Positions 1 to 64,000 of a DNA stretch of 64,000 bases are shown in pieces. Where the stretch lies: positions 1,346,001 through 1,410,000 of the forward strand of contig NZ_CP072348.1 of the NCBI RefSeq assembly GCF_018127925.1. The letters run 5' to 3'. Under the pieces are notes generated by a model. That model searched no databases. It saw only the letters and a program-made list of their open reading frames with translations, and was not told the origin of the DNA. Position numbers and translations under genes: made by a program. The first letter of the stretch is position 1. Each line of letters begins with the position of its first letter. Source of the DNA: Prevotella melaninogenica (GTDB lineage: Bacteria; Bacteroidota; Bacteroidia; Bacteroidales; Bacteroidaceae).

Positions 1-2
1 TC

Positions 3-803
3 GTAATGGGGTTGGCCACTGCCACTATGACAATGTCGGCTCAAAGTGTCTTCGACGTTAAACTTTATAATGGACGTCCACCTTACGATAACGGTGATCC
101 AAACGACTCTGCCAAGGTTCGCGTATTCCTTCCTATGGAGAAACAAGCTACTGGCCGTGCCGTAGTTATCTGTCCAGGTGGTGCATACGAGACGCTTTCT
201 ATGGAGAAAGAGGGCTACGACTGGGGCGAATTCTTCCAGAATCAAGGTATTGCAGCAATCGTTTTGAAGTATCGCATGCCACATGGTCAGCCAGAAGTTC
301 CTGTGTCTGACGCTGAACAGGCTATGAAACTTGTACGCTTGAATGCAACAAGTTGGAAGATTAACCGTAATGATGTTGGTATCATGGGATTCTCTGCTGG
401 TGGCCACCTCGCTGCAACTATCGCAACAAGAAGTCAGGGTGAGGCAAAGCCTAACTTCCAAATTCTCTTCTATCCAGTTATCTCAATGATGGAAGGTTAC
501 GGACACGACAGAAGTCGTCAGAACTTCCTTGGTAAAAATCCAAGCAAGCGTGACGAGAAGAAATACAGTGCTGACATGAACGTAAGCCGTGTTACTCCAC
601 GCACTTTCATAGCACTCAGCGACGACGACGATACTGTTCCACCAGCTAATGGTGTAAACTTCTACACCGAGTTGTACCGCAATGACGTTCGTGGTTCTCT
701 CCACGTTTATCCTGGTGGCGGCCATGGTTGGGGCAGCAAGATTGGCTTCCGCTACCATGAGGAAATGATGATGGACTTGAAGGCATGGTTGAAGAGCTTC
801 TAA
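3..803 (+). CDS. Secreted alpha/beta hydrolase (acetyl/feruloyl-esterase-like), 5' end cut by window edge
   Basis: Serine hydrolase of the alpha/beta fold, of the esterase/lipase group often found near xylan genes in Bacteroidota. Counting from the first visible ATG (position 6), an oxyanion-loop CPGGAY lies near residue 56, the nucleophile elbow GFSAGG puts the catalytic Ser at 130, an acidic SDDDD run near 206-210 supplies the Asp, and GGGHGWG supplies His240. The reading frame stays open to the left edge, and the first residues (MGLATATMTMSAQS) look like the tail of a signal peptide ending at SAQ, so the true start is upstream. It is probably an exported carbohydrate or acyl esterase; the substrate cannot be read from the sequence. 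A strong terminator follows it at 886. Confidence 0.8.
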   Translation, partial: VMGLATATMTMSAQSVFDVKLYNGRPPYDNGDPNDSAKVRVFLPMEKQATGRAVVICPGGAYETLSMEKEGYDWGEFFQNQGIAAIVLKYRMPHGQPEVPVSDAEQAMKLVRLNATSWKINRNDVGIMGFSAGGHLAATIATRSQGEAKPNFQILFYPVISMMEGYGHDRSRQNFLGKNPSKRDEKKYSADMNVSRVTPRTFIALSDDDDTVPPANGVNFYTELYRNDVRGSLHVYPGGGHGWGSKIGFRYHEEMMMDLKAWLKSF

Positions 804-885
804 AGCTGCTCTAACCTTATCCTTCACAAAGGTAAAATCTATTTAACTCATTGGTCTCTGAACTATTTACCTACTATATAACAAA

Positions 886-913
886 GGGATGCACAGGCTG
901 TGCATCCTTTTTC
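886..913 (+). terminator. Intrinsic terminator of the hydrolase gene
   Basis: A perfect 9-bp stem, GGATGCACA (887-895) with TGTGCATCC (899-907), has a 3-nt loop and is followed by TTTTTCTTT. It lies 83 bp after the hydrolase stop codon. Confidence 0.85.
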
Positions 914-954
914 TTTGCCATTAATTTCTCCTCTGAAGGTGATAGATACTCAAT

Positions 955-1072
955 GTGCTAACGCTCCGCACATATGGTGCTAAGCCTCCGCACCATTGGT
1001 GCTAATGCTCCGCACATCAGGTGCTAAGCATTCGCACTATTGGTCTTAGCCCTCCGCACCATTGGTGCGGAG
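955..1072. repeat. 22-nt tandem repeat array, locus 1 (five units plus inverted half)
   Basis: Five head-to-tail 22-nt units start at 955, 977, 999, 1021 and 1043. Each begins close to GTGCTAAGCC and ends close to TCCGCACCATTG. At 1065 the pattern inverts to GTGCGGAG, which makes a near-perfect palindrome TCCGCACCATTGGTGCGGA centred near 1062. It sits between two convergent genes. Related arrays occur at 23098, 35251, 51748 and 62394. There is no coding potential. Confidence 0.85.
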
Positions 1073-1192
1073 CATTCCTCCCCCCCTAATTCACGGCTAA
1101 AAAGAAGGCTTCCACAGGCTACATACACCTTAATTCCTATGACACAGCAATAAAGGCGTTTGCATTTTCTCCTCCAATAGCTACAAATCAAA

Positions 1193-1254
1193 AAGAGAGT
1201 CAAGTCAATCTTTCCCTAAAATCATACTAAGGAAAGAATTGACTTGACCCTCTT
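1193..1254 (-). terminator. Terminator hairpin of the sulfatase operon
   Basis: Arms at 1193-1215 and 1231-1254 pair over about 22 bp with one bulge and one mismatch. On the minus strand the stem is followed by a CTCTTTTTGATT tract. It lies 49 bp past the stop of the minus-strand sulfatase gene. Confidence 0.8.
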
Positions 1255-1302
1255 AACGTCTTTATATGCTAAGACTCTAAAACGGCAAGAGTCTACAGCG
1301 CA

Positions 1303-2982
1303 TTAATACTCATCTATTTTCAGTTCTTTACGATAATCATTCAAACGCTTCATCAGCTGCTTTGTTACCTTCTCCGTACCCTTCTTTCCGTAGATATTAT
1401 TCAACTCGTCAGGGTCATTCTGCAGGTCGTAAAGCTCGTAATAGCTTACATCAGCATCGTCGTTGAAGTAGTGTGTTGCATTCAAATACTTCAGACAGTT
1501 ATACTCACTCGTACCCGGTATCTTCTGATACTTATTCTCCTCCACGGCACGCATACCACCTTTACCATAGAAATAGATAAGTTTGTAGCGATCATTACGT
1601 ACACCATCGTGCTTACGAACAAGGTGATAAGTAGGATAATCGTAGTAGTGATAATATAAATCCTTACGCCAGTTCTTTGGCTTATTACCAGCAAGCAGCG
1701 GCTGCAGTGGCTTACCTGTCATCTCCTTTGGCTGTTGTACACCGGCATAAGCAAGGAAAGTTGGTGCAAAGTCGATGTTCTGTACCATATCAGTGTTCTC
1801 TACTCCTTCTTTGATATGACCTGGGTAGCTGATGATAAGTGGGGTGTGTAAAGACTCCTCATACATAAATCGCTTGTCAAACCATCCATGTTCGCCCATA
1901 TAGAAACCTTGATCTGAGGTATAGATAACCACAGTATTCTTATCCAAATCATGTGCCTTAAGATAATCTAACAGCTGACCGACACTCTCGTCTACCGAAG
2001 CAATAACAGACATATAATCACGAATATAATTCTGATACTTCCACACTGCGAGGTCTTTTCCTGAGAGTTTCGCCTCGATGAAACGGCGGTTTCTTGGCAT
2101 ATAATACTTATCCCATGCCATTCTTTGTGCTGCTGTCATACGACCAAGTTCGCCCATCAAACCTGCATAAGAAGCCATACTCTCCACGTCTGATGTATCG
2201 AGAAGCTCTGGAATCTTGAAGTCTAAGATTAACTCCATATCTTTCTCAATATTCATCTTCTGTGTTTTAGCTGCCGAACCACGGTTTTCATAGTTATCCC
2301 AGAAGGTTTTTGGCAATGGGAAGTCTATCCCATCATACATTCCGATATGCTTTGGTTCAGCAAACCAGCTGCGATGTGGTGCCTTATGATGCACATACAA
2401 GCAGAAAGGCTTGTCCTTCTGTCGATGGTCAAGGAATTCTATCGCATGCTTAGTAGTCAGTGTTGTAGCATAACCCATCTCCTGTTTATACTTGCCATAG
2501 TTGCCTGTTGTGCAGAAATTTGGATTATAGTACTTTCCCTGACCATCAAGGATATAATAGTAATCGAAGCCCTTTGGGCGACACATCATGTGCCATTTAC
2601 CTACGATACCTGTCTCGTAACCTGCCTTCTGCATCAGCTCTGGGACAAAAGTCTTTGTTGTATCGATACCCTCAGCCAACTGTCTTTGACCATTCTGGTG
2701 GCTGTAGAGTCCTGTCATCAAGCAAGCACGACTTGGCGTTGACAATGAGTTCTCCACGAAACAGTTGCGAAAGAGCATTCCTCGTTGTGCCAAACGATCG
2801 ATGTTTGGTGTAGGAGCTAACTTCGAGATAGGACTACCATATGCACTAATTGCCTGCATAGCGTGGTCGTCACACATAATGTAAAGGATGTTAGGACGTG
2901 CCGCATCCTGCGCAAGCATCTTACCGTGGACACACGACAGTGCCGCCAACGGCAAGATTGCCTTTGTAATGTTTTGATTCAT
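1303..2982 (-). CDS. Exported serine-type sulfatase (arylsulfatase A superfamily)
   Basis: 559-residue sulfatase predicted to remove sulfate esters from glycans in the periplasm. An N-terminal export signal ends near KMLAQ (residues 21-25). The metal-binding start of the fold is NILYIMCDDH (31-40). The signature STPSRACLMTG begins at Ser81, the residue converted to formylglycine; because it is Ser rather than Cys, the family requires an anaerobic radical-SAM maturase, and none is visible in this window. GKWHM and a C-terminal ELYDLQNDPDE segment are typical of the family. It is the second gene of a pair, 27 bp behind another sulfatase, and shares that gene's promoter. The natural substrate (mucin, chondroitin, other) cannot be told. 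Confidence 0.88.
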   Translation of the reverse strand: MNQNITKAILPLAALSCVHGKMLAQDAARPNILYIMCDDHAMQAISAYGSPISKLAPTPNIDRLAQRGMLFRNCFVENSLSTPSRACLMTGLYSHQNGQRQLAEGIDTTKTFVPELMQKAGYETGIVGKWHMMCRPKGFDYYYILDGQGKYYNPNFCTTGNYGKYKQEMGYATTLTTKHAIEFLDHRQKDKPFCLYVHHKAPHRSWFAEPKHIGMYDGIDFPLPKTFWDNYENRGSAAKTQKMNIEKDMELILDFKIPELLDTSDVESMASYAGLMGELGRMTAAQRMAWDKYYMPRNRRFIEAKLSGKDLAVWKYQNYIRDYMSVIASVDESVGQLLDYLKAHDLDKNTVVIYTSDQGFYMGEHGWFDKRFMYEESLHTPLIISYPGHIKEGVENTDMVQNIDFAPTFLAYAGVQQPKEMTGKPLQPLLAGNKPKNWRKDLYYHYYDYPTYHLVRKHDGVRNDRYKLIYFYGKGGMRAVEENKYQKIPGTSEYNCLKYLNATHYFNDDADVSYYELYDLQNDPDELNNIYGKKGTEKVTKQLMKRLNDYRKELKIDEY

Positions 2983-3009
2983 ATAGAATAGTTTTTAGTT
3001 GTTTAAGCC

Positions 3010-4554
3010 TTATTTTCCCCTTTCCATCGGCATTGTAATCGGGAATAACGGATTGTCAACATGCTCTTGATAGATAATCTTTACCATCTGATCAACAAGC
3101 TCTGGATGTTCCTGTGCTACGTCCTTATCTTCGTGAAGGTCTGTTGCAAGGTTGTAAAGATGTGGTACACCACGGATAACAATGAGTTTCCAATCTCCCA
3201 TACGAACACCTATCTGATTGGTCTCAGCAAACTCCCAATAAAGGTGTGGGTGGCGTTTTTGTGCCTTTTCATCGCTCATCAAGGTTGGGAAAATAGAGAT
3301 TCCATCGAAATAATCGATAGTTTTTTTCTTATTAATATAGCGTTTGGGGAAGTTGCGTACACCTGCCACATCACAGAAAGTTGGCATCAAGTCGTAGAAA
3401 GCAAACGGCAAGTCGTTGGTCACTCCTTCCTTAACACGTCCCTTCCAGCGGGCAATAAACGGAATACGAATTCCTCCCTCGTAACACTGGCGTTTAAGTC
3501 CTCGCAACTTACCATCACGATTGAAGAAGGTTGGGTCGGCTCCACCCTCCTCATGAGGGCCGTTGTCACTGGTAAAGATGACGAGTGTGTTTTCAGCAAG
3601 TCCTTGCTCATCTAAGGTACGAAGGATCTCTCCTACATACGCATCAAGGCGAGTTATCATCGCAGCAAACTGTGCATGGGTATGCTCTACGGCATTATAA
3701 CGTGAACCTTCCTGCCCTCCCCAAGTCTTATCTTCAAAGAACTTCTTTTTATAGAAAGCCACGAGTGAGTCGTTGGGTTGTGTTAGCTCTGCATGAGGAA
3801 GCGTATAAGTGAAGATACCAAAGAATGGTTTTTCCTTGTTCTGATGCTTCAACCAATTCAAAGCGTGCTGATGTATGAGGTCGGCTGAGTAGTCTTTACG
3901 TTGTGCATACTGCTCACCAAACATCGGATAATCGATATTATTCTGCATCACAACACGCTTTACCGCACTGTCTCCACGCTCTCTGCTATATTCATTGAGG
4001 AAGTTTGGGTAATAAAGATGTGCTTGGAACTGACAGATATAACCATAAAACTCATCCACCCCACGCTTATCTGGAGTTGACTTAGAGCCTTCATAACCAC
4101 CAGCCCACTTACCGAACATACCCGTGCGGTAGCCATTGTCTTTCATAATTTCAGGTAGGATGACATGCTCTGGGTCGTAAGGATGCTGACCAACAACACT
4201 GAAATCGCGGTTTTTTCCATAATAGATAGGCTTACTTGGTGCCCAATATTCCTTGTTTCCTCTTACTTCCGTATGTCCAGAATGTTGTCCTGTCATAAAG
4301 CAGGCACGCGATGGAGCACTCACTGGTGCACCCGCATAGGCTTGTGTAAAACGCATACCTTCCTTTGCCATACGGTCAATATTCGGTGTAAGAATATACT
4401 GCTGACCATAGCAACCAAGGTCGCCATAGCCCATATCATCACACATAATATAAATGATGTTTGGGCGTTGCTGGTGTTTCTGCGCCATTACGTTAACTTG
4501 TCCACAAGCCAATGCAGCTATGGGCAGAAGTGTCTTTGTTAGGTTCGGATTCAT
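3010..4554 (-). CDS. Exported serine-type sulfatase (arylsulfatase A superfamily)
   Basis: 514-residue sulfatase and first gene of the two-gene operon. Signal peptide to about residue 25 (NVMAQ), metal-binding NIIYIMCDDMGYGD at 32-45, signature SAPSRACFMTG with the modifiable Ser79, then GKW and a TSDNGPHEEGG segment usual for arylsulfatase A relatives. Its N-terminus closely resembles that of its neighbour (both open MNxNxTK), suggesting a tandem duplication that diverged. A -33/-7 promoter sits at 4626-4656. Being Ser-type it would need an anSME maturase encoded elsewhere. Specificity is unknown. Confidence 0.88.
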   Translation of the reverse strand: MNPNLTKTLLPIAALACGQVNVMAQKHQQRPNIIYIMCDDMGYGDLGCYGQQYILTPNIDRMAKEGMRFTQAYAGAPVSAPSRACFMTGQHSGHTEVRGNKEYWAPSKPIYYGKNRDFSVVGQHPYDPEHVILPEIMKDNGYRTGMFGKWAGGYEGSKSTPDKRGVDEFYGYICQFQAHLYYPNFLNEYSRERGDSAVKRVVMQNNIDYPMFGEQYAQRKDYSADLIHQHALNWLKHQNKEKPFFGIFTYTLPHAELTQPNDSLVAFYKKKFFEDKTWGGQEGSRYNAVEHTHAQFAAMITRLDAYVGEILRTLDEQGLAENTLVIFTSDNGPHEEGGADPTFFNRDGKLRGLKRQCYEGGIRIPFIARWKGRVKEGVTNDLPFAFYDLMPTFCDVAGVRNFPKRYINKKKTIDYFDGISIFPTLMSDEKAQKRHPHLYWEFAETNQIGVRMGDWKLIVIRGVPHLYNLATDLHEDKDVAQEHPELVDQMVKIIYQEHVDNPLFPITMPMERGK

Positions 4555-4625
4555 AATGATGTTATACTTAGGTATTTTTATTTCTTAAAATTGGTCTTAG
4601 GTCTTATGAAACTCCATTGAGCATA

Positions 4626-4656
4626 CAAACTTACATAAAAAAAACGAAATGACAAA
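4626..4656 (-). promoter_or_regulatory. Bacteroidota-type promoter of the sulfatase operon
   Basis: On the minus strand TTTG (4653-4656) and TAAGTTTG (4626-4633) are separated by 19 bp, matching the phylum consensus TTTG-N19-21-TAnnTTTG. Transcription would start near 4620, about 65 nt before the sulfatase ATG. Confidence 0.7.
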
Positions 4657-4888
4657 CACTAAGTTAGTAAATCAACTAAGACTGCTACAAACACACCCTT
4701 TAATAGCTCTTACTTTCTCTTTATTTTACTTTTAACGACAGATTAAGCCCTCAATTAAACGATTCTATAAGCCTTTGTGAACCTTGGTTAATGATGAATT
4801 ATAGTAAAATTCATGCCCCTTTGCGAATTACTTTCAAAAAGAAAAATAATTATTTACTTGAAAAGAAAGAGTTATCTTCATGAAAAAA

Positions 4889-5358
4889 GGGTTCTTCCGT
4901 TAAACATGTAGATTGGTAATAGAATAAAATTAATCCACAGGCATGGTATGATTTGCTCTAATTAAATGATTTTATGGAGAGGGATAAACTACATGATAAA
5001 TGTAATTAGGTGCAACGTCTATCTGACTTCTACAAGCAACTTATTCCCTTATTAGTTGATGTTTGTAAACTATTTTCACACAACTCAATACTAACACATG
5101 CTCTTTTGGCTTCCAAAAGACGCCCAATTGACTTGCAAAAGGTGCCCTTCAAGACCCTTACTAACGCCCTTTTGAAGTCCAATTAAGCACCTTTTGCGTT
5201 ACCGTTTTATAACTAACTGATATCCTGTTGATTACGAACCTACCTTTTTCATATGCTTTCAACCTTATTTATGGGTGTTTTATCGCAAATTATGTAATGA
5301 TTTTTCAAAACACTATCATTGAGTTTTCGAGTATTAAAAAGAACAAGGTTTTTAGGGC
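4889..5358 (-). mobile_element. Non-coding inverted-repeat element (MITE-like), copy 1, truncated
   Basis: One end (4889-4908) reads GGTTCTTCCGTTAAACATG, a close match to the terminal inverted repeat of the copy at 40696. The body then follows that copy in reverse orientation, including the strongly conserved core (about 5090-5215) with AAAAGGGCG, GGCACCTTTTGCAAG and GCCAAAAGAGCATG on its reverse strand. Similarity stops near 5358, so the other terminus is missing. No open frame of note lies inside. Confidence 0.75.
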
Positions 5359-5803
5359 GGAGGATTATAAAAACAAAGCAATGGAAGTAACAGAGGCACC
5401 GTCGGTGCATAGAGCCACGGAACTTGTTTGCCAATTCTATTAGCAATTTATATACAAAGCGTTTACCCCAAAATAGTTATCAAGAATCACTACGCTATAC
5501 CTCCGTCGCTCTTTGTGCCGTCAGCACCTCCGTGACATTGCATTACCTCCGTCCCCTCCGTGACTCAGTGTGCCCATTATATAAGACTTTTAGTTTATCA
5601 ATCCATATTCGGAAGAACCTTAAGAACTCCAAGACAAGCACACAAAAAAGCCCGAATTAATCGAGAAAAGTTATCCTTCACTCAATCAATCCGGACCATG
5701 TAGTTTATCTAAATACCAATTATCCTTCACCTATTAAGATACGTACGATAAACAACTATTATCCCACACAGAAGCAATCTGACGTATTAGGGAAAGGAAT
5801 AAA
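5359..5803. other. Intergenic remnant with repeated CCTCCGT motif
   Basis: This gene-free stretch follows the truncated element. Between about 5500 and 5570 the heptamer CCTCCGT recurs several times in a GC-richer patch, preceded by CACCGTCGGTGC near 5398. Short open frames here lack coding character. I see no promoter or terminator I can support. Confidence 0.4.
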
Positions 5804-6685
5804 TTACTTAATTCTATCCAATAGTTCCTTAGGGAGTTTTGGCATAGCACCATTCTGCGTGCAGACATACGCACTAACATCCACTGCTAACTTATGAGCA
5901 TCTGGAAGAGGCATACCTGCAAGGATGGCTGAAGTGAAAGCACCCGTAAAGGAATCACCTGCACCTACGGTATCAGCAACCTCAACCGATGGTGTTTCTT
6001 GGAACGACTTGAGGTTTGGTGCAAAGACATACGAACCGTTGACACCACAAGTCAGCACAAGCATATCAAGATTGTACTTTCCTAAAAGCAACCAACACTT
6101 ATTCTCTATATCAAGACCTGGATAACCGAAAAGACGACCGATAGTAACAAGTTCCTCATCATTAATCTTGAGGATATTGGCATGCTGGAGCGAAGTGGTG
6201 ATAACCTCCTTTGTATAGAAGTTCTGACGAAGATTGATATCAAATATCTTGAGACAATCCTTTGGCGTTGTTTCGAGGAATTTCTGTATTGTCTGGCGGC
6301 TTACACTACTACGCTGTGCGAGTGAACCAAAGCATACTGCACGACAGTTCTTGGCTGCTTCTTCAATCTCAGGAGTAAACGGTATGTTATCCCATGCTAC
6401 TCCCTCTTTGATGTCATAGGTAGGTATACCTTCACTGTCGAGTTCAACCTGCACCGTTCCTGTCTGATAATCCACCTCCGGCATCAAGTATTTTACGCCT
6501 TTTTTTTCGAATTCATCGAGTGTTTCCTTACCCAAGGCATCATTTCCGACAGCACTAATAGCCAACGAATCATGCCCAAACTGTCCTGTATGATAAGCAA
6601 AGTTTGCAGGTGCGCCACCGAGTTTTCTTCCCTCAGGAAGACAATCCCACAATGCCTCTCCGAGGCCAACGATTAACTGTTTCAT
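5804..6685 (-). CDS. Fructokinase (PfkB/ribokinase family)
   Basis: 293-residue cytoplasmic sugar kinase that phosphorylates fructose with ATP. GGAPANFA (23-30) is the N-terminal substrate-binding signature and DTVGAGDSFTGAF (238-250) carries the catalytic Asp244 and the anion hole. It lies 7 bp behind the permease gene, so they are co-transcribed as the last two genes of the fructan locus, matching the fructokinase position of the B. thetaiotaomicron levan locus. It is intact and of usual length. The sugar assignment rests mainly on context, since PfkB kinases vary; fructose is the best reading because every neighbouring enzyme releases it. Confidence 0.88.
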   Translation of the reverse strand: MKQLIVGLGEALWDCLPEGRKLGGAPANFAYHTGQFGHDSLAISAVGNDALGKETLDEFEKKGVKYLMPEVDYQTGTVQVELDSEGIPTYDIKEGVAWDNIPFTPEIEEAAKNCRAVCFGSLAQRSSVSRQTIQKFLETTPKDCLKIFDINLRQNFYTKEVITTSLQHANILKINDEELVTIGRLFGYPGLDIENKCWLLLGKYNLDMLVLTCGVNGSYVFAPNLKSFQETPSVEVADTVGAGDSFTGAFTSAILAGMPLPDAHKLAVDVSAYVCTQNGAMPKLPKELLDRIK

Positions 6686-6692
6686 ATCTGTA

Positions 6693-7853
6693 TTATTTAT
6701 TATTCATCTTTGGAATATAAGAAAAGAGGTAGAGTACGCCCACTGCCATTACGACAACAGCACCCACCTGACCGAATCCATCGCTGGCAAATCCCATCAA
6801 CAGTGGGAAGATTGTACCACCGAAAAGTCCCATAATCATCAGTCCGCTCACCTCGTTCTGCTTGTCAGGAACACTCTGTAAAGCACGTGCAAAGACCATT
6901 GAGAAAACGTTGCTGTTACCATAACCTACAAGAGCAATCGCTACAAAAAGTACGGTCTTTGACGTTCCTACAGCCATTCCACACATTGAAAGCGCCATCA
7001 TCGTAACCGAAATAATAAAGAATAGCTTGTTATTCATTACACGAAGGAAGAAAGAGCCAGTCAGACATCCGATGGTACGGAAGATAAAGTAGAGAGAAGT
7101 TGCAAAGGCTGCATCGTTCAATGACATACCTAAACGCTCCATCAGAATCTTTGGCGCCGTGGTATTTGTACCAACATCAATACCAACGTGACACATAATA
7201 CCCAGGAAACTAAGCAACACAATAGGTTTACCCAATAGGCTGAAACATTCTGCAAAAGAGCTCGCTTTACCTTCGATAGGTTCTTCTTCGATAGGCGTTG
7301 AGAAGAGTAACAGCGTGGCAATTGTACCAACTATCAGATAAATTGGGAAGAGAACGCGCCATCCAAGACCAAAGGCTGGAATGCTTGCCTGCGCTCCCCA
7401 TATAGCAAGATAAGGTGCCATAAAGGATGCTATAGCCTTAACAAACTGTCCGAAAGTAAGTGTTGAGGCTAAATTTCCACCTTTCATCACCGTTGAAACC
7501 AGTGGATTCAACGATGTTTGCATCAATGCATTGCCTATTCCAAGCAATGAAAACGATACGAGCATTAAGCCGTATGACTCGCCGAAAACCGGCAAGAGAA
7601 GAGAGAATAAGGTAACGACAAGACTGATAAGCACTGTCTTTTTGCGTCCAATCTTATTCATCAACATACCAGTCGGTACGGAAAAGATAAGGAACCAAAA
7701 GAAAACAAGGGATGGAAAAACATTGGCTGTAGAATCCGACAGCTGCAAGTCGTTCTTTACGTAGTTGGAGGCAATACCTACCAAGTCAACGAAACCCATC
7801 GCAAAAAAACAAAGCATTACGGGCAAGAGAGCGAGTTTATTGGTTTTCGACAT
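6693..7853 (-). CDS. Fructose permease, major facilitator superfamily (FHS type)
   Basis: 386-residue inner-membrane protein with about 12 hydrophobic segments. The loop after the second helix contains MNKIGRKKT, the usual MFS motif between helices 2 and 3, and the opening PVMLCFFAMGFVDLVGIASNYVK is typical of fucose/hexose:H+ symporters in Bacteroidota. It would import free fructose from the periplasm, after GH32 action, for the kinase encoded 7 bp downstream. A TAACTTTG -7 box lies at 7905-7912 and a shared motif of the locus at 7979, so it probably has its own regulated promoter besides read-through. Confidence 0.85.
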   Translation of the reverse strand: MSKTNKLALLPVMLCFFAMGFVDLVGIASNYVKNDLQLSDSTANVFPSLVFFWFLIFSVPTGMLMNKIGRKKTVLISLVVTLFSLLLPVFGESYGLMLVSFSLLGIGNALMQTSLNPLVSTVMKGGNLASTLTFGQFVKAIASFMAPYLAIWGAQASIPAFGLGWRVLFPIYLIVGTIATLLLFSTPIEEEPIEGKASSFAECFSLLGKPIVLLSFLGIMCHVGIDVGTNTTAPKILMERLGMSLNDAAFATSLYFIFRTIGCLTGSFFLRVMNNKLFFIISVTMMALSMCGMAVGTSKTVLFVAIALVGYGNSNVFSMVFARALQSVPDKQNEVSGLMIMGLFGGTIFPLLMGFASDGFGQVGAVVVMAVGVLYLFSYIPKMNNK

Positions 7854-7904
7854 AATCTTTAAATTTTTAGTTTTGTATAGTTCTATTGTTCTTAATTATA
7901 CTTG

Positions 7905-7912
7905 CAAAGTTA
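7905..7912 (-). promoter_or_regulatory. Candidate -7 box upstream of the permease
   Basis: TAACTTTG on the minus strand, about 52 bp upstream of the permease ATG. No convincing TTTG sits 19-21 bp further upstream, as expected if an activator replaces it. Confidence 0.45.
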
Positions 7913-7942
7913 CTTTTTTACGAAGAAAGAAGCTTTAAAATT

Positions 7943-7996
7943 TCGTTCATTGATATCAACAAAAATATCTATAATAAGATTATTTGTAGATAATGG
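7943..7996. promoter_or_regulatory. Candidate binding site of the fructan regulator (permease copy)
   Basis: TCGTTCA at 7943-7949 and, on the minus strand, CCATTATCTACAAATAAT at 7979-7996. The same two pieces recur upstream of the GH32 gene (9809-9848) and of susC (17892-17932), always above a -7 box. Assignment to the hybrid two-component regulator is an inference. Confidence 0.4.
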
Positions 7997-8028
7997 ACAG
8001 AAATATCATTCTTTCTTTTCTTTATTTA

Positions 8029-9732
8029 TTAGTCCTTCAACGCATAAACCTTCACTTTGCAACCTTTAGTAAGTATTTTATCGTAAGGCTTTGATGGAAA
8101 AACGAGGTTGGTCATTGCCACTTTACCTTCAGTATCAAAAGCCTCAACGCAGCAGCGATCAATGAATATTTGCATTGATTTTATAATCCCATTGGTTGGT
8201 GCGACCGTCTTAGCCTTAAAATCACTATGGAACTCTGTAACACCACTCTCAGTACGATCCATACTAAAGGTACCATTCTTTCCATCATAAATCATAGTAA
8301 CTCGTTCACCCTTGTCATTACTTAACACAATAGAAGCATTACTCTTAATATTGGTTACTTCTATGTAAGCAGCTGATTGGAGACGACCAGATGGCTTCTT
8401 CTCGAAAGCAGCAAATACTTCAGGTGATGGTTTTACACTGACATAATCTTCCCCATTGTAACGATAAAACCCTAAGTCGCGTGGTAAGCCATTGGCAGAA
8501 CGGAACTGCTGGGTGGGTACTTGATTAGCATACTGCCAGTTACTCATCCATGGAAGAACGACGATTCTACCATCAGGAGCATTGCTAAACGATACGGTTG
8601 CATAGTGATCTTTTCCATAATCCATCCACTTTGTCATCTCAGGTTTTGACTCACAAGTAAATTTATGACCATCAAATGAACCAACAAAGTATTGAGTTGC
8701 GCTACCTCCAAAGGGACCTCCAGGATTAATGTTACAGATAAGTACCCACTTATCACCCATCTTTAACAAGTCAGGACACTCCCAAACACCTCCATGATTA
8801 CCATATCCCTCTCCAAAAGAACTTTCATACTTCCAGTCTTTCAAGTTCTTTGAGCTATATATATTCATCTGCTGTCCTGCTGCAAGAATAAGATTCCATT
8901 GCTTCACTTCTTCATTCCAAAAGACATTAGGATCACGGAAGTCAGGTACATCACTTGTAAGAATTGGGTTGTTTACATACTTCTTAAAAGTCTCACCATT
9001 ATCCGTACTATATGCAATACTTTGTGTTTGCGCAGCTCCTGCAGAAGTGTAAAAAGCAACAACAGCATCCTTTCCAAACCCTGCGGTATTTTCTTTATCA
9101 ACGACACTACTACCACTGAAAATAGTTCCAAGTGCATCTGGTTGTATCACTTCTCCATGATTTTTCCAGTGTATGAGGTCTGTAGAGGTACTATGCGCCC
9201 ACGTCATATTCTCCCACTGCGAACCATAAGGGTTATACTGATAGTATAAATGCCATACACCATCTTTGTAGAACATACCATTAGGATCGTTCATCCAGCC
9301 ATAAATTGGAGTATGGTGATAGATAGAACGGAACTTTTCACGATTCTTGGAATCAAACACATTTGTTGCTTTTATATCTTTCCAACAAACGAAATTATTA
9401 ATTAAACCGATACTACGCTTATCTCCTGAGAACTGGATATCAAGTAATACATCACCACCATATTCACTGACATCAAGTGGCACATTATAATCAGTCTTGT
9501 TAATAGCAAGTTTACAATTGAATTCTTTTACAACTTGATTATCTTTGATAACGCGAATATGTGCATAACCTTCTTCCTCCTCTACAGGAAGAAGAATATA
9601 CTTATCTGCAGTTTTCACACGCTTCATAGCATGATTTGAACTTAAGAATGTTTGCGCATGCATAAATGTTGTAGTTATAAAAAGGCAAATAGCCAATAAT
9701 TTAATCTTTCTATTCATTATAGGTTGATTCAT
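8029..9732 (-). CDS. Periplasmic exo-fructanase, glycoside hydrolase family 32
   Basis: 567-residue GH32 enzyme that would release fructose from levan or inulin oligosaccharides. A signal peptide ends at FMHAQ (23-27), so it is periplasmic rather than lipid-anchored. An all-beta N-terminal domain fills residues 30-130. The five-blade propeller starts with WMNDPNG (nucleophile Asp149), has FRDP (transition-state stabiliser Asp267) and WECPD (acid/base Glu318); a C-terminal beta-sandwich ends near MTNLVFPSKPY. A second in-frame ATG at 9717 is an alternative start. It has a TATCTTTG promoter box at 9755, and corresponds in position to BT1759. Confidence 0.9.
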   Translation of the reverse strand: MNQPIMNRKIKLLAICLFITTTFMHAQTFLSSNHAMKRVKTADKYILLPVEEEEGYAHIRVIKDNQVVKEFNCKLAINKTDYNVPLDVSEYGGDVLLDIQFSGDKRSIGLINNFVCWKDIKATNVFDSKNREKFRSIYHHTPIYGWMNDPNGMFYKDGVWHLYYQYNPYGSQWENMTWAHSTSTDLIHWKNHGEVIQPDALGTIFSGSSVVDKENTAGFGKDAVVAFYTSAGAAQTQSIAYSTDNGETFKKYVNNPILTSDVPDFRDPNVFWNEEVKQWNLILAAGQQMNIYSSKNLKDWKYESSFGEGYGNHGGVWECPDLLKMGDKWVLICNINPGGPFGGSATQYFVGSFDGHKFTCESKPEMTKWMDYGKDHYATVSFSNAPDGRIVVLPWMSNWQYANQVPTQQFRSANGLPRDLGFYRYNGEDYVSVKPSPEVFAAFEKKPSGRLQSAAYIEVTNIKSNASIVLSNDKGERVTMIYDGKNGTFSMDRTESGVTEFHSDFKAKTVAPTNGIIKSMQIFIDRCCVEAFDTEGKVAMTNLVFPSKPYDKILTKGCKVKVYALKD

Positions 9733-9754
9733 TATATTTTTAGTTTCAGATAGA

Positions 9755-9786
9755 CAAAGATAGACATTTTATTGATAAGTTAGAAA
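9755..9786 (-). promoter_or_regulatory. Promoter of the GH32 gene
   Basis: The minus strand has TATCTTTG at 9755-9762 with TTTC (one mismatch to TTTG) 20 bp upstream at 9783-9786. The start point would be near 9748, giving a leader of only about 16 nt to the first ATG. Confidence 0.55.
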
Positions 9787-9808
9787 GAGTAGTCGCCCAT
9801 TCAATGAT

Positions 9809-9848
9809 ATTATTTGCGATAATAGGCAATTTCTCACAGAATGAACGA
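9809..9848. promoter_or_regulatory. Candidate binding site of the fructan regulator (GH32 copy)
   Basis: The minus strand reads CTATTATCGCAAATAAT at 9825-9809, preceded by TCGTTCA at 9848-9842. It differs from the copy above the permease by one base of spacing and two substitutions. Confidence 0.4.
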
Positions 9849-9892
9849 CTATATCTTTTATTCTATCTTTAGTGAAGAAAGGGTTTAAATTC

Positions 9893-11488
9893 TTAATACT
9901 GACTTACAGTGAGATTACTGATGGTGATATTACCTCCATAATTATTGATACTCCAACAGTTCTTCTGTACTTCGTAAATACGGTTAGTATAGCAACATAC
10001 ATCATTAATATACATTACGGCTATACTATTGTCCGTATAGATAGTGACATGATAGACATTGTCGGTTGGTCGAGCGAAGTTGTAGCCATCAATACCATTT
10101 ATGAAACCACGACCCGCAGAACCTTCTTCTTCAAAGTTTATCTTACGTGTCTGTTCATTTTCAGGATTTACCACCAAAGAATAATACTTCTCAGAATCTG
10201 TGCCACGTACGAATGAAACACCAAACTTATCCCAGTTATTAGAAGTTGTTATCGTGAAGGAAATTTTATTGTGATAGCCAAGACGATTGAAAAGTAGGTA
10301 AGAATCACCAGAAAGCTTATAGCCATCAGTTACATTCTCAACACCATTATCACTCTTTGCCATAACCTTTACTTCTTGTTTTTTGCCGTATTTATCGCTA
10401 ATCCCTTTTACTTCTCCTAAGGTAAGACTACCATCAGCGTGTTGTATGAGACGGTGAACAACAAGGTTGCCAGCCCACTCAGGTTCATTAGGAGCAGCAC
10501 CAACAGCAGTGTTATCCTTACCTGGACGTGTTGGACACCAGCCCCAGATATAGCGATTCTGACCATCACTTGCTGTTTTACCCGCATAGAAACCACGACT
10601 ATCTAAGAATCCTTCATGTGCATCAGGCCATAAACCAGCATCATTCTGTGTACAAGCCTTCAATTCACTAAGAGTCTTACCTTTGAAATACTGCACACGA
10701 CGGATAGCAGCATGCTTTTCACTATAAACAAGATACCACCAGTCTCCCATTTTAAACACATCTGGACACTCATAGAATCGATCCCACATCATGGTCATGA
10801 ACGTTCCAGCATGACTCCATGTCTTGAGATCATCGGATGTAAACTCTGCCAGATAACCTTTACTTCCCTTCAAAGTTGAAACAAGCATGTGCCATTTATT
10901 ATCATCACCTTTGAAGACAAAGGGATCACGGAAATCATCTTTACTATATCCGTAATCATCACCTTTCAAGCGGAAAACACGATTCTTAGTCCATGTTTTG
11001 AAATCGGATGATGTTGCCATCATCACCATCTCACCATTATTAGTAGAATTTGTTTGATATCTATGACCTGTATAGAAGGTATAATATAATCCATCAGCAT
11101 CATTATAAACCGTTGAACCAGTACCCAGTGCCGCATCCTGCTCATTGATACCACCACAATGAATCAGTTCTCCAAGTGATTGATAATTGGCTCCATCAGT
11201 TGTTTCAACAGCCCAAATAGGATGGTAAGTACCAGCTTGATTAGGACGAAAATCCTGTAGATACATCACCTTAAAGTTCTTTGTTTTAGGATCAAAGAAA
11301 GGCATTAAGTCTCCAACGTAACCAACAGCTGGCTTATAGAAAGTGGTTTGTGCCATTTCATCGGTGGACTTGAAATAGGTTGTTGTATTCCAATCTTTTT
11401 CCTCAATCATGGTCTTTTCGTCGCTACAGCCCACTAATGAGGCTGATAATGTTGCGACGAGAGCGAGAGAAAATATCATAGTTCTCAT
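9893..11488 (-). CDS. Surface GH32 lipoprotein, probable endo-levanase
   Basis: 531-residue lipoprotein: lipobox LVGC with Cys21, followed by SDEK, an acidic stretch of the kind that directs Bacteroidota lipoproteins to the cell surface. The GH32 propeller starts at VGDLMP (nucleophile Asp60, the divergent form without WMNDPNG), then FRDP (Asp188) and FYECPD (Glu240). The C-terminal third is a beta-sandwich. Surface location and the place between the binding lipoprotein and the periplasmic exo-enzyme match BT1760, the endo-levanase of B. thetaiotaomicron, so it probably makes the first cuts in the polymer. It lies 16 bp behind the preceding gene of the operon. Endo-action and levan over inulin are inferences from position. 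Confidence 0.87.
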   Translation of the reverse strand: MRTMIFSLALVATLSASLVGCSDEKTMIEEKDWNTTTYFKSTDEMAQTTFYKPAVGYVGDLMPFFDPKTKNFKVMYLQDFRPNQAGTYHPIWAVETTDGANYQSLGELIHCGGINEQDAALGTGSTVYNDADGLYYTFYTGHRYQTNSTNNGEMVMMATSSDFKTWTKNRVFRLKGDDYGYSKDDFRDPFVFKGDDNKWHMLVSTLKGSKGYLAEFTSDDLKTWSHAGTFMTMMWDRFYECPDVFKMGDWWYLVYSEKHAAIRRVQYFKGKTLSELKACTQNDAGLWPDAHEGFLDSRGFYAGKTASDGQNRYIWGWCPTRPGKDNTAVGAAPNEPEWAGNLVVHRLIQHADGSLTLGEVKGISDKYGKKQEVKVMAKSDNGVENVTDGYKLSGDSYLLFNRLGYHNKISFTITTSNNWDKFGVSFVRGTDSEKYYSLVVNPENEQTRKINFEEEGSAGRGFINGIDGYNFARPTDNVYHVTIYTDNSIAVMYINDVCCYTNRIYEVQKNCWSINNYGGNITISNLTVSQY

Positions 11489-11504
11489 ATCAGTTATACT
11501 TTAT

Positions 11505-12893
11505 TTAATGATTCATTAGATAGTTGAATGCGTTCTGTGTCATTTTAGCAATGTTATTGTGGTAGTAAGCAGGAACGTCATCAATACTGTACCAATCATA
11601 ACATCCTGAGCCGATACACAGAATCTTACCTTTCGTTCCTGTTGCAGGGAACTCCCATGCAACGACAGCACCATCACCACCATAAGCCAGATCATGTGCA
11701 CCTGTTTCTGTACGCCACTTATTTAAGTTATCATATCCACCCCAATCAGTGCCTATATGCCATTGAGCAGTTGAATTGGTAATACGATAATTTGCATCAC
11801 AAGTATAAACAGAATTAGGTTCACCACTCTTCATTATGAGATTCTGGAAAAGAGGATGACTTGTATGTCCCTGAATAAAGAAGTTCCAAGGGTTACTTAC
11901 CTTCTCGGCATCAGCCTCATTCTGTCCCCAACAGTTATTTGGAACTGCATTGTTTGCTACAGCACCAATCTCAGCTGGCATGTTTGTAGCATATCGTGTG
12001 AAGAGGAAAGAACCACCATTATTATAATAGTCTCTTAGCGCAACAGCTGCATTGACAGCTTCTGGTGCATTTCTTTCAAATGCTTCTTTTCCATCAACAC
12101 CTCCATCCTTATGATAATGCCACCAAATAACTTTACACTCACTAAGATCGACTGTACCATTCTTAATATCAGTAAATGAAACATATAATGAGTTCGGGAT
12201 ATTCTGAAGCATCCACTTACAAGCAGCTAATTCCTCTGAATTAAGCTCGTTCATCGTAGCTGGTAGACTAACAAAGACTGCAGTAGGCTTACCGATAGCT
12301 GTTACTTTTACAGTGTAGCTCGCAGAAGCTGTATTATTGGTAACTGTAAATATAACAGGATTAGAAAAATCCGTTGCAACACCATTAGATGGACAAACTG
12401 TCGCATTTGTACTCAACCCAATTGTAGGAGTTAAAGAATGGAGGTCCAGCGTATTAGGGACATAGACAGAGATTGTCTTATTTCCCTCATCAATAACGCC
12501 ATTATATATTCCATTAATCTTGAAAGAAGTGATTTTTGCCTCATCTCTCAATACATTCATAGTCCAGTCAAGGAAGACATCACCATTCTTAATACTGAGC
12601 ACCTGAGCTGTAAGCATATTAAGTTTATCTCCCTCTTTGATATTACTGATGGCACCAGCACTTAGCTTAAGTGTGCTAACAGTCATGTTTGTGACATCGT
12701 AAGTTTCAGGGACACGCACAGTGATTGTACGTGAAGCCTGATCTACGACACCTTTATAATTATCCAATACGATAGAATCGACTGAACATAATCCGTTTAA
12801 TTGCAGATCAGAAATATTATTCTCGTCGCTGCAGCTACCTAATGCAAAGAAAGCAATAAGTGCAATGAATATTGTTGTTATATTTGTTTTCAT
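11505..12893 (-). CDS. Surface fructan-binding lipoprotein with two Ig-like repeats (DUF4960-like)
   Basis: 462-residue lipoprotein with lipobox LGSC (Cys21) followed by SDEN, a surface-export type stretch. Residues 28-115 and 116-200 are two similar beta-sandwich repeats, each with a V(V/I)D..(S/N)(R/K)TI pattern and ending in a W or Y-T-VKV type strand. The remainder (about 205-460) resembles the DUF4960 domain of BT1761, with conserved Trp/His/Gly-rich stretches such as WWHYHKDGG. It sits 3 bp behind susD. No catalytic motif is apparent; the role is probably capture of fructan at the surface for the SusC/D importer. The domain assignment is from memory of the family. Confidence 0.8.
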   Translation of the reverse strand: MKTNITTIFIALIAFFALGSCSDENNISDLQLNGLCSVDSIVLDNYKGVVDQASRTITVRVPETYDVTNMTVSTLKLSAGAISNIKEGDKLNMLTAQVLSIKNGDVFLDWTMNVLRDEAKITSFKINGIYNGVIDEGNKTISVYVPNTLDLHSLTPTIGLSTNATVCPSNGVATDFSNPVIFTVTNNTASASYTVKVTAIGKPTAVFVSLPATMNELNSEELAACKWMLQNIPNSLYVSFTDIKNGTVDLSECKVIWWHYHKDGGVDGKEAFERNAPEAVNAAVALRDYYNNGGSFLFTRYATNMPAEIGAVANNAVPNNCWGQNEADAEKVSNPWNFFIQGHTSHPLFQNLIMKSGEPNSVYTCDANYRITNSTAQWHIGTDWGGYDNLNKWRTETGAHDLAYGGDGAVVAWEFPATGTKGKILCIGSGCYDWYSIDDVPAYYHNNIAKMTQNAFNYLMNH

Positions 12894-12896
12894 ACT

Positions 12897-14630
12897 TTAC
12901 CACTGACCAATATTTTGTTTATAATGTCCGTTTGAAGCAGCTATTTGTGCATATGGAATAGGCAAGTACTCATTCTTATTTTTAGTGAAGTGAGCACTAC
13001 TATAGATAGAACAGTCATTAGCTTCTTCTGCATAATACTTGTTGAGTATGCGTTCTGCCTCTCCCCATCTTACAAGGTCAAAGAATCTTTCAGATTCCAT
13101 ACCCATCTCTATACGACGCTCCATTTTAACAATATCAAGCGCCTCTACCTGACTGTAGGTTCCAGTATATGGCATAACATTCATTCTCACACCATAATCA
13201 CTCTGATAATTGCTGATAGCACCTGTGCTTTGTTTAGCACGATTACGGATTTGATTGATGATATTGATTGCCTGGTTAATACGTCCATCATTTAACTGTA
13301 CCAAAGCCTCAGCACGTTCAAGTAGGACATCTGCATAACGGAAGACAATACGATTCTCTGATGTACCCCACCATGCACCTTTCTTCAGATAAGGACTTTC
13401 TGGGTCTACATTCTGCTTTAAAGTTACATAATAGCCATACAATCCATTACTTCTACTCCATGTAGCAGTCTTATCCATCATGAACTTAGAGTTAAATTCA
13501 TAAGGCAAACCAGGAATACCAATGGTAAGGAATAGACGTGGGTCTGCATAATCTGTTGCTTTATTATAGTCTTGATTGTTAAATGTACCTATATATGGAT
13601 GGCCATTAGCATCTGTACGATACACATTAACAAGATTTTGACTTGGCTTATAAAAATCACATCCTCCATCAGTTACACCAGGAATATTCGGAACAATTAG
13701 TCCATAACTCCAGTTAAGATTACCATTCTTAGTTCCATCATTAATAGAATATTGCATTGCCCAAAGACTTTCCTTTCCATTCTCGAACTGTGGTTCTGGT
13801 CTAAAGTTATTATGGAAATCACTCTCTAACCCATAGCCGCCAGCTGTATAAATTGCAGGATCACTAAACTGAATAGCTTTCAAAAGATCGTCTTTTGATA
13901 TACTTGTAACTTCATTCGTGTTCTCATTATCTTGATGATAAGCCTTATACATATATACCTTCGTAAGGAAAGCTGCAGCTGATGCTTTTGTTGGACGTCC
14001 CTTGTCTGCTTGATGAACAGGAAGTTTATTGTAGGATTCCATCAAGTCATCAATAATAACTTGCCAACCTTGATCATTCGTATATTCACGATTAGAAAGC
14101 ATGTTATATTGCTCAGTCTTAAGGTTAGGGTCTACAACAAAAGGTATATTCTTATACAAACGCTTTAACAAAAAGTGTCCATATGCACGCAAGAACTTCA
14201 TCTCAGCCAAACGTTCATCCTTTCGAGGGTAGACAGTACTATTGACTTGTTCAAGAAGAGCTATTGCCGTGTTGGCACGTGATATACAATTGTATAATCT
14301 TTGCCACATATCGCTAATATTCCAGTTTGTGGTCAAGACTCCTTGTTCTATTTCAAGTTGATGGAACACATCTCCATCACTTGTTCCGTTACCGCCTTTA
14401 TAGGCATCATCACTGCGGACATCATAATTCCACATTGAAAACGAAGAATTGATATCTTCTGCTGAAATAAATATGGCATAAGCTGATGTTACGAGTTCAT
14501 CAACATGATTAGCCTCCTTTACTTGCTCATCACTTAGTGTTGCCTGTGGAGTATGTCCATCCAAGAAGTCTGAACAACTTGTCATACTAAGGGTAGCGAG
14601 CACAAGTGCTGAATATATTACTTTTTTCAT
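12897..14630 (-). CDS. SusD/RagB-family fructan-binding outer-membrane lipoprotein
   Basis: 577-residue SusD homologue that closes the SusC channel and holds the oligosaccharide. Lipobox MTSC with Cys19 is followed by the family start SDFLDG. A helical TPR-like scaffold is evident (MWQRLYNCISRANTAI near 107-122), and the C-terminal RRIEMGMESERFFDLVRWGEA block is characteristic of SusD proteins. It is encoded 23 bp behind susC and 3 bp ahead of the binding lipoprotein, so they are one transcript. Length is normal and the frame intact. Ligand fructan is taken from the neighbouring GH32 enzymes. Confidence 0.93.
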   Translation of the reverse strand: MKKVIYSALVLATLSMTSCSDFLDGHTPQATLSDEQVKEANHVDELVTSAYAIFISAEDINSSFSMWNYDVRSDDAYKGGNGTSDGDVFHQLEIEQGVLTTNWNISDMWQRLYNCISRANTAIALLEQVNSTVYPRKDERLAEMKFLRAYGHFLLKRLYKNIPFVVDPNLKTEQYNMLSNREYTNDQGWQVIIDDLMESYNKLPVHQADKGRPTKASAAAFLTKVYMYKAYHQDNENTNEVTSISKDDLLKAIQFSDPAIYTAGGYGLESDFHNNFRPEPQFENGKESLWAMQYSINDGTKNGNLNWSYGLIVPNIPGVTDGGCDFYKPSQNLVNVYRTDANGHPYIGTFNNQDYNKATDYADPRLFLTIGIPGLPYEFNSKFMMDKTATWSRSNGLYGYYVTLKQNVDPESPYLKKGAWWGTSENRIVFRYADVLLERAEALVQLNDGRINQAINIINQIRNRAKQSTGAISNYQSDYGVRMNVMPYTGTYSQVEALDIVKMERRIEMGMESERFFDLVRWGEAERILNKYYAEEANDCSIYSSAHFTKNKNEYLPIPYAQIAASNGHYKQNIGQW

Positions 14631-14653
14631 ATTATATTGTCAGATGATAATTG

Positions 14654-17600
14654 TTAGAATGTAACGTTTATACCGAATGTGATATTGAGTGGAATTGGGT
14701 AACCATAGTTTGGATTCTCTGGATCAACACCCGTAAAACTCTTACTATGTATACTTAATAAGTTCTGCGCACTGAGGTAGAAACGTAAACGCTGCATTGC
14801 AAGACGATTAGTCATACTCTTTGGCAGATTATATCCTAACTGAATAGTACGTAGCTTTAAGTATGAACCATTCTCCACCCAATAAGTAGAAACACGCTTC
14901 TCATTATTATTATCGGAGAGTGAGAGAGCAGGAATATTACTATCAGGATTGGTAGTACTCCACGCATTTAACAAACGTTGTCCCTTGTTTAGGAAACCAA
15001 TATTCAAACCAGCCCAAATATCTGTCTGCTTCTTTAAGTCAGAGATAATATCTACACCTTGTACGCCTTGCCAGAACATTGTGAAATCAAAGTTTTTGTA
15101 TTCAAGATACACATTAAGTCCATATGAGAAGTCTGGTGTTGGGTCATAAATCCAGTCTTGGTCTGCTTCTGTAATAATGTTATTGCCATCCAAGTCCTTC
15201 CAACGCATACGTCCAAGGGTTGCACCATCCTGTTTTGCATGATTATCAATTTCCTCTTGACTCTTGAAGATTCCATCTGCAACATATCCAACTTGTGCAC
15301 CCATAGGATGACCAATAACACTCTTCACACCATTACCACCAAAGGTTCCATTGGCAGCAACTGTTGCTGGCAAAGCTGTAATCTTATTACGATAAGTACT
15401 AAAGTTACCTGCTATGTCATAATGAAAACCACCATTGGTTGTCTTGCGATAACCCAAGTTGACTTCAACACCACGATTCTCCATAGCACCAGCATTAATC
15501 CACTGTGTGCTACCTTCTCCCATAGCTGCGATACCAGCCATCTGCACAAGGATATCCTTTGTCTTTTTATAATACCAATCAAAACTTCCATAGAGTGAAG
15601 AATTGAGCATAGAGAAGTCCAAACCAAGGTTAGTTTGATAGGTTGTCTCCCATTTGATGTCATTGTTACCGAGTTGGTCACGTTTAAATCCACTTGGCAA
15701 TTGACGACCACCATTAGTTCCAGCTATATCATATGATGTACCATAACTCTGACCACCATTTTCATTTACGCCATAGTTACTAACATATATAGTGTAACGC
15801 GCAATATTAGAAATCTCTTGGTTACCTGTTGCTCCCCACGATGCTCGAAGCTTTAAATCATTCAACCATTGTGAACTCTTTAAGAACTTCTCCTGATTAA
15901 CACGCCAACCCAAAGAAACTGAAGGAAATGTTGCATAACGATTGTTCTTACCAAATCGAGATGAACCATCATAACGAAGGGTAAATGAGGCTAAATACTT
16001 GTCTGCATAATTATAATTCAGTTTACCAAAATAAGATACTAACGAGTATCCACCGCCACCACCATAGGCTTGTGCAGTGCCTGTACCTGCATTAGGCCAC
16101 ATGTATGTAGGGTTAAGAATCAGGAAATCTTCTTTATATCCAGAGAAATAGTTGTCATCTTCACGGTTCAACTCAATACCAGCCATAGCGTCTACACGGT
16201 GTAAACCAACTTGTAGATTGTAAGTTGCAACAGCATTCCACATCCACTTTGTCCAGTGCTCCTGTTTTGCCTCAACAGCATTCTTAGAATTGGCAACATT
16301 TCCTTCTGTGATTGGATAAGTAAAAAATCTCTGCTGTTTCTGAGCATAATCCAAACCAAAAGTTGAACGGAGATTGAATCCTTTAAAAAGGTGAAGGTTA
16401 ATGTAAGCGTCACCAAAAGTACGCCAATAAATATAACGATTATCGCTGTTACGATACAAACGAGCAACAGGATTCTCACGGTCAGGATAACCACCAACAG
16501 GACCTGCATAAGTTCCGTTCTCTGTGTAAACAGGAAGTGAAGGATTAAACTGAAGCACATTCTCAAGGAATCCACCAGGTGCTTGAACCTCTGACGTACG
16601 GCTTAACGTAAAGTGTTCTCCAACGGTTAAAACATCTTTTATCAACTTATATTCAGTATTCATACGAGCTGAATAGCGATCAAAATCTGATGTTTTAATG
16701 ATACCTAAGTTCTTATAATAACCTAAAGAAAAATAAGAAGAATGACGATCAGAACCACTACTAACTGCTACATTATAGTTCTGAACAACACCTGTACGTG
16801 TCGTCTTATCAAACCAGTCTGTATCAGCAGCTGGTGTAGTACCTGCGCCATCAAGATATTTACGCATACTAATGTTATTCAACACTGGATTACCCTGTGC
16901 GTTGTACCCCCAGTCATAACGATAACCTAAACCGTTAGTATTGGGATCCATACCATCGTTAACATAAGCTTGCCACATTACTTGTCCGTATTGCTTCGCA
17001 TTAAGTACATTCATCTTGTGAGCATACATTGATGCCGCAATAGAAGCATCAATATCTACATTTACTCTTCCTTCTTTACCCTTCTTTGTGGTAATGATGA
17101 TGACACCATTAGCAGCACGGCTACCATAGATAGAAGCAGAGGAAGCATCTTTCAAAACTTGGATACTCTCAATATCACTACCGTTTAACTCATGCATACC
17201 AGCCTTTGTCGGTACACCATCAATGATATAAAGAGGGTCATTGTTGTTCAGAGTTCCAATACCACGAATACGTACTGTGGCTGATCCAGAGGGTGAACCA
17301 TCTGCAGAGATATTCATACCAGGAACCCTACCTTGTAGCGCCTTCATTGGATTGTTCTCATTCTGCTTGGCTAATTCATCTACGCTTACAACCGAAACAG
17401 CTCCTGTAAGATCTGCTTTGCGTTGGGTTGTATAACCTGTAACAACGACTTCGTTTAGTTCACTCGCATTTGTTTGTAGCTGTACCTTTATTCCGACACC
17501 AGCCTTTACTTCTACACTTTTATAGCCTACATAGGAGACTACAAGTGTAGCACTTTGTGGAGCCTTAAAGGTGAAATTACCATCAATATCGGTGACAGTA

Positions 17601-17755
17601 CCATTTGATGTACCTTTCTGTACCACCGATGCACCGATAACAGGTTCTCCCTGTTCGTCAATCACTTTACCGCTAACATCTAATGTTTGCGCCATAGCTC
17701 CAGCACAACACATCAGAAGTAACAGACTCGTGATTACTCGCAATAATTGTTTCAT
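14654..17755 (-). CDS. SusC-family TonB-dependent fructan importer
   Basis: 1033-residue outer-membrane transporter. A signal peptide ends at AMAQ (about residue 23), an N-terminal carboxypeptidase-regulatory-like beta domain covers 25-105 (VSGKVIDEQGEPVIGA), a TonB-box region LNEVVVTGY lies near 100-108, the plug follows to about 225 (RIRGIGTLNNNDPLYIIDGVP), and the rest is the 22-strand barrel ending in the aromatic strand ITFGINVTF. It is the first gene of the operon; a -7 box at 17806 and a 10-bp inverted repeat at 17892-17932 lie upstream. It would use TonB energy to import fructo-oligosaccharides through the SusD lid. Confidence 0.94.
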   Translation of the reverse strand: MKQLLRVITSLLLLMCCAGAMAQTLDVSGKVIDEQGEPVIGASVVQKGTSNGTVTDIDGNFTFKAPQSATLVVSYVGYKSVEVKAGVGIKVQLQTNASELNEVVVTGYTTQRKADLTGAVSVVSVDELAKQNENNPMKALQGRVPGMNISADGSPSGSATVRIRGIGTLNNNDPLYIIDGVPTKAGMHELNGSDIESIQVLKDASSASIYGSRAANGVIIITTKKGKEGRVNVDIDASIAASMYAHKMNVLNAKQYGQVMWQAYVNDGMDPNTNGLGYRYDWGYNAQGNPVLNNISMRKYLDGAGTTPAADTDWFDKTTRTGVVQNYNVAVSSGSDRHSSYFSLGYYKNLGIIKTSDFDRYSARMNTEYKLIKDVLTVGEHFTLSRTSEVQAPGGFLENVLQFNPSLPVYTENGTYAGPVGGYPDRENPVARLYRNSDNRYIYWRTFGDAYINLHLFKGFNLRSTFGLDYAQKQQRFFTYPITEGNVANSKNAVEAKQEHWTKWMWNAVATYNLQVGLHRVDAMAGIELNREDDNYFSGYKEDFLILNPTYMWPNAGTGTAQAYGGGGGYSLVSYFGKLNYNYADKYLASFTLRYDGSSRFGKNNRYATFPSVSLGWRVNQEKFLKSSQWLNDLKLRASWGATGNQEISNIARYTIYVSNYGVNENGGQSYGTSYDIAGTNGGRQLPSGFKRDQLGNNDIKWETTYQTNLGLDFSMLNSSLYGSFDWYYKKTKDILVQMAGIAAMGEGSTQWINAGAMENRGVEVNLGYRKTTNGGFHYDIAGNFSTYRNKITALPATVAANGTFGGNGVKSVIGHPMGAQVGYVADGIFKSQEEIDNHAKQDGATLGRMRWKDLDGNNIITEADQDWIYDPTPDFSYGLNVYLEYKNFDFTMFWQGVQGVDIISDLKKQTDIWAGLNIGFLNKGQRLLNAWSTTNPDSNIPALSLSDNNNEKRVSTYWVENGSYLKLRTIQLGYNLPKSMTNRLAMQRLRFYLSAQNLLSIHSKSFTGVDPENPNYGYPIPLNITFGINVTF

Positions 17756-17805
17756 GACTTTTAATAGTTAGTAATACTAAATAATATTATTGGTTTTGTG
17801 GTGCA

Positions 17806-17813
17806 AAGATAAA
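17806..17813 (-). promoter_or_regulatory. -7 box of the susC operon
   Basis: TATCTTTG on the minus strand, about 50 bp upstream of the susC ATG. No matching -33 TTTG is present at the expected distance, which fits an activator-dependent promoter. Confidence 0.55.
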
Positions 17814-17891
17814 TAATGATGGTTTCCTTTCTTAATAATAATCGTTCTCTGAATGTAATAAATGTTACATGAAAAAGATATTAATAAAAAA

Positions 17892-17932
17892 TGAACGATT
17901 TTTCTATTATCATAAATTAGACAAATCGTTCA
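17892..17932. promoter_or_regulatory. Inverted-repeat operator candidate of the susC operon
   Basis: A perfect 10-bp inverted repeat, TGAACGATTT (17892-17901) and AAATCGTTCA (17923-17932), flanks CTATTATCATAAAT. The inner core and the TGAACGA piece recur at the permease and GH32 promoters. It lies roughly 80-120 bp upstream of the predicted start point, a usual activator distance. Confidence 0.5.
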
Positions 17933-18026
17933 CTTTCTTAAGTGTTCAACACTTTACGTTACAGGAGGATTAGACACCCACCGGCATCGACATTACTTAT
18001 TTTGAAAAAATTAGATAATCCCATTA

Positions 18027-20672
18027 TCACTTCTTAGGATTCTCCCCAAACTCGTCTTTATAGCACTTTGAGAAATAACTGGGCGTAGAGAAGCCTACAG
18101 CATAAGCTACTTCTGACACCGTGCGCTCAGTAGTTTGAAGGAGATGGCGAGCACGAGTGAGACGAGCTTTACGTAATATTTCTACAGGAGAATATCCCGT
18201 AAGAGCTTTTACTTTCCGATAGAGCTGTACACGAGAAAGCCCGATTTCATCGCCAATCTGCTCTACACTTAAGTCACTATTTGCAAGGTTTCCTTGTATA
18301 ATCTTTCGTAATTGCTTGAGAAAAGACTTATCGATTTCGTTCGACAAATTACCGATTTCATCGTCCTCAACACCTCTTGACCATGTTTGATTCAACTTTT
18401 TCCTACTTTCTATAAGATTATCAATACGCGAAAGAAGTAAACGAAGCGAGAATGGTTTCGAAATATAGGCATCCGCACCATGCTCATAACCCTCCACACG
18501 CTGCTCATCTAAGCTACGTGCTGTTAGTAAAATGACAGGTATATGACTGATGGCTTTGTCTGTTTTCAGCTGTTGACAAAACTCTAATCCATCCATCAAA
18601 GGCATCATAATATCCGACAACACTATATCTGGGACTATTTTCCTTGCAAGCTCCAAACCAACTTTTCCATCAGAAGCTTCACTCACATTATACTTTTCAG
18701 ATAGTACTGACCTTAAATAAGTGCGAATATCAATATTATCATCAATGATTAAAACCTCTGGTTTGTCAATTTGATGAGGCTGTATAAGTTCATCTATATG
18801 ACGAGCTTGATTCGGAACTTCTTGTGCGGATGATGGCTCAACCAATTGTTCTATTTTCTCTGTAGACTGATTAGTTACCTCTCCTTTCTGTCTAACAGGA
18901 ATATTAATAGTAAAGGTACTTCCTTTTCCCTCTACACTTGTAGCACTTATTTCTCCGTGATGCAATTCTGTGAAAGCTTTCACAATAGCCAACCCAATAC
19001 CCGTACCACGTCCTGCATTCTTTGCTTGATAGAAACGATCAAAAATATAAGGAAGCGCATCACTTGAAATACCACAACCATTATCTGCCACACTAATTAT
19101 AACACGTCCACCCTCCTCTTTAGCCGTCAGAGAGATTTCTCCACTTTCAGACGTATATTTTAGGGCATTACTAAGAAGATTATAACAGATTCGCTCTATC
19201 TTATCTTGATCCGCTCTAACCATGATTGTATCAGGGGCATCCATACTAATGCCAATATGCTTCTTTTGTGCAGAGACACTGAAAAGCTTAATCCATTGTT
19301 TCATACTTTCCGCAAGATTAAAGTCGGAGAGGCGTAGTTCCATCTTACCATTCTGCACCTTACGGAAATCAAGAATCTCACTGACTAATTGTGTCAGGAC
19401 AAGCACATTACGTTGTACTATCTGTAGCATACTTCGTTGTTGTGAATTAAGGTTATCATCATGGATGATATAGTTCACAGGATCAGCTATCAACGTAAGT
19501 GGTGTACGCAATTCATGACTTATATTTGTAAAAAACTGAAGTTTTGCTTTGTTGGCTTCTTCTTCTATTCTTCGCTTCATAAGGATGGTTCGATAGATAT
19601 AAACCATAATACCAATCAGCAAGAGAAGGATTATACTAAAAAGCACAATATACATCTTTTGATGATTATATTGCACCAAATAAGTATCCACTTTCCCATG
19701 AAGTGCATTGAGACGAGCTGTTTGCTTATTCACCTCTTCATTTTGCATAAGTAGAACATTAGCGTTTGCCTTTGTTACCAATGCACCTTTTAGATAGTTG
19801 TCACGCTTATAAGGCTTCTTCTCAAGGATATTCAACGCAAGTTGCATAACTAAATCACCTCGAGTTGGATAGATATAAGAAGCTTCCAAATTTCCATCAC
19901 GAACGTTCTCCATACCACCTCCGGGTACAGGAAGAGCATCTATTCCAACAATTTTTACTCCCTTTACATGGTGCTCCCTTATAGATTGCAAAGCACCTAA
20001 GGCCATGCGGTCATTCTGTGCAAAAACGTACTGAAAAGACTCTTTCGATTGTGCAAGCATACTATCCATTGCAGCAACACCACTTTCTTTTATCCAGTCT
20101 CCATACCCTCGAGCCACTACCTTTATATCAGGATAATTCTTCAGTGCATCCCTAAAGCCACGGTTTCGTTCGATAGCAGGAGACGATGCTTGCAATCCAC
20201 AAATCTCTGCTATATTCCCTTTACCCGCTAACTGCTGCCCGATGAAATGACCTATCTCGTACCCAGCTTCATAGTTATCGGCTCCTATAAAAGCTGTATA
20301 CTTCTTCGAATCAGTCTTACGATCAAAAAGGATTACGGGGATACCAGCATCATATGCCTTGTCAATGACCGATGAAATGGTATGAATCTGATTGGGTGAT
20401 ACAATAAGAAGATTGACTCTTTCCTTTATAAACTGGTCAATCTGTTGTTTCTGTAACCTATCATTATCATTAGCTGAAGCAAATTTCAGTATTACATTAT
20501 CATGCTGATAGGTACTCATCACAAGTTCGTTGTTGAGCTTATCACGCCAAATATCTTCAGAACACTGAGATACTCCTATAACATATTTTTTTACATTGTT
20601 ATCCGAACAGGCTGAAAATACCCATATAAGAAAAACGACATATAGCCATTGTTTCATCTGCATAATTATCAA
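18027..20672 (-). CDS. Hybrid two-component sensor-regulator with periplasmic-binding-protein sensor (fructose type)
   Basis: 881-residue single-chain signalling protein. An N-terminal signal with FSAC (Cys22) leads to a sugar-binding type I periplasmic domain (30-310; contains ILFDRKT, FIGADNYEAG and FAQNDRMA). A membrane helix spans 342-361. Then come the histidine kinase with SHELRTP (His386), the ATPase domain (DNGCG 530-534, GTGIGLAIV), a receiver (DDN, Asp687, Lys739) and an AraC-type DNA-binding domain (795-881). This architecture is that of BT1754, which senses fructose, rather than the propeller-type sensors. It would activate the divergently spaced operons of this locus. Fructose as signal is an inference from homology and context. 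Confidence 0.92.
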   Translation of the reverse strand: MIIMQMKQWLYVVFLIWVFSACSDNNVKKYVIGVSQCSEDIWRDKLNNELVMSTYQHDNVILKFASANDNDRLQKQQIDQFIKERVNLLIVSPNQIHTISSVIDKAYDAGIPVILFDRKTDSKKYTAFIGADNYEAGYEIGHFIGQQLAGKGNIAEICGLQASSPAIERNRGFRDALKNYPDIKVVARGYGDWIKESGVAAMDSMLAQSKESFQYVFAQNDRMALGALQSIREHHVKGVKIVGIDALPVPGGGMENVRDGNLEASYIYPTRGDLVMQLALNILEKKPYKRDNYLKGALVTKANANVLLMQNEEVNKQTARLNALHGKVDTYLVQYNHQKMYIVLFSIILLLLIGIMVYIYRTILMKRRIEEEANKAKLQFFTNISHELRTPLTLIADPVNYIIHDDNLNSQQRSMLQIVQRNVLVLTQLVSEILDFRKVQNGKMELRLSDFNLAESMKQWIKLFSVSAQKKHIGISMDAPDTIMVRADQDKIERICYNLLSNALKYTSESGEISLTAKEEGGRVIISVADNGCGISSDALPYIFDRFYQAKNAGRGTGIGLAIVKAFTELHHGEISATSVEGKGSTFTINIPVRQKGEVTNQSTEKIEQLVEPSSAQEVPNQARHIDELIQPHQIDKPEVLIIDDNIDIRTYLRSVLSEKYNVSEASDGKVGLELARKIVPDIVLSDIMMPLMDGLEFCQQLKTDKAISHIPVILLTARSLDEQRVEGYEHGADAYISKPFSLRLLLSRIDNLIESRKKLNQTWSRGVEDDEIGNLSNEIDKSFLKQLRKIIQGNLANSDLSVEQIGDEIGLSRVQLYRKVKALTGYSPVEILRKARLTRARHLLQTTERTVSEVAYAVGFSTPSYFSKCYKDEFGENPKK

Positions 20673-20703
20673 GTAGATTATATATAATACAGGTTTACCG
20701 CAA

Positions 20704-20735
20704 CAAAGTTACATTCTTTCGTCTGTATTTGCAAG
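20704..20735 (-). promoter_or_regulatory. Promoter of the hybrid sensor gene
   Basis: The minus strand has TAACTTTG (20704-20711) and CTTG (20732-20735) separated by 20 bp. The same stretch, with few changes, lies above the GH32 gene at 22883-22914. Confidence 0.55.
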
Positions 20736-20912
20736 TTTCGAAGTAAGTAATTCTGTATCTACTAAGCAAGCATAGACTATATTTTCAACCTTTCCTTCTT
20801 ATCCGTTCTTAATAAAAACATATATCTACTGCCCTTACCTAAACCCCAAATCGATCATTAGACCAAAATATGTTTTGATTCTGACTACCGATTAGAGTTA
20901 AAATGCTATTTG

Positions 20913-22817
20913 TTAACGCTTCAATATTCCTAACTCGCACACCTTTATGTTTTTAAAGGAGGCTCTATTGCCGTCAGAATAGAACTTTATAGAGGTGTAT
21001 GGTTCGGTTGGGAAGACAAGGTTGGTCATTGAGATACGACCGCCATCGACGAAGATTTCGATAGAACACTTGTCAACAAAGATGTTCAAGTGGTAGGTGT
21101 TGGAGTCGCAAAGGCTCAATGGTGCCCATGTACCGAGTGCAAAGTCGTTCTGATAATTAATGGAGTTCTGCTTCCGCTTCGCACCTAAAGCCTTCTGTTC
21201 CTCACGGTCGTCATAGTCGGTTTCAATCTTATGAGGTTCTGACTTCTCACCAAACTTAACCTTTCCGCTCTCCGTACGATCCATAACCAGTCGCCCTGCC
21301 TTGATATCAAAGTAGATATCTACCTTCTCACCCTTATCATTATAAAGTACTATTCCCGTCTTAGAAGCCTTGTTTGGCGTTACATCCATCTCTACCTCAA
21401 AGGCATTCTCCTTACTTGCAGAGACGTTCTTTGCCTCCCGCTCGTTAGCAACCAATAGGTCGGGCAGACGCTTATAGGTTCTTCTTAGGTAGGCTACCTC
21501 TGGTGCAATATTAGAAGACATATAGACTTGTCCATCTTTACCTGTGAAGAGTTTTAACTCACGTGGAAGCGTATTGGCACCACGATATTGACGGATAGGC
21601 GTAACGTTAGCATACTGCCAGTTGCTCATCCATGCTATTCCCAACACACGGTCTTTAACGCCTGATAAGGTAACTGTGGCATAATGGTCCTTACCATAGT
21701 CGAGGAACTTAGCTACAGAAGGGTCGCTATCGCAGGTAAAGTTCGTCCCATCGAAGTCACCTACAAAGTACTCCGTAGCACTACCACCAAAGAGACAGCC
21801 CGGATTAATGTTCACTATCATCACCCATTTCTTCTTATTTGGATTGCCATCAACAGGGAGTTCGAAGAAGTCGGGACATTCAAACTGATTGGGTTGTGAA
21901 CCATAACCCTTACCGAAAGCACTGACGTAGGTCCAATCTTTGAAGTTAGGCGATGAATAGAAACGCATTTCTTTGTCGGCAGAAACGATCATATACCACT
22001 TCTGCAATGGCTCATACCAGAAGACCTTTGGGTCGCGGAAGTCTTTCACACCATCGAAAGGCTTCAAAACAGGGTTCTTCTCATACTTATGAAAGGTATA
22101 ACCGCCATCGGTGCTATAAGCCATACATTGTGTCTGCGCATTCTCCTTGCTATCGGAGGTATAAAGGGAGATAATCGCATTCTTCCCATAACCAGCCGTA
22201 CCGTCCTTATCTATTACCGTACTACCCGAGAAGATATGTCCCATAGGGTCGCGCTGAAGCGTCGGTTCAACCTCTTTCCAATGGATAAGGTCACGACTGA
22301 CAGCATGTCCCCAGTGCATATTTCCCCACATGGAGCCGTAAGGGTTATATTGATAACAGAGGTGGTAGACCCCATCTTTATAGAACATTCCAACAGGGTC
22401 GTTCATCCATCCGTAAGAAGGGGTATGATGATAAGAAGGGCGATAGTAGTCGGTATTGGTCACATCCCACACGTTTGAAAGCTTCAGTTGTCCTTTTTGA
22501 AGTGCCAGTGCATCTGCCTTTAGGTTTACGATCTTGACAATAGAAGTCTTACCCTTATTGAGTTTAAATGGTACATAATAGTCGGTCTTCCCTTGTGCTA
22601 ATCTTACATCCATCCACGTATCAGTCTTCTTACCATTGTCGAGTATCACCTGCGCTTCGTCTTTCCCCTCTTCAATCGGAAGGAGAAGATACTTTGGCGA
22701 CTTTGCTATCTTCACAATCGTTGTGTCACCCTCACGTGTGATGTTCATTGTCTGTGCCGTAGCCGATACGGAAAGAGCTATTAAGGCTGCATAAAGGAAA
22801 AGATTTCTTTTGTACAT
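20913..22817 (-). CDS. Periplasmic exo-fructanase, glycoside hydrolase family 32 (third of the locus)
   Basis: 634-residue GH32 enzyme. The signal peptide ends at ATAQ (about 22). An N-terminal beta domain (25-115), similar to that of the enzyme at 8029, precedes the propeller: WMNDPVG (nucleophile Asp140; the usual Asn after Pro is Val), FRDP (Asp262), FECPD (Glu313). The C-terminal sandwich carries an insert of charged residues near 530-545 (DYDDREEQKALGAKRK). It is encoded upstream of the sensor gene with its own promoter, matching the place of BT1765. It would act as an exo-fructosidase with a specificity complementary to the other two. Confidence 0.9.
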   Translation of the reverse strand: MYKRNLFLYAALIALSVSATAQTMNITREGDTTIVKIAKSPKYLLLPIEEGKDEAQVILDNGKKTDTWMDVRLAQGKTDYYVPFKLNKGKTSIVKIVNLKADALALQKGQLKLSNVWDVTNTDYYRPSYHHTPSYGWMNDPVGMFYKDGVYHLCYQYNPYGSMWGNMHWGHAVSRDLIHWKEVEPTLQRDPMGHIFSGSTVIDKDGTAGYGKNAIISLYTSDSKENAQTQCMAYSTDGGYTFHKYEKNPVLKPFDGVKDFRDPKVFWYEPLQKWYMIVSADKEMRFYSSPNFKDWTYVSAFGKGYGSQPNQFECPDFFELPVDGNPNKKKWVMIVNINPGCLFGGSATEYFVGDFDGTNFTCDSDPSVAKFLDYGKDHYATVTLSGVKDRVLGIAWMSNWQYANVTPIRQYRGANTLPRELKLFTGKDGQVYMSSNIAPEVAYLRRTYKRLPDLLVANEREAKNVSASKENAFEVEMDVTPNKASKTGIVLYNDKGEKVDIYFDIKAGRLVMDRTESGKVKFGEKSEPHKIETDYDDREEQKALGAKRKQNSINYQNDFALGTWAPLSLCDSNTYHLNIFVDKCSIEIFVDGGRISMTNLVFPTEPYTSIKFYSDGNRASFKNIKVCELGILKR

Positions 22818-22882
22818 AGTTATTTTTAGTTATGGTGTTCCCATTAGGATGCTGCGTAATGGTTGCGCCTAAGTTACAGCAA

Positions 22883-22914
22883 CAAAGATACATCCTTTCT
22901 TTTGTATTTGCAAG
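22883..22914 (-). promoter_or_regulatory. Promoter of the third GH32 gene
   Basis: The minus strand has TATCTTTG (22883-22890) and CTTG (22911-22914) separated by 20 bp. The start would be near 22876, about 58 nt before the ATG. Confidence 0.55.
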
Positions 22915-23097
22915 TAATCAAGGCGTTATTATACGAATGAAAAGTAACGATAGATAGTCTTGAAACGTCTTTACCTCTGTCCAATCCTTAGACTAACGAT
23001 TTACCTTGCCTCCTTACAAAACTGTCTGACATTACTTGTGGTAGAACAACTCACTTCTAACTTCAATTTGATTCCTCCTTGGTCTATATATAACAAT

Positions 23098-23186
23098 GTG
23101 TTTAACCCTCCGCACCATCCGTGCTAAGCGTCCGCACCACTCGTGCGGAGCATCAACACGATATGTGCGGAGTATCAACACACCGA
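23098..23186. repeat. 22-nt repeat array, locus 2
   Basis: Two units in forward orientation (from 23098 and 23121) are followed by two in the reverse orientation (23143-23164 beginning GTGCGGAGCATCAACACG, and 23165-23186). The change of orientation falls at TCCGCACCACTCGTGCGGA near 23141. Confidence 0.8.
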
Positions 23187-23213
23187 CTAAAAACTCACAT
23201 AAAAAATATGAGA

Positions 23214-23429
23214 GTGTATCAAAATAGACACATCCTCTCTTTTAAATTCCTAAAACTTAATCTGTCTACAAAAGTGTCAACAGTTTTTATCAAAATTGTC
23301 GACTGTTTTTCAAAAATGGTTGACCCTTTCATCAAAAAGGGTTGACCTTTCCGTCAAAAAAGGTTGACCTTTCCGTCAAAAAGAGTTAACCTTCTTGTCA
23401 ACAAAGAGGATATGTCTATTTTGACACAC
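23214..23429. mobile_element. 216-bp inverted-repeat element with internal 22-nt tandem repeats
   Basis: The ends at 23214-23238 and 23405-23429 are 25-bp inverted repeats with two mismatches, starting GTGTATCAAAATAGAC on the left and, in reverse complement, GTGTGTCAAAATAGAC on the right. Inside, 23318-23400 holds about four direct repeats of 21-22 nt of the form TTCCGTCAAAAA then GGTTGACC. No frame codes for a transposase and I found no clear target duplication, so mobility is an inference from structure. Confidence 0.55.
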
Positions 23430-23441
23430 GCCCATACTTGA

Positions 23442-23786
23442 TTATATAAATGACTCTAATCTTTTTCTTATTAAGTTAGCGCATGAAACACACTTTCTCC
23501 ACAAGCAAACAGGTACTTTCATAATAAGACCTTTAGAATATCGAGGAGCAGTAACACCAATTATACTTGTATCCTCTGTGTGCTTTACAGATGCATTACG
23601 AAGAATTTAATAAAAGAATCTTCTCATACCTGCAGAAAGATCAGGCATACCAAAACCTACTATAACCTCATGATTGTTCACCTTAGCAACATGCCCTTCT
23701 GAGAAAGGTTTGATTTTTTCTTGATTTTGACTCTTGAAGTATTCACCACCAAGGATACCACATACATAAATAGTGAAAGGAGGTGT
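23442..23786 (-). pseudogene. Decayed reading frame with one in-frame stop
   Basis: In one minus-strand frame 115 codons run from 23786 to a TAA at 23442 with a single internal TAA at 23607-23609. The part before the stop reads like protein (for example PFSEGHVAKVNNHEVIVGFG, then MPDLSAGMRRFFY) and the part after it does too (TSIIGVTAPRYSKGLIMKVP). In this AT-rich DNA several stops would be expected by chance over this length. No start codon, ribosome site or family could be recognised; it begins abruptly near 23790-23820. It is probably a 3' fragment of a lost gene next to a repeat element. Confidence 0.35.
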
Positions 23787-23884
23787 ATAGGAATTAAGAC
23801 TGTAGCAATATAAAGGAGTAAAGGAACGAAAGGAAAAAGACTAATGTCTTTACTCCATTTCACTCCTTTAACTCCACAAAAACT

Positions 23885-24979
23885 TTACTCTGGATAGAAC
23901 TTCACGCAAACTGGGTGACTAAGGACAATATCCTGATGAGTATTCTTAAGCAAGCCCGTATCCTTATCACGTGAGTAAACCTGTATTGAGTTATCATCAC
24001 GACAAGCAACGAGGAGGAAGTTGCCATTTGGTGTGATAGCAAAGTTACGTGGATGTTTACCAGTAAGCTGCGCACCCACACGAGTCAAGGTACCCTTATT
24101 GCCTACACGGAAGATAGTGATACCATCACCCTTCAGACGTGTGCTTGCATAAACAAACATTCCATCAGGACTGACATGGATATCAGCACCACCACGTGCG
24201 TTAGCATTATCAGCAGCGATAGACTGAAGTTCCTTTAACTTACCGTCACTATAACTATAAACAATCACCTTACCAGACAACTCATTCATAAGATAAGCAT
24301 ATCTACCATTAGGAGAGAAAACAAGATGACGTGGACCAGAGCCTGGTTTTACATGAGCAGCAATATCATGATCCTCTAACTTCTTATCACGCTTGTTATA
24401 AGAGAAACAAAGAATACGGTCGCCACTGAAGTCGGTTGTAAGGATATAACCATCGGGTGCAAAGATAGCACAATGTGCATGAGGTGTGTTCTGACGTGAA
24501 CGGTTAGGACCACCCTTCACACTACCTAACTGCAACAAAGACTTATCGAGTGTTCCATTCTTAAGAATTGGGAAGACAGAGATAGTACCCCCAGAGTAAT
24601 TAGCAGTAAGTGCAATCTTGCCATCTGTAGACACATAACAAGGATCGCCACCATGCGTTAGCTGTGAGTTTTTAAAAGCGAAAGTACCGTTTACAGGGTC
24701 GTAACCAATACTATTAAGAACAGCTGTCGCATTATTCTTCTCGCTAACAGCATAGATATTACGACCATCCTTGCTGAAAGTAAAATAAGAAGGATTGTCA
24801 ACCTTTAACGAAGTGATACCCGATGCCTTACCAGTAGACTGGTCGAAAGAGAAAGAATATAACCCCTGACTACCAGCATCAGTATAGGTTCCGACAACCA
24901 TCTTGATATTACTGTCGGCAAAACCGAACAGAGGACTAACTGCCAAAGCCATACCGAATAAAATAGATTTAAAATTCAT
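23885..24979 (-). CDS. Exported lactonase, seven-bladed beta-propeller (YbhE/Pgl family)
   Basis: 364-residue propeller protein of the family that includes 6-phosphogluconolactonase of E. coli. Repeating blade motifs are visible (YVSTDGKIALTANYSGGT, HLVFSPNGRYAYLMNE, DIHVSPDGMFVYAST, NFAITPNGNFLLVACRD), with the family's histidine-containing PHAHCAIF near residue 165. A hydrophobic N-terminus ending at FGFADS suggests export, which is unlike a cytoplasmic pentose-phosphate enzyme, so the physiological lactone may be another. It is monocistronic, with a TATTTTTG box at 25093-25100 upstream. Confidence 0.82.
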   Translation of the reverse strand: MNFKSILFGMALAVSPLFGFADSNIKMVVGTYTDAGSQGLYSFSFDQSTGKASGITSLKVDNPSYFTFSKDGRNIYAVSEKNNATAVLNSIGYDPVNGTFAFKNSQLTHGGDPCYVSTDGKIALTANYSGGTISVFPILKNGTLDKSLLQLGSVKGGPNRSRQNTPHAHCAIFAPDGYILTTDFSGDRILCFSYNKRDKKLEDHDIAAHVKPGSGPRHLVFSPNGRYAYLMNELSGKVIVYSYSDGKLKELQSIAADNANARGGADIHVSPDGMFVYASTRLKGDGITIFRVGNKGTLTRVGAQLTGKHPRNFAITPNGNFLLVACRDDNSIQVYSRDKDTGLLKNTHQDIVLSHPVCVKFYPE

Positions 24980-25393
24980 CTTTGTTTAATCTGTTATATT
25001 TGTCTATGTTTTATGTTTCACCTATTTATAATATAATAAGCCACGGACTTATTCCCTTCTTTTCAGACATAAGAAGTAGCTTTATAGCGCTGCAAAAATA
25101 AATAAAACTATGATAAACCTCTATCTTTTTTACCATTTTTGACTTCCCCGCTTTGTTTTTAAGTTTTTAAAAACATTCGCAGAGAGATAAGACCAATATT
25201 TTGACTGTTTAGTACAGGCAGAAGTTCAAACATTTAGAACGACAAATATTATAAGGTAAGATGCAAGAACAACATTAAACAAAACCTTGGAGAAACACAA
25301 TAACAGGCTCAAGCGAGCAAGTTTTTTAGTTAAATAATCATAAACTACATATAATCCTACTATCCAAAACAATTATATAAGATTGAAAATAAG

Positions 25394-25546
25394 TACCTTT
25401 GCAGTCCGATTATTAAGGGGGATTTTCTTAGAACCCCATACGATACGTGTTAATAGTGTTGTCTTTGGCCGGGCAGCATGGTTAGGAAAAGCACAGTCGT
25501 AGAAATAGAAAACGTTTTTTAGTAGTAAAATTATTAATTTTTTAGA
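25394..25546 (+). promoter_or_regulatory. Promoter and long leader of rplM-rpsI
   Basis: TACCTTTG at 25394-25401 is a consensus -7 box. The predicted transcript carries a leader of about 140 nt with a GGGG...CCCC hairpin (about 25418-25437) and a GC-richer stretch TTTGGCCGGGCAGCATGG near 25465, ending in an A/T-rich run before the ATG. Ribosomal protein operons often bind their own product in such leaders; that role is an inference. Confidence 0.5.
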
Positions 25547-26011
25547 ATGGACACTTTAAGTTACAAGACTATTTCCGTAAATAAGGAAACAGCTAAAAAA
25601 GAGTGGGTCGTTATTGACGCGAGCGATCAGGTTGTAGGTCGTCTTTGCTCTAAAGTAGCTAAGCTTCTTCGCGGAAAGTACAAGCCAACTTTCACCCCAC
25701 ACGTAGATTGTGGTGACAACGTAATCATTATCAATGCAGCTAAGGTTGTATTCTCTGGTAAGAAGGAGACTGATAAGGTTTACACACGTTATACTGGTTA
25801 CCCTGGTGGTCAGCGTTTCAACACACCTGCACAGCTTCGTACTCGTAAGAACGGTATTGACAAGATGATTCGTCATGCTGTTAAGGGTATGTTACCAAAG
25901 GGTCCTTTAGGTCGTCATCTGTTGGATAACCTCTATGTTATCGAAGGTACAGAGCTCAACGGTCTCGAGGCACAGAAGCCAAAGGCAATTGATATTAACC
26001 AGTATAAATAA
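25547..26011 (+). CDS. rplM: 50S ribosomal protein L13 (uL13)
   Basis: 154 residues, full length. It shows the family core VVIDASDQVVGRLCSKVAKLLRGK (20-43), DCGDNVIIINA, the TGYPGGQR loop and the C-terminal MLPKGPLGRHLLDNLYVIEG. It is an early-assembling 23S rRNA binder. It is paired with rpsI 11 bp downstream as in nearly all bacteria. The start MDTLSYKT is typical for Bacteroidota. Confidence 0.98.
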   Translation: MDTLSYKTISVNKETAKKEWVVIDASDQVVGRLCSKVAKLLRGKYKPTFTPHVDCGDNVIIINAAKVVFSGKKETDKVYTRYTGYPGGQRFNTPAQLRTRKNGIDKMIRHAVKGMLPKGPLGRHLLDNLYVIEGTELNGLEAQKPKAIDINQYK

Positions 26012-26022
26012 TAAGGAGAAAG

Positions 26023-26409
26023 ATGGAAGTAATTAATGCAATTGGTCGCCGTAAGAGCGCTGTAGCGCGTGTTTACCTCTCAGAGGGCACCGGTAAGATC
26101 ACAATCAACAAGAAAGATTTAACTGAATTCTTCCCATCAGCTATCCTGCAGTACGTGGTTAAGCAGCCACTGCAGTTGCTCGGTGTAGAAGGTCAGTATG
26201 ACATTAAGGCCAACCTCGATGGTGGTGGCTTTACTGGTCAGAGCCAGGCACTGCGTCTTGCTATCGCTCGTGCATTGGTTAAGGTTAACGCTGAAGATAA
26301 GAAAGCACTTAAGGACCAGGGATTCCTGACACGCGACAGCCGTACTGTTGAGCGTAAGAAGCCAGGTCAGCCAAAGGCTCGTGCTCACTTCCAGTTCAGT
26401 AAGCGTTAA
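26023..26409 (+). CDS. rpsI: 30S ribosomal protein S9 (uS9)
   Basis: 128 residues, full length. IGRRKSAVARVYL at the N-terminus, GGGFTGQSQALRLAIARAL in the middle and the basic tail RKKPGQPKARAHFQFSKR, whose last Arg reaches the P-site tRNA in known ribosomes. It is co-transcribed with rplM; an AAGGAGAAAG sequence precedes its ATG. Confidence 0.98.
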   Translation: MEVINAIGRRKSAVARVYLSEGTGKITINKKDLTEFFPSAILQYVVKQPLQLLGVEGQYDIKANLDGGGFTGQSQALRLAIARALVKVNAEDKKALKDQGFLTRDSRTVERKKPGQPKARAHFQFSKR

Positions 26410-26410
26410 T

Positions 26411-26549
26411 ATTTTCCTTTGGAACATTGAACATTGAACTTGGAACATTGAACTTTATGATATGTTTTGTTCGGTAAAAGAATAAAACAAAGCAAAAAGG
26501 TAAAAGTTCAAACCTCAAAGTTCAAAGATAAAAGTTCAAAGTTCAAAGG
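26411..26549. repeat. Short direct/inverted repeats of GTTCAAAG and GGAACATTGAAC
   Basis: Between rpsI and rpsB the segment 26418-26455 repeats GGAACATTGAAC, and 26505-26548 repeats AAAGTTCAAAG several times; the two motifs are partly reverse complements. It resembles low-complexity drift or a recombination-prone spacer. No gene is present. Confidence 0.55.
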
Positions 26550-26554
26550 AGATG

Positions 26555-26604
26555 GTTTAGTATCTAAACTGACGCGATTCCTTATCGGGGGACTACCCGT
26601 CAGT
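26555..26604 (+). other. Structured leader upstream of rpsB
   Basis: A small hairpin TTTAG-TAT-CTAAA (26556-26568) is followed by a stem ACTGACG (26568-26574) with CGTCAGT (26598-26604) enclosing GGGGGACTACCC. It lies about 80 nt before the rpsB ATG. It is a candidate autoregulatory element for S2 or for the rpsB-tsf unit; function not shown. Confidence 0.4.
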
Positions 26605-26681
26605 TGATTCTAACAAAGCGTGGTGAAGCTCATTCGCCAAGAAAGAATTTAAAAGAAAGTAAACAAGTAAAAACAAACAAA

Positions 26682-27497
26682 ATGTCAAGAACAAATTTTG
26701 ACCAGTTATTGGAGGCAGGATGTCACTTTGGCCACCTCCGTCGCAAGTGGAACCCAGCTATGGCTCCTTACATCTTCATGGAGCGCAATGGTATCCACAT
26801 CATCGATCTTCACAAGACTGTAGCTAAGATTGACGAGGCTGCAGAAGCACTCAAGGGTATTGCCAAGAGTGGTAAGAAGATTCTGTTCGTCGCTACTAAA
26901 AAACAAGCTAAGGAAGTTGTAGCTGAGAAGGCTGCAGCTGTTAACATGCCATACGTAAACGAGCGTTGGGCTGGCGGTATGCTGACCAACTTCCCAACTA
27001 TCCGTAAGGCTGTGAAGAAAATGACGAACATCGACAAGTTGATGAACGACGGAACATTCTCTAACCTCTCTAAGCGTGAGCTTTTGCAGATTTCACGTCA
27101 GCGCGCTAAGCTCGAGAAGAACCTCGGTTCTATCTCTGACTTGACTCGTTTGCCATCTGCACTCTTCGTTGTAGACGTAATGAAGGAGCACATCGCTGTT
27201 AAGGAGGCTAACCGTCTCGGTATTCCTGTATTCGGTATCGTTGATACCAACTCTGATCCAAAGAACATCGACTATATCATTCCTGCTAATGATGATGCTA
27301 AGGATTCAGTAGAGGCAATCCTCGCTGCTTGCTGCGGTGCTATCGCAGAGGGTCTTGAGGAGCGTAAGGCTGAGAAGGCTGACGAGAAGGCTGCTGCAGA
27401 GCAGGCTGAAGAGGCTGCTGAGGCAAAGCCAAAGCGTGCTGCTCGTAAGACAGAAGAGGCTCCAAAGGCAGAGAACGAGGCACCAGTTGCTGAGTAA
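26682..27497 (+). CDS. rpsB: 30S ribosomal protein S2 (uS2)
   Basis: 271 residues from the ATG at 26682. This start is chosen because the family begins MSRTNFDQLLEAGCHFGHLRRKWNP and an A-rich leader (AAAACAAACAAA) precedes it; the frame is open further upstream to 26604 but without family similarity. GTKKQA-type and RLGIPVFGIVDTNSDP segments are conserved. The last 40 residues are an Ala/Glu/Lys-rich tail (AEKADEKAAAEQAEEAAEAK), common in this phylum. It is followed by tsf. Confidence 0.97.
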   Translation: MSRTNFDQLLEAGCHFGHLRRKWNPAMAPYIFMERNGIHIIDLHKTVAKIDEAAEALKGIAKSGKKILFVATKKQAKEVVAEKAAAVNMPYVNERWAGGMLTNFPTIRKAVKKMTNIDKLMNDGTFSNLSKRELLQISRQRAKLEKNLGSISDLTRLPSALFVVDVMKEHIAVKEANRLGIPVFGIVDTNSDPKNIDYIIPANDDAKDSVEAILAACCGAIAEGLEERKAEKADEKAAAEQAEEAAEAKPKRAARKTEEAPKAENEAPVAE

Positions 27498-27511
27498 TTA
27501 AAAGAAACATA

Positions 27512-27588
27512 GTGGGCGCTGGTGAGTGCTAATGAGCTTCTATATTATTTATAATACTTGAAGTTTATTATCCCTCATCAACGCCCAC
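27512..27588. other. Long inverted repeat between rpsB and tsf
   Basis: GTGGGCGCTGGTGAG (27512-27526) pairs with CTCATCAACGCCCAC (27574-27588): 13 Watson-Crick pairs, one G-U and one mismatch, with a 47-nt AU-rich loop. No T-tract follows, so it is not a usual terminator. It may set the rpsB:tsf ratio by partial attenuation or serve as a processing site. Confidence 0.6.
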
Positions 27589-27622
27589 AATATTTAATAA
27601 TATTAGAAAGGAAAACAAAAAA

Positions 27623-28621
27623 ATGGCTGTATCTATTGAAGATATCAAGAAGCTCCGCGCTATGACTGGCGCAGGTCTGGCTGACGTAAAGAAGGCACTC
27701 ACAGAGGCTGAAGGCGATTATGAAAAGGCAAAGGAATTGATTCGTGAGCGTGGTTTGGCTATCGCTGCTAAGCGTTCTGACCGTGAGACATCAAACGGTT
27801 GTGTACTCGTTAAGCAGGTAGACGGCTTTGCTGCTATGGTTGCTATCAAGTGTGAGACAGACTTCGTTGCTAACGGTCAGGACTTCATCGCCCTCGTTCA
27901 GGAGATTCTGGACGCTGCTGTTGCTAACAAGTGTAAGAGTCTTGATGAAATTAAGGCACTTAAGCTCGCTAATGGCGAGGATGCTGCTACTGCTGTTCAG
28001 CACCGTTCAGGTGTTACTGGTGAGAAGATGGAGCTCGACGGCTACAACTTCCTTGAGGGTGAGAACATCTCTGTTTATGACCACATGAACAAGCACACTC
28101 TCGCAACTATCGTTCAGCTCAATGAGAACAATGAGGATGCTGGTCACAAGGTAGCTATGCAGGTTGCAGCTATGAAGCCTGTAGCTCTTGACGAGGCATC
28201 TATTCCACAGTCTGTTAAGGACGAGGAGTCCAAGGTTGCTGTTGAGAAGACTAAGGAAGAGCAGATTGAGAAGGCTGTTGTTGCTGCTATCAAGAAGGCA
28301 GGTATCAACGCTAACCTCGTTGACAGTGAAGACCATATCGAGTCTAACATCAAGAAGGGTTGGTTGACACGTGAGGAGGCTGACAAGGCTATCGAGATTC
28401 GCAACACTGTTGCTGCTGAGAAGGCTGCAAACCTCAACGAGGATATGATTCAGAACATCGCTAAGGGTCGTCTGAACAAGTTCTTCAAGGAGAACTGTCT
28501 CGTTGATCAAGAGTTCCAGTTTGGTGATGGTGACAAGCAGAGCGTTAACGAGTGGCTTAAGGCTCAGAGCAAGGATCTTAAGATTGTTGCTTACAAGCGC
28601 TTCACTCTCTCTGCAGAGTAA
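27623..28621 (+). CDS. tsf: Translation elongation factor Ts
   Basis: 332 residues, the long Bacteroidota form. The UBA-like N-terminus IKKLRAMTGAGLADVKKAL (9-27) is followed by the core motif KCETDFVANGQDF that contacts EF-Tu (TDFVA). Two dimerisation subdomains follow and the protein ends KIVAYKRFTLSAE. It exchanges GDP for GTP on EF-Tu. It is 125 bp downstream of rpsB with a large inverted repeat between, and a strong terminator follows. Confidence 0.97.
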   Translation: MAVSIEDIKKLRAMTGAGLADVKKALTEAEGDYEKAKELIRERGLAIAAKRSDRETSNGCVLVKQVDGFAAMVAIKCETDFVANGQDFIALVQEILDAAVANKCKSLDEIKALKLANGEDAATAVQHRSGVTGEKMELDGYNFLEGENISVYDHMNKHTLATIVQLNENNEDAGHKVAMQVAAMKPVALDEASIPQSVKDEESKVAVEKTKEEQIEKAVVAAIKKAGINANLVDSEDHIESNIKKGWLTREEADKAIEIRNTVAAEKAANLNEDMIQNIAKGRLNKFFKENCLVDQEFQFGDGDKQSVNEWLKAQSKDLKIVAYKRFTLSAE

Positions 28622-28651
28622 TCACAGAGCTTCATTAGAAGAAAGATATGG

Positions 28652-28692
28652 GAGTTGCAGGATAGCCATTAGGCTCCTGCAACTCTCTTTTA
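28652..28692 (+). terminator. Intrinsic terminator of rpsB-tsf
   Basis: A perfect 11-bp stem GAGTTGCAGGA (28652-28662) / TCCTGCAACTC (28675-28685) has a 12-nt loop and is followed by TCTTTTATT. Confidence 0.85.
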
Positions 28693-28701
28693 TTAGAAGT
28701 T

Positions 28702-28738
28702 TGGGCTTATTAGGCTAATGGGACTAATAAGGCTAATA
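28702..28738. repeat. GGGCTTATTAG/CTAATAAGGC dispersed short repeat, copy A
   Basis: GGGCTTATTAGGCTAATGGG followed by ACTAATAAGGCTAAT; a close relative lies at 43660-43705. The unit is partly self-complementary and lies in an intergenic gap. Confidence 0.5.
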
Positions 28739-28758
28739 ATTTCCTAAAACTACCAACA

Positions 28759-29376
28759 ATGAAAATCTTTGCAGTCGGCATGAATTATGCCGAACATAAT
28801 AAATCGCTAAACGAAACGTTATCTAAAAAGGAAGGACCAATAATCTTCACTAAGGCAGATTCTGCCCTACTGAAAGATAAAAAGCCTTTCTTCATTCCCG
28901 ATGATTTGGGAACGATTGAATATGAAACGGAACTCGTGGTACGCATCTGCCGATTGGGAAAGACGATCTCTGAGCGTTTCGCCCATAGATACTACGATGC
29001 TGTGACAGTTGGTATTGACTTCACAGCGCGCGAATTACAACAAAAGCTAAGAGCACAAGGACTACCATGGGACCTCTGTAAAGGATTTGATGGTTCGGCA
29101 GCTTTAGGCGAATGGGTATCAAAGGATAAATTCCTTGATATACAACGACTCCGCTTCCACCTTGATATCAACGGACAGACGGTTCAGGAAGGATGTACAA
29201 CTGATATGCTATACAAAGTAGATGAAATCATCAGTTACATTAGTCGCTACTTCACCCTCAAGACTGGCGACATCATCTATACAGGCTGTCCATCAGGTTG
29301 TGGACCTGTACATATCAATGACCATCTGGAAGGATTCATTGAAGAGAGAAAGGTTCTCGACTTTAATTGCAAATAA
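28759..29376 (+). CDS. Fumarylacetoacetate hydrolase-family protein
   Basis: 205-residue single-domain FAH fold enzyme, the short form related to acylpyruvases and oxaloacetate decarboxylases. GMNYAEHNK at the N-terminus, the metal-binding acids in IEYETELVVRI (about 52-62), TVGIDFTARELQ with the third acid, WDLCKGFDGSA, and TGDIIYTGCPSGCGP near the C-terminus. It is a soluble cytoplasmic C-C bond hydrolase or decarboxylase; the exact substrate is not clear. It lies between the tsf terminator and porU. Confidence 0.85.
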   Translation: MKIFAVGMNYAEHNKSLNETLSKKEGPIIFTKADSALLKDKKPFFIPDDLGTIEYETELVVRICRLGKTISERFAHRYYDAVTVGIDFTARELQQKLRAQGLPWDLCKGFDGSAALGEWVSKDKFLDIQRLRFHLDINGQTVQEGCTTDMLYKVDEIISYISRYFTLKTGDIIYTGCPSGCGPVHINDHLEGFIEERKVLDFNCK

Positions 29377-29511
29377 GCTAAGGAGAGTAAACGAAAGATT
29401 TCTAAACGTTTATGACATAGATATCTATACTCTCCAATTAAGGAACTCAAATAATCAACCATACAGAGGGAATAACTGACAAAAAGACTAAAGGAGGAAT
29501 ACATCAATAAA

Positions 29512-32500
29512 ATGACGAAAGGAATCAATAAGCTGTTAATGAAACGTTCAGCAATACTCTGCTTCATACTTCTGTTGGGTTGTATAAAACTATCAGCTCA
29601 ACAGCAAAGATTTTTCAATCTAACTGTTCAAGATGTGACAATAGACTCGCTATTGCCACATTTCCACTATGCTATTCCTGTTGGGGAACAGTATGCTGAT
29701 TCTACCTACGATTTGGAGATACGCTACCCAGAGTTCATTGATATGAGCAAGGCTGACATTGAACGTTATAATACACTGACAAGTATTGTCCCACCAACAT
29801 TACCAGAGATACATCAGCAGATGACAGTGGAACGCAAGTGTGGTGTATTAGAGATATCTCTAACACCAATCGTTCAGCGCAATGGAAAGAAGCAGTTCCT
29901 CGTCAGTTTCATGATAGCCCTTACGTCTCGTCCTAAGAAGACAACGACAAAAAAGAATAAAGGTATTGAAACCCGTGCAGGAGCTGTATCAGCATCTGCT
30001 GCTGCAAATCGATATGCAGAACATTCCGTTCTTGCCAGCGGAAAGTGGGCAAAAATACGTGTTCCTGCTAATGGTGTCTATCAGTTAACCAATGATCTAA
30101 TCCGTCGTGCGGGCTTCTCTAACATTGACAAAGTCAAAATCTATGGCTATGGTGGAAACTTGCAGAAGGAGGTTCTTACAGCCGATGACATCACTTCATT
30201 TGATGATTTAAAAGAGGTGCCAACCTATAATAGTAATGGTAGACGACTCTTCTATGCTCGCGGTCCTGTTAGTTGGGAAAGCAACACATCGATAAAGAGA
30301 ATCCGCAACCCTTATTCTAACTATGGTTATTACTTCCTGACAGAAGACAACAACAGTGCTCCTGAAACTGTTTCAGATAGCACAACCTTCCTCAATAGCT
30401 TCTATCCATCAACTGATGACTATCACAGTCTGCATGAAGTGGATAATTTCAGTTGGTATCATGGAGGACGAAACCTCTTTGAAGAAACTCCATTAAAACT
30501 GAACGAAGGTAAAGTATTCACCTTGACAAACAAAGCACGTGCTACAAGTGCAAAACTAACGGTAGCCGTAACAACAGGTACCTATGCTTCGATTGTTAAG
30601 GTAGAAGCAAATGGTCAGCGTCTTGGCGACATTAGAATCACACCTCAAGAATCTTTCGATAAAGGCTATGAAGAGGTTAGAACTTATACGCTCAACACCC
30701 TCCATGCTGTTGACAGCATCAAACTGACGACTATATCAGGTGGTCCAGCACGCCTTGACTACCTCATTATGACCTACCCAACCTCTGCTCCAGCACCTTC
30801 TTTGAAGGCATCTTTCCCTGCTCCTGAATATGTTTACAACATAACCAACCAAGACCATCATGCTGACGAACCAGTCAACATGGTGATTATCATCCCTACA
30901 AGTCAGAAGTTATTAGCCCAGGCAGAACGCTTAGCCGACTTCCATCGTACACACGATAATATTTCTGTACGTATTGTTCCAGCAGACGAACTCTATAATG
31001 AATTCTCCAGTGGGACACCTGATGCAATGGCTTACCGCCGTTATATGAAGATGCTTTACGACCGTGCTACCAGTAACAATCTTCCACAGTCGCTCCTACT
31101 CTTTGGCGACTGCGTATGGGATAACCGTATGGTGACCAGTGCTTGTCGTAACCTTAATCCTGATGACTATCTTCTTGCCTACGAGAGTGAAAACTCATTC
31201 AGCGAGACCGACTGCTATGTCAATGATGGTTGGTTTACGTTGATGGATGATGGAGAAGGTGGAGACTTGTTAAGACGTGACAAAGAAGACCTTGGAGTTG
31301 GGCGCTTTCCTGTGACAGAGATATCAGATGCAAAGGTATTAGTTGATAAGACAATCGGCTATGCTGAGAACAAGAATGGCGGAAGTTGGGAGAATGTTAT
31401 CATGTTCATGGGTGATGATGGAAACAATAATCTCCACATGCACGATGTCAATGAGACCGTAGAAACCATTATGTCGACCTATCCTGACTATCAAGTAAAG
31501 AAGGTGATGTGGGATGCTTACACTCGTGTATCGTCAGCAACCGGTAACACCTACCCTGAGGTAAGTGCTCTTATCAAGCAGCAACAGGCACAAGGTGCAC
31601 TTATCATGGACTATGCTGGTCACGGAAAGGAAGACCAAATCTCTCATGAAGCAGTACTCCGCCTCAACGACTTTGCCAACTTTACCAACACTAATCTACC
31701 GCTTTGGATTACTGCCAGTTGTGATATCATGCCATATGACGGTACTATTCCAACTATCGGTGAAGCAGCCATGTTAAACAAGAAGGGTGGCTCTGTTGCT
31801 TTCTGGGGTACCACTCGTACGGTATATGCTTACTATAACAAGGCAATCAATACCGCCTTCCTTAAGCATGTGCTTAGCTTTACAAATGGTAAACCAACCA
31901 CCTTGGGCGAAGCACAGCGTTTGGCTAAATGTGAGTTGATTAATTCTAACAGCGACCTCACACCAAATAAACTGCAATATGCTTTATTAGGCGACCCAGC
32001 ACTCGCATTGAACCTCCCTACATTAGAGGTAAAAGTGGAGGCTATCAATGGACAAACGCCAAGTACAACAGGTTCTGTTGTACTCAAAGGTGGCTCCGTT
32101 GTAACCGTCAAAGGTTACATAGCAAAGAATGGTAGTAAGCAAGGTGACTTCAAGGGACTACTCACTGCTACCGTACGTGACACAAAAGAACTTATTACAT
32201 GTAAGAAGCAAGAAGACACGTCCGCAAGTGCGTTCCAATATTACGATCGACAGAAAGTGCTCTACAATGGTACAGACAGTATCAAGAATGGTGAGTTTAC
32301 ATTCACCTTCGCCGTACCACGTGACATCAACTATGCAGCAGGAACAGGCTTGATGAATCTATCTGCCATTAACGACAGCCACACCCTCATGGCACAAGGA
32401 CATGAAGAGGGCTTCACGATTGATGGTTCAGAGATTGTATACAACGACTCTATTGGTCCATCAATCTATGCTTATCTCAATTCTTCTTCATTTGTCAATG

Positions 32501-33111
32501 GTGGTGAGGTCAATAGTACTCCTTACTTCTTTGCACAGATAACGGATAAAGATGGTATCAACGCTTCTGGTAATGGTATCGGACATAACATGCAGCTGAC
32601 CATCGACGGCAAGTTGACGCAGACCTATATTCTGAATGATAACTTCCGATATGACTTCGGTAGCTATACATCAGGAACAACAGGCTTTAGTCTGCCAGAG
32701 CTTTCTGAGGGACCACACACTCTGCAGTTCCGTGCGTGGGACATACAGAACAACCCTTCAACCGTTACATTACAGTTCAAGGTTGTAAAAGGACTGGCAC
32801 CAGAAATCTATAGTGTCAATGCCTCTAAGAATCCTGCCACGACAGAGACGACATTCATTGTTACGCACAACTATATTGGTTCAGATGTCGATGTTGACAT
32901 AGAAGTATTCGATATGAGCGGCCGCCTCCTATGGCACCGCAGTGAGACTGGTGTTGCATCGGGCAATGCCATTACAGCCAACTGGGACCTTACCGTTGAG
33001 AATGGGGCAAAACTCCAAACAGGTGTTTACCTCTATCGAGTACGCCTCAGTAGCAATGGTGCTACAAAGGTGTCGAAAGCTAAGAAACTAATTATATTAG
33101 ACAATAAATAA
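29512..33111 (+). CDS. porU: Type IX secretion system sortase PorU
   Basis: 1199-residue outer-membrane cysteine peptidase that cuts the C-terminal sorting domain of secreted proteins and links them to lipopolysaccharide. A signal peptide ends at KLSAQ (30); an ATG at 29539 is an alternative start. The gingipain-like C25 domain covers about 440-830, with MDYAGHGKED (His704) and WITASCDIMP (Cys737). Their spacing of 33 equals the one I recall for P. gingivalis PorU (His657/Cys690). The last 100 residues are a FlgD-like Ig domain ending GVYLYRVRLSS. It is followed by its partner porV after 60 bp. Confidence 0.93.
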   Translation: MTKGINKLLMKRSAILCFILLLGCIKLSAQQQRFFNLTVQDVTIDSLLPHFHYAIPVGEQYADSTYDLEIRYPEFIDMSKADIERYNTLTSIVPPTLPEIHQQMTVERKCGVLEISLTPIVQRNGKKQFLVSFMIALTSRPKKTTTKKNKGIETRAGAVSASAAANRYAEHSVLASGKWAKIRVPANGVYQLTNDLIRRAGFSNIDKVKIYGYGGNLQKEVLTADDITSFDDLKEVPTYNSNGRRLFYARGPVSWESNTSIKRIRNPYSNYGYYFLTEDNNSAPETVSDSTTFLNSFYPSTDDYHSLHEVDNFSWYHGGRNLFEETPLKLNEGKVFTLTNKARATSAKLTVAVTTGTYASIVKVEANGQRLGDIRITPQESFDKGYEEVRTYTLNTLHAVDSIKLTTISGGPARLDYLIMTYPTSAPAPSLKASFPAPEYVYNITNQDHHADEPVNMVIIIPTSQKLLAQAERLADFHRTHDNISVRIVPADELYNEFSSGTPDAMAYRRYMKMLYDRATSNNLPQSLLLFGDCVWDNRMVTSACRNLNPDDYLLAYESENSFSETDCYVNDGWFTLMDDGEGGDLLRRDKEDLGVGRFPVTEISDAKVLVDKTIGYAENKNGGSWENVIMFMGDDGNNNLHMHDVNETVETIMSTYPDYQVKKVMWDAYTRVSSATGNTYPEVSALIKQQQAQGALIMDYAGHGKEDQISHEAVLRLNDFANFTNTNLPLWITASCDIMPYDGTIPTIGEAAMLNKKGGSVAFWGTTRTVYAYYNKAINTAFLKHVLSFTNGKPTTLGEAQRLAKCELINSNSDLTPNKLQYALLGDPALALNLPTLEVKVEAINGQTPSTTGSVVLKGGSVVTVKGYIAKNGSKQGDFKGLLTATVRDTKELITCKKQEDTSASAFQYYDRQKVLYNGTDSIKNGEFTFTFAVPRDINYAAGTGLMNLSAINDSHTLMAQGHEEGFTIDGSEIVYNDSIGPSIYAYLNSSSFVNGGEVNSTPYFFAQITDKDGINASGNGIGHNMQLTIDGKLTQTYILNDNFRYDFGSYTSGTTGFSLPELSEGPHTLQFRAWDIQNNPSTVTLQFKVVKGLAPEIYSVNASKNPATTETTFIVTHNYIGSDVDVDIEVFDMSGRLLWHRSETGVASGNAITANWDLTVENGAKLQTGVYLYRVRLSSNGATKVSKAKKLIILDNK

Positions 33112-33171
33112 CAGAAGAAGAACGTTTCAATCCATATAGAAACAATTAACAAGCAATCCAATTCAAATAGA

Positions 33172-34338
33172 ATGATTAATAAGCTTCGTATAGCCATCCT
33201 CTCACTGACGGTATTTGCCTCATCTACCGTTTTCGCTCAGGATAAGAAAGACATTTTTAATCCAGTCAACACATCTGTTACCTCACAGACTATTGCTCCT
33301 GATGCACGTGCTGCAGGTATGGGTGATGTTGGTGCTGCTACCGACCCAGATGTGAATTCACAGTATTGGAACCCAGCAAAATATCCTTTTAATATTTCTC
33401 GTGCTGGTGTTTCCCTAAACTACACTCCTTGGCTTCGCCAGTTGGTGAGTGATATCGACTTGGCTTATCTTGCTGGTTACTATCGTATCGGTGATTACAG
33501 TGCAGTCTCAGCTTCTATGCGCTACTTCTCTTTGGGTGAAGTACAGATGACTGACGGATCTAACATGACCATTAACCCTTATGAGATGTCAATGGACGTA
33601 GCCTACTCTCTGATGTTGAGTGAGCATTTCTCATTAGGTGCAGCTGTACGTTGGATATACTCAGACCTTACCTATAATTATACAGATGATACCGCACCAG
33701 GTTCTGCCTTTGCAGCCGACTTGTCTTGCTATTATCAGAACTATATCAATATCGGTGAGCGTGAGTGCCAGTTGGGTTTAGGTATGAATATCTCTAACAT
33801 TGGTTCAAAGATTACCTTCGGTGGTGATAATCGCTCTGAATTCATCCCAACCAACCTTCGTTTAGGTGCTTCTTTGATGATTCCTATCGATGAATTCAAC
33901 CGTTTTACAATTGCTGCTGACGCGAATAAGTTGTTAGTTCCTACCTATCCAAAGCGCAAAGCTGATGAAACACAAGTAGACTATGATAACCGTCTTCAGA
34001 AGGAATACTATGACGTATCTTCTATCTCTGGTATCTTCAAGAGTTTCGGTGATGCACCTAATGGTGCTTCTGAAGAGTTACAGGAGATTCAGTGGAGCTT
34101 AGGTGCAGAATATACTTATAATGATAAGTTCTCACTCCGTGCTGGTTACCACCACGAAAGCGAGAACAAAGGTAACCGCAAGTACTTCACTGTCGGTGCA
34201 GGCTTCAAGATGAATGTCTTCTCACTGGATGCCGGATATGTTATTGCAACAGCTAAGAACAACCCACTTGATCAGACCCTCCGTTTCTCTTTATCATTTG
34301 ACATGGATGGTATAAAAGATTTGTTTAAGAGGAGGTAA
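33172..34338 (+). CDS. porV: Type IX secretion outer-membrane shuttle protein PorV (LptO)
   Basis: 388-residue outer-membrane beta-barrel of the FadL-like group. The signal peptide ends at TVFAQ (about 23). The conserved N-terminal stretch PDARAAGMGDVGAATDPDVNSQYWNPAKY (42-70) marks PorV. It carries cargo from the secretion pore to PorU in the attachment complex. The porU-porV-ispF order is that seen in related species. Alternating hydrophobic strands end in LRFSLSFDMDG. Intact. Confidence 0.93.
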   Translation: MINKLRIAILSLTVFASSTVFAQDKKDIFNPVNTSVTSQTIAPDARAAGMGDVGAATDPDVNSQYWNPAKYPFNISRAGVSLNYTPWLRQLVSDIDLAYLAGYYRIGDYSAVSASMRYFSLGEVQMTDGSNMTINPYEMSMDVAYSLMLSEHFSLGAAVRWIYSDLTYNYTDDTAPGSAFAADLSCYYQNYINIGERECQLGLGMNISNIGSKITFGGDNRSEFIPTNLRLGASLMIPIDEFNRFTIAADANKLLVPTYPKRKADETQVDYDNRLQKEYYDVSSISGIFKSFGDAPNGASEELQEIQWSLGAEYTYNDKFSLRAGYHHESENKGNRKYFTVGAGFKMNVFSLDAGYVIATAKNNPLDQTLRFSLSFDMDGIKDLFKRR

Positions 34339-34339
34339 A

Positions 34340-34374
34340 GACCTCCCCCAGCCCCTCCAAAGGAGGGGAGAACC
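34340..34374. repeat. Short GC-rich palindrome (CCCCTCC-AAA-GGAGGGG)
   Basis: A perfect 7-bp hairpin at 34352-34368 lies right after porV, preceded by ACCTCCCCCAG. A close relative with an 8-bp stem follows the helicase gene at 62286-62304. No T-tract follows; probably a dispersed palindromic repeat rather than a classic terminator. Confidence 0.6.
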
Positions 34375-34528
34375 TTATGGGAAACTATTAGAACAGACTT
34401 AGTTATCCGCTTCTTATCTTATTCATTAATTATTTAGCATTAACTCTCAACTAACCTTCTGCTTATCTTTTAGTAAAGATATTCCCCTCATTTGCAGGGT
34501 ATTAAGAAGGTTCTCCTTATATAAGAAT

Positions 34529-35032
34529 ATGACCAATTCTACCCTATCCATCCCATCTTTCCGTGTCGGAATGGGATACGACGTACACAAACTCGTTGAA
34601 GGACGCGACCTATATTTAGGTGGTATCAAAATTGAGCATACCCTCGGACTCCTTGGACATAGTGATGCTGACGTACTCATTCATGCTATCTGCGATGCCC
34701 TACTCGGTGCTGCTAATATGCGTGATATCGGTTATCATTTCCCCGACACCTCTGCTGATACGCTCGATATGGACTCAAAGGTCATTCTTCGCAAGACCAT
34801 TGACCTCTTAGCAACAAAGGGTTATCGAGTAGGAAACATCGATGCTACGGTATGTGCCGAGCGTCCAAAGATAAACCCACATATCCCTGCTATGTGCAAA
34901 TGTCTGTCTAATATCATCGGTTGTGACATCGATGCCATATCTATCAAGGCTACCACTTCCGAACGCATGGGCTTCGTTGGCCGTGAAGATGGTATGGCTG
35001 CATACGCAGTTTGTATGATCGTGAAGGCATGA
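34529..35032 (+). CDS. ispF: 2-C-methyl-D-erythritol 2,4-cyclodiphosphate synthase
   Basis: 167-residue trimeric enzyme of the non-mevalonate isoprenoid pathway; it cyclises CDP-methylerythritol phosphate and releases CMP. MGYDVHKL (Asp and His of the zinc site), LGLLGHSDADVLIHAICDALLGA (third His) and the C-terminal TSERMGFVGREDGMAAYAV are all present. It is a few residues longer than usual at the N-terminus (MTNSTLSIPSFRVG). A terminator lies 100 bp downstream. Confidence 0.95.
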   Translation: MTNSTLSIPSFRVGMGYDVHKLVEGRDLYLGGIKIEHTLGLLGHSDADVLIHAICDALLGAANMRDIGYHFPDTSADTLDMDSKVILRKTIDLLATKGYRVGNIDATVCAERPKINPHIPAMCKCLSNIIGCDIDAISIKATTSERMGFVGREDGMAAYAVCMIVKA

Positions 35033-35130
35033 GATAATTGAAGCATAGTATTTTAGCATTATCCTCATCCTATAGGAAAAGACATAAACACCTAATCATA
35101 CTATCATCTCTCATTGATAATAAAGACTAA

Positions 35131-35168
35131 AGGCTGAAATCCTTCATTGGGTTTCAGCCTTTTTTTTA
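35131..35168 (+). terminator. Intrinsic terminator of the porV-ispF side
   Basis: AGGCTGAAATCC (35131-35142) pairs with GGGTTTCAGCCT (35149-35160), one mismatch, 6-nt loop, followed by eight T. Confidence 0.88.
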
Positions 35169-35250
35169 AAAAACCCAAATCAATCAAGATAGAGCTTTTT
35201 ACTTCTAATTATAACGGCTTTTTTTTATTATAACACCCTTTTCTATTATG

Positions 35251-35316
35251 ATGCGGGTGCCCAGCACATATGGTGCGGATGGTAAACACCAATGGTGCGA
35301 ACGCCTCGCACCAGAC
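35251..35316. repeat. 22-nt repeat array, locus 3 (diverged)
   Basis: Three 22-nt units at 35251, 35273 and 35295 (the second begins GTGCGGATGG, the third GTGCGAACGCCTCGCACC). It keeps the 22-nt step but has more substitutions than the other arrays. It lies between convergent genes. Confidence 0.6.
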
Positions 35317-35581
35317 GAAACGTTAATATGATAGAGGCAATTCATACTTAGATCTAAGAGCATTATATACACAAGTTCGGAATAAGAAAAAGCTTGTAAA
35401 AGTGTAGAGACAACCATTGACCAAGCGTACTGGGGATACTAACAGCTTTAGAGGTTTGTGTATGACGTGTAAAAACATGAAATAAAAGTTGCTGTCACTC
35501 CTGTCACTCCAATAACTCTTGCATATGATTACTTAACAAGAGGTTACGAGAAGTGTTAAAAGTGACAGCAAACTAAATAAA

Positions 35582-35634
35582 AAAGAAATTAGGTTATTGA
35601 GATAGAGATTCTATATCAATAACCTAATTTCTTT
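35582..35634 (-). terminator. Very strong hairpin terminator of the thioredoxin-fold gene
   Basis: A perfect 19-bp stem (35582-35600 with 35616-35634) has a 15-nt loop in which ATAGA and TCTAT can pair further. On the minus strand it is followed by TTTTTTATTT. It lies about 50 bp beyond the stop of the gene at 35683. Confidence 0.8.
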
Positions 35635-35682
35635 ATGCCAAAGTATTCTCAGCTTAGCTCATAGAAGATTCATGTCTGATTC

Positions 35683-36837
35683 TTATAACAAACGCTCAAT
35701 CTCCTGCTCAAGATTCTTAATCTGTGATGGGTTCTTCACAATATTGTTACCACGATCAATGAGATAAATGATAGGAAAGGCTTGTGCAGGAGCTGTATAA
35801 GCTTGACTGATACCAGTGTCATCATAGACATTAATCCATGGCAGATTAGCCACCTGCTCTTTCCAGAAATGAGCATTATCGTCTAATGAAACCATATAGA
35901 TTTCTAAGCCACGGTCATGGTACTTATTGTAAAGTTCGCGCAGTTGCATAATGTATTCTGTAGAACCCTTTGCTGCAAAGACATGGAAGTCGAGCAGAAC
36001 AACCTTACCTTTCAAATCAGTAAGATGGCGTTCTACACCACGGTTGTCACGTAATGGAAGGTCGACAACACCTAATTCCTTAGCTTCTATCTCCACTGGC
36101 TTATTCTGTGCCTTCACAATGCGTTCATCCTTCATACCCTTAATCGTGATGTTATGGAGATTTTGCGTACGCTCTGAACCGGGGTAATAAGTATCCCAAC
36201 TGGTTGCAACAGCACCAAACACCTTATTGTCAGCTACGTCTCTTGATGGGTCAAATATCAAATGTGCTTGATTACCTATTACAATATACTGGAACAAAGC
36301 AAAATAGCTATAGGCACGCATTGGCTCCTTGAAAATATAGTTGCGTGATACATCCTGTTTATAGTCGTTCATCAATACTGTGATAATTGAATCAGCAAGG
36401 TCAGGACGTTCTGCAAGAATAGACTGGCAACGTGCTTGTAAGTCAATTTGCTTCAGTGCCAATTCCTTGATTTTCTCATTCTCATAGGAACCCTTCACAC
36501 TATAATCGGTAGCCATCTGCGGATAAGTAGCCTTAACATTGACTGTCTCTGTAGAATCAATACCAATATTGATAATCTGTCCAGCAATGCGAAGTCGATA
36601 GAACTCTGGATTATCCACCTTATCACCAGAGAACGAAAAATCGCCCTTTTCATCGAGTTTAACAGAGTCAACAGTAGAAAATCCATTGAGTCCGTTATGC
36701 TCAAAATAGAGCAAAGAGTCCTTGGCATTTGCAATAGAACCTGTCACATGGAACTTTTCTCCCGTACAACTCGCCAGTGCAGCGAGTCCAACAATCGCAA
36801 AGCCTGCCGCCAAAATGTTTCCGATTTTATGCTTCAT
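35683..36837 (-). CDS. Lipoprotein with DUF4369 and thioredoxin-like domain lacking the CxxC motif
   Basis: 384-residue lipoprotein with lipobox ALASC (Cys24). Residues 28-125 form a beta-rich DUF4369-type domain (FHVTGSIANAKDSLLYFEH), 125-240 are helical, and 250-384 are a TlpA/AhpC-like thioredoxin fold (GKVVLLDFHVF, EIYMVSLDD, PWINVYDD, AFPIIYLIDRGN). At the place of the redox motif, after LLDFHVF, it has AAKGST with no cysteine, and only the lipid-anchor Cys and one other Cys (CQSIL) remain. So it probably lacks disulfide activity and may be a binding or scaffolding member. Strong promoter at 36876-36906, monocistronic. Confidence 0.82.
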   Translation of the reverse strand: MKHKIGNILAAGFAIVGLAALASCTGEKFHVTGSIANAKDSLLYFEHNGLNGFSTVDSVKLDEKGDFSFSGDKVDNPEFYRLRIAGQIINIGIDSTETVNVKATYPQMATDYSVKGSYENEKIKELALKQIDLQARCQSILAERPDLADSIITVLMNDYKQDVSRNYIFKEPMRAYSYFALFQYIVIGNQAHLIFDPSRDVADNKVFGAVATSWDTYYPGSERTQNLHNITIKGMKDERIVKAQNKPVEIEAKELGVVDLPLRDNRGVERHLTDLKGKVVLLDFHVFAAKGSTEYIMQLRELYNKYHDRGLEIYMVSLDDNAHFWKEQVANLPWINVYDDTGISQAYTAPAQAFPIIYLIDRGNNIVKNPSQIKNLEQEIERLL

Positions 36838-36875
36838 TGTTTAATAGATATTACGTTTTTATCTTATCTTCCTTG

Positions 36876-36906
36876 CAAAGGTAACGTAAAATGATAAAAC
36901 TGCAAA
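36876..36906 (-). promoter_or_regulatory. Promoter of the thioredoxin-fold lipoprotein gene
   Basis: The minus strand has TTTG (36903-36906), 19 bp, then TACCTTTG (36876-36883), a full consensus match. It gives a leader of about 30 nt. Confidence 0.75.
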
Positions 36907-37380
36907 GCAAATATCGTCAAATATTATCAAATTCACTATACTTAAACAAAACTCCCTCCAGCCACTAAAAAGAGATAACATTGATTACTTATAGCCATAT
37001 CTTAAACCCAAATCTACTTTTTAAAGAAACACTGAGATATATGTGCATAGAGGGCTTAACATACTATTATTTCTTCTCTTTTGATAAAAATTTGTCGATT
37101 TCATCGAGATTAATCAAATAAGAGTAACACTTATGAACCAAGTCCTTTATAAATAATTGGATACAAAAAGGACTTGTATCAACTAATAACATTGATACAA
37201 GCCCATTATATTTTTGTATTCATCTACCCTCTTTCACGATATTATCAACATTTGGAAATTACAATGTAACAGCCTATTTGATGTATAATATCAGGGTTTC
37301 AGAATACTTTTCTAACGTAGCAAGATAATCCATAGCTCCATGTTATAGATACCTTGCTCGTAGTTTTGTTATCTACTAAT
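36907..37380. terminator. Gene-free stretch holding the GH16 terminator hairpin (37173-37201)
   Basis: Within this gap the only structure I can support is CTTGTATCAA (37173-37182) / TTGATACAAG (37192-37201), a perfect 10-bp stem. On the minus strand it is followed by TCCTTTTTGT, and it lies about 180 bp beyond the GH16 stop codon. The remainder is AT-rich with no coding signal. Confidence 0.6.
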
Positions 37381-39411
37381 TTATTTTACCAGAACCTTCT
37401 TACCATTAATAATGTAGATTCCTGGATTTAATTTCCCTTTATCGTTCGCATCTCTTATCTTCATTCCATTGATAGAATAGACAGTACCATCATTTTGATT
37501 CGCGGAGTCTATCTTGTCTATAGCAATACTTGTAACAGTGTTATTTGAAGTATGACTCGTACCTATAATGTTAACACTACGCAAGTAGTATCCCTGTCCA
37601 GTTACCACCAAGCCATTCTGTTTTAACTCTTCGATAACCTTAGGCTCGAGGTCAAGACTATAGGTCTTTTCATCTTTTCCACTATCCAAGTTGATAATAC
37701 TACCATACTGTACGCTAAATGAGAACTTAGGTCTTTTTGAATCAGTAGAATTCTTTTTATTCTGGCGTAAGAAAATATTTCCTCCAGGATTAACATCTCT
37801 CACCACGAACTCAGGTTTCTGACCTTCCGCTAAATTTGCAAACAACTCTGCAGGGATAATTGTTTCGCCCCACTGGATTTCTTTGAAGCCATTCCAAATA
37901 GCATCCTTCTTGTCTGAATGACAAACGGTGTATAAACGGATGTTCTCACCTTGCAGTACACAGCCTTCACTCTTTAGTAACTTACTAAGTGCTTCTGTCA
38001 CAACGAAAGTTACCTGTGCGTCATTCTTAGCAAGCTCTGGCTTAAGCGTTGTGATAGCTTTTCCACTTTTATTAAAGATATCAAGACTTGCTTTTTGATT
38101 AGGGTCGCAGACCTCAAGGTCCATTACTAACTGATCACCAGGCTTTATGTTAGTAAACTTCTCTTTTGCAAGGTTAAGACTTATCTTCTGATTCTGTCTA
38201 TATTCTGGTAAGTTTCCAATCCATAGTAATTCATTTGCTCGTTTAAAAACGCGCAACCAGTCAATTTCTGTAACGAACTCCTTAGGGACCTTATTAATAT
38301 CACCTCCATACTTCGGGTTTAATTCTGGGTAGAGAGTACCACCAAATCCTGTATATGGATACATACTTGGTAGTATTTCTGTATTAGCTTCCCACGCCTT
38401 ACCACCTACTTGTCCTGTGATAGCAACGTCCCAAACACGGTCCTCTCCATACTTTGAAAGGTTTTGTGCTAAGAGTGCATTATAACGATATGGATACTTC
38501 GAATTGTTTGATTTATATCGATTATCCTTTGTACGGAAAACGGATTTAACTCTTCCATCTAAGAGGAAAGTTACAGCTAAGTGCATTGGATCACCTGGCT
38601 CTGGGTCAATCTGTGCACCATAGACATGGAAGTCTTTTCCTGGATCGAAGTCAATTTCCCTTACACGATCTCCATAGTCATTATGGTTATAAGTATTATT
38701 GGGGTATCCGTTTTTCCAACCGGCATTGTAGTCCATGCCATGGGTAGTTTGATGCAGATAAAAGCCTTTCTCTTTCATTGCATCTTTTCTGTCTTCATTA
38801 ACAAAGAACTCTTGTAAATCTATCTCAAATGTACTTGCTCCATTACAGTGACGAAGCCATAGTGCCATGCAAGTTCCGAACTCATATGGAATCTTAGCCT
38901 TCACCTCTATACGTGAGTAAAGAGGGTAGTAAGTTCCATGTTCTAAACCTTTACCACTCTCCAAGTCCGCTCCGTTAGCATTACGACTGGAGAGTGCACC
39001 AGACCACCAACCGTATTTACCAAAGTCATGTTTAGGCTTAAAAGGTGGTTGCACCTTTACGCTGTAATCGGTCCCAGCTGGGTCTTTTTTAGCGTCAGGA
39101 CGACGTCCTGTTAAAAGAGGTTCACGTGAAGCAGTAATATATGCCACACCATTCTTTACCTTAACCATATCGGCACGATAATACTGAACACCTCCCTGCC
39201 CTTCTGTATTACCGTAATCATCAAACTTGTAATTATACTTTGGATCACCATAGACGCCCCATTTAGATTCGTCAATCTTGTTTCCATTAAACTCATCGCC
39301 ACCATAGTAATTCCAACCAGCCATGGACGGTACGGCGTTCTGTGTTACTTGTGCAGATAGGTTAGAGAAGCCTAAACACAATGCACAAAGTATTAGTCCT
39401 GTTGTTTTCAT
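37381..39411 (-). CDS. Secreted GH16 endo-glycanase with type IX sorting tail
   Basis: 676 residues from the ATG at 39411, chosen because it is preceded by an A-rich stretch and starts a clean signal peptide (MKTTGLILCALCLGFSNLSAQ); the frame opens 12 codons earlier. The GH16 jelly-roll covers about 30-400 with the catalytic EIDLQE (nucleophile Glu196, acid/base Glu201). Family activity is hydrolysis of laminarin, agarose or similar beta-glycans; here the subtype is unclear. A beta domain of about 200 residues follows. The last 35 residues (TVYSINGMKI..., GIYIINGKKVLVK) look like the type IX C-terminal sorting signal, making it a probable PorU client. Orphan, with no SusC/D nearby. Confidence 0.85.
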   Translation of the reverse strand: MKTTGLILCALCLGFSNLSAQVTQNAVPSMAGWNYYGGDEFNGNKIDESKWGVYGDPKYNYKFDDYGNTEGQGGVQYYRADMVKVKNGVAYITASREPLLTGRRPDAKKDPAGTDYSVKVQPPFKPKHDFGKYGWWSGALSSRNANGADLESGKGLEHGTYYPLYSRIEVKAKIPYEFGTCMALWLRHCNGASTFEIDLQEFFVNEDRKDAMKEKGFYLHQTTHGMDYNAGWKNGYPNNTYNHNDYGDRVREIDFDPGKDFHVYGAQIDPEPGDPMHLAVTFLLDGRVKSVFRTKDNRYKSNNSKYPYRYNALLAQNLSKYGEDRVWDVAITGQVGGKAWEANTEILPSMYPYTGFGGTLYPELNPKYGGDINKVPKEFVTEIDWLRVFKRANELLWIGNLPEYRQNQKISLNLAKEKFTNIKPGDQLVMDLEVCDPNQKASLDIFNKSGKAITTLKPELAKNDAQVTFVVTEALSKLLKSEGCVLQGENIRLYTVCHSDKKDAIWNGFKEIQWGETIIPAELFANLAEGQKPEFVVRDVNPGGNIFLRQNKKNSTDSKRPKFSFSVQYGSIINLDSGKDEKTYSLDLEPKVIEELKQNGLVVTGQGYYLRSVNIIGTSHTSNNTVTSIAIDKIDSANQNDGTVYSINGMKIRDANDKGKLNPGIYIINGKKVLVK

Positions 39412-39556
39412 GTTGATTTTGTTTAAAAGTAGCCTTATGCCACTCATGTTATTTAATTAGATAAAGGTAGCTTGATATTAAACAGGGATACTAAAACATC
39501 TTGTAAAGCTATCCTGTTATAATGCTTGAATCTGATCATTAGCTAACCTTCGGCTG

Positions 39557-39564
39557 CAAAATTA
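39557..39564 (-). promoter_or_regulatory. Candidate -7 box of the GH16 gene
   Basis: TAATTTTG on the minus strand, about 146 bp upstream of the chosen ATG, within TAATTTTGCAGCC. No clear -33. It would give a leader of about 140 nt. Confidence 0.4.
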
Positions 39565-39798
39565 CACTATTCACCGCATATTTACATGCTTTGTGGCTCA
39601 GATAGAGTGCAAAATAACAGTAAGGTGTTGTAAACGTATTCATTTTTTGTTGAAGAATATAATATGAACACGCCTATTGTTTATTTATGTTTCGTTTTTA
39701 TCTCAATGCGTCTCAACGAAATAATCCTTTGAAAAATAGTCACGTTTTAAAGACAAATCTCTAAATTTGCTTCATGAATTGCAAACTTAGAGATCGGG

Positions 39799-40311
39799 TT
39801 AAAAGTCGTCTATATTCTTAATCTCTATATAATCGTGGAGTCTACCACGCATCATACCTTTTTCTTGTTGGTCATTTAGCAGGGCTATAAGACTATCCCA
39901 AAAACCCTTCACGTTGACTAAGGTAACCTTCTTATGATGATAACCAATAGAAGCAGAGGCTGCAACAGTGAAAATTTCATCAATTGTTCCGATACCACCT
40001 GGTAAAGCATAGAACTCATCAGAGCGTTCCATGATGATGGCCTTGCGATCAGTAAGATCCTCACAAGGAATCTCTACATCTACATAGTCGCTAACTCTAC
40101 GTCCTTCCTCTAAGATACGAGGGATAACTCCGATAGTACGTCCACCAGCTTCATGTACAGCTTTACCAATACACTCCATCAATCCACTGTTAGCTCCACC
40201 ATAAACGAGCGTATGCCCGTTCTCTCCGATCCATCGTCCCAACTCTTCCGCAGCACGGAAGTAGTCGGGAGCAATGTTATTATTTGCAGAACAAAATACT
40301 GCTATATTCAT
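39799..40311 (-). CDS. LOG-family nucleotide phosphoribohydrolase (TIGR00730)
   Basis: 170 residues from ATG 40311. The frame is open 26 codons further up, but MNIAVFCSANN is the family start and the -7 box at 40337-40344 would place transcription start between the two. A Rossmann-like fold with YGGANSGLMECIG (48-60) and the LOG signature ALPGGIGTIDEIF gives it away. These proteins release the base from nucleoside 5'-monophosphates, as in plant cytokinin activation; in bacteria the substrate is often AMP or cytokinin monophosphates. Old annotations as lysine decarboxylase are misleading. Monocistronic. Confidence 0.88.
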   Translation of the reverse strand: MNIAVFCSANNNIAPDYFRAAEELGRWIGENGHTLVYGGANSGLMECIGKAVHEAGGRTIGVIPRILEEGRRVSDYVDVEIPCEDLTDRKAIIMERSDEFYALPGGIGTIDEIFTVAASASIGYHHKKVTLVNVKGFWDSLIALLNDQQEKGMMRGRLHDYIEIKNIDDF

Positions 40312-40336
40312 TTTATTCCTATTTTTTATTTGTGTA

Positions 40337-40344
40337 CAAAGATA
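40337..40344 (-). promoter_or_regulatory. -7 box of the LOG-family gene
   Basis: TATCTTTG on the minus strand, 26 bp before the chosen ATG. It implies a leader of about 20 nt and rules out the upstream in-frame ATG at 40389. Confidence 0.55.
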
Positions 40345-40695
40345 CAAAAAATAATTGAGTACATTACATCTTATAGTTCTTCGATGCATTTTCTCATTAT
40401 TATGAAAGAATCTTCTGTAATGTGCGAAGTACTTTTAAGCAGGTATATGCTGCTTAGATACATTTGGTGTGAAAGCTTCATATAATTGAAAGGAAAATGA
40501 GGTAAGGTTAAAGAAAATAGTAAGGGAAGAATTAAATAAGTATTGGTTGTTGAAGAATAGCTTTTATTTTGCATTCATTACTGTCACGTTCTCATTATAT
40601 ATAAACTCTTAGTAATCAATAAGTTAATTTAAATATACAAAGTGTCAGCAACTATAATTAAAACAAAATTAGGGCTTTTGAAAGATCTATTTATA

Positions 40696-41262
40696 GGCTC
40701 TTCCGTTAAATGCGTAGATGCTTTTCGTACTGCTTTAACGGAAGGACCGAAGTTATTCATTAAACAATACCATAACTAAGACTGTCAACTATCTATCCTA
40801 TTATTAGCCTCTTTCATTGAAAACCTTTACACTTTAAGGCTTCGAATATCTACATACAAGGGTTTGAAATATCATTACATATTTTCAAATAAGACATCTA
40901 TAAATAACGGTAAAAACACAGATAAGGAGTATATTTGTAACCACATGAAAGTCAATTAGTTATAAAATAGCAAAGTAAACGGTGCTTTATTGGATTTCAA
41001 AAGGGCGTTAGTAAGCGTCTTAAAGGGCATCTTTTGCAAGCCAATTAGGCGTCTTTTAGAAGCCAAAAGAGCATGTATTGGTTTTGAGTTGCATAAAAAT
41101 AGTTTACAAATATCAATTGGTAAGAGAATCTGCTGTTTGTAGAAGACAAAAAGACATAATAATGGATAGACATTTTTTTTTTTGCCTTTTCTACATTATA
41201 TCTTGTAGTTTATTCCTTTTATATACCTAATGGGATATATCTATCCATTTAACGGAAGAGCC
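40696..41262 (+). mobile_element. Complete 567-bp non-coding inverted-repeat element (MITE), copy 2
   Basis: The ends are perfect 17-bp inverted repeats, GGCTCTTCCGTTAAATG at 40696-40712 and its complement at 41246-41262. TATTTATA directly flanks both sides (40688-40695 and 41263-41270), a perfect 8-bp target duplication. No transposase frame is present. Ends beginning GGCTCTTCC with 8-bp duplications resemble the ISL3 family as I recall it, so an ISL3-type enzyme probably moved it. The left end holds an inner hairpin (CTTCCGTTAAA with TTTAACGGAAG, 40699-40744). The conserved core of the family is at about 40975-41110. Confidence 0.88.
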
Positions 41263-41284
41263 TATTTATAACCTTTTCTGAGGT

Positions 41285-42418
41285 TTATTGTCGTCCTCCT
41301 GTTAAGAAGTAGAGTGAGATAGGAGATATACGTCTAAGTAATATGAAAGATAGAAGGCAAACAGTTGTGAGGATAACAGGGGAAAGGAAATAAACAATCA
41401 GTACACTTGTAGCTCCAGTGATAGGTAACCATTCCAATTTGAGAGACCACAAAATAATACCTTGAGGAAGTGTGTGTGCTGCATAGATAAAGAACGATGA
41501 ATCCGTTAATATATTAGGAATCAATTTAGGGGTAAGCCCTTGTTGCTGTCTACGCTCAATGCTGTATGTGGTCAGAGAGATTATAGTAACGATTAAGGCA
41601 GCATACATGAGGTTAGCAAGTTGTGCCCAGTAGAAGAGACAGGCACCGATGATTCCATATATTCCGTAGGGCTTAAACAGCTTTGTTACATCCCATTTTA
41701 GAATGGTAAAGGTTGCTCCAAGACTAAAAAATAATAGCCCCTGCGCCCATCCTTCCCATTGATTAGGAAAATAATGAATAGCGTATAGAAATATTATAAG
41801 CACATATAATGCTAATCTTTTGTGCCATCGAGAAAGGAAATGGATGGTTGTATAAATGAACGGAGAGACAAGTGACAATACCATAAGGTTGCGAATGAAC
41901 CATAAAGGAATGTCTATTGGGGTAGTAAGACCACCTTTCTGTCCAATCAGACTTGTGTCCCAGAAAATTAAAAGATAATCTTTAATGGTGAAATTAGATA
42001 GCGGCTTATCAATAATAGCAGTCCATCCTGGGCGTAAAGAACTACCAATGGCGATGATTAGGAGGAACAATAAGTTCCATAATATATAAGGTATGAGCAA
42101 CGATTGCAGCCTATGACGGATCTTATTGATATATACCTTACGTGTAAACTGTTTACAATGAAAGAACAACAAGCCGCTAATGAAAAAGAAAAACGGGTTC
42201 GCTAATGGAGCAAGCGAACCCGATATAAAGTCGATGAATGTTCCTAATGACAGGGTGATATTACCTATTGGGAGCGAAAAAGATGCTTTTAAAGCATTGT
42301 CCCAAGCAAATGATACACCTTTGAAGTTAGAATGAACGAACAATACTAATACGATTAGTGGAAATCGTAAAGCAGTAATAACCTGTGACAGTGTGCTATC
42401 TTTGTTCGTTCTAATCAT
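41285..42418 (-). CDS. Membrane acyltransferase (acyltransferase 3 / OafA-like)
   Basis: 377 residues with about ten hydrophobic segments. The opening TALRFPLIVLVLFVHSNFKG carries the Arg and His pattern of acyltransferase family 3, which moves acetyl or other acyl groups onto surface sugars. FFFFISGLLFFH near residue 80 and LWFIRNLMVLSL near 165 are typical. It starts 11 bp after the flavodiiron gene, so they may share a transcript although the functions look unrelated. Its 3' end lies only 15 bp from the inserted element's target duplication. Confidence 0.8.
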   Translation of the reverse strand: MIRTNKDSTLSQVITALRFPLIVLVLFVHSNFKGVSFAWDNALKASFSLPIGNITLSLGTFIDFISGSLAPLANPFFFFISGLLFFHCKQFTRKVYINKIRHRLQSLLIPYILWNLLFLLIIAIGSSLRPGWTAIIDKPLSNFTIKDYLLIFWDTSLIGQKGGLTTPIDIPLWFIRNLMVLSLVSPFIYTTIHFLSRWHKRLALYVLIIFLYAIHYFPNQWEGWAQGLLFFSLGATFTILKWDVTKLFKPYGIYGIIGACLFYWAQLANLMYAALIVTIISLTTYSIERRQQQGLTPKLIPNILTDSSFFIYAAHTLPQGIILWSLKLEWLPITGATSVLIVYFLSPVILTTVCLLSFILLRRISPISLYFLTGGRQ

Positions 42419-42429
42419 CTTAGACCCTT

Positions 42430-43620
42430 TTATTCAGCTAATAATTTAGCTGCCATCTCACGGCCTAAGCGATTGCACTCTTCCTTAATCTCTGGTGTGA
42501 GTGCTTGCTTCATCTCTACTGGCTCACCCACTTTTTCGAAGTGGAGGTGATTCTCATTCCATTCTCCAATGGCAGCAACAGCCTTTGAAGCCCAAGAGTA
42601 AGAACCAAACCAACCAATAAGATGGTTCTTGATATCGCGATTAGCAACCTCCTGCAAGAGTACATCCATCTCGTGATAGAGTCCTGCATTATAGGTAGGA
42701 GCACCAACAATCAAGCCACGGAAGCGGAAGATGTCTTGGAGAATATAGCTGTGGTGTGTCTTAGAAACATTGTACAAACGAATATTCTTCACACCAGCAA
42801 GCGATGCTGAACGTGCAATCTGTTCTGCCATACGCTCTGTATTGCCATACATTGTACCATAGCAAATCACCAAACCAGGTTCTGTTTCGTACTTAGACAT
42901 ACGGTCATACAGTCCGATAACCTTGTCAACATACTTGTGCCATACTGGTCCGTGAGTAGAGCAGATATAATCAATATGAATACCCGCAAGCTTCTTCAAT
43001 GCGTTCTGAACAGGTGTTCCGTACTTTCCAACGATGTTAGAATAGTAGCGAACCATCTCTAACCAACACCAATCAGTATCAATCTCTTGATCGATGAGAC
43101 CGCCATTTAATGCACCAAAACAGCCAAATGCATCACCTGTAAAGAGGTGGCTGACCTCACCTTTGCAGAGTGTCATCATTGTCTCAGGCCAGTGAACCAT
43201 TGGAGTCATAAAGAACTGTAAGGTATGATTACCTAAGCTCAACTCCTCACCATTCTTAACCTCTAACGTATTATCCTTGACACCATAGAATCCTGACATC
43301 ATATCAAAGGTTTTCTTATTACCGATAACTTGGATGTTAGGATAATATTTACGCAGCAAACCTATTGAACCAGAGTGGTCAGGCTCCATGTGGTTAATGA
43401 CTAAGTAATCAATCTGTCGGTCGCCCAACACCTCACGAAGTCTCTCTATAAACTGTGTAAAGAAGTCTACTTCTACTGTATCAATAAGGCAAACCTTCTC
43501 ATCATCAATGAGGTAAGAGTTATAGGTCACACCATAAGGCAGTGGCCATAATCCTTCAAAAAGGTTCTTATTACGATCGTTAACTCCTACGTAATAAACT
43601 TTATTGGCAATTTCTATCAT
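42430..43620 (-). CDS. Flavodiiron protein (FprA-type O2/NO reductase)
   Basis: 396-residue soluble enzyme that reduces O2 to water or NO to N2O and protects strict anaerobes. The N-terminal beta-lactamase-like domain carries the diiron ligands HMEPDH (His77, Glu79, Asp81, His82), HWPET (about 148), FTGDAFG (Asp) and STHGPVWH (His). The C-terminal flavodoxin domain starts near 253 with GTMYGNTERMAEQIA, the FMN phosphate loop, and WFGSYSWA follows. No rubredoxin domain. It fits an anaerobe exposed to oral oxygen. A lone acyltransferase gene follows. Confidence 0.94.
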   Translation of the reverse strand: MIEIANKVYYVGVNDRNKNLFEGLWPLPYGVTYNSYLIDDEKVCLIDTVEVDFFTQFIERLREVLGDRQIDYLVINHMEPDHSGSIGLLRKYYPNIQVIGNKKTFDMMSGFYGVKDNTLEVKNGEELSLGNHTLQFFMTPMVHWPETMMTLCKGEVSHLFTGDAFGCFGALNGGLIDQEIDTDWCWLEMVRYYSNIVGKYGTPVQNALKKLAGIHIDYICSTHGPVWHKYVDKVIGLYDRMSKYETEPGLVICYGTMYGNTERMAEQIARSASLAGVKNIRLYNVSKTHHSYILQDIFRFRGLIVGAPTYNAGLYHEMDVLLQEVANRDIKNHLIGWFGSYSWASKAVAAIGEWNENHLHFEKVGEPVEMKQALTPEIKEECNRLGREMAAKLLAE

Positions 43621-43659
43621 TTTATTTTTGAATTTATGTAGTTTCTTTTGTTAACTTAT

Positions 43660-43703
43660 TGGGCTTATTAGACCAATTGGGTTTATTGAGCTAATAAGGC
43701 TAA
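43660..43703. repeat. GGGCTTATTAG/CTAATAAGGC dispersed short repeat, copy B
   Basis: Contains GGGCTTATTAGACCAATTGG and then TTATTGAGCTAATAAGG; it matches the segment at 28702-28738 and abuts the stop codon of the PfkB kinase gene. Confidence 0.5.
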
Positions 43704-44642
43704 TTATAAAGCCCCCTCCTTCATCTTCTCACCAAACTCCTTACTTACATAGTTGAAGATGTCCTTGCAGCAGTCTGCAGAGAACGCCAAAGCGAAGTTG
43801 ATAAGTTTGTCCCATTGCTCTTCCGTCAGTCCTCTTTCGAGGTCGGCACGAGTGATACCATGCTTCAACATACCGAAGATGAAGCCAGCATTAAAGTTGT
43901 CACCGGCTCCGATTGTACTAACAACATTCGTGTCGAGAACAGGATAGGACTTTTTCAGTTCCTTACCACTGCGCACTTCAACAGGCTGACTTCCCTGTGT
44001 ATAGATAAACTGCTTGCAATAAAAAGAAATCTCCGCATTATAGACCTTATCAGCATCTTCTTTTTTATAAATCGTTGCGAAGTCCTCCAAACTACCACGT
44101 ACGATATCCGCATAATCAAGATTTTCTATCAAATTAGGGGTAATCTTAATAACATCATCCTTATGTGCAGGACGGAAGTTAACATCGTAGTAGATGATTG
44201 CACCACGTGAACGTGCATAATCAAGTAGTCCTACCACCTGTGGACGAATCACCGGATTCACCGCATAAAAGGAACTAAAAAGCACGATATCATCGGGTTG
44301 TATATCAGGGAATGTGAAATCTAATTGAACGTGTGGTTGGTCTTTGTAGAAGATATACTCAGCATCATTCTTTTCATTGAGGAAAGCGAGTGATACAGGT
44401 GACTTAGAATCAGGGAAGGTTGAAATGTTATCAGCATTCACACCATTGTCCTTCAAGAAGTCGATAATATATTTTCCAACATGGTCATTACCCGCCTCAG
44501 AGATAAACGATGTGTTGACTCCGCAGCGTCCTAACGACGTAATGGCGTTAAAGGTAGAACCACCCGGAACTGCCTCAACTGGTTTATTATCCTTAAAGAT
44601 GATGTCTAAGACGGTTTCACCGATACCTATAACTTTCCGCAT
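43704..44642 (-). CDS. PfkB-family carbohydrate kinase
   Basis: 312 residues. GETVLDIIF and PGGSTFNAITSLGR (26-39) form the sugar-binding start, and STIGAGDNFNAGF (241-253) carries the catalytic Asp247. It differs from the fructokinase at 5804 in length and sequence, and no sugar-import gene lies beside it, so the substrate (fructose, ribose, adenosine or another) is open. A full consensus promoter at 44680-44710 gives a leader of about 30 nt. It is separated by 83 bp from the flavodiiron gene downstream. Confidence 0.85.
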   Translation of the reverse strand: MRKVIGIGETVLDIIFKDNKPVEAVPGGSTFNAITSLGRCGVNTSFISEAGNDHVGKYIIDFLKDNGVNADNISTFPDSKSPVSLAFLNEKNDAEYIFYKDQPHVQLDFTFPDIQPDDIVLFSSFYAVNPVIRPQVVGLLDYARSRGAIIYYDVNFRPAHKDDVIKITPNLIENLDYADIVRGSLEDFATIYKKEDADKVYNAEISFYCKQFIYTQGSQPVEVRSGKELKKSYPVLDTNVVSTIGAGDNFNAGFIFGMLKHGITRADLERGLTEEQWDKLINFALAFSADCCKDIFNYVSKEFGEKMKEGAL

Positions 44643-44679
44643 TTTATTGTGAATTATGTTGTTTCTCGCTTTAGTTGTG

Positions 44680-44710
44680 CAAATATACTGAAATTTAAGC
44701 GGAACACAAA
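44680..44710 (-). promoter_or_regulatory. Promoter of the PfkB kinase
   Basis: The minus strand has TTTG (44707-44710), 19 bp, TATATTTG (44680-44687). It shares the 141-bp gap with the divergent M16 peptidase promoter. Confidence 0.75.
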
Positions 44711-44769
44711 ATGAATCGAGTTCTTTTTTCTTTGTCTATTAAAGTCTATTAGTTTTCATTCTTTTTTCT

Positions 44770-44777
44770 TAATTTTG
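44770..44777 (+). promoter_or_regulatory. -7 box of the M16 peptidase gene, almost touching its ATG
   Basis: TAATTTTG ends 6 bp before the ATG at 44784. A start point 5-7 nt after the box would fall at or within a few bases of the ATG, giving a leaderless or nearly leaderless mRNA. The -33 region is poor. Confidence 0.5.
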
Positions 44778-44783
44778 CACCCT

Positions 44784-46025
44784 ATGACAAGATATCAGAC
44801 TGCAGTCTTAGAGAATGGACTGCGCATCATTACCCTTTCAACAACCTCACCAGTGGTCTATTGTGGGTATCAACTCAACGTCGGGACAGCTAACGAACTA
44901 CCTGACGAGGAGGGTATTGCTCATTTCTGCGAGCATGTTACCTTCAAAGGTACTACTCGCCGAACAGCAATTGATGTTATTCAATGTCTTGAGCAAGTAG
45001 GAGGCGATCTCAATGCCTTTACCACCAAGACCGATACGGTTTATTATTCAGCTATTCTGAAGGACCATCTTCCCCGAGCGATAGACCTACTGACAGATAT
45101 TGTTTTTCACAGTACCTATCCACAAAAAGAGATTAACAAGGAGGTAGAAGTTATCTGCGATGAAATCGAGTCTTATAACGATAGCCCAGCAGAGTTGATA
45201 TATGATGAGTTTGAAAATATCATCTTCCGTGGACATCCTTTAGGACATAGTATCCTTGGTACGGCAGAGCATGTCAGGAAGTTTACTACCGAGGATGCAC
45301 TTCGTTTCACTCAGAAGCACTACCAACCGATGAATTCGGTGTTTTTTGCCTATGGAGATGTGGATTTTGACAATCTACTCAGCCTTTTTGAGAAGGAAAA
45401 TCACTCGAAGGTAAGAATAAAGGGTGAAACAGAAAAGCCAATAGACACTCCACTTCCTGTGCTGAGTGAATACCAGCCACAGACAGTTAAGATAGATAAG
45501 CATACTCACCAAGCCCACGTGATGATTGGTAATCGTGCCTATAGCATACATGATAAAAGACGTATGGCACTTTATCTGCTTAATAACATCTTAGGTGGAC
45601 CTGGTATGAGTGCTCGGTTGAATCTTGCACTTCGTGAACGTCGTGGACTCGTTTATACGGTAGAAAGCTCTATGGTGAGCTATTCTTTAACAGGTATTTG
45701 GAGCATTTACTTTGGCTGCGACGCAGATGATGTGGACGAATGTATACGCCTTGTACGTGCAGAACTTGACCATTTCATCGACATTCCATTGACAGATGAC
45801 GAGTTGTCTATAGCTAAACAGCAGATTAAAGGACAGATTGGCATAGCTTGTGACAACCGAGAGAACCTTGCTTTAGACTTCGGTAAAGGTTTTCTCCACT
45901 ATGGTTGGAAGAAAGATATATCAGCACTTTATCGCAATATTGACGCTATCACTGCTGAAGAGGTGCAAGCTGTTGCACGCGAACTCTTCCCAGAAGAACG
46001 ACTTACAAAACTGATTTATATATAA
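44784..46025 (+). CDS. M16-family zinc metallopeptidase
   Basis: 413 residues from ATG 44784; a TTG three codons earlier overlaps the promoter box and is unlikely. The inverted zinc motif HFCEH (His47, Glu50, His51) is followed at the expected distance by Glu127 in ICDEIESYNDSPAE. The C-terminal non-catalytic half has the RRGLVYTVESS stretch (substrate-binding R..Y). This is the single-chain 45-kDa group related to mitochondrial processing peptidase and bacterial PqqL/YmxG-like enzymes. No signal peptide, hence cytoplasmic. Substrate unknown. Confidence 0.9.
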   Translation: MTRYQTAVLENGLRIITLSTTSPVVYCGYQLNVGTANELPDEEGIAHFCEHVTFKGTTRRTAIDVIQCLEQVGGDLNAFTTKTDTVYYSAILKDHLPRAIDLLTDIVFHSTYPQKEINKEVEVICDEIESYNDSPAELIYDEFENIIFRGHPLGHSILGTAEHVRKFTTEDALRFTQKHYQPMNSVFFAYGDVDFDNLLSLFEKENHSKVRIKGETEKPIDTPLPVLSEYQPQTVKIDKHTHQAHVMIGNRAYSIHDKRRMALYLLNNILGGPGMSARLNLALRERRGLVYTVESSMVSYSLTGIWSIYFGCDADDVDECIRLVRAELDHFIDIPLTDDELSIAKQQIKGQIGIACDNRENLALDFGKGFLHYGWKKDISALYRNIDAITAEEVQAVARELFPEERLTKLIYI

Positions 46026-46134
46026 ACAGTATAACTTTTCCTATTATAAAGAATACCTCTGGCACGATTTTCTCTGTAAGAAAGAAAAGGAAATAGACAT
46101 ATAAAAGAAAACAAACGTAAATAAAAGCAGGATA

Positions 46135-47406
46135 ATGAAAGCAAACATTGAACGCACTGACAAAAAGAGAATCGTTATTGTTGGTGGTGGATTAGGAGGT
46201 TTGGAATTAGCCTTCAAATTAGTAGACGATGATTATCAAGTAGTATTAATAGATAAGAATAACTATCACCAGTTCCCTCCATTGATTTATCAAGTGGCTT
46301 CGGGTGGTCTTGAACCAAGTAGTATCTCTTTTCCTTTCCGTCGACTTTTTCAAGGTAAAAAGGACTTTTTCTTCCGTATGGCAAAGGTAGAGTCGGTGAA
46401 TACGGATAAAAAAACAATCAAAACGACTGTCGGTGAGATAGATTACGACTATCTTGTACTGGCGTTTGGAGCAAAGACAAACTTCTTTGGTAATAAGGAT
46501 ATCGAAGCAACGACCCTCCCGATGAAATCGGTTAGTGAGGCTATGAGACTTCGTAACACTATTCTCCGTAATCTTGAACTTGCTTTAACAGAGGAAGATC
46601 CAGCACGCAAACAAGCTTTAATGAATATTGTCGTTGTTGGTGGTGGTGCTTCCGGTGTGGAGATTGCAGGTGCTGTAGCAGAAATGAAGAAGAACATCAT
46701 TGCTCGTGATTATCCCGACCTTGACTCTTCTCAGATGCATATCTACCTTGTTAATGCAGGCGATCGCCTGCTTTCGGCTATGGACCCAGTATCATCCAAG
46801 CGAGCAGAACGTGATTTAAAGGAGTTGCATGTTCATATCCGTCAGCCTCAGTTTGCTACAGAATACAAAGATGGTATTCTGAAAACCAGCGCTGGCTTAG
46901 AGATTCCTACACAGACCGTTATCTGGGTGAGTGGAATCTGTGCAAACACCGTAGAGGGTTTTCCTGCAGAGAGTATTGGTCATGCTGGTAGATTCTTAAC
47001 CGATCGTTTTTGTCGTGTGAAGGGTGTAAAAGATGTCTATGCTATTGGTGATGTGAGTCTTGTTGAGGGTGATGAGGAATATCCACTCGGTCATCCACAG
47101 TTAGCGCAGGTTGCTATGCAGCAGGCAAAGACAGTGGCAAAGAACTTTAAAGCAATGTCGAAAGGGAAAGAACTAAAGCCTTTCAAATACAAAAATCTCG
47201 GTGTAATGGCAACTATTGGTCGTAACCACGCCGTAGCCGAAATCTCTGGAAAGAAGTTTGGAGGTTTCCCAGCTTGGGCGTTGTGGCTCGTTGTTCACCT
47301 TCGCTCTATCCTTGGCTTAAAGAATAAGACGTTTATTCTGCTCAACTGGGTATGGAACTATATTAATTACAAGCAAAGCCTCCGTTTGATTTTGAAGGCA
47401 AAATAA
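46135..47406 (+). CDS. ndh: Type II NADH dehydrogenase (NDH-2)
   Basis: 423-residue membrane-associated flavoprotein passing electrons from NADH to quinone without pumping. FAD-binding IVGGGLGGLELA (15-26), a second dinucleotide fold VVVGGGASGVEIAGAVAE (163-180), and the FAD-closing YAIGDVSLVEGD followed by HPQLAQVAMQQ near 320-340. The C-terminal 50 residues (FPAWALWLVVHLRSILGLKN) are amphipathic and hydrophobic, the usual membrane anchor. Monocistronic, with a strong terminator just after. Confidence 0.92.
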   Translation: MKANIERTDKKRIVIVGGGLGGLELAFKLVDDDYQVVLIDKNNYHQFPPLIYQVASGGLEPSSISFPFRRLFQGKKDFFFRMAKVESVNTDKKTIKTTVGEIDYDYLVLAFGAKTNFFGNKDIEATTLPMKSVSEAMRLRNTILRNLELALTEEDPARKQALMNIVVVGGGASGVEIAGAVAEMKKNIIARDYPDLDSSQMHIYLVNAGDRLLSAMDPVSSKRAERDLKELHVHIRQPQFATEYKDGILKTSAGLEIPTQTVIWVSGICANTVEGFPAESIGHAGRFLTDRFCRVKGVKDVYAIGDVSLVEGDEEYPLGHPQLAQVAMQQAKTVAKNFKAMSKGKELKPFKYKNLGVMATIGRNHAVAEISGKKFGGFPAWALWLVVHLRSILGLKNKTFILLNWVWNYINYKQSLRLILKAK

Positions 47407-47447
47407 ACATTCAGTTCCCTACTCTTGAGAACTAAATGTATTCCTTT

Positions 47448-47492
47448 CCCCTATTGGTTCGTAGCTATTCAACCAATAGGGGAAGTTCTTTT
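47448..47492 (+). terminator. Intrinsic terminator of ndh
   Basis: A perfect 12-bp stem CCCCTATTGGTT (47448-47459) / AACCAATAGGGG (47471-47482) with an 11-nt loop, followed by AAGTTCTTTTTCT. Confidence 0.87.
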
Positions 47493-47689
47493 TCTACATA
47501 AAATAGACTATTATTATATTGTTTATAAGTTATTATAGTTACAATTCTTTATTAACCCCTCTTCAGTTCACCCTCTTTCTTAACCTAATATACCACTCCT
47601 CCTCTATTTCTTGTCGTGAAGATAATCTGAAGCAAAGACTTTAAAACAGAAGAAACTGATTCAAAGTGATGATTAGATGATGTTAAAAT

Positions 47690-48256
47690 ACAATAGAAGC
47701 GCTCAATGGAAAGAACACTAAACATTAAACAAAAACATAGCTAAGACTATCAGTCGTCTATCCTTTTATTATCTTCTCACATAGAATACCTTTTCTTTTT
47801 AATACTTCAAAAGTACAAAAAAGACCATGAAAATTCATTACATAATTTCGAATAAAACATCTGAAAACAAAGACAAAAACCCATGTAAAAAGCAGGTTTG
47901 TAACCAACAGGAAATCAATTTGTTATGAAGTAGCAAAGTAAAAGGTGCTTAATTGGACTTCAAAAGGGCGTTACTTAGACCTTAAAAGGGCACCTTTTGC
48001 AAGTCAATTGGGCGTCTTTTAGAAGCCAAAAGAGCATGTATTGGCTTTGCACTATACGAAAATAGTTTACAAACGCATCTTAATCAGGGAAGAAGTTGTT
48101 TATAGAAGACGAATAGACATCGTATCTATTTCCCCTTTCTCCATTTCATCTTGCAGTTTATCCGCCTTTGTAAGAGCATCTTATATGGGGAGATTAATAC
48201 TATACAAGTGTATAAGACTTTATTCTATTCTCATTATATGACCTTAATAGAAGGAC
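47690..48256 (+). mobile_element. Non-coding inverted-repeat element, copy 3, ends degraded
   Basis: From ATTAAACAAAAACATAGC (about 47723) to the region before 48256 it follows copies 2 and 4 in the same orientation. The terminal GGCTCTTCC sequences have decayed (right end TTAATAGAAGGACTTC). The core (about 47925-48065) is nearly identical to the other copies. It lies 200 bp upstream of the pnp promoter. Confidence 0.7.
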
Positions 48257-48310
48257 TTCAAGAAGATTTAACATCTGATAATTAGCAGACCTAAAATAAA
48301 TTCGTTTTTA

Positions 48311-48342
48311 TTTGGGTGTTACATATATAATAGGTAAATTTG
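48311..48342 (+). promoter_or_regulatory. Promoter of pnp
   Basis: TTTG (48311-48314), 20 bp, TAAATTTG (48335-48342), a full consensus match. The leader would be about 117 nt. Confidence 0.8.
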
Positions 48343-48373
48343 CACGGATTAATTTTTTCGGGACGCGTGAGAA

Positions 48374-48428
48374 GGTAAACGTCAAGGCATTCGAGCCTAT
48401 AAAGAGTTACCACTTTTGGTTCCCAAAG
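48374..48428 (+). other. Structured leader of pnp
   Basis: GGTAA (48374) pairs with TTACC (48407), enclosing AGGC (48385)/GCCT (48394). A second hairpin CTTTTGG (48413) / CCAAAG (48423) follows. pnp leaders in other bacteria are targets of autoregulation by the enzyme; whether this one is too cannot be told. Confidence 0.45.
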
Positions 48429-48464
48429 ATGTTGGTCAAAACAATAAGTATTTTAAAATTTTAG

Positions 48465-50720
48465 ATGAACGTAATTACGAAAACAGTTCAATTGCCAGAT
48501 GGAAGAACCATCTCAATTGAAACCGGAAAGGTTGCAAAGCAGGCCGATGGCGCAGCAGTTCTCCGCATGGGTAACACAGTACTTCTCGCCACTGTTTGTG
48601 CAGCTAAAGAGGCAGTTCCGGGAACAGACTTCATGCCTTTGCAAGTTGATTATCGCGAGCAGTATGCTGCCGCAGGTCGTTACCCAGGTGGTTTCACCAA
48701 GCGCGAAGGCAAAGCCAATGACGACGAAATCCTAACATCACGCCTTGTGGACCGTGTTCTTCGTCCACTTTTCCCATCAGATTATCACTGTGAAGTTTAT
48801 GTACAGGTAATGTTGCTGTCAGCTGACGGCGTTGATCAGCCTGATGCACTTGCAGGTTTGGCAGCTTCTGCAGCTCTCGCAGCTTCAGATATTCCAATTG
48901 AGCATACTACTTCAGAGGTTCGTGTTGCACGTGTTAACGGCGAGTACGTTATCAATCCAACTTTCGAGCAGATGAAGGAAGCTGATATGGACCTCATGGT
49001 TGGTGCTACCAAGGACAATATCATGATGGTAGAGGGTGAGATGGACGAGGTTTCTGAGCAGGATCTTATCGGTGCTTTGAAGGCTGCACACGAGGCAATC
49101 AAGCCTATGTGTGAAATGCAGGAAGAGCTTTCAAAGGCTTGCGGTACAGATGTTAAGCGTGCATACGAAGATGAAGTCAATGATGAGGAGTTGCGTGAAG
49201 AGCTCCGCAAGGCTACATACGACGCTTGCTACGCTCAGGCTCAGAGCGGTGACGATGATAAGAAGCACCGTGAGGAGACTTATGACAAGATTAAGTCTGA
49301 TTTCACTGAGGCTTATGACGCAGCTCACACAGACCTTTCAGAAGACGACCTCGAAGAAAAACACACTCTTATTGACCGTTACTTTGCTGATGTTCAGCGT
49401 GACTCAATGCGCCGTAGCGTACTTGATACGGGCAAGCGTATGGACGGTCGTGCAACAGATGAGATTCGTCCTATCTGGTGCGAGATTGATACGCTACCAA
49501 TGCCACACGGAAGTTCTCTCTTCCAGCGTGGTGAAACAATGTCTCTCTCTACTTGTACTCTCGGTACAAAGATGGACGAGAAGATGGTTGATAATGTATT
49601 GGAGAAGAGCTACCAGCGCTTCCTCCTTCACTATAACTTCCCTCCATTCTGTACAGGTGAGGCTAAGGCTCAGCGTGGTGTAGGCCGTCGCGAGATTGGT
49701 CATGGTCATCTTGCATGGCGTGGTTTGAAGGGTCAGATTCCTGCTGACTTCCCTTACACTGTTCGTTTGGTAAGTCAGATTCTCGAATCTAATGGTTCTT
49801 CTTCTATGGCAACCGTATGTGCAGGTACACTTGCATTGATGGATGCAGGTGTTCCAATGAAGAAACCAGTGTCAGGTATCGCTATGGGTCTTATCAAGAA
49901 CCCAGGAGAAGATAAGTATGCAGTACTGAGTGACATCCTCGGTGATGAGGACCACTTGGGCGATATGGACTTCAAGACAACCGGTACAAAGGATGGTTTG
50001 ACTGCAACTCAGATGGATATCAAGTGTGATGGTTTGTCATTCGAAATCCTTGAGAAGGCACTTATGCAGGCAAAGGCTGCTCGTGAGCACATCCTCAACA
50101 TCATGACTGAGACTATTGCAGAGCCACGTGCTGAGATGAAACCACAGGTTCCACGTATTGTTCAGTTGGAGATTCCTAAGGAGTTCATCGGTGCTGTTAT
50201 CGGTCCTGGTGGTAAGATTATCCAGCAGATGCAGGAGGAAACAGGTGCTACTATCACTATCGAGGAGACTGATGGTGTTGGTAAAGTACAGGTTTCTGCC
50301 CCTAACAAGGATTCAATCGATGCTGCCCTTGGTAAGATTAAGGCTATCGTTGCAGTTCCTGAGATTGGTGAGGTTTACGAGGGTACAGTACGTTCAATTA
50401 TGCCATACGGCTGCTTCGTAGAGATTCTACCGGGTAAGGACGGCTTGCTCCACATCTCAGAAATCGACTGGAAGCGCCTTGAGACTGTTGAAGAGGCAGG
50501 TATCAAGGAAGGCGATAAGATAAAGGTTAAACTCCTCGAGATCGACCCGAAGACAGGTAAATACAAACTTTCACGCCGCGTTTTGCTTGAGAAGCCAGAG
50601 GGTTATGTTGAGCCACAGCGTCGTCCACGTGGTGATCGTCGTCCACGTCGTGACGGTGAGCGTCGCTTTGATGAGCGTCGTCCACGTCGTGAGAACAATA
50701 ATTTTGAGAACAATGATTAA
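48465..50720 (+). CDS. pnp: Polyribonucleotide nucleotidyltransferase (PNPase)
   Basis: 751 residues; phosphorolytic 3'-5' RNA degradation in the cytoplasm. Two RNase PH domains (about 10-230 and 320-555; [23 protein letters not shown] and [15 protein letters not shown] with the catalytic acids), a helical linker between them rich in Asp/Glu, a KH domain with [17 protein letters not shown] (about 580-597) and an S1 domain ([17 protein letters not shown]). The last 35 residues are an arginine-rich tail with repeated RRPR units encoded by repeated CGTCGTCCACGT, suggesting extra RNA affinity. Own promoter and terminator. Confidence 0.97.
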
Positions 50721-50743
50721 TTGTTTGTTATAATACTATAATC

Positions 50744-50790
50744 AATCCCCCAGAAGCAGTCTATAAGCTTACTGGGGGATTTATTTCTCT
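50744..50790 (+). terminator. Intrinsic terminator of pnp
   Basis: AATCCCCCAG (50744-50753) pairs with CTGGGGGATT (50772-50781), 18-nt loop, followed by TATTTCT. The rest of the gap to 51030 is AT-rich with no coding signal. Confidence 0.82.
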
Positions 50791-51030
50791 ATCTACAAAG
50801 CCAAGTAGAGTCTAAACCTAATTCTATTGGATGTATTCATCAATGAGATGACTTAAACGTGAGTATAGAAAGTGCTTATATTGATTTAAGCATCCAGCTA
50901 ATAATCAACTATATGATTATCATTTAGTTATTAAACCAATAAATTTACCGATTGGACAAGGTATACATGTAGTACCCATGAAAATAAAATAAAACTTGCA
51001 CGATAAAGATAAATAAAGGTTAAAACATTC

Positions 51031-51060
51031 TTGTTTTTAATTCTAAATACAATATCTTTG
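51031..51060 (+). promoter_or_regulatory. Promoter of the NlpE-like lipoprotein gene
   Basis: TTG (51031-51033), 19 bp, TATCTTTG (51053-51060). Leader about 35 nt. Confidence 0.65.
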
Positions 51061-51101
51061 CACCGCGAGAGATAAAATAGAGTTTACAATATAAAACTAA
51101 A

Positions 51102-51569
51102 ATGATTATGAAAAAGATTATGTTTTTGGTAGCTGCTTGTGCAGCTATGGTAGCTTGTAACAATGGCAAGACTACTGCAAACAACGAGGGTGCAGATTCT
51201 GCAGTTCAGGATTCAGCTGCTGCTGGCGACTCTGCTGTTTACGAGGGTTTGACACCTGCAGCTGATGTTGCTGGTATCAAGTATCGTGTTGCTTTGGCAA
51301 AGGATTCATCAAATGGTTTCAGCGTATCTGAGTCTTACATGAAGTCTGATTCTGAGGTTGATACTGTTTACAACTATACAGGTAACTATCAGGTTGTAGA
51401 GAAGGACGTTAAGGGTAAGAAGAATACTTACTACCAGTTCGAGTTGGGTAAGGACAACAAGACCAACTTCCTCGTAGTAAACGATTCTACACTTCGTCTT
51501 GTTAACTCTGACTTCGAGGAGCCAGCAGTAAATACAAAGGATATGAACTACGACTTGAAGTTGAAGTAA
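51102..51569 (+). CDS. Small lipoprotein, NlpE N-terminal-like
   Basis: 155 residues. Signal with lipobox MVAC, then a low-complexity linker rich in Ala, Ser and Asp (TTANNEGADSAVQDSAAAGDS) and a beta-rich domain of about 100 residues (YRVALAKDSSNGFSVSESY, TVYNYTGNYQVVEKDVKGK) resembling the N-terminal barrel of NlpE-type proteins. The CxxC seen in E. coli NlpE is absent. An ATG two codons later (51108) is equally possible. It may act as an outer-membrane lipoprotein of unknown role. Own promoter and terminator; codon use suggests good expression. Confidence 0.75.
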   Translation: MIMKKIMFLVAACAAMVACNNGKTTANNEGADSAVQDSAAAGDSAVYEGLTPAADVAGIKYRVALAKDSSNGFSVSESYMKSDSEVDTVYNYTGNYQVVEKDVKGKKNTYYQFELGKDNKTNFLVVNDSTLRLVNSDFEEPAVNTKDMNYDLKLK

Positions 51570-51597
51570 GAAGAATCTGTAAACAAAACATTAATAT

Positions 51598-51640
51598 AAA
51601 AGGGCTTGCCAAGGGATTATACCTTGTGCAAGCCCTTTTT
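51598..51640 (+). terminator. Intrinsic terminator of the small lipoprotein gene
   Basis: AAAAGGGCTTGC (51598-51609) pairs with GCAAGCCCTTTT (51628-51639), followed by T. Confidence 0.88.
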
Positions 51641-51747
51641 CTGTAGGGTAGGGATGAATCGTCTTTATCATGTAATGAATGCTTCTCTTCGATTGTATGG
51701 CTCTTTTCTAATGGTATGTAGTGTTTATTATAAGAATAGATAGGAGT

Positions 51748-51836
51748 GTGTTTAGGCTTTCGCACTATAGGTGTTCATGCTCCGCACGATGTGTGCTAAG
51801 CCTCCGCACCATTGGTGCGGAGCGTTAACACGAATG
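51748..51836. repeat. 22-nt repeat array, locus 4
   Basis: Forward units start at 51748, 51771 and 51793, then one reverse unit at 51815 (GTGCGGAGCGTTAACACG). The switch is at TCCGCACCATTGGTGCGGA, identical to locus 1. It lies between two convergent genes. Confidence 0.82.
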
Positions 51837-51968
51837 GTGACGATGAGAATATTGATGCTTTCTCGTCGTATATTTCCATAGAAAACACTAATGATTGGTC
51901 AGTGAGTGATGCTTATCAAGACTGCATAAAACGCTTTATATGACTGCTGAAACTCCTTATAGAAACAA

Positions 51969-51996
51969 AAATAGGGACATGCCTGTGCCCCTATTT
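51969..51996 (-). terminator. Terminator of the DUF3332 gene
   Basis: AAATAGGG (51969-51976) pairs with CCCTATTT (51989-51996). On the minus strand TTTTTGTTTC follows. It lies 28 bp past the stop codon of the DUF3332 gene. Confidence 0.75.
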
Positions 51997-52023
51997 GATA
52001 TTGCAATGTAGCAAGAATGACTC

Positions 52024-52578
52024 TTATCTTCTTGCCATGAAGTAGCTTGTACCAGCCTGCATCTGGCGAACCTCGTATACACCATTTGCATCAAGTGTAA
52101 CGTCTGCAGTCAAACCATTGTTGAGGAATGCCTTTACAGAACCATCACCATTGAAGTGAATAATCTTCTGCTCCTTACCCTCAGCATTCATATACCATGT
52201 GTTCTCCTGCTTGTTATAAGTGAAGTAAAATACGCTACCATCTGGCTTTGTAATCTGGTAACCATTCTCGAGATACTTTACAGCATAAATCAAACCATCG
52301 TCACCCTTGATGTTGCGTGTTTTACCAACGCGGTTAGCAACAGGATTATCACCTGTCCAGAATTCAATACTGTTGAGTACGAGTGCATCAGCAGCACTAC
52401 AGAATGCGTAGGCAGGAGAAATTACGAGGAAGATAATCTCATTGAGGAACTTAGATTTTGTAGCGTGCTTGTTCCACTTTGCGAGTTTGTTGAACAAAGC
52501 AAATGAACCTACACATGAACTCATGAGTGTTGCGCCAAGCAAGAGGGCAACCATAGACTTGATTCCTTTTGTTTTCAT
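52024..52578 (-). CDS. Lipoprotein of the DUF3332 family
   Basis: 184 residues. Lipobox MSSC (Cys22) and the family's conserved start SCVGSFALFNKLAKWN, then NEIIFLVISPAYAFCSAADALVLNSIEFWTG, which contains a hydrophobic stretch. The remainder is beta-rich (YQITKPDGSVFYFTYN). Function is unknown. It is a single gene facing the NlpE-like gene, with a long AT-rich upstream region. Confidence 0.8.
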   Translation of the reverse strand: MKTKGIKSMVALLLGATLMSSCVGSFALFNKLAKWNKHATKSKFLNEIIFLVISPAYAFCSAADALVLNSIEFWTGDNPVANRVGKTRNIKGDDGLIYAVKYLENGYQITKPDGSVFYFTYNKQENTWYMNAEGKEQKIIHFNGDGSVKAFLNNGLTADVTLDANGVYEVRQMQAGTSYFMARR

Positions 52579-52956
52579 AACTTTTAAATTAGTTTATTTG
52601 GTGAATATTAATCTATTATTACTAAGCGGTTTAATTTATGTCTACAAAAATAACACTCTTATTTTTATTAAGAAATAATTTTATTTTATGATATTGAATG
52701 TTTGGTGTTTTTAACTTGATAAGTTAATGTTTTTGACATAACAAACGCTTTTGTTAACGCTTTTTTTAACCTGAATCGGTTATTAGGGTCTAAACATATT
52801 TTGTTTTATTATCGATTAGATTGGCTGTCTTTTGGGCGTAGGCGTAGCGGGCTATGTCAAGTTGGAAAGACAGACAAGATGCCAATAAGAAAATAAAAGA
52901 TGTTAGGACACAAAATGCCATAGTTATGAAAACTATTCATATTGTGGTCTAATAAC
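52579..52956. other. AT-rich gap with a GC-rich hairpin (52825-52873)
   Basis: Between the divergently placed ends of two genes. CTGTCTTT (52825-52832) pairs with AAAGACAG (52866-52873) around a GC-rich loop GGGCGTAGGCGTAGCGGGC, conspicuous in AT-rich surroundings. No coding frame. It could be part of a small RNA or a palindromic repeat; I cannot decide. Confidence 0.35.
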
Positions 52957-54642
52957 CTATTCGGGTTTAGATTGTGTGGAGGTTGATTTACCAATTACTC
53001 GACAGAGTTTCATCACTTCTTCCTCGAAAGTTTCTTTGTTAATGGCTTTCCCCTTTAAGACAGAACGATAGTTATAGATGGTCTGTGGAGAGTAGAACAG
53101 CAGGTCAGCTATCTCGGCACTTTCCTTTACGCCTAATCGGATAAGTGCCATAATGCGCTGTTCTGTAGTGAGTTCATCGGTACTTTTGTTCTGAATCTGC
53201 CCTTCTGGTAAGAGTAGGCTGTTTAACTCCTCAGTAAAGTCTGGATAGAGATCGAGGAACGCTTTATCAAAGCGAGAGAGGAATGTAGCAGCGTCTTCTT
53301 CAGATAATCGTTCTGATGAAAGCTGACTAAGCAATTCAGTGGTTTGATTGGCTTTAATCTTTCTTTTAACCAATGTCTGTTGTTTCTTGAGTCGGGCAAT
53401 ATACTTTGCACAAAGGTCGATATACAATTTTGCTAATCTCTCGCGTTTACGGTTGGTATCAACAAGTAACGCATTGAGGTCGTGTAGTTGAGTATTCAAC
53501 CCTTTTTGCTGGGTATTCAGTTCAGAGAGTTGGTTGTTATTCTTTTGCAATTCCTGTTGCTGAAGACTAAGGCGTTTGGTTTGTTTAACGATATAAAAGA
53601 CTGCAGAAAGCAGGAAGAGTAGAAGTAGCGAGATAACGGTGATGGCTGTCATCTGCACTTTGTTGCGCTGGTTAAGCGTCTGCTGATAGCTACTTACAAT
53701 CACTGGTAGCTTGCTTGATATCTCAATAATGCGGAGTCTGTTATTATAGAAATGAGCATCCTCGAGTGCTGTCTGAATATATTGTTGTGCAAGGTCAAGC
53801 TCATCTTTGTTGTGTTCAAAGATGTACATTGCAAGGTTTTGGAGGGCAAAGTTCTCCATCGTACAGTTCTCTATATCTGCAATACTCGACAATAAAAGGA
53901 ACTCTTCTTGCTTTTCTGTATTTCCCTCGTTGCCATAACCACCAGAGAGCGCAAAGCACGACATGGCATAGAATCGGGATTTTTGGGGTAACTGCTTTAT
54001 GGCTTTAAGGTAATGAGCACGTGCTGCTTGTGGATTATTCAATACAAAAACAGCGTATTCACCGAGGTAATACTCGTAAGTTTTATCGGTTTCATCGCAA
54101 AAAGGCATAGCCTTCTTAAGATAATCTTTTGCCTTTAATCGGTGTGTTGGCGTATAGGTCTTATCGTTACAGAAGTCTGCCCAATAGGTGTGAATACGGA
54201 AGAGTGAGAAGTAATAATCAAAGTGTTGTGCCTTGCCAAGAACCGTTGTGTCCACCTGTTCTATTTCATGAATAGCCTCATTATATAAGCCACCAATGGA
54301 TAATAGCTCTGCCTTACTGATGGTATTACTATTGTAATAGTAGGTGTTCTGCGTCTCTTTTGCAAGTTTGATACCTTTGTTTAGGTATGTCATTGCAGAG
54401 TCAAATTGGAAGACATAGTATTCTTCAAATAGCTGTTCGTAGGTCTGTAGACGTTTAAGCGTATTCTCACTGGTTGTGAGATTCTGCTTTAGTCGGTTGA
54501 TATCTTTATTCTTATTGTCGATAAGTGCATTGCGTTGCTCCAACAAATTGTCTAACTTTTGTCGTAGCTGTTGTGTCTTACTACCAGCAGATAATGTCGT
54601 TGGCAGTAGCAAGAAGAGTATATATAATAAGCTTCTTTTCAT
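52957..54642 (-). CDS. SusR-like membrane-bound transcriptional regulator (DUF6377 type)
   Basis: 561 residues. Signal peptide (1-19), periplasmic helical TPR-like repeats (60-310; FDSAMTYLNKGIKLAKET, YYLGEYAVFVLNNPQAARAHYLKAIKQL), a membrane helix (331-352), a cytoplasmic coiled coil (355-400), and a C-terminal helix-turn-helix (490-535; ELTTEQRIMALIRLGVKESAEIADLLF, then SPQTIYNYRSVLK) like LuxR domains. This is the plan of SusR, the maltose-sensing activator of the starch locus of B. thetaiotaomicron. It is divergent from the GH97 gene 252 bp away, which it probably activates. Maltose sensing is inferred from that pairing. Confidence 0.82.
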   Translation of the reverse strand: MKRSLLYILFLLLPTTLSAGSKTQQLRQKLDNLLEQRNALIDNKNKDINRLKQNLTTSENTLKRLQTYEQLFEEYYVFQFDSAMTYLNKGIKLAKETQNTYYYNSNTISKAELLSIGGLYNEAIHEIEQVDTTVLGKAQHFDYYFSLFRIHTYWADFCNDKTYTPTHRLKAKDYLKKAMPFCDETDKTYEYYLGEYAVFVLNNPQAARAHYLKAIKQLPQKSRFYAMSCFALSGGYGNEGNTEKQEEFLLLSSIADIENCTMENFALQNLAMYIFEHNKDELDLAQQYIQTALEDAHFYNNRLRIIEISSKLPVIVSSYQQTLNQRNKVQMTAITVISLLLLFLLSAVFYIVKQTKRLSLQQQELQKNNNQLSELNTQQKGLNTQLHDLNALLVDTNRKRERLAKLYIDLCAKYIARLKKQQTLVKRKIKANQTTELLSQLSSERLSEEDAATFLSRFDKAFLDLYPDFTEELNSLLLPEGQIQNKSTDELTTEQRIMALIRLGVKESAEIADLLFYSPQTIYNYRSVLKGKAINKETFEEEVMKLCRVIGKSTSTQSKPE

Positions 54643-54815
54643 CGTTTAATTGCTAATGAGTACAAAGATAATACTTTACTTGAAAATAGAGGACATCTAC
54701 TTCAATAAATTATTATTATCATTTAAAGGGTTGATAATAAGTTGTTTGTAATTAATAACAACATAGCTTCATCTACTTGAGTACTACTATCGGTAGTTAC
54801 TTCAATTCTTTTTAC

Positions 54816-54823
54816 TATCTTTG
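54816..54823 (+). promoter_or_regulatory. -7 box of the GH97 gene
   Basis: TATCTTTG, followed by a leader of about 65 nt. No -33 consensus at 19-21 bp. Upstream ACTTGAGTACTACTATCGGTAG contains partly symmetric sequence, a possible site for the adjacent SusR-like activator. Confidence 0.5.
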
Positions 54824-54870
54824 CATAAAATCAAATAATTGCTCTTACAATCTTTAAATAGAAGTTATAA

Positions 54871-57033
<2,163 letters not shown>

Positions 57034-57077
57034 GCCATTAATTTTTTTCGGTATTAACCGATGGCAATATAATATAA

Positions 57078-57169
57078 GATAGAAGTGCCGCAGAGAAGCG
57101 TGATTGCTCAGAAAATCAAAGGGTTATATCCTTTGAAAGATGGCTACGTTTCTCTGCGGACATTCTATC
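57078..57169. terminator. Large nested inverted repeat after the GH97 gene
   Basis: AGATAGAA and CCGCAGAGAA (57078-57097) pair with TTCTCTGCGG and TTCTATCT (57150-57169). Inside, CAAAGG (57117-57122) pairs with CCTTTG (57130-57135). It is the terminator candidate for the GH97 gene, though it lacks a proper T-tract and is unusually long. Confidence 0.55.
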
Positions 57170-57264
57170 TCTTACACGAAGCGTCTAACTTACTTACATT
57201 ACTACATACTGAAACCATTAATTGTAACGTTACATAAGAGATGATATCATGTCCCAAAATAAGA

Positions 57265-59073
57265 ATGAAGCAAATGAAGAAAATTGCAATCATCTGTGTA
57301 ATATTATGTACGCCATTACTTATTAATGCACAGACCCAAATACCAACACTTGACGATCTCGACCATGAGATAGCCATGTCATCCCAGTATGACAAACAAT
57401 ATGAAGATGTTATACGTAATGTAAAGAAGCAACTTCATGCTGCAAAGAGCTTGGAGACTCGTTGCGAATTGTCTGACAAGCTATTCAATCTTTATACATC
57501 TTATTCTGTAGACTCTGCTATAGTCTACGCTATGGAAAAGCAGAAAATAGCAAAGGCAATGGGCAATCAGAGTAAGGTAAATGATGCAAAACTTAATCTT
57601 GCCTACCTCTTGATAAGGGGTGGAGAACTCAAGGATGCAAGCGATATTATTAATTCCATTCCTCGAAGTGGGATAAGCCAAGACTTGTCTTTCTATTATT
57701 TCTCAACGCGAAAGACCCTCTATCGTACGCTTGCTGATGCTGCTTTAATCCCTTCGCAGAGGAAGATGTACAAGCAGATGGAGAAACTTTGTAACGATTC
57801 TGTCGTTGATAATAACCAATCTCCTGACATTTGGTCACGTGCAGAACAGCTTGTTAATCGCCAACAGTATGAACAAGCGAAGAAAATTCTCCTTGATGCC
57901 TATCGCCACTTGAAACCTGGTGACCGTCAAACAGCATTTGTGTCAATCTCGCTTGCTGATATTTATGGTAGGGAGAAGAATGTGGAAGCTCAAAAGCAAT
58001 ACCTCATTGCAGCTGCTATCTCTGATATACGCAACTCAGTAAAGGAATATCTTGCCCTACAGCAATTGGCTACGATCCTTTTTGAAGAAGGTGATACAAA
58101 ACGTGCTTATGCCTATATGGACCACGCTATGAACGACGCTGTGTTCTGTAATGCACGTCAGCGTACAATTGCTATGGCTGACGTTTGGCCAGCAATAGAA
58201 AAGTCACATGAGCGTGAAACAAAGAGTCGTACACTCAAACTTACAGCCGCTCTTGTGCTGATAAGCCTCATGTCTATCTTCTTGTTGGTTATGATTATCT
58301 ATACGCGTCGTCGTGTTGTAGAATTGCGTGCTATTCGTGCGCGTCTTTCTAACACAAATGAATTGCTGAAAGAATCAAATAATATTAAGGATGAGTATTA
58401 TTGCTGTCCGGTAAAAATAAACTGAAAGTTCTGTATCTCTTTATTCATCGGTGTTGCAGCCGTTTTACTTATCTAGGGGCTTGGTTCTTAGTTTTAAACT
58501 GTAAGCATTATAAAATGCGCTTATTTTGACAAGGAAAGCCCTATAATAACCAAATAAATTAATGAAATCATAAGTTTAAGCCTATTTTATCTAACACAGA
58601 TAACTCCAAAAAAGTTTTATCGGACACCAATAGATGAGTATATCACTCGCTTCCTTAGCGAGTGTTCTGCTTACATCGACAAACTCGACAGCTATCGTAA
58701 ACAGATTTATCGTCTTGTTACAGCCAATAAGCGCACAGAACTGCTGAACACATTGAAGTCACAGGAGATAATCGACCGTGAGTTAGATTCCTTCTATTCA
58801 AGTTTTGATGAGACCTTCCTCGGTCTTTTCCCAAACTTTGTGGAAGATTTCAACGCATTGCTCAAACCAGAGGAGAGGATTATTCCTAAACAAGCAGGAC
58901 ATCTCTCTACTGATCTTCGCATCTTTGCACTCATTCGCCTTGGCGTAAGTGAGAATGAGCTTATATGTTCTTTCCTTTGCTGCTCAAAAGCAACGGTCTA
59001 TGCTTACCGTTCTCGTGTACGTCTGAAGTCTATTGATCCTGATAAATTCGATGAAATGGTACAAAAACTATAA
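57265..59073 (+). pseudogene. Second SusR-like regulator, split by a 234-bp inserted element
   Basis: The first part (57265-58398) encodes a signal peptide (MKQMKKIAIICVILCTPLLINAQ), TPR-like periplasmic helices and a membrane helix (LTAALVLISLMSIFLLVMIIY), then KDEY, and runs 8 codons into the insert to a TGA stop at 58423-58425. The second part (58642-59073) encodes ITRFLSECSAYIDKLDSYRK and the helix-turn-helix domain to VQKL. Removing the insert and one target copy joins the parts in frame into about 521 residues, similar in plan to the intact paralogue at 52957. An ATG at 58753 could start a separate DNA-binding fragment of 106 residues. Confidence 0.85.
58399..58632 (+). mobile_element. 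234-bp MITE inserted in the susR-like gene
   Basis: The ends are 18-bp inverted repeats with two mismatches: TATTGCTGTCCGGTAAAA at 58399-58416 and, reading the opposite strand, TATTGGTGTCCGATAAAA at 58632-58615. GATGAGTAT is duplicated on both sides (58390-58398 and 58633-58641). No reading frame is large enough for a transposase. The ends differ from the GGCTCTTCC family, so another transposase moved it; the family is not certain, perhaps IS4-like. Confidence 0.88.
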
Positions 59074-59224
59074 GTTGAGACCATTTCCTCTTCCCTAATT
59101 TATAAATCGAAGAACTGTCATTGTGCGACATTCCAGCATCTTGTTTGTTGGTCTGTCGCACGTTTCTTAAAAATTGCTTAACTTGCTTTTCTTTTCCTTT
59201 TAATCCCCTTTTATCATTTTTGGA

Positions 59225-59814
59225 GGTCATTTTCCGTTCAATGTGTAGATTGTACTTCGTATAGTCTTAACGGAAGAAATGAAGTTACTCATTAAACAAA
59301 CAACATTGCTAAGACACTCAGCTATCTATTCTATGATTATCTTCTGCCATAGAAAACTCCTTCAGTTTAATACTGCAAAATCACAGACAAAGCGCAGAAA
59401 AATCATTACAAAACCTCAAGCAAAACAACTATAAATAACGACAAAAACACGAATAAAAGACAAGCTTATAACCAACAGGAAATCAATTGGTTATAAAACA
59501 GCAAAATAAAAGGTGCTTAATTGGACTTCAAAAGGGCGTTAGTAAGGGTCCTAAAGGGCACCTTTTACAAGTCTATTAAGCGTCTTTAAGAAGCCAAAAG
59601 AGCATGTATTGGTTTTGAACCACATGAAAATTATTTACACACAGCTATAAAGTGAGAATAAGAAATTTGAAGATTACGAATAGCGATAATATCGATTTGC
59701 ATATTATCTTATAGTTTATTCCCCGTGTAAGACCGACTAATTGCATACATCCACACCATACAAGCGTGTAAACTTTGACTCTATTTCCAATCCATGTATC
59801 TAACAGAAGCCGCC
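59225..59814 (+). mobile_element. Non-coding inverted-repeat element, copy 4
   Basis: The left end, TTTTCCGTTCAATGTGTAG with the inner hairpin partner TTAACGGAAG (59266-59275), and the right end CTAACAGAAGCCGCC are degraded forms of the GGCTCTTCC terminal repeat. The core (about 59490-59640) matches copies 1-3. No target duplication is recognisable. Confidence 0.72.
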
Positions 59815-59831
59815 TCTTTACATATAGAATA

Positions 59832-59955
59832 AAAGAAGAAAGGCTTCGCATCACTGCGAAGCCTTTCGTTTAACATCAAACTTACTCACGTAAGTTTTGT
59901 GTCCTTGTACTAACTCAAATAATTAACTTTAATAACGACTATTTTTCTATTTGAC
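59832..59955 (-). ncRNA. Candidate small RNA, about 120 nt, with two GUGA-capped hairpins
   Basis: On the minus strand a TAACTTTG -7 box (59960-59967) precedes a start point near 59955. The transcript has a hairpin AACTTAC-GTGA-GTAAGTT (59896-59879) and ends in a perfect 13-bp hairpin GAAAGGCTTCGCA-GTGA-TGCGAAGCCTTTC (59867-59838) followed by TTCTTCTTTTATT, an intrinsic terminator. No start codon with a sensible frame lies between. Both loops are GNRA tetraloops on this strand only, which argues for the minus strand as the transcribed one. The -33 region is weak. Confidence 0.6.
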
Positions 59956-60174
59956 ATTGCAAAGTTACAAAAAAAAACACATAAAAAAAATGTAATTCAC
60001 GAATATTCGATGACACTTTTAGACTTTATAACAGTACAAGTGTTTTCATAGTATTTTTTTAATAGGTTATGATAAAATACTTAAATCTATCAACTTTTTT
60101 TTAGATTTCTCATCGCTTCCTCTGTACTCTATCCGCTCTTTTTCTTCCATTCCATTGATTTATAAAGGGTTTTA

Positions 60175-60206
60175 TTTGCTCATCTCAACTTCTTAACGTA
60201 CCTTTG
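60175..60206 (+). promoter_or_regulatory. Promoter of the DEAD-box helicase gene
   Basis: TTTG (60175-60178), 20 bp, TACCTTTG (60199-60206), full consensus. It sets the transcript start near 60212, leaving a leader of about 135 nt to the chosen TTG start and excluding the earlier in-frame TTG at 60204. Confidence 0.8.
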
Positions 60207-60347
60207 CAGCCAATTAAAGGTAACATACCACCTGAGAGTCTGCGTACTGACTGGTTGAAGCCCGTCGCAGGCAAGTGTCTTTTTAGTGGGTTCGTTTGGT
60301 GGTTAGCTTACCTTTTATATAGGATAATAAATAATAAACAAACGAAT

Positions 60348-62270
60348 TTGAAGACATTTGAAGAGTTAGGTGTGAGCGAAGAGATTCGTCGCGCCATTAG
60401 TGAGCTTGGATTTGAAAATCCAATGCCTGTACAGGAAGAAGTAATCCCTTATTTACTTGGTAATCGTAACGACGTCATCGCACTGGCACAGACTGGTACG
60501 GGTAAGACGGCTGCATTCGGTTTGCCTTTGCTGCAACGTATTGATACAAGCAGCAAGGAGACGCAGGCTATCGTACTTAGTCCTACGCGTGAACTTTGTT
60601 TGCAGATTGCTGATGACTTGAAGGAATTCAGTAAGTATATCCCTCATCTACATATCGCAGCGGTTTATGGCGGTGCGTCTATTGACACACAGATTCGCCA
60701 GTTGCGTCATGGTGTACAGATTATCGTAGCTACACCAGGTCGTCTGATTGACCTTATGCACCGTGGTAAGGCTCGTCTTGACAAGGTTAGAAACGTTGTT
60801 TTGGACGAGGCTGACGAGATGCTGAACATGGGTTTCCAAGAGAGTATCACTGAGATATTGACGGGTGTACCTGAAGACCGTAACACATTGTTGTTCTCTG
60901 CTACGATGAGTCGTGAGGTAGAGCGTGTTGCAAAGGGTTATCTGCACGACTATAAAGAGATTGTTGTGGGTAGCCGTAACGAGGGTGCTGAGAGTGTAAA
61001 CCATATTTATTATATGGTGAATGCACGCGACAAGTACCTTGCCTTGAAGCGATTGGTTGACTTCTATCCAAAGATTTATGCAATTGTGTTCTGCCGTACA
61101 AAGGCTGAGACGCAGGAGATTGCCGATAAGTTGATTAAGGACGGATATAATGCTGAGGCATTGCATGGCGACCTCTCACAGCAGCAGCGTGACCTCACGA
61201 TGCAGAAGTTCCGCTCACATCTCACACAGATTCTCGTCGCTACAGACGTTGCAGCACGTGGATTGGATGTGAACGACTTGACACACGTTATCAACTATGG
61301 CTTGCCTGATGATATCGAGAACTATACCCACCGCTCTGGCCGTACAGGTCGTGCAGGAAAGAAGGGTACTTCTATCTCAATTATTCACTCACGTGAGAAG
61401 TATAAGGTACGTAATATTGAGCGCGAAATCAGTAAGGAATTTGTTGACGGAACACTGCCTTCACCAGAGGAAATCTGTAAGAAGCAGCTGTTTAAGACAA
61501 TGGATGACATCCTGAAGACAGACGTTGATGAGGACCAGATTGCACCTTATATGAAGGATATCAACCGCCAATTCGAGTATATCGATAAGGAGGTTGTCAT
61601 CAAGAAGATTGTTTCTGCAACCTTCGGTCGCTTCCTTGACTATTATAAGAATGCTCAGGAGATTGAGAAGCCATCGTCACGTAGTGCACGTGAAGATAGC
61701 CGTGGCGCAAGAGGTGAAGGCAGAGGAAGTCGCAGCCGTGGTCCACGTAAGGCGGAGAGTGGTTATAAGCGACTCTTTATCAACTTAGGTAAGGCAGATG
61801 GTTTCTATCCGGGTGAGGTGATGCAGTTTGTCAATAAGAACGTGCATGGCAAGCAGGCTGTAGGACATATCGACCTCCTTGCTAAGCAGAGCTACATCGA
61901 AGTACCAGAGCAGGACGCCCAGAAGGTGATGCAATCGCTGGACGGTGCAACCTATAAAGGACGTAAGGTGCGTTGTAACGATGCAGAAGAAGGTGGTCAC
62001 GGTCGCTCATCTAATGGTCGTTCATCTGGTGGCAATGGTCGCTCTGCAAGCGGTCGTGGTGGTTACGGCAGCCGTGGCGAAGGTCGTCAGGACACTCGTG
62101 AGCGCAAGGGCCGTGGTCGTCGCCAGTATGATGACAATCCTTTCGGAGGACAGCATAAGTTCAAGAAAGATGATTGGAAGGAACTAATGAAGGGTGGTCC
62201 TGCTAAGTTGAAGGGCGAAGAGCCTGACTTTTCTGAGGAAGGTTGGGCAAGACGTAGACCAAAGAAGTAA
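60348..62270 (+). CDS. DEAD-box RNA helicase with DbpA-like RNA-binding domain
   Basis: 640 residues from a TTG at 60348, chosen because the family start (KTFEELGVSEEIRRAI) begins there and an A-rich leader precedes it. Motifs in order: Q-motif NPMPVQEEVIP, AQTGTGKTAAF (Walker A), PTRELCLQIA, TPGRL, DEAD, SAT, ARGLDV, HRSGRTGRAG. Residues about 445-460 and 580-620 are Arg/Gly/Ser-rich linkers (RGARGEGRGSRSRGPRK). Between them a DbpA/CsdA-type domain (YKRLFINLGKADGFYPGEVMQ, then GHIDLLAKQSYIEVP) binds RNA. It acts in ribosome assembly or mRNA turnover, especially in the cold. The second RGG-rich tail is unlike the E. coli protein. Confidence 0.93.
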   Translation: MKTFEELGVSEEIRRAISELGFENPMPVQEEVIPYLLGNRNDVIALAQTGTGKTAAFGLPLLQRIDTSSKETQAIVLSPTRELCLQIADDLKEFSKYIPHLHIAAVYGGASIDTQIRQLRHGVQIIVATPGRLIDLMHRGKARLDKVRNVVLDEADEMLNMGFQESITEILTGVPEDRNTLLFSATMSREVERVAKGYLHDYKEIVVGSRNEGAESVNHIYYMVNARDKYLALKRLVDFYPKIYAIVFCRTKAETQEIADKLIKDGYNAEALHGDLSQQQRDLTMQKFRSHLTQILVATDVAARGLDVNDLTHVINYGLPDDIENYTHRSGRTGRAGKKGTSISIIHSREKYKVRNIEREISKEFVDGTLPSPEEICKKQLFKTMDDILKTDVDEDQIAPYMKDINRQFEYIDKEVVIKKIVSATFGRFLDYYKNAQEIEKPSSRSAREDSRGARGEGRGSRSRGPRKAESGYKRLFINLGKADGFYPGEVMQFVNKNVHGKQAVGHIDLLAKQSYIEVPEQDAQKVMQSLDGATYKGRKVRCNDAEEGGHGRSSNGRSSGGNGRSASGRGGYGSRGEGRQDTRERKGRGRRQYDDNPFGGQHKFKKDDWKELMKGGPAKLKGEEPDFSEEGWARRRPKK

Positions 62271-62271
62271 A

Positions 62272-62310
62272 AGACCCCACCCCGACCCTCCCCAAAGGGG
62301 AGGGAGACTT
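62272..62310. repeat. Short GC-rich palindrome (CCCTCCCC-AAA-GGGGAGGG)
   Basis: A perfect 8-bp hairpin at 62286-62304 directly after the helicase stop, preceded by GACCCCACCCCGA; related to the one after porV at 34352. No T-tract. Confidence 0.6.
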
Positions 62311-62393
62311 AGCGTATAACATTGGAGAGGCTTTCGATAAATTGGCTATACATCAATCATATATTGTATAGCGCATTGCTATCTTCATGAGTG

Positions 62394-62459
62394 GTGTTAA
62401 GCCTCCGCACCATTGGTGCAGAGCATCAGCACGAGTAGTGCGGAGCCTCAACACGATGG
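62394..62459. repeat. 22-nt repeat array, locus 5
   Basis: One forward unit (62394-62415, starting GTGTTAAGCC) is followed by two reverse units (62416-62437 and 62438-62459, the latter starting GTGCGGAGCCTCAACACG). The switch lies at TCCGCACCATTGGTGCAGA. Confidence 0.8.
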
Positions 62460-62519
62460 CTAAAAAGGGGAGAAAACGACTATTGTTAGCATTATATTAC
62501 ACCTTTTCCAGTAATAACT

Positions 62520-62879
62520 ATGTACAAAATCATAGCCAGTTTATACCGTTTTAATATGAGAGGGGCTAACAGAAGCATTCCTTATTTTGCTACCTTGACA
62601 AACCTTCTCGCACTGTTTACACTTTGTTTCTTTATAATAATTGGTTTATTAAATATGCAGAGTGTATTAAATTTTTGGCATACAGGCTCAAAATCAGGGG
62701 ATTACCTAATAGGTGCGATTGTTGCTATTCCTTTATACCTCTTAATGTTTCTGCTATTTCCCGAACGAAAGATGAAAGAACAAGAGGCATTACTGACAAA
62801 GAAAGAATATAAACTGGGACTATTCTGTTATGTTTTGTTGCTAATAATATTAATGATTATCCTTTTCTCTATTATCTAA
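62520..62879 (+). CDS. Small three-helix membrane protein of unknown function
   Basis: 119 residues with hydrophobic helices at about 28-48, 62-80 and 97-119. A positively charged start (MYKIIASLYRFNMRGANR) and a charged loop (FPERKMKEQEALLTKKEYK) between helices 2 and 3 suggest the N-terminus is inside. No family recognised. The gene lies between the helicase and the peptidase and carries no clear promoter; T-rich codon use is like that of other membrane genes here. Real but of unknown role. Confidence 0.6.
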   Translation: MYKIIASLYRFNMRGANRSIPYFATLTNLLALFTLCFFIIIGLLNMQSVLNFWHTGSKSGDYLIGAIVAIPLYLLMFLLFPERKMKEQEALLTKKEYKLGLFCYVLLLIILMIILFSII

Positions 62880-62997
62880 AAAGATATTAGATGCTTGTTG
62901 TAAAAGTCAATAAATACACTTATAGATACACCTTCACAAAATAAAAGAGGTACGTTCATTCTTGAACATACCTCTTTTAATATATTAAGAGTAACCC

Positions 62998-64000
62998 TTA
63001 CTGTGGGTTAATTTCCTTCAAAAGGCGGTCAGCGTGACCCCACTTATCCATCAAGTAGAGGACGAAGCGGATGTCAACACCAATACAACGTGCGAGCTTA
63101 CGATCGAAGTTGATGTCGCTTGAAAGGCTATCCCAGTTGCCGTCGAAAGCAAGACCAATCAGGCGACCCTTACCATCGAACATTGGAGAACCTGAGTTAC
63201 CACCAGTGATATCATTGTTAGTAAGGAAGCAAAGCTGCATCTTACCAGTTCTCTTATCAGTATAACGACCGAAGTCCTTAGCACTCATAAGGTCCATCAT
63301 GATAGGCTCAACCTTGTAGTCCTCAAGTTTCTTGCCCTTCTTCATCTTCTCAACAATACTCTCAGCTGTGGTGTAGTAGTTGCTATCGAAGCCACCAATC
63401 ATATAGCCACCCACCTGTCCATAAGACATACGCATGGTGAAGTTGGCATCACTATAATGTGGCATATCCATCTCCATCTGTACCTTTGCCTCGCAGAGTT
63501 TCTTCTCTTCCTGCTCGATAGCAGCAAGTTTTTCTGCATAGCTGGTCATAACTTCCTGATAAACCATTACGAGCTGTATACCAAGTTGGATACCCGGGTC
63601 CTCAAAAGTCTTCTCATTATTAAAGAACTTGTAGTCCTTAGTGAGCAGATTACTCTTTGAATAGAGCCAGTCAGTGTACTTCTTATAGTTGTTACCGAAC
63701 TTTGTCTTGATGAGTTTGAACTCCTCTGGCAGATATTGAGCAGGTACGTGTGCGGCATAATTCTTCAACATAGCGGCTGTCATCTCCTTATCAAGCGCAA
63801 TATTCCAGTCGCTACTATTGTCCTTAAACTGCATATATTGCTTTGCTGAATCATCCTTATCTCCCTGTGGTTCGATTGCACCACGAGTGATATCAATAGC
63901 TCTCTGAACAAACTCTGACACCTTCCAGAATGACTCGTTCCAGTAAGCCTGAGCCAAAGCAACGTCATTGCTCTCTTTATAAAGGTTGGCCAACTTAGCA
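62998..64000 (-). CDS. S46-family dipeptidyl-peptidase, DPP7-like, N-terminal part beyond window
   Basis: The last 334 or so residues of a protein usually about 700 long; the frame remains open to the right edge. The catalytic serine is in TGGNSGSPMFDGKGRLIG. The residue 18 places after it, which sets P1 preference, is Gly (AFDGNWD) as in DPP7, where DPP11 has Arg; so cleavage after hydrophobic residues is expected. The helical domain (about 1-180 here) and the end GVDIRFVLYLMDKWGHADRLLKEI are typical. It is periplasmic and releases dipeptides from the N-terminus, the main amino-acid source of such asaccharolytic-leaning bacteria. Confidence 0.9.
   Translation of the reverse strand, partial: AKLANLYKESNDVALAQAYWNESFWKVSEFVQRAIDITRGAIEPQGDKDDSAKQYMQFKDNSSDWNIALDKEMTAAMLKNYAAHVPAQYLPEEFKLIKTKFGNNYKKYTDWLYSKSNLLTKDYKFFNNEKTFEDPGIQLGIQLVMVYQEVMTSYAEKLAAIEQEEKKLCEAKVQMEMDMPHYSDANFTMRMSYGQVGGYMIGGFDSNYYTTAESIVEKMKKGKKLEDYKVEPIMMDLMSAKDFGRYTDKRTGKMQLCFLTNNDITGGNSGSPMFDGKGRLIGLAFDGNWDSLSSDINFDRKLARCIGVDIRFVLYLMDKWGHADRLLKEINPQ

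Follow-up and report, generated by a model that had tools for sequence, protein, structure and literature searches.

The SusR-like regulator gene susR2 of Prevotella melaninogenica is split by a 234-bp MITE. Very probably this element inserted recently, most likely through the transposase of a resident 1460-bp insertion sequence (IS) of the IS4 family, and the regulator is most likely non-functional as a result. The window, the whole 64,000-nucleotide stretch of DNA analysed, corresponds to G000:C2:1346001-1410000, G000 being a two-contig, 3.36-Mb assembly that is 99.96% complete. The features around the insertion are as follows.

52957..54642, minus strand: susR3, a second SusR-like regulator of 561 aa, uninterrupted; it scores 424.6 bits on NF058541, whose cut-off is 480 bits
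54895..57033, plus strand: GH97 glycosidase, intact, adjoining susR2; SusB-like by family only
57241..58425, plus strand: upstream part of susR2, with a TPR-like sensor and membrane helix; native codons to 58398
58390..58398, plus strand: 9-bp target-site duplication on the left, GATGAGTAT; G156 and G170 have this 9-mer once at the site
58399..58632, plus strand: MITE, 234 bp, with no transposase gene, from the sequence and a repeat search
58399..58416, plus strand: left terminal inverted repeat, 18 bp, TATTGCTGTCCGGTAAAA; it matches the left end of the 1460-bp IS at 17 of 18 positions
58615..58632, plus strand: right terminal inverted repeat, 18 bp, TTTTATCGGACACCAATA, from the repeat search
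58633..58641, plus strand: 9-bp target-site duplication on the right, GATGAGTAT
58642..59073, plus strand: downstream part of susR2, C-terminal and DNA-binding, from open reading frames and profile matches

An earlier reading of the sequence alone (the sequence-only reading) had described a 234-bp element with 18-bp ends and a 9-bp duplication, which is correct to the base; the span it gave, 58390-58641, is the MITE plus both duplication copies. The terminal inverted repeats are 89% complementary across a 198-nt spacer, the longest stop-to-stop stretch within this copy is 42 aa, and the repeat search revealed no tandem array inside it. The element and one target duplication together make 243 bp, or 81 codons, and positions 58390 and 58633 both start codons of one frame, so that the gene is indeed split between codons, as had been claimed. 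Such a codon-boundary split is expected by chance one time in three and carries no weight.

The upstream frame continues past 58398 for eight MITE codons and ends at a stop at 58423-58425. The 521-residue protein that the sequence-only reading proposed to restore fits a start at ATG 57265; starting from other in-frame ATGs would make it 518 or 529 residues long. Its identification as a SusR-like regulator is borne out by NCBIfam model NF058541 (SusR family glycan utilisation regulator), on which the two halves are complementary, matching positions 4-371 and 369-514 of 515. They score 284.7 and 200.2 bits, against a cut-off of 480 bits for the whole protein; the susR2 of the window is a broken member of this family. 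Pfam DUF6377 also covers both halves. The insertion lies after the predicted membrane helix and before a predicted C-terminal helix-turn-helix-like region, in agreement with the earlier claim that the sensor and membrane part is separated from the DNA-binding part.

The sequence-only reading proposed that the insertion could be strain specific; comparison shows that, against its relatives, it is specific to G000. The susR2 orthologues are uninterrupted in G156 (526 aa), G170 (529 aa) and G003 (530 aa) and score 495.8, 499.6 and 508.3 bits on NF058541, against its cut-off of 480. At the site itself, G156 and G170, which are 98-99% identical to the window beside it, carry one copy of GATGAGTAT. 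These whole orthologues and single target copies uphold the claim that one protein existed before insertion. Among named relatives the nearest found was Prevotella vespertina (L096), which G003 is taken to represent. When the 120-bp flank was searched against 398 genomes including the window's own, matches extended over 120 bp in G156, 117 bp in G170 and 26 bp in G409. A whole-gene search of 60 genomes, a set that includes the window's own and lies apart from G156 and G170, matched 11; apart from G000, a match in both halves was obtained in G003 alone. One uninterrupted frame crosses the junction at 42 of 43 named homologue loci, the 43rd (L137) being a contig-edge fragment that begins beyond the junction, and none of the 43 has MITE-like end pairs. 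With the frame whole in all three nearest genomes examined and at these 42 loci, the split arrangement is not shared by all relatives; had it been, that would have told against the sequence-only reading.

The MITE is present in many copies. A 451-base query identifies 15 places in G000: 11 full-length MITEs, one partial and three short matches. The full-length copies, 233 or 234 bp long and 93-100% identical, lie on both contigs; the partial match is a 70% relative, and the short ones, of 23-24 bp, come from ends of the 1460-bp IS or of a remnant of an IS. Perfect 9-bp duplications, all mutually different, flank nine of the 11. Five copies are identical (L001, which is the window copy, and L002 to L005) and occupy five different sites with intact ends and perfect duplications. 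Because the window copy is one of these five identical elements, its insertion looks recent. Two of the three most diverged copies, L026 and L033, have intact ends and no target duplication; recombination between them was considered as the cause and rejected, as their flanking 9-mers are not swapped. The right-end 18-mer, with up to three mismatches, occurs at 24 + 22 places in G000, versus 3 + 4 for its reversed control, so the ends are repeated more than chance would produce. At L005 (1501-1734) an identical MITE lies between two open frames, possibly another interrupted gene; one of the frames is weakly fimbrillin-like (PF13149, 27 bits, at the cut-off) and the other has no Pfam match.

The sequence-only reading had suggested looking for a transposase with these ends, and G000 contains one, an IS4-family enzyme of 410 aa within an element whose ends match those of the MITE. 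Two exact end pairs span 1460 bp, at C1:787448-788907 and C2:204485-205944. These IS copies are identical, are flanked by the 9-bp duplications TTTTTATAT and ATTCGGCAT, and each encode the transposase, which scores 188.8 bits on the IS4 model NF033592 (cut-off 115) and contains DUF4372 and DDE_Tnp_1 domains (PF01609, 98.6 bits, cut-off 23). The IS4 family is characterised by inverted ends and a target duplication of about 9-12 bp. Its DDE transposases are marked by a Y-x2-R-x3-E-x6-K signature, which reads YKRRWQIETLFKQIK in the 410-aa frame. Among five IS loci examined, four have both ends and a perfect 9-bp duplication, and only one end was found at the fifth (L141, in G334). MITE and IS agree at 17 of 18 positions on the left and are identical over the final 23 bp on the right; BLAST found no long similarity between the MITE interior and the 1460-bp IS. 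Since the two are alike only at their ends, the MITE did not arise from this IS by simple deletion. The small transposable element of the sequence-only reading is thus upheld: it is a MITE in several copies whose ends match those of an IS4-family partner, and the 1460-bp IS is its likely helper.

The distribution of the transposase leaves room for another helper. A search of 14 genomes including the window's own matched eight, with full-length copies of 94-100% identity in G000 (two), G170 (five) and G334 (one, with an internal stop). MITEs are present in G156, where the transposase survives only as a 75-residue remnant. Transposase matches are absent from five genomes that have near-full-length MITEs (G329, G108, G361, G392 and G148), and for that reason another helper may exist or have existed.

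The MITE itself extends across the genus. The 234-bp query matched 47 of 398 genomes, the own genome included, in a search that scored at most two matches per genome. Near-full-length MITEs of 81-94% identity occur in ten others (G156, G329, G170, G108, G187, G361, G392, G198, G276 and G148); many of the remaining matches comprise only the right end, over 24-29 bp. Taking one locus from each of these ten genomes, nine could be delimited, the exception being L079, and perfect 9-bp duplications flank seven of these nine. The length is nearly constant across species, at 231-234 bp, and transitions outnumber transversions in every diverged copy compared with that of the window. A search for published descriptions of the element, covering titles and abstract openings of literature on the element and on Prevotella insertions, returned none.

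Some MITE copies, such as L036, contain a 43-aa open stretch resembling a membrane helix. Capture of a host gene was rejected as its origin: 20 of 21 matches to the L036 stretch in G000, G156, G170 and G003 are themselves MITE copies, the other is a weak match in G003 (E 0.013, 42% over 36 aa, two stops), and no source gene was found in these four genomes. A conserved RNA was likewise rejected. In an alignment and fold of 15 copies (six own, nine from other species), two of 50 predicted pairs are changed on both sides and the covariation term is -1.41. As a single strand the MITE folds with greater stability than shuffled sequences do (z -2.33 and -2.85), and the extra stability could come from the inverted ends alone. 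Near the site, Rfam hits up to E 1 consist of one sub-threshold match, in the regulator (21.2 bits, gathering 43).

These relationships suggest how the gene was broken. The transposase would bind the ends common to IS and MITE, a donor MITE copy would be excised and pasted into a 9-bp staggered cut at GATGAGTAT, and gap repair would leave the 9-bp duplication; we infer that this cut-and-paste mobilisation was performed in trans by the IS4 transposase. The cell would then yield at most a membrane-anchored sensor devoid of its DNA-binding domain. In the 3' part the first usual start codon is TTG 58753, and a convincing promoter is lacking. For these reasons SusR2 has most likely lost its function. 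Its target genes, which probably serve alpha-glucan utilisation and include the GH97 gene next to it, would then not be induced. The best NCBIfam match of that glycosidase lies far under the model's cut-off.

The split of susR2 has company in this genome. Three genes match the SusR model in each of G156, G170 and G003, two over the cut-off and the third under it, while those of G000 are limited to the split susR2 and the 561-aa susR3; among 14 control genomes the same search matched three, one of them over the cut-off. In G156 the susR3 orthologue is broken into two frames (L067, G156:C1:11784-13345). The gene absent from G000, susR1, lies in G156 and G170 within a putative mutan locus that comprises an alpha-1,3-glucanase (GH87-type) and TonB-dependent SusC, SusD, GH99-like and GH97 proteins, domains having been searched in G156 only. 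The putative mutan locus of P. melaninogenica D18 has a matching make-up, according to the portion of PMC13421300 that treats it, which also describes tests of enzymes of the P. melaninogenica mutan locus on caries biofilm. The corresponding locus of G000 (L166, G000:C2:1551500-1571000) is best read as having undergone two deletions, with changes at about 2058 and 3710. The first apparent deletion takes susR1, the GH87-type glucanase and almost the whole of a 411-aa gene, and the other, of about 2.8 kb, takes susC over its second half together with the greater part of susD; the GH99-like and GH97 genes are retained. Elsewhere in G000 the 2.8-kb segment has only short matches of 67-71%. At L002 (1501-1734) an identical MITE lies within a SusD-like gene (PF14322), directly behind its seventh codon, at a site that is empty in G156 and G170 and has no match in G003.

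The split of susR2, the apparent deletions in the mutan locus and the L002 insertion may reflect coincidence, relaxed selection or selection. A bolder interpretation holds that this strain is giving up alpha-glucan sensing, either through loss or through a reversible switch, with a burst of MITE transposition supplying selected and possibly reversible switches of glycan genes; we regard it as unlikely.

Reversibility at susR2 itself, through precise excision between the 9-bp repeats and a mixed population of on and off cells, is improbable. Perfect repeats do flank the MITE, its inverted ends could juxtapose them, and relatives have the site without the element; the data, however, include no excised allele of this species. 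Elements of this kind generally seldom excise precisely, which counts against a switch, and the five identical copies all have intact ends and perfect duplications, so that nothing sets the site in susR2 apart.

It is also quite improbable that the split gene works as two proteins, with the sensor in the membrane and the DNA-binding fragment free, so that the regulator would be rewired and not destroyed. Both halves are otherwise open, with no further stops, and window-specific codon changes are mostly synonymous: four non-synonymous and 14 synonymous in the upstream half, and one and two in the downstream half, with eight and 53 in the GH97 gene. The insertion looks recent, however, so that absence of decay is expected anyway, and the few non-synonymous changes are not a sign of separate function because too little time has passed. 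The synonymous bias fits a very recent insertion, with no positive sign of decay. The sole downstream amino-acid change, from Arg to Cys, falls within the helix-turn-helix-like region at a residue that is Arg in all three relatives, which argues against a functional fragment. A 106-aa frame from TTG 58753, before which the downstream half has no in-frame ATG, GTG or TTG, does keep the DNA-binding region, but its product would be short of 37 residues that follow the duplication.

Expression of such a fragment would depend on a promoter. A sigma-70-like site at 58685-58713 (9 of 12 matches) lies upstream of TTG 58753, and a second plus-strand site lies at 58745-58772, though the scan, with three sites versus an average of 2.1 in shuffles, is at chance level. 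A promoter within the MITE driving the 3' half was rejected: the scan, which is of sigma-70 type and does not cover Bacteroidota promoters, finds no site inside the element, and no good Bacteroidota-type promoter is visible by eye against the consensus of that group. A terminator-like stem at 58644-58664, just 3' of the insertion, and the single frame at 42 of 43 named homologous loci also speak against two proteins. Finally, the five identical copies in G000 create a setting in which a repeat could be misplaced into susR2 by misassembly, but such an artefact is extremely unlikely in a two-contig, 99.96% complete assembly and because the 9-bp duplication at this site is its own, different from those of the other copies, and would not arise from a misjoin.

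Two further elements of the window were observed. Another dispersed repeat, with matches of roughly 220-510 bp, occurs in at least 41 places in G000 and also in the query stretches of G156 and G170. Its window copies are at 4918-5372, 40794-41157, 47759-48245 and 59327-59785, one of them just downstream of susR2, and no Rfam match at gathering score was found for it. The only Rfam match of the window over its gathering score is an L13-Bacteroidia ribosomal protein leader (RF03127) at 25418-25492.

The MITE resembles known bacterial elements in kind and differs from them in detail. MITEs are defined as short elements, present several times in a genome, that lack a transposase gene and have target duplications and inverted, IS-like ends (PMC4596501). 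BrickBuilt of Porphyromonas gingivalis is likewise short and multi-copy, with inverted ends and target duplications; as described in the relevant sections of PMC4596501, its ends differ from those of the window MITE, it holds a minisatellite, and its duplications vary in length between copies, in contrast to the 9 bp found here. Similar ends do appear in that paper, in a table row labelled IS5, whereas the partner here is IS4. MITEAba12 of Acinetobacter (PMC6382973) is also a bacterial MITE, with other ends. Like IS4-family elements (NF033592), the 1460-bp partner encodes a DDE transposase and is flanked by 9-bp duplications, and its ends match those of the MITE; the MITE itself carries no transposase, and its interior has no long similarity to the IS. 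SusR of Bacteroides thetaiotaomicron (BT3705) belongs by name to the same NCBIfam family, NF058541, the likeness being one of family name. Deletion of SusR in B. thetaiotaomicron or B. ovatus abolishes growth on maltoheptaose and starch, as part of PMC11633381 reports. Unlike BT3705, the window gene is split by a MITE, and its alpha-glucan targets in Prevotella are only presumed.

As a type of event, the knock-out of a gene by a MITE is ordinary. This case rises above routine through the probable helper IS that G000 also carries, the indications that the insertion is recent, the sites that are empty in sister species and the absence of another SusR gene; as the disruption of a glycan-sensing regulator by a MITE it is well documented. 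The present activity of IS4-linked MITEs in this group of Prevotella thereby becomes testable, as does loss or switching of alpha-glucan sensing between strains, a question that matters because the putative mutan locus is also damaged in G000.
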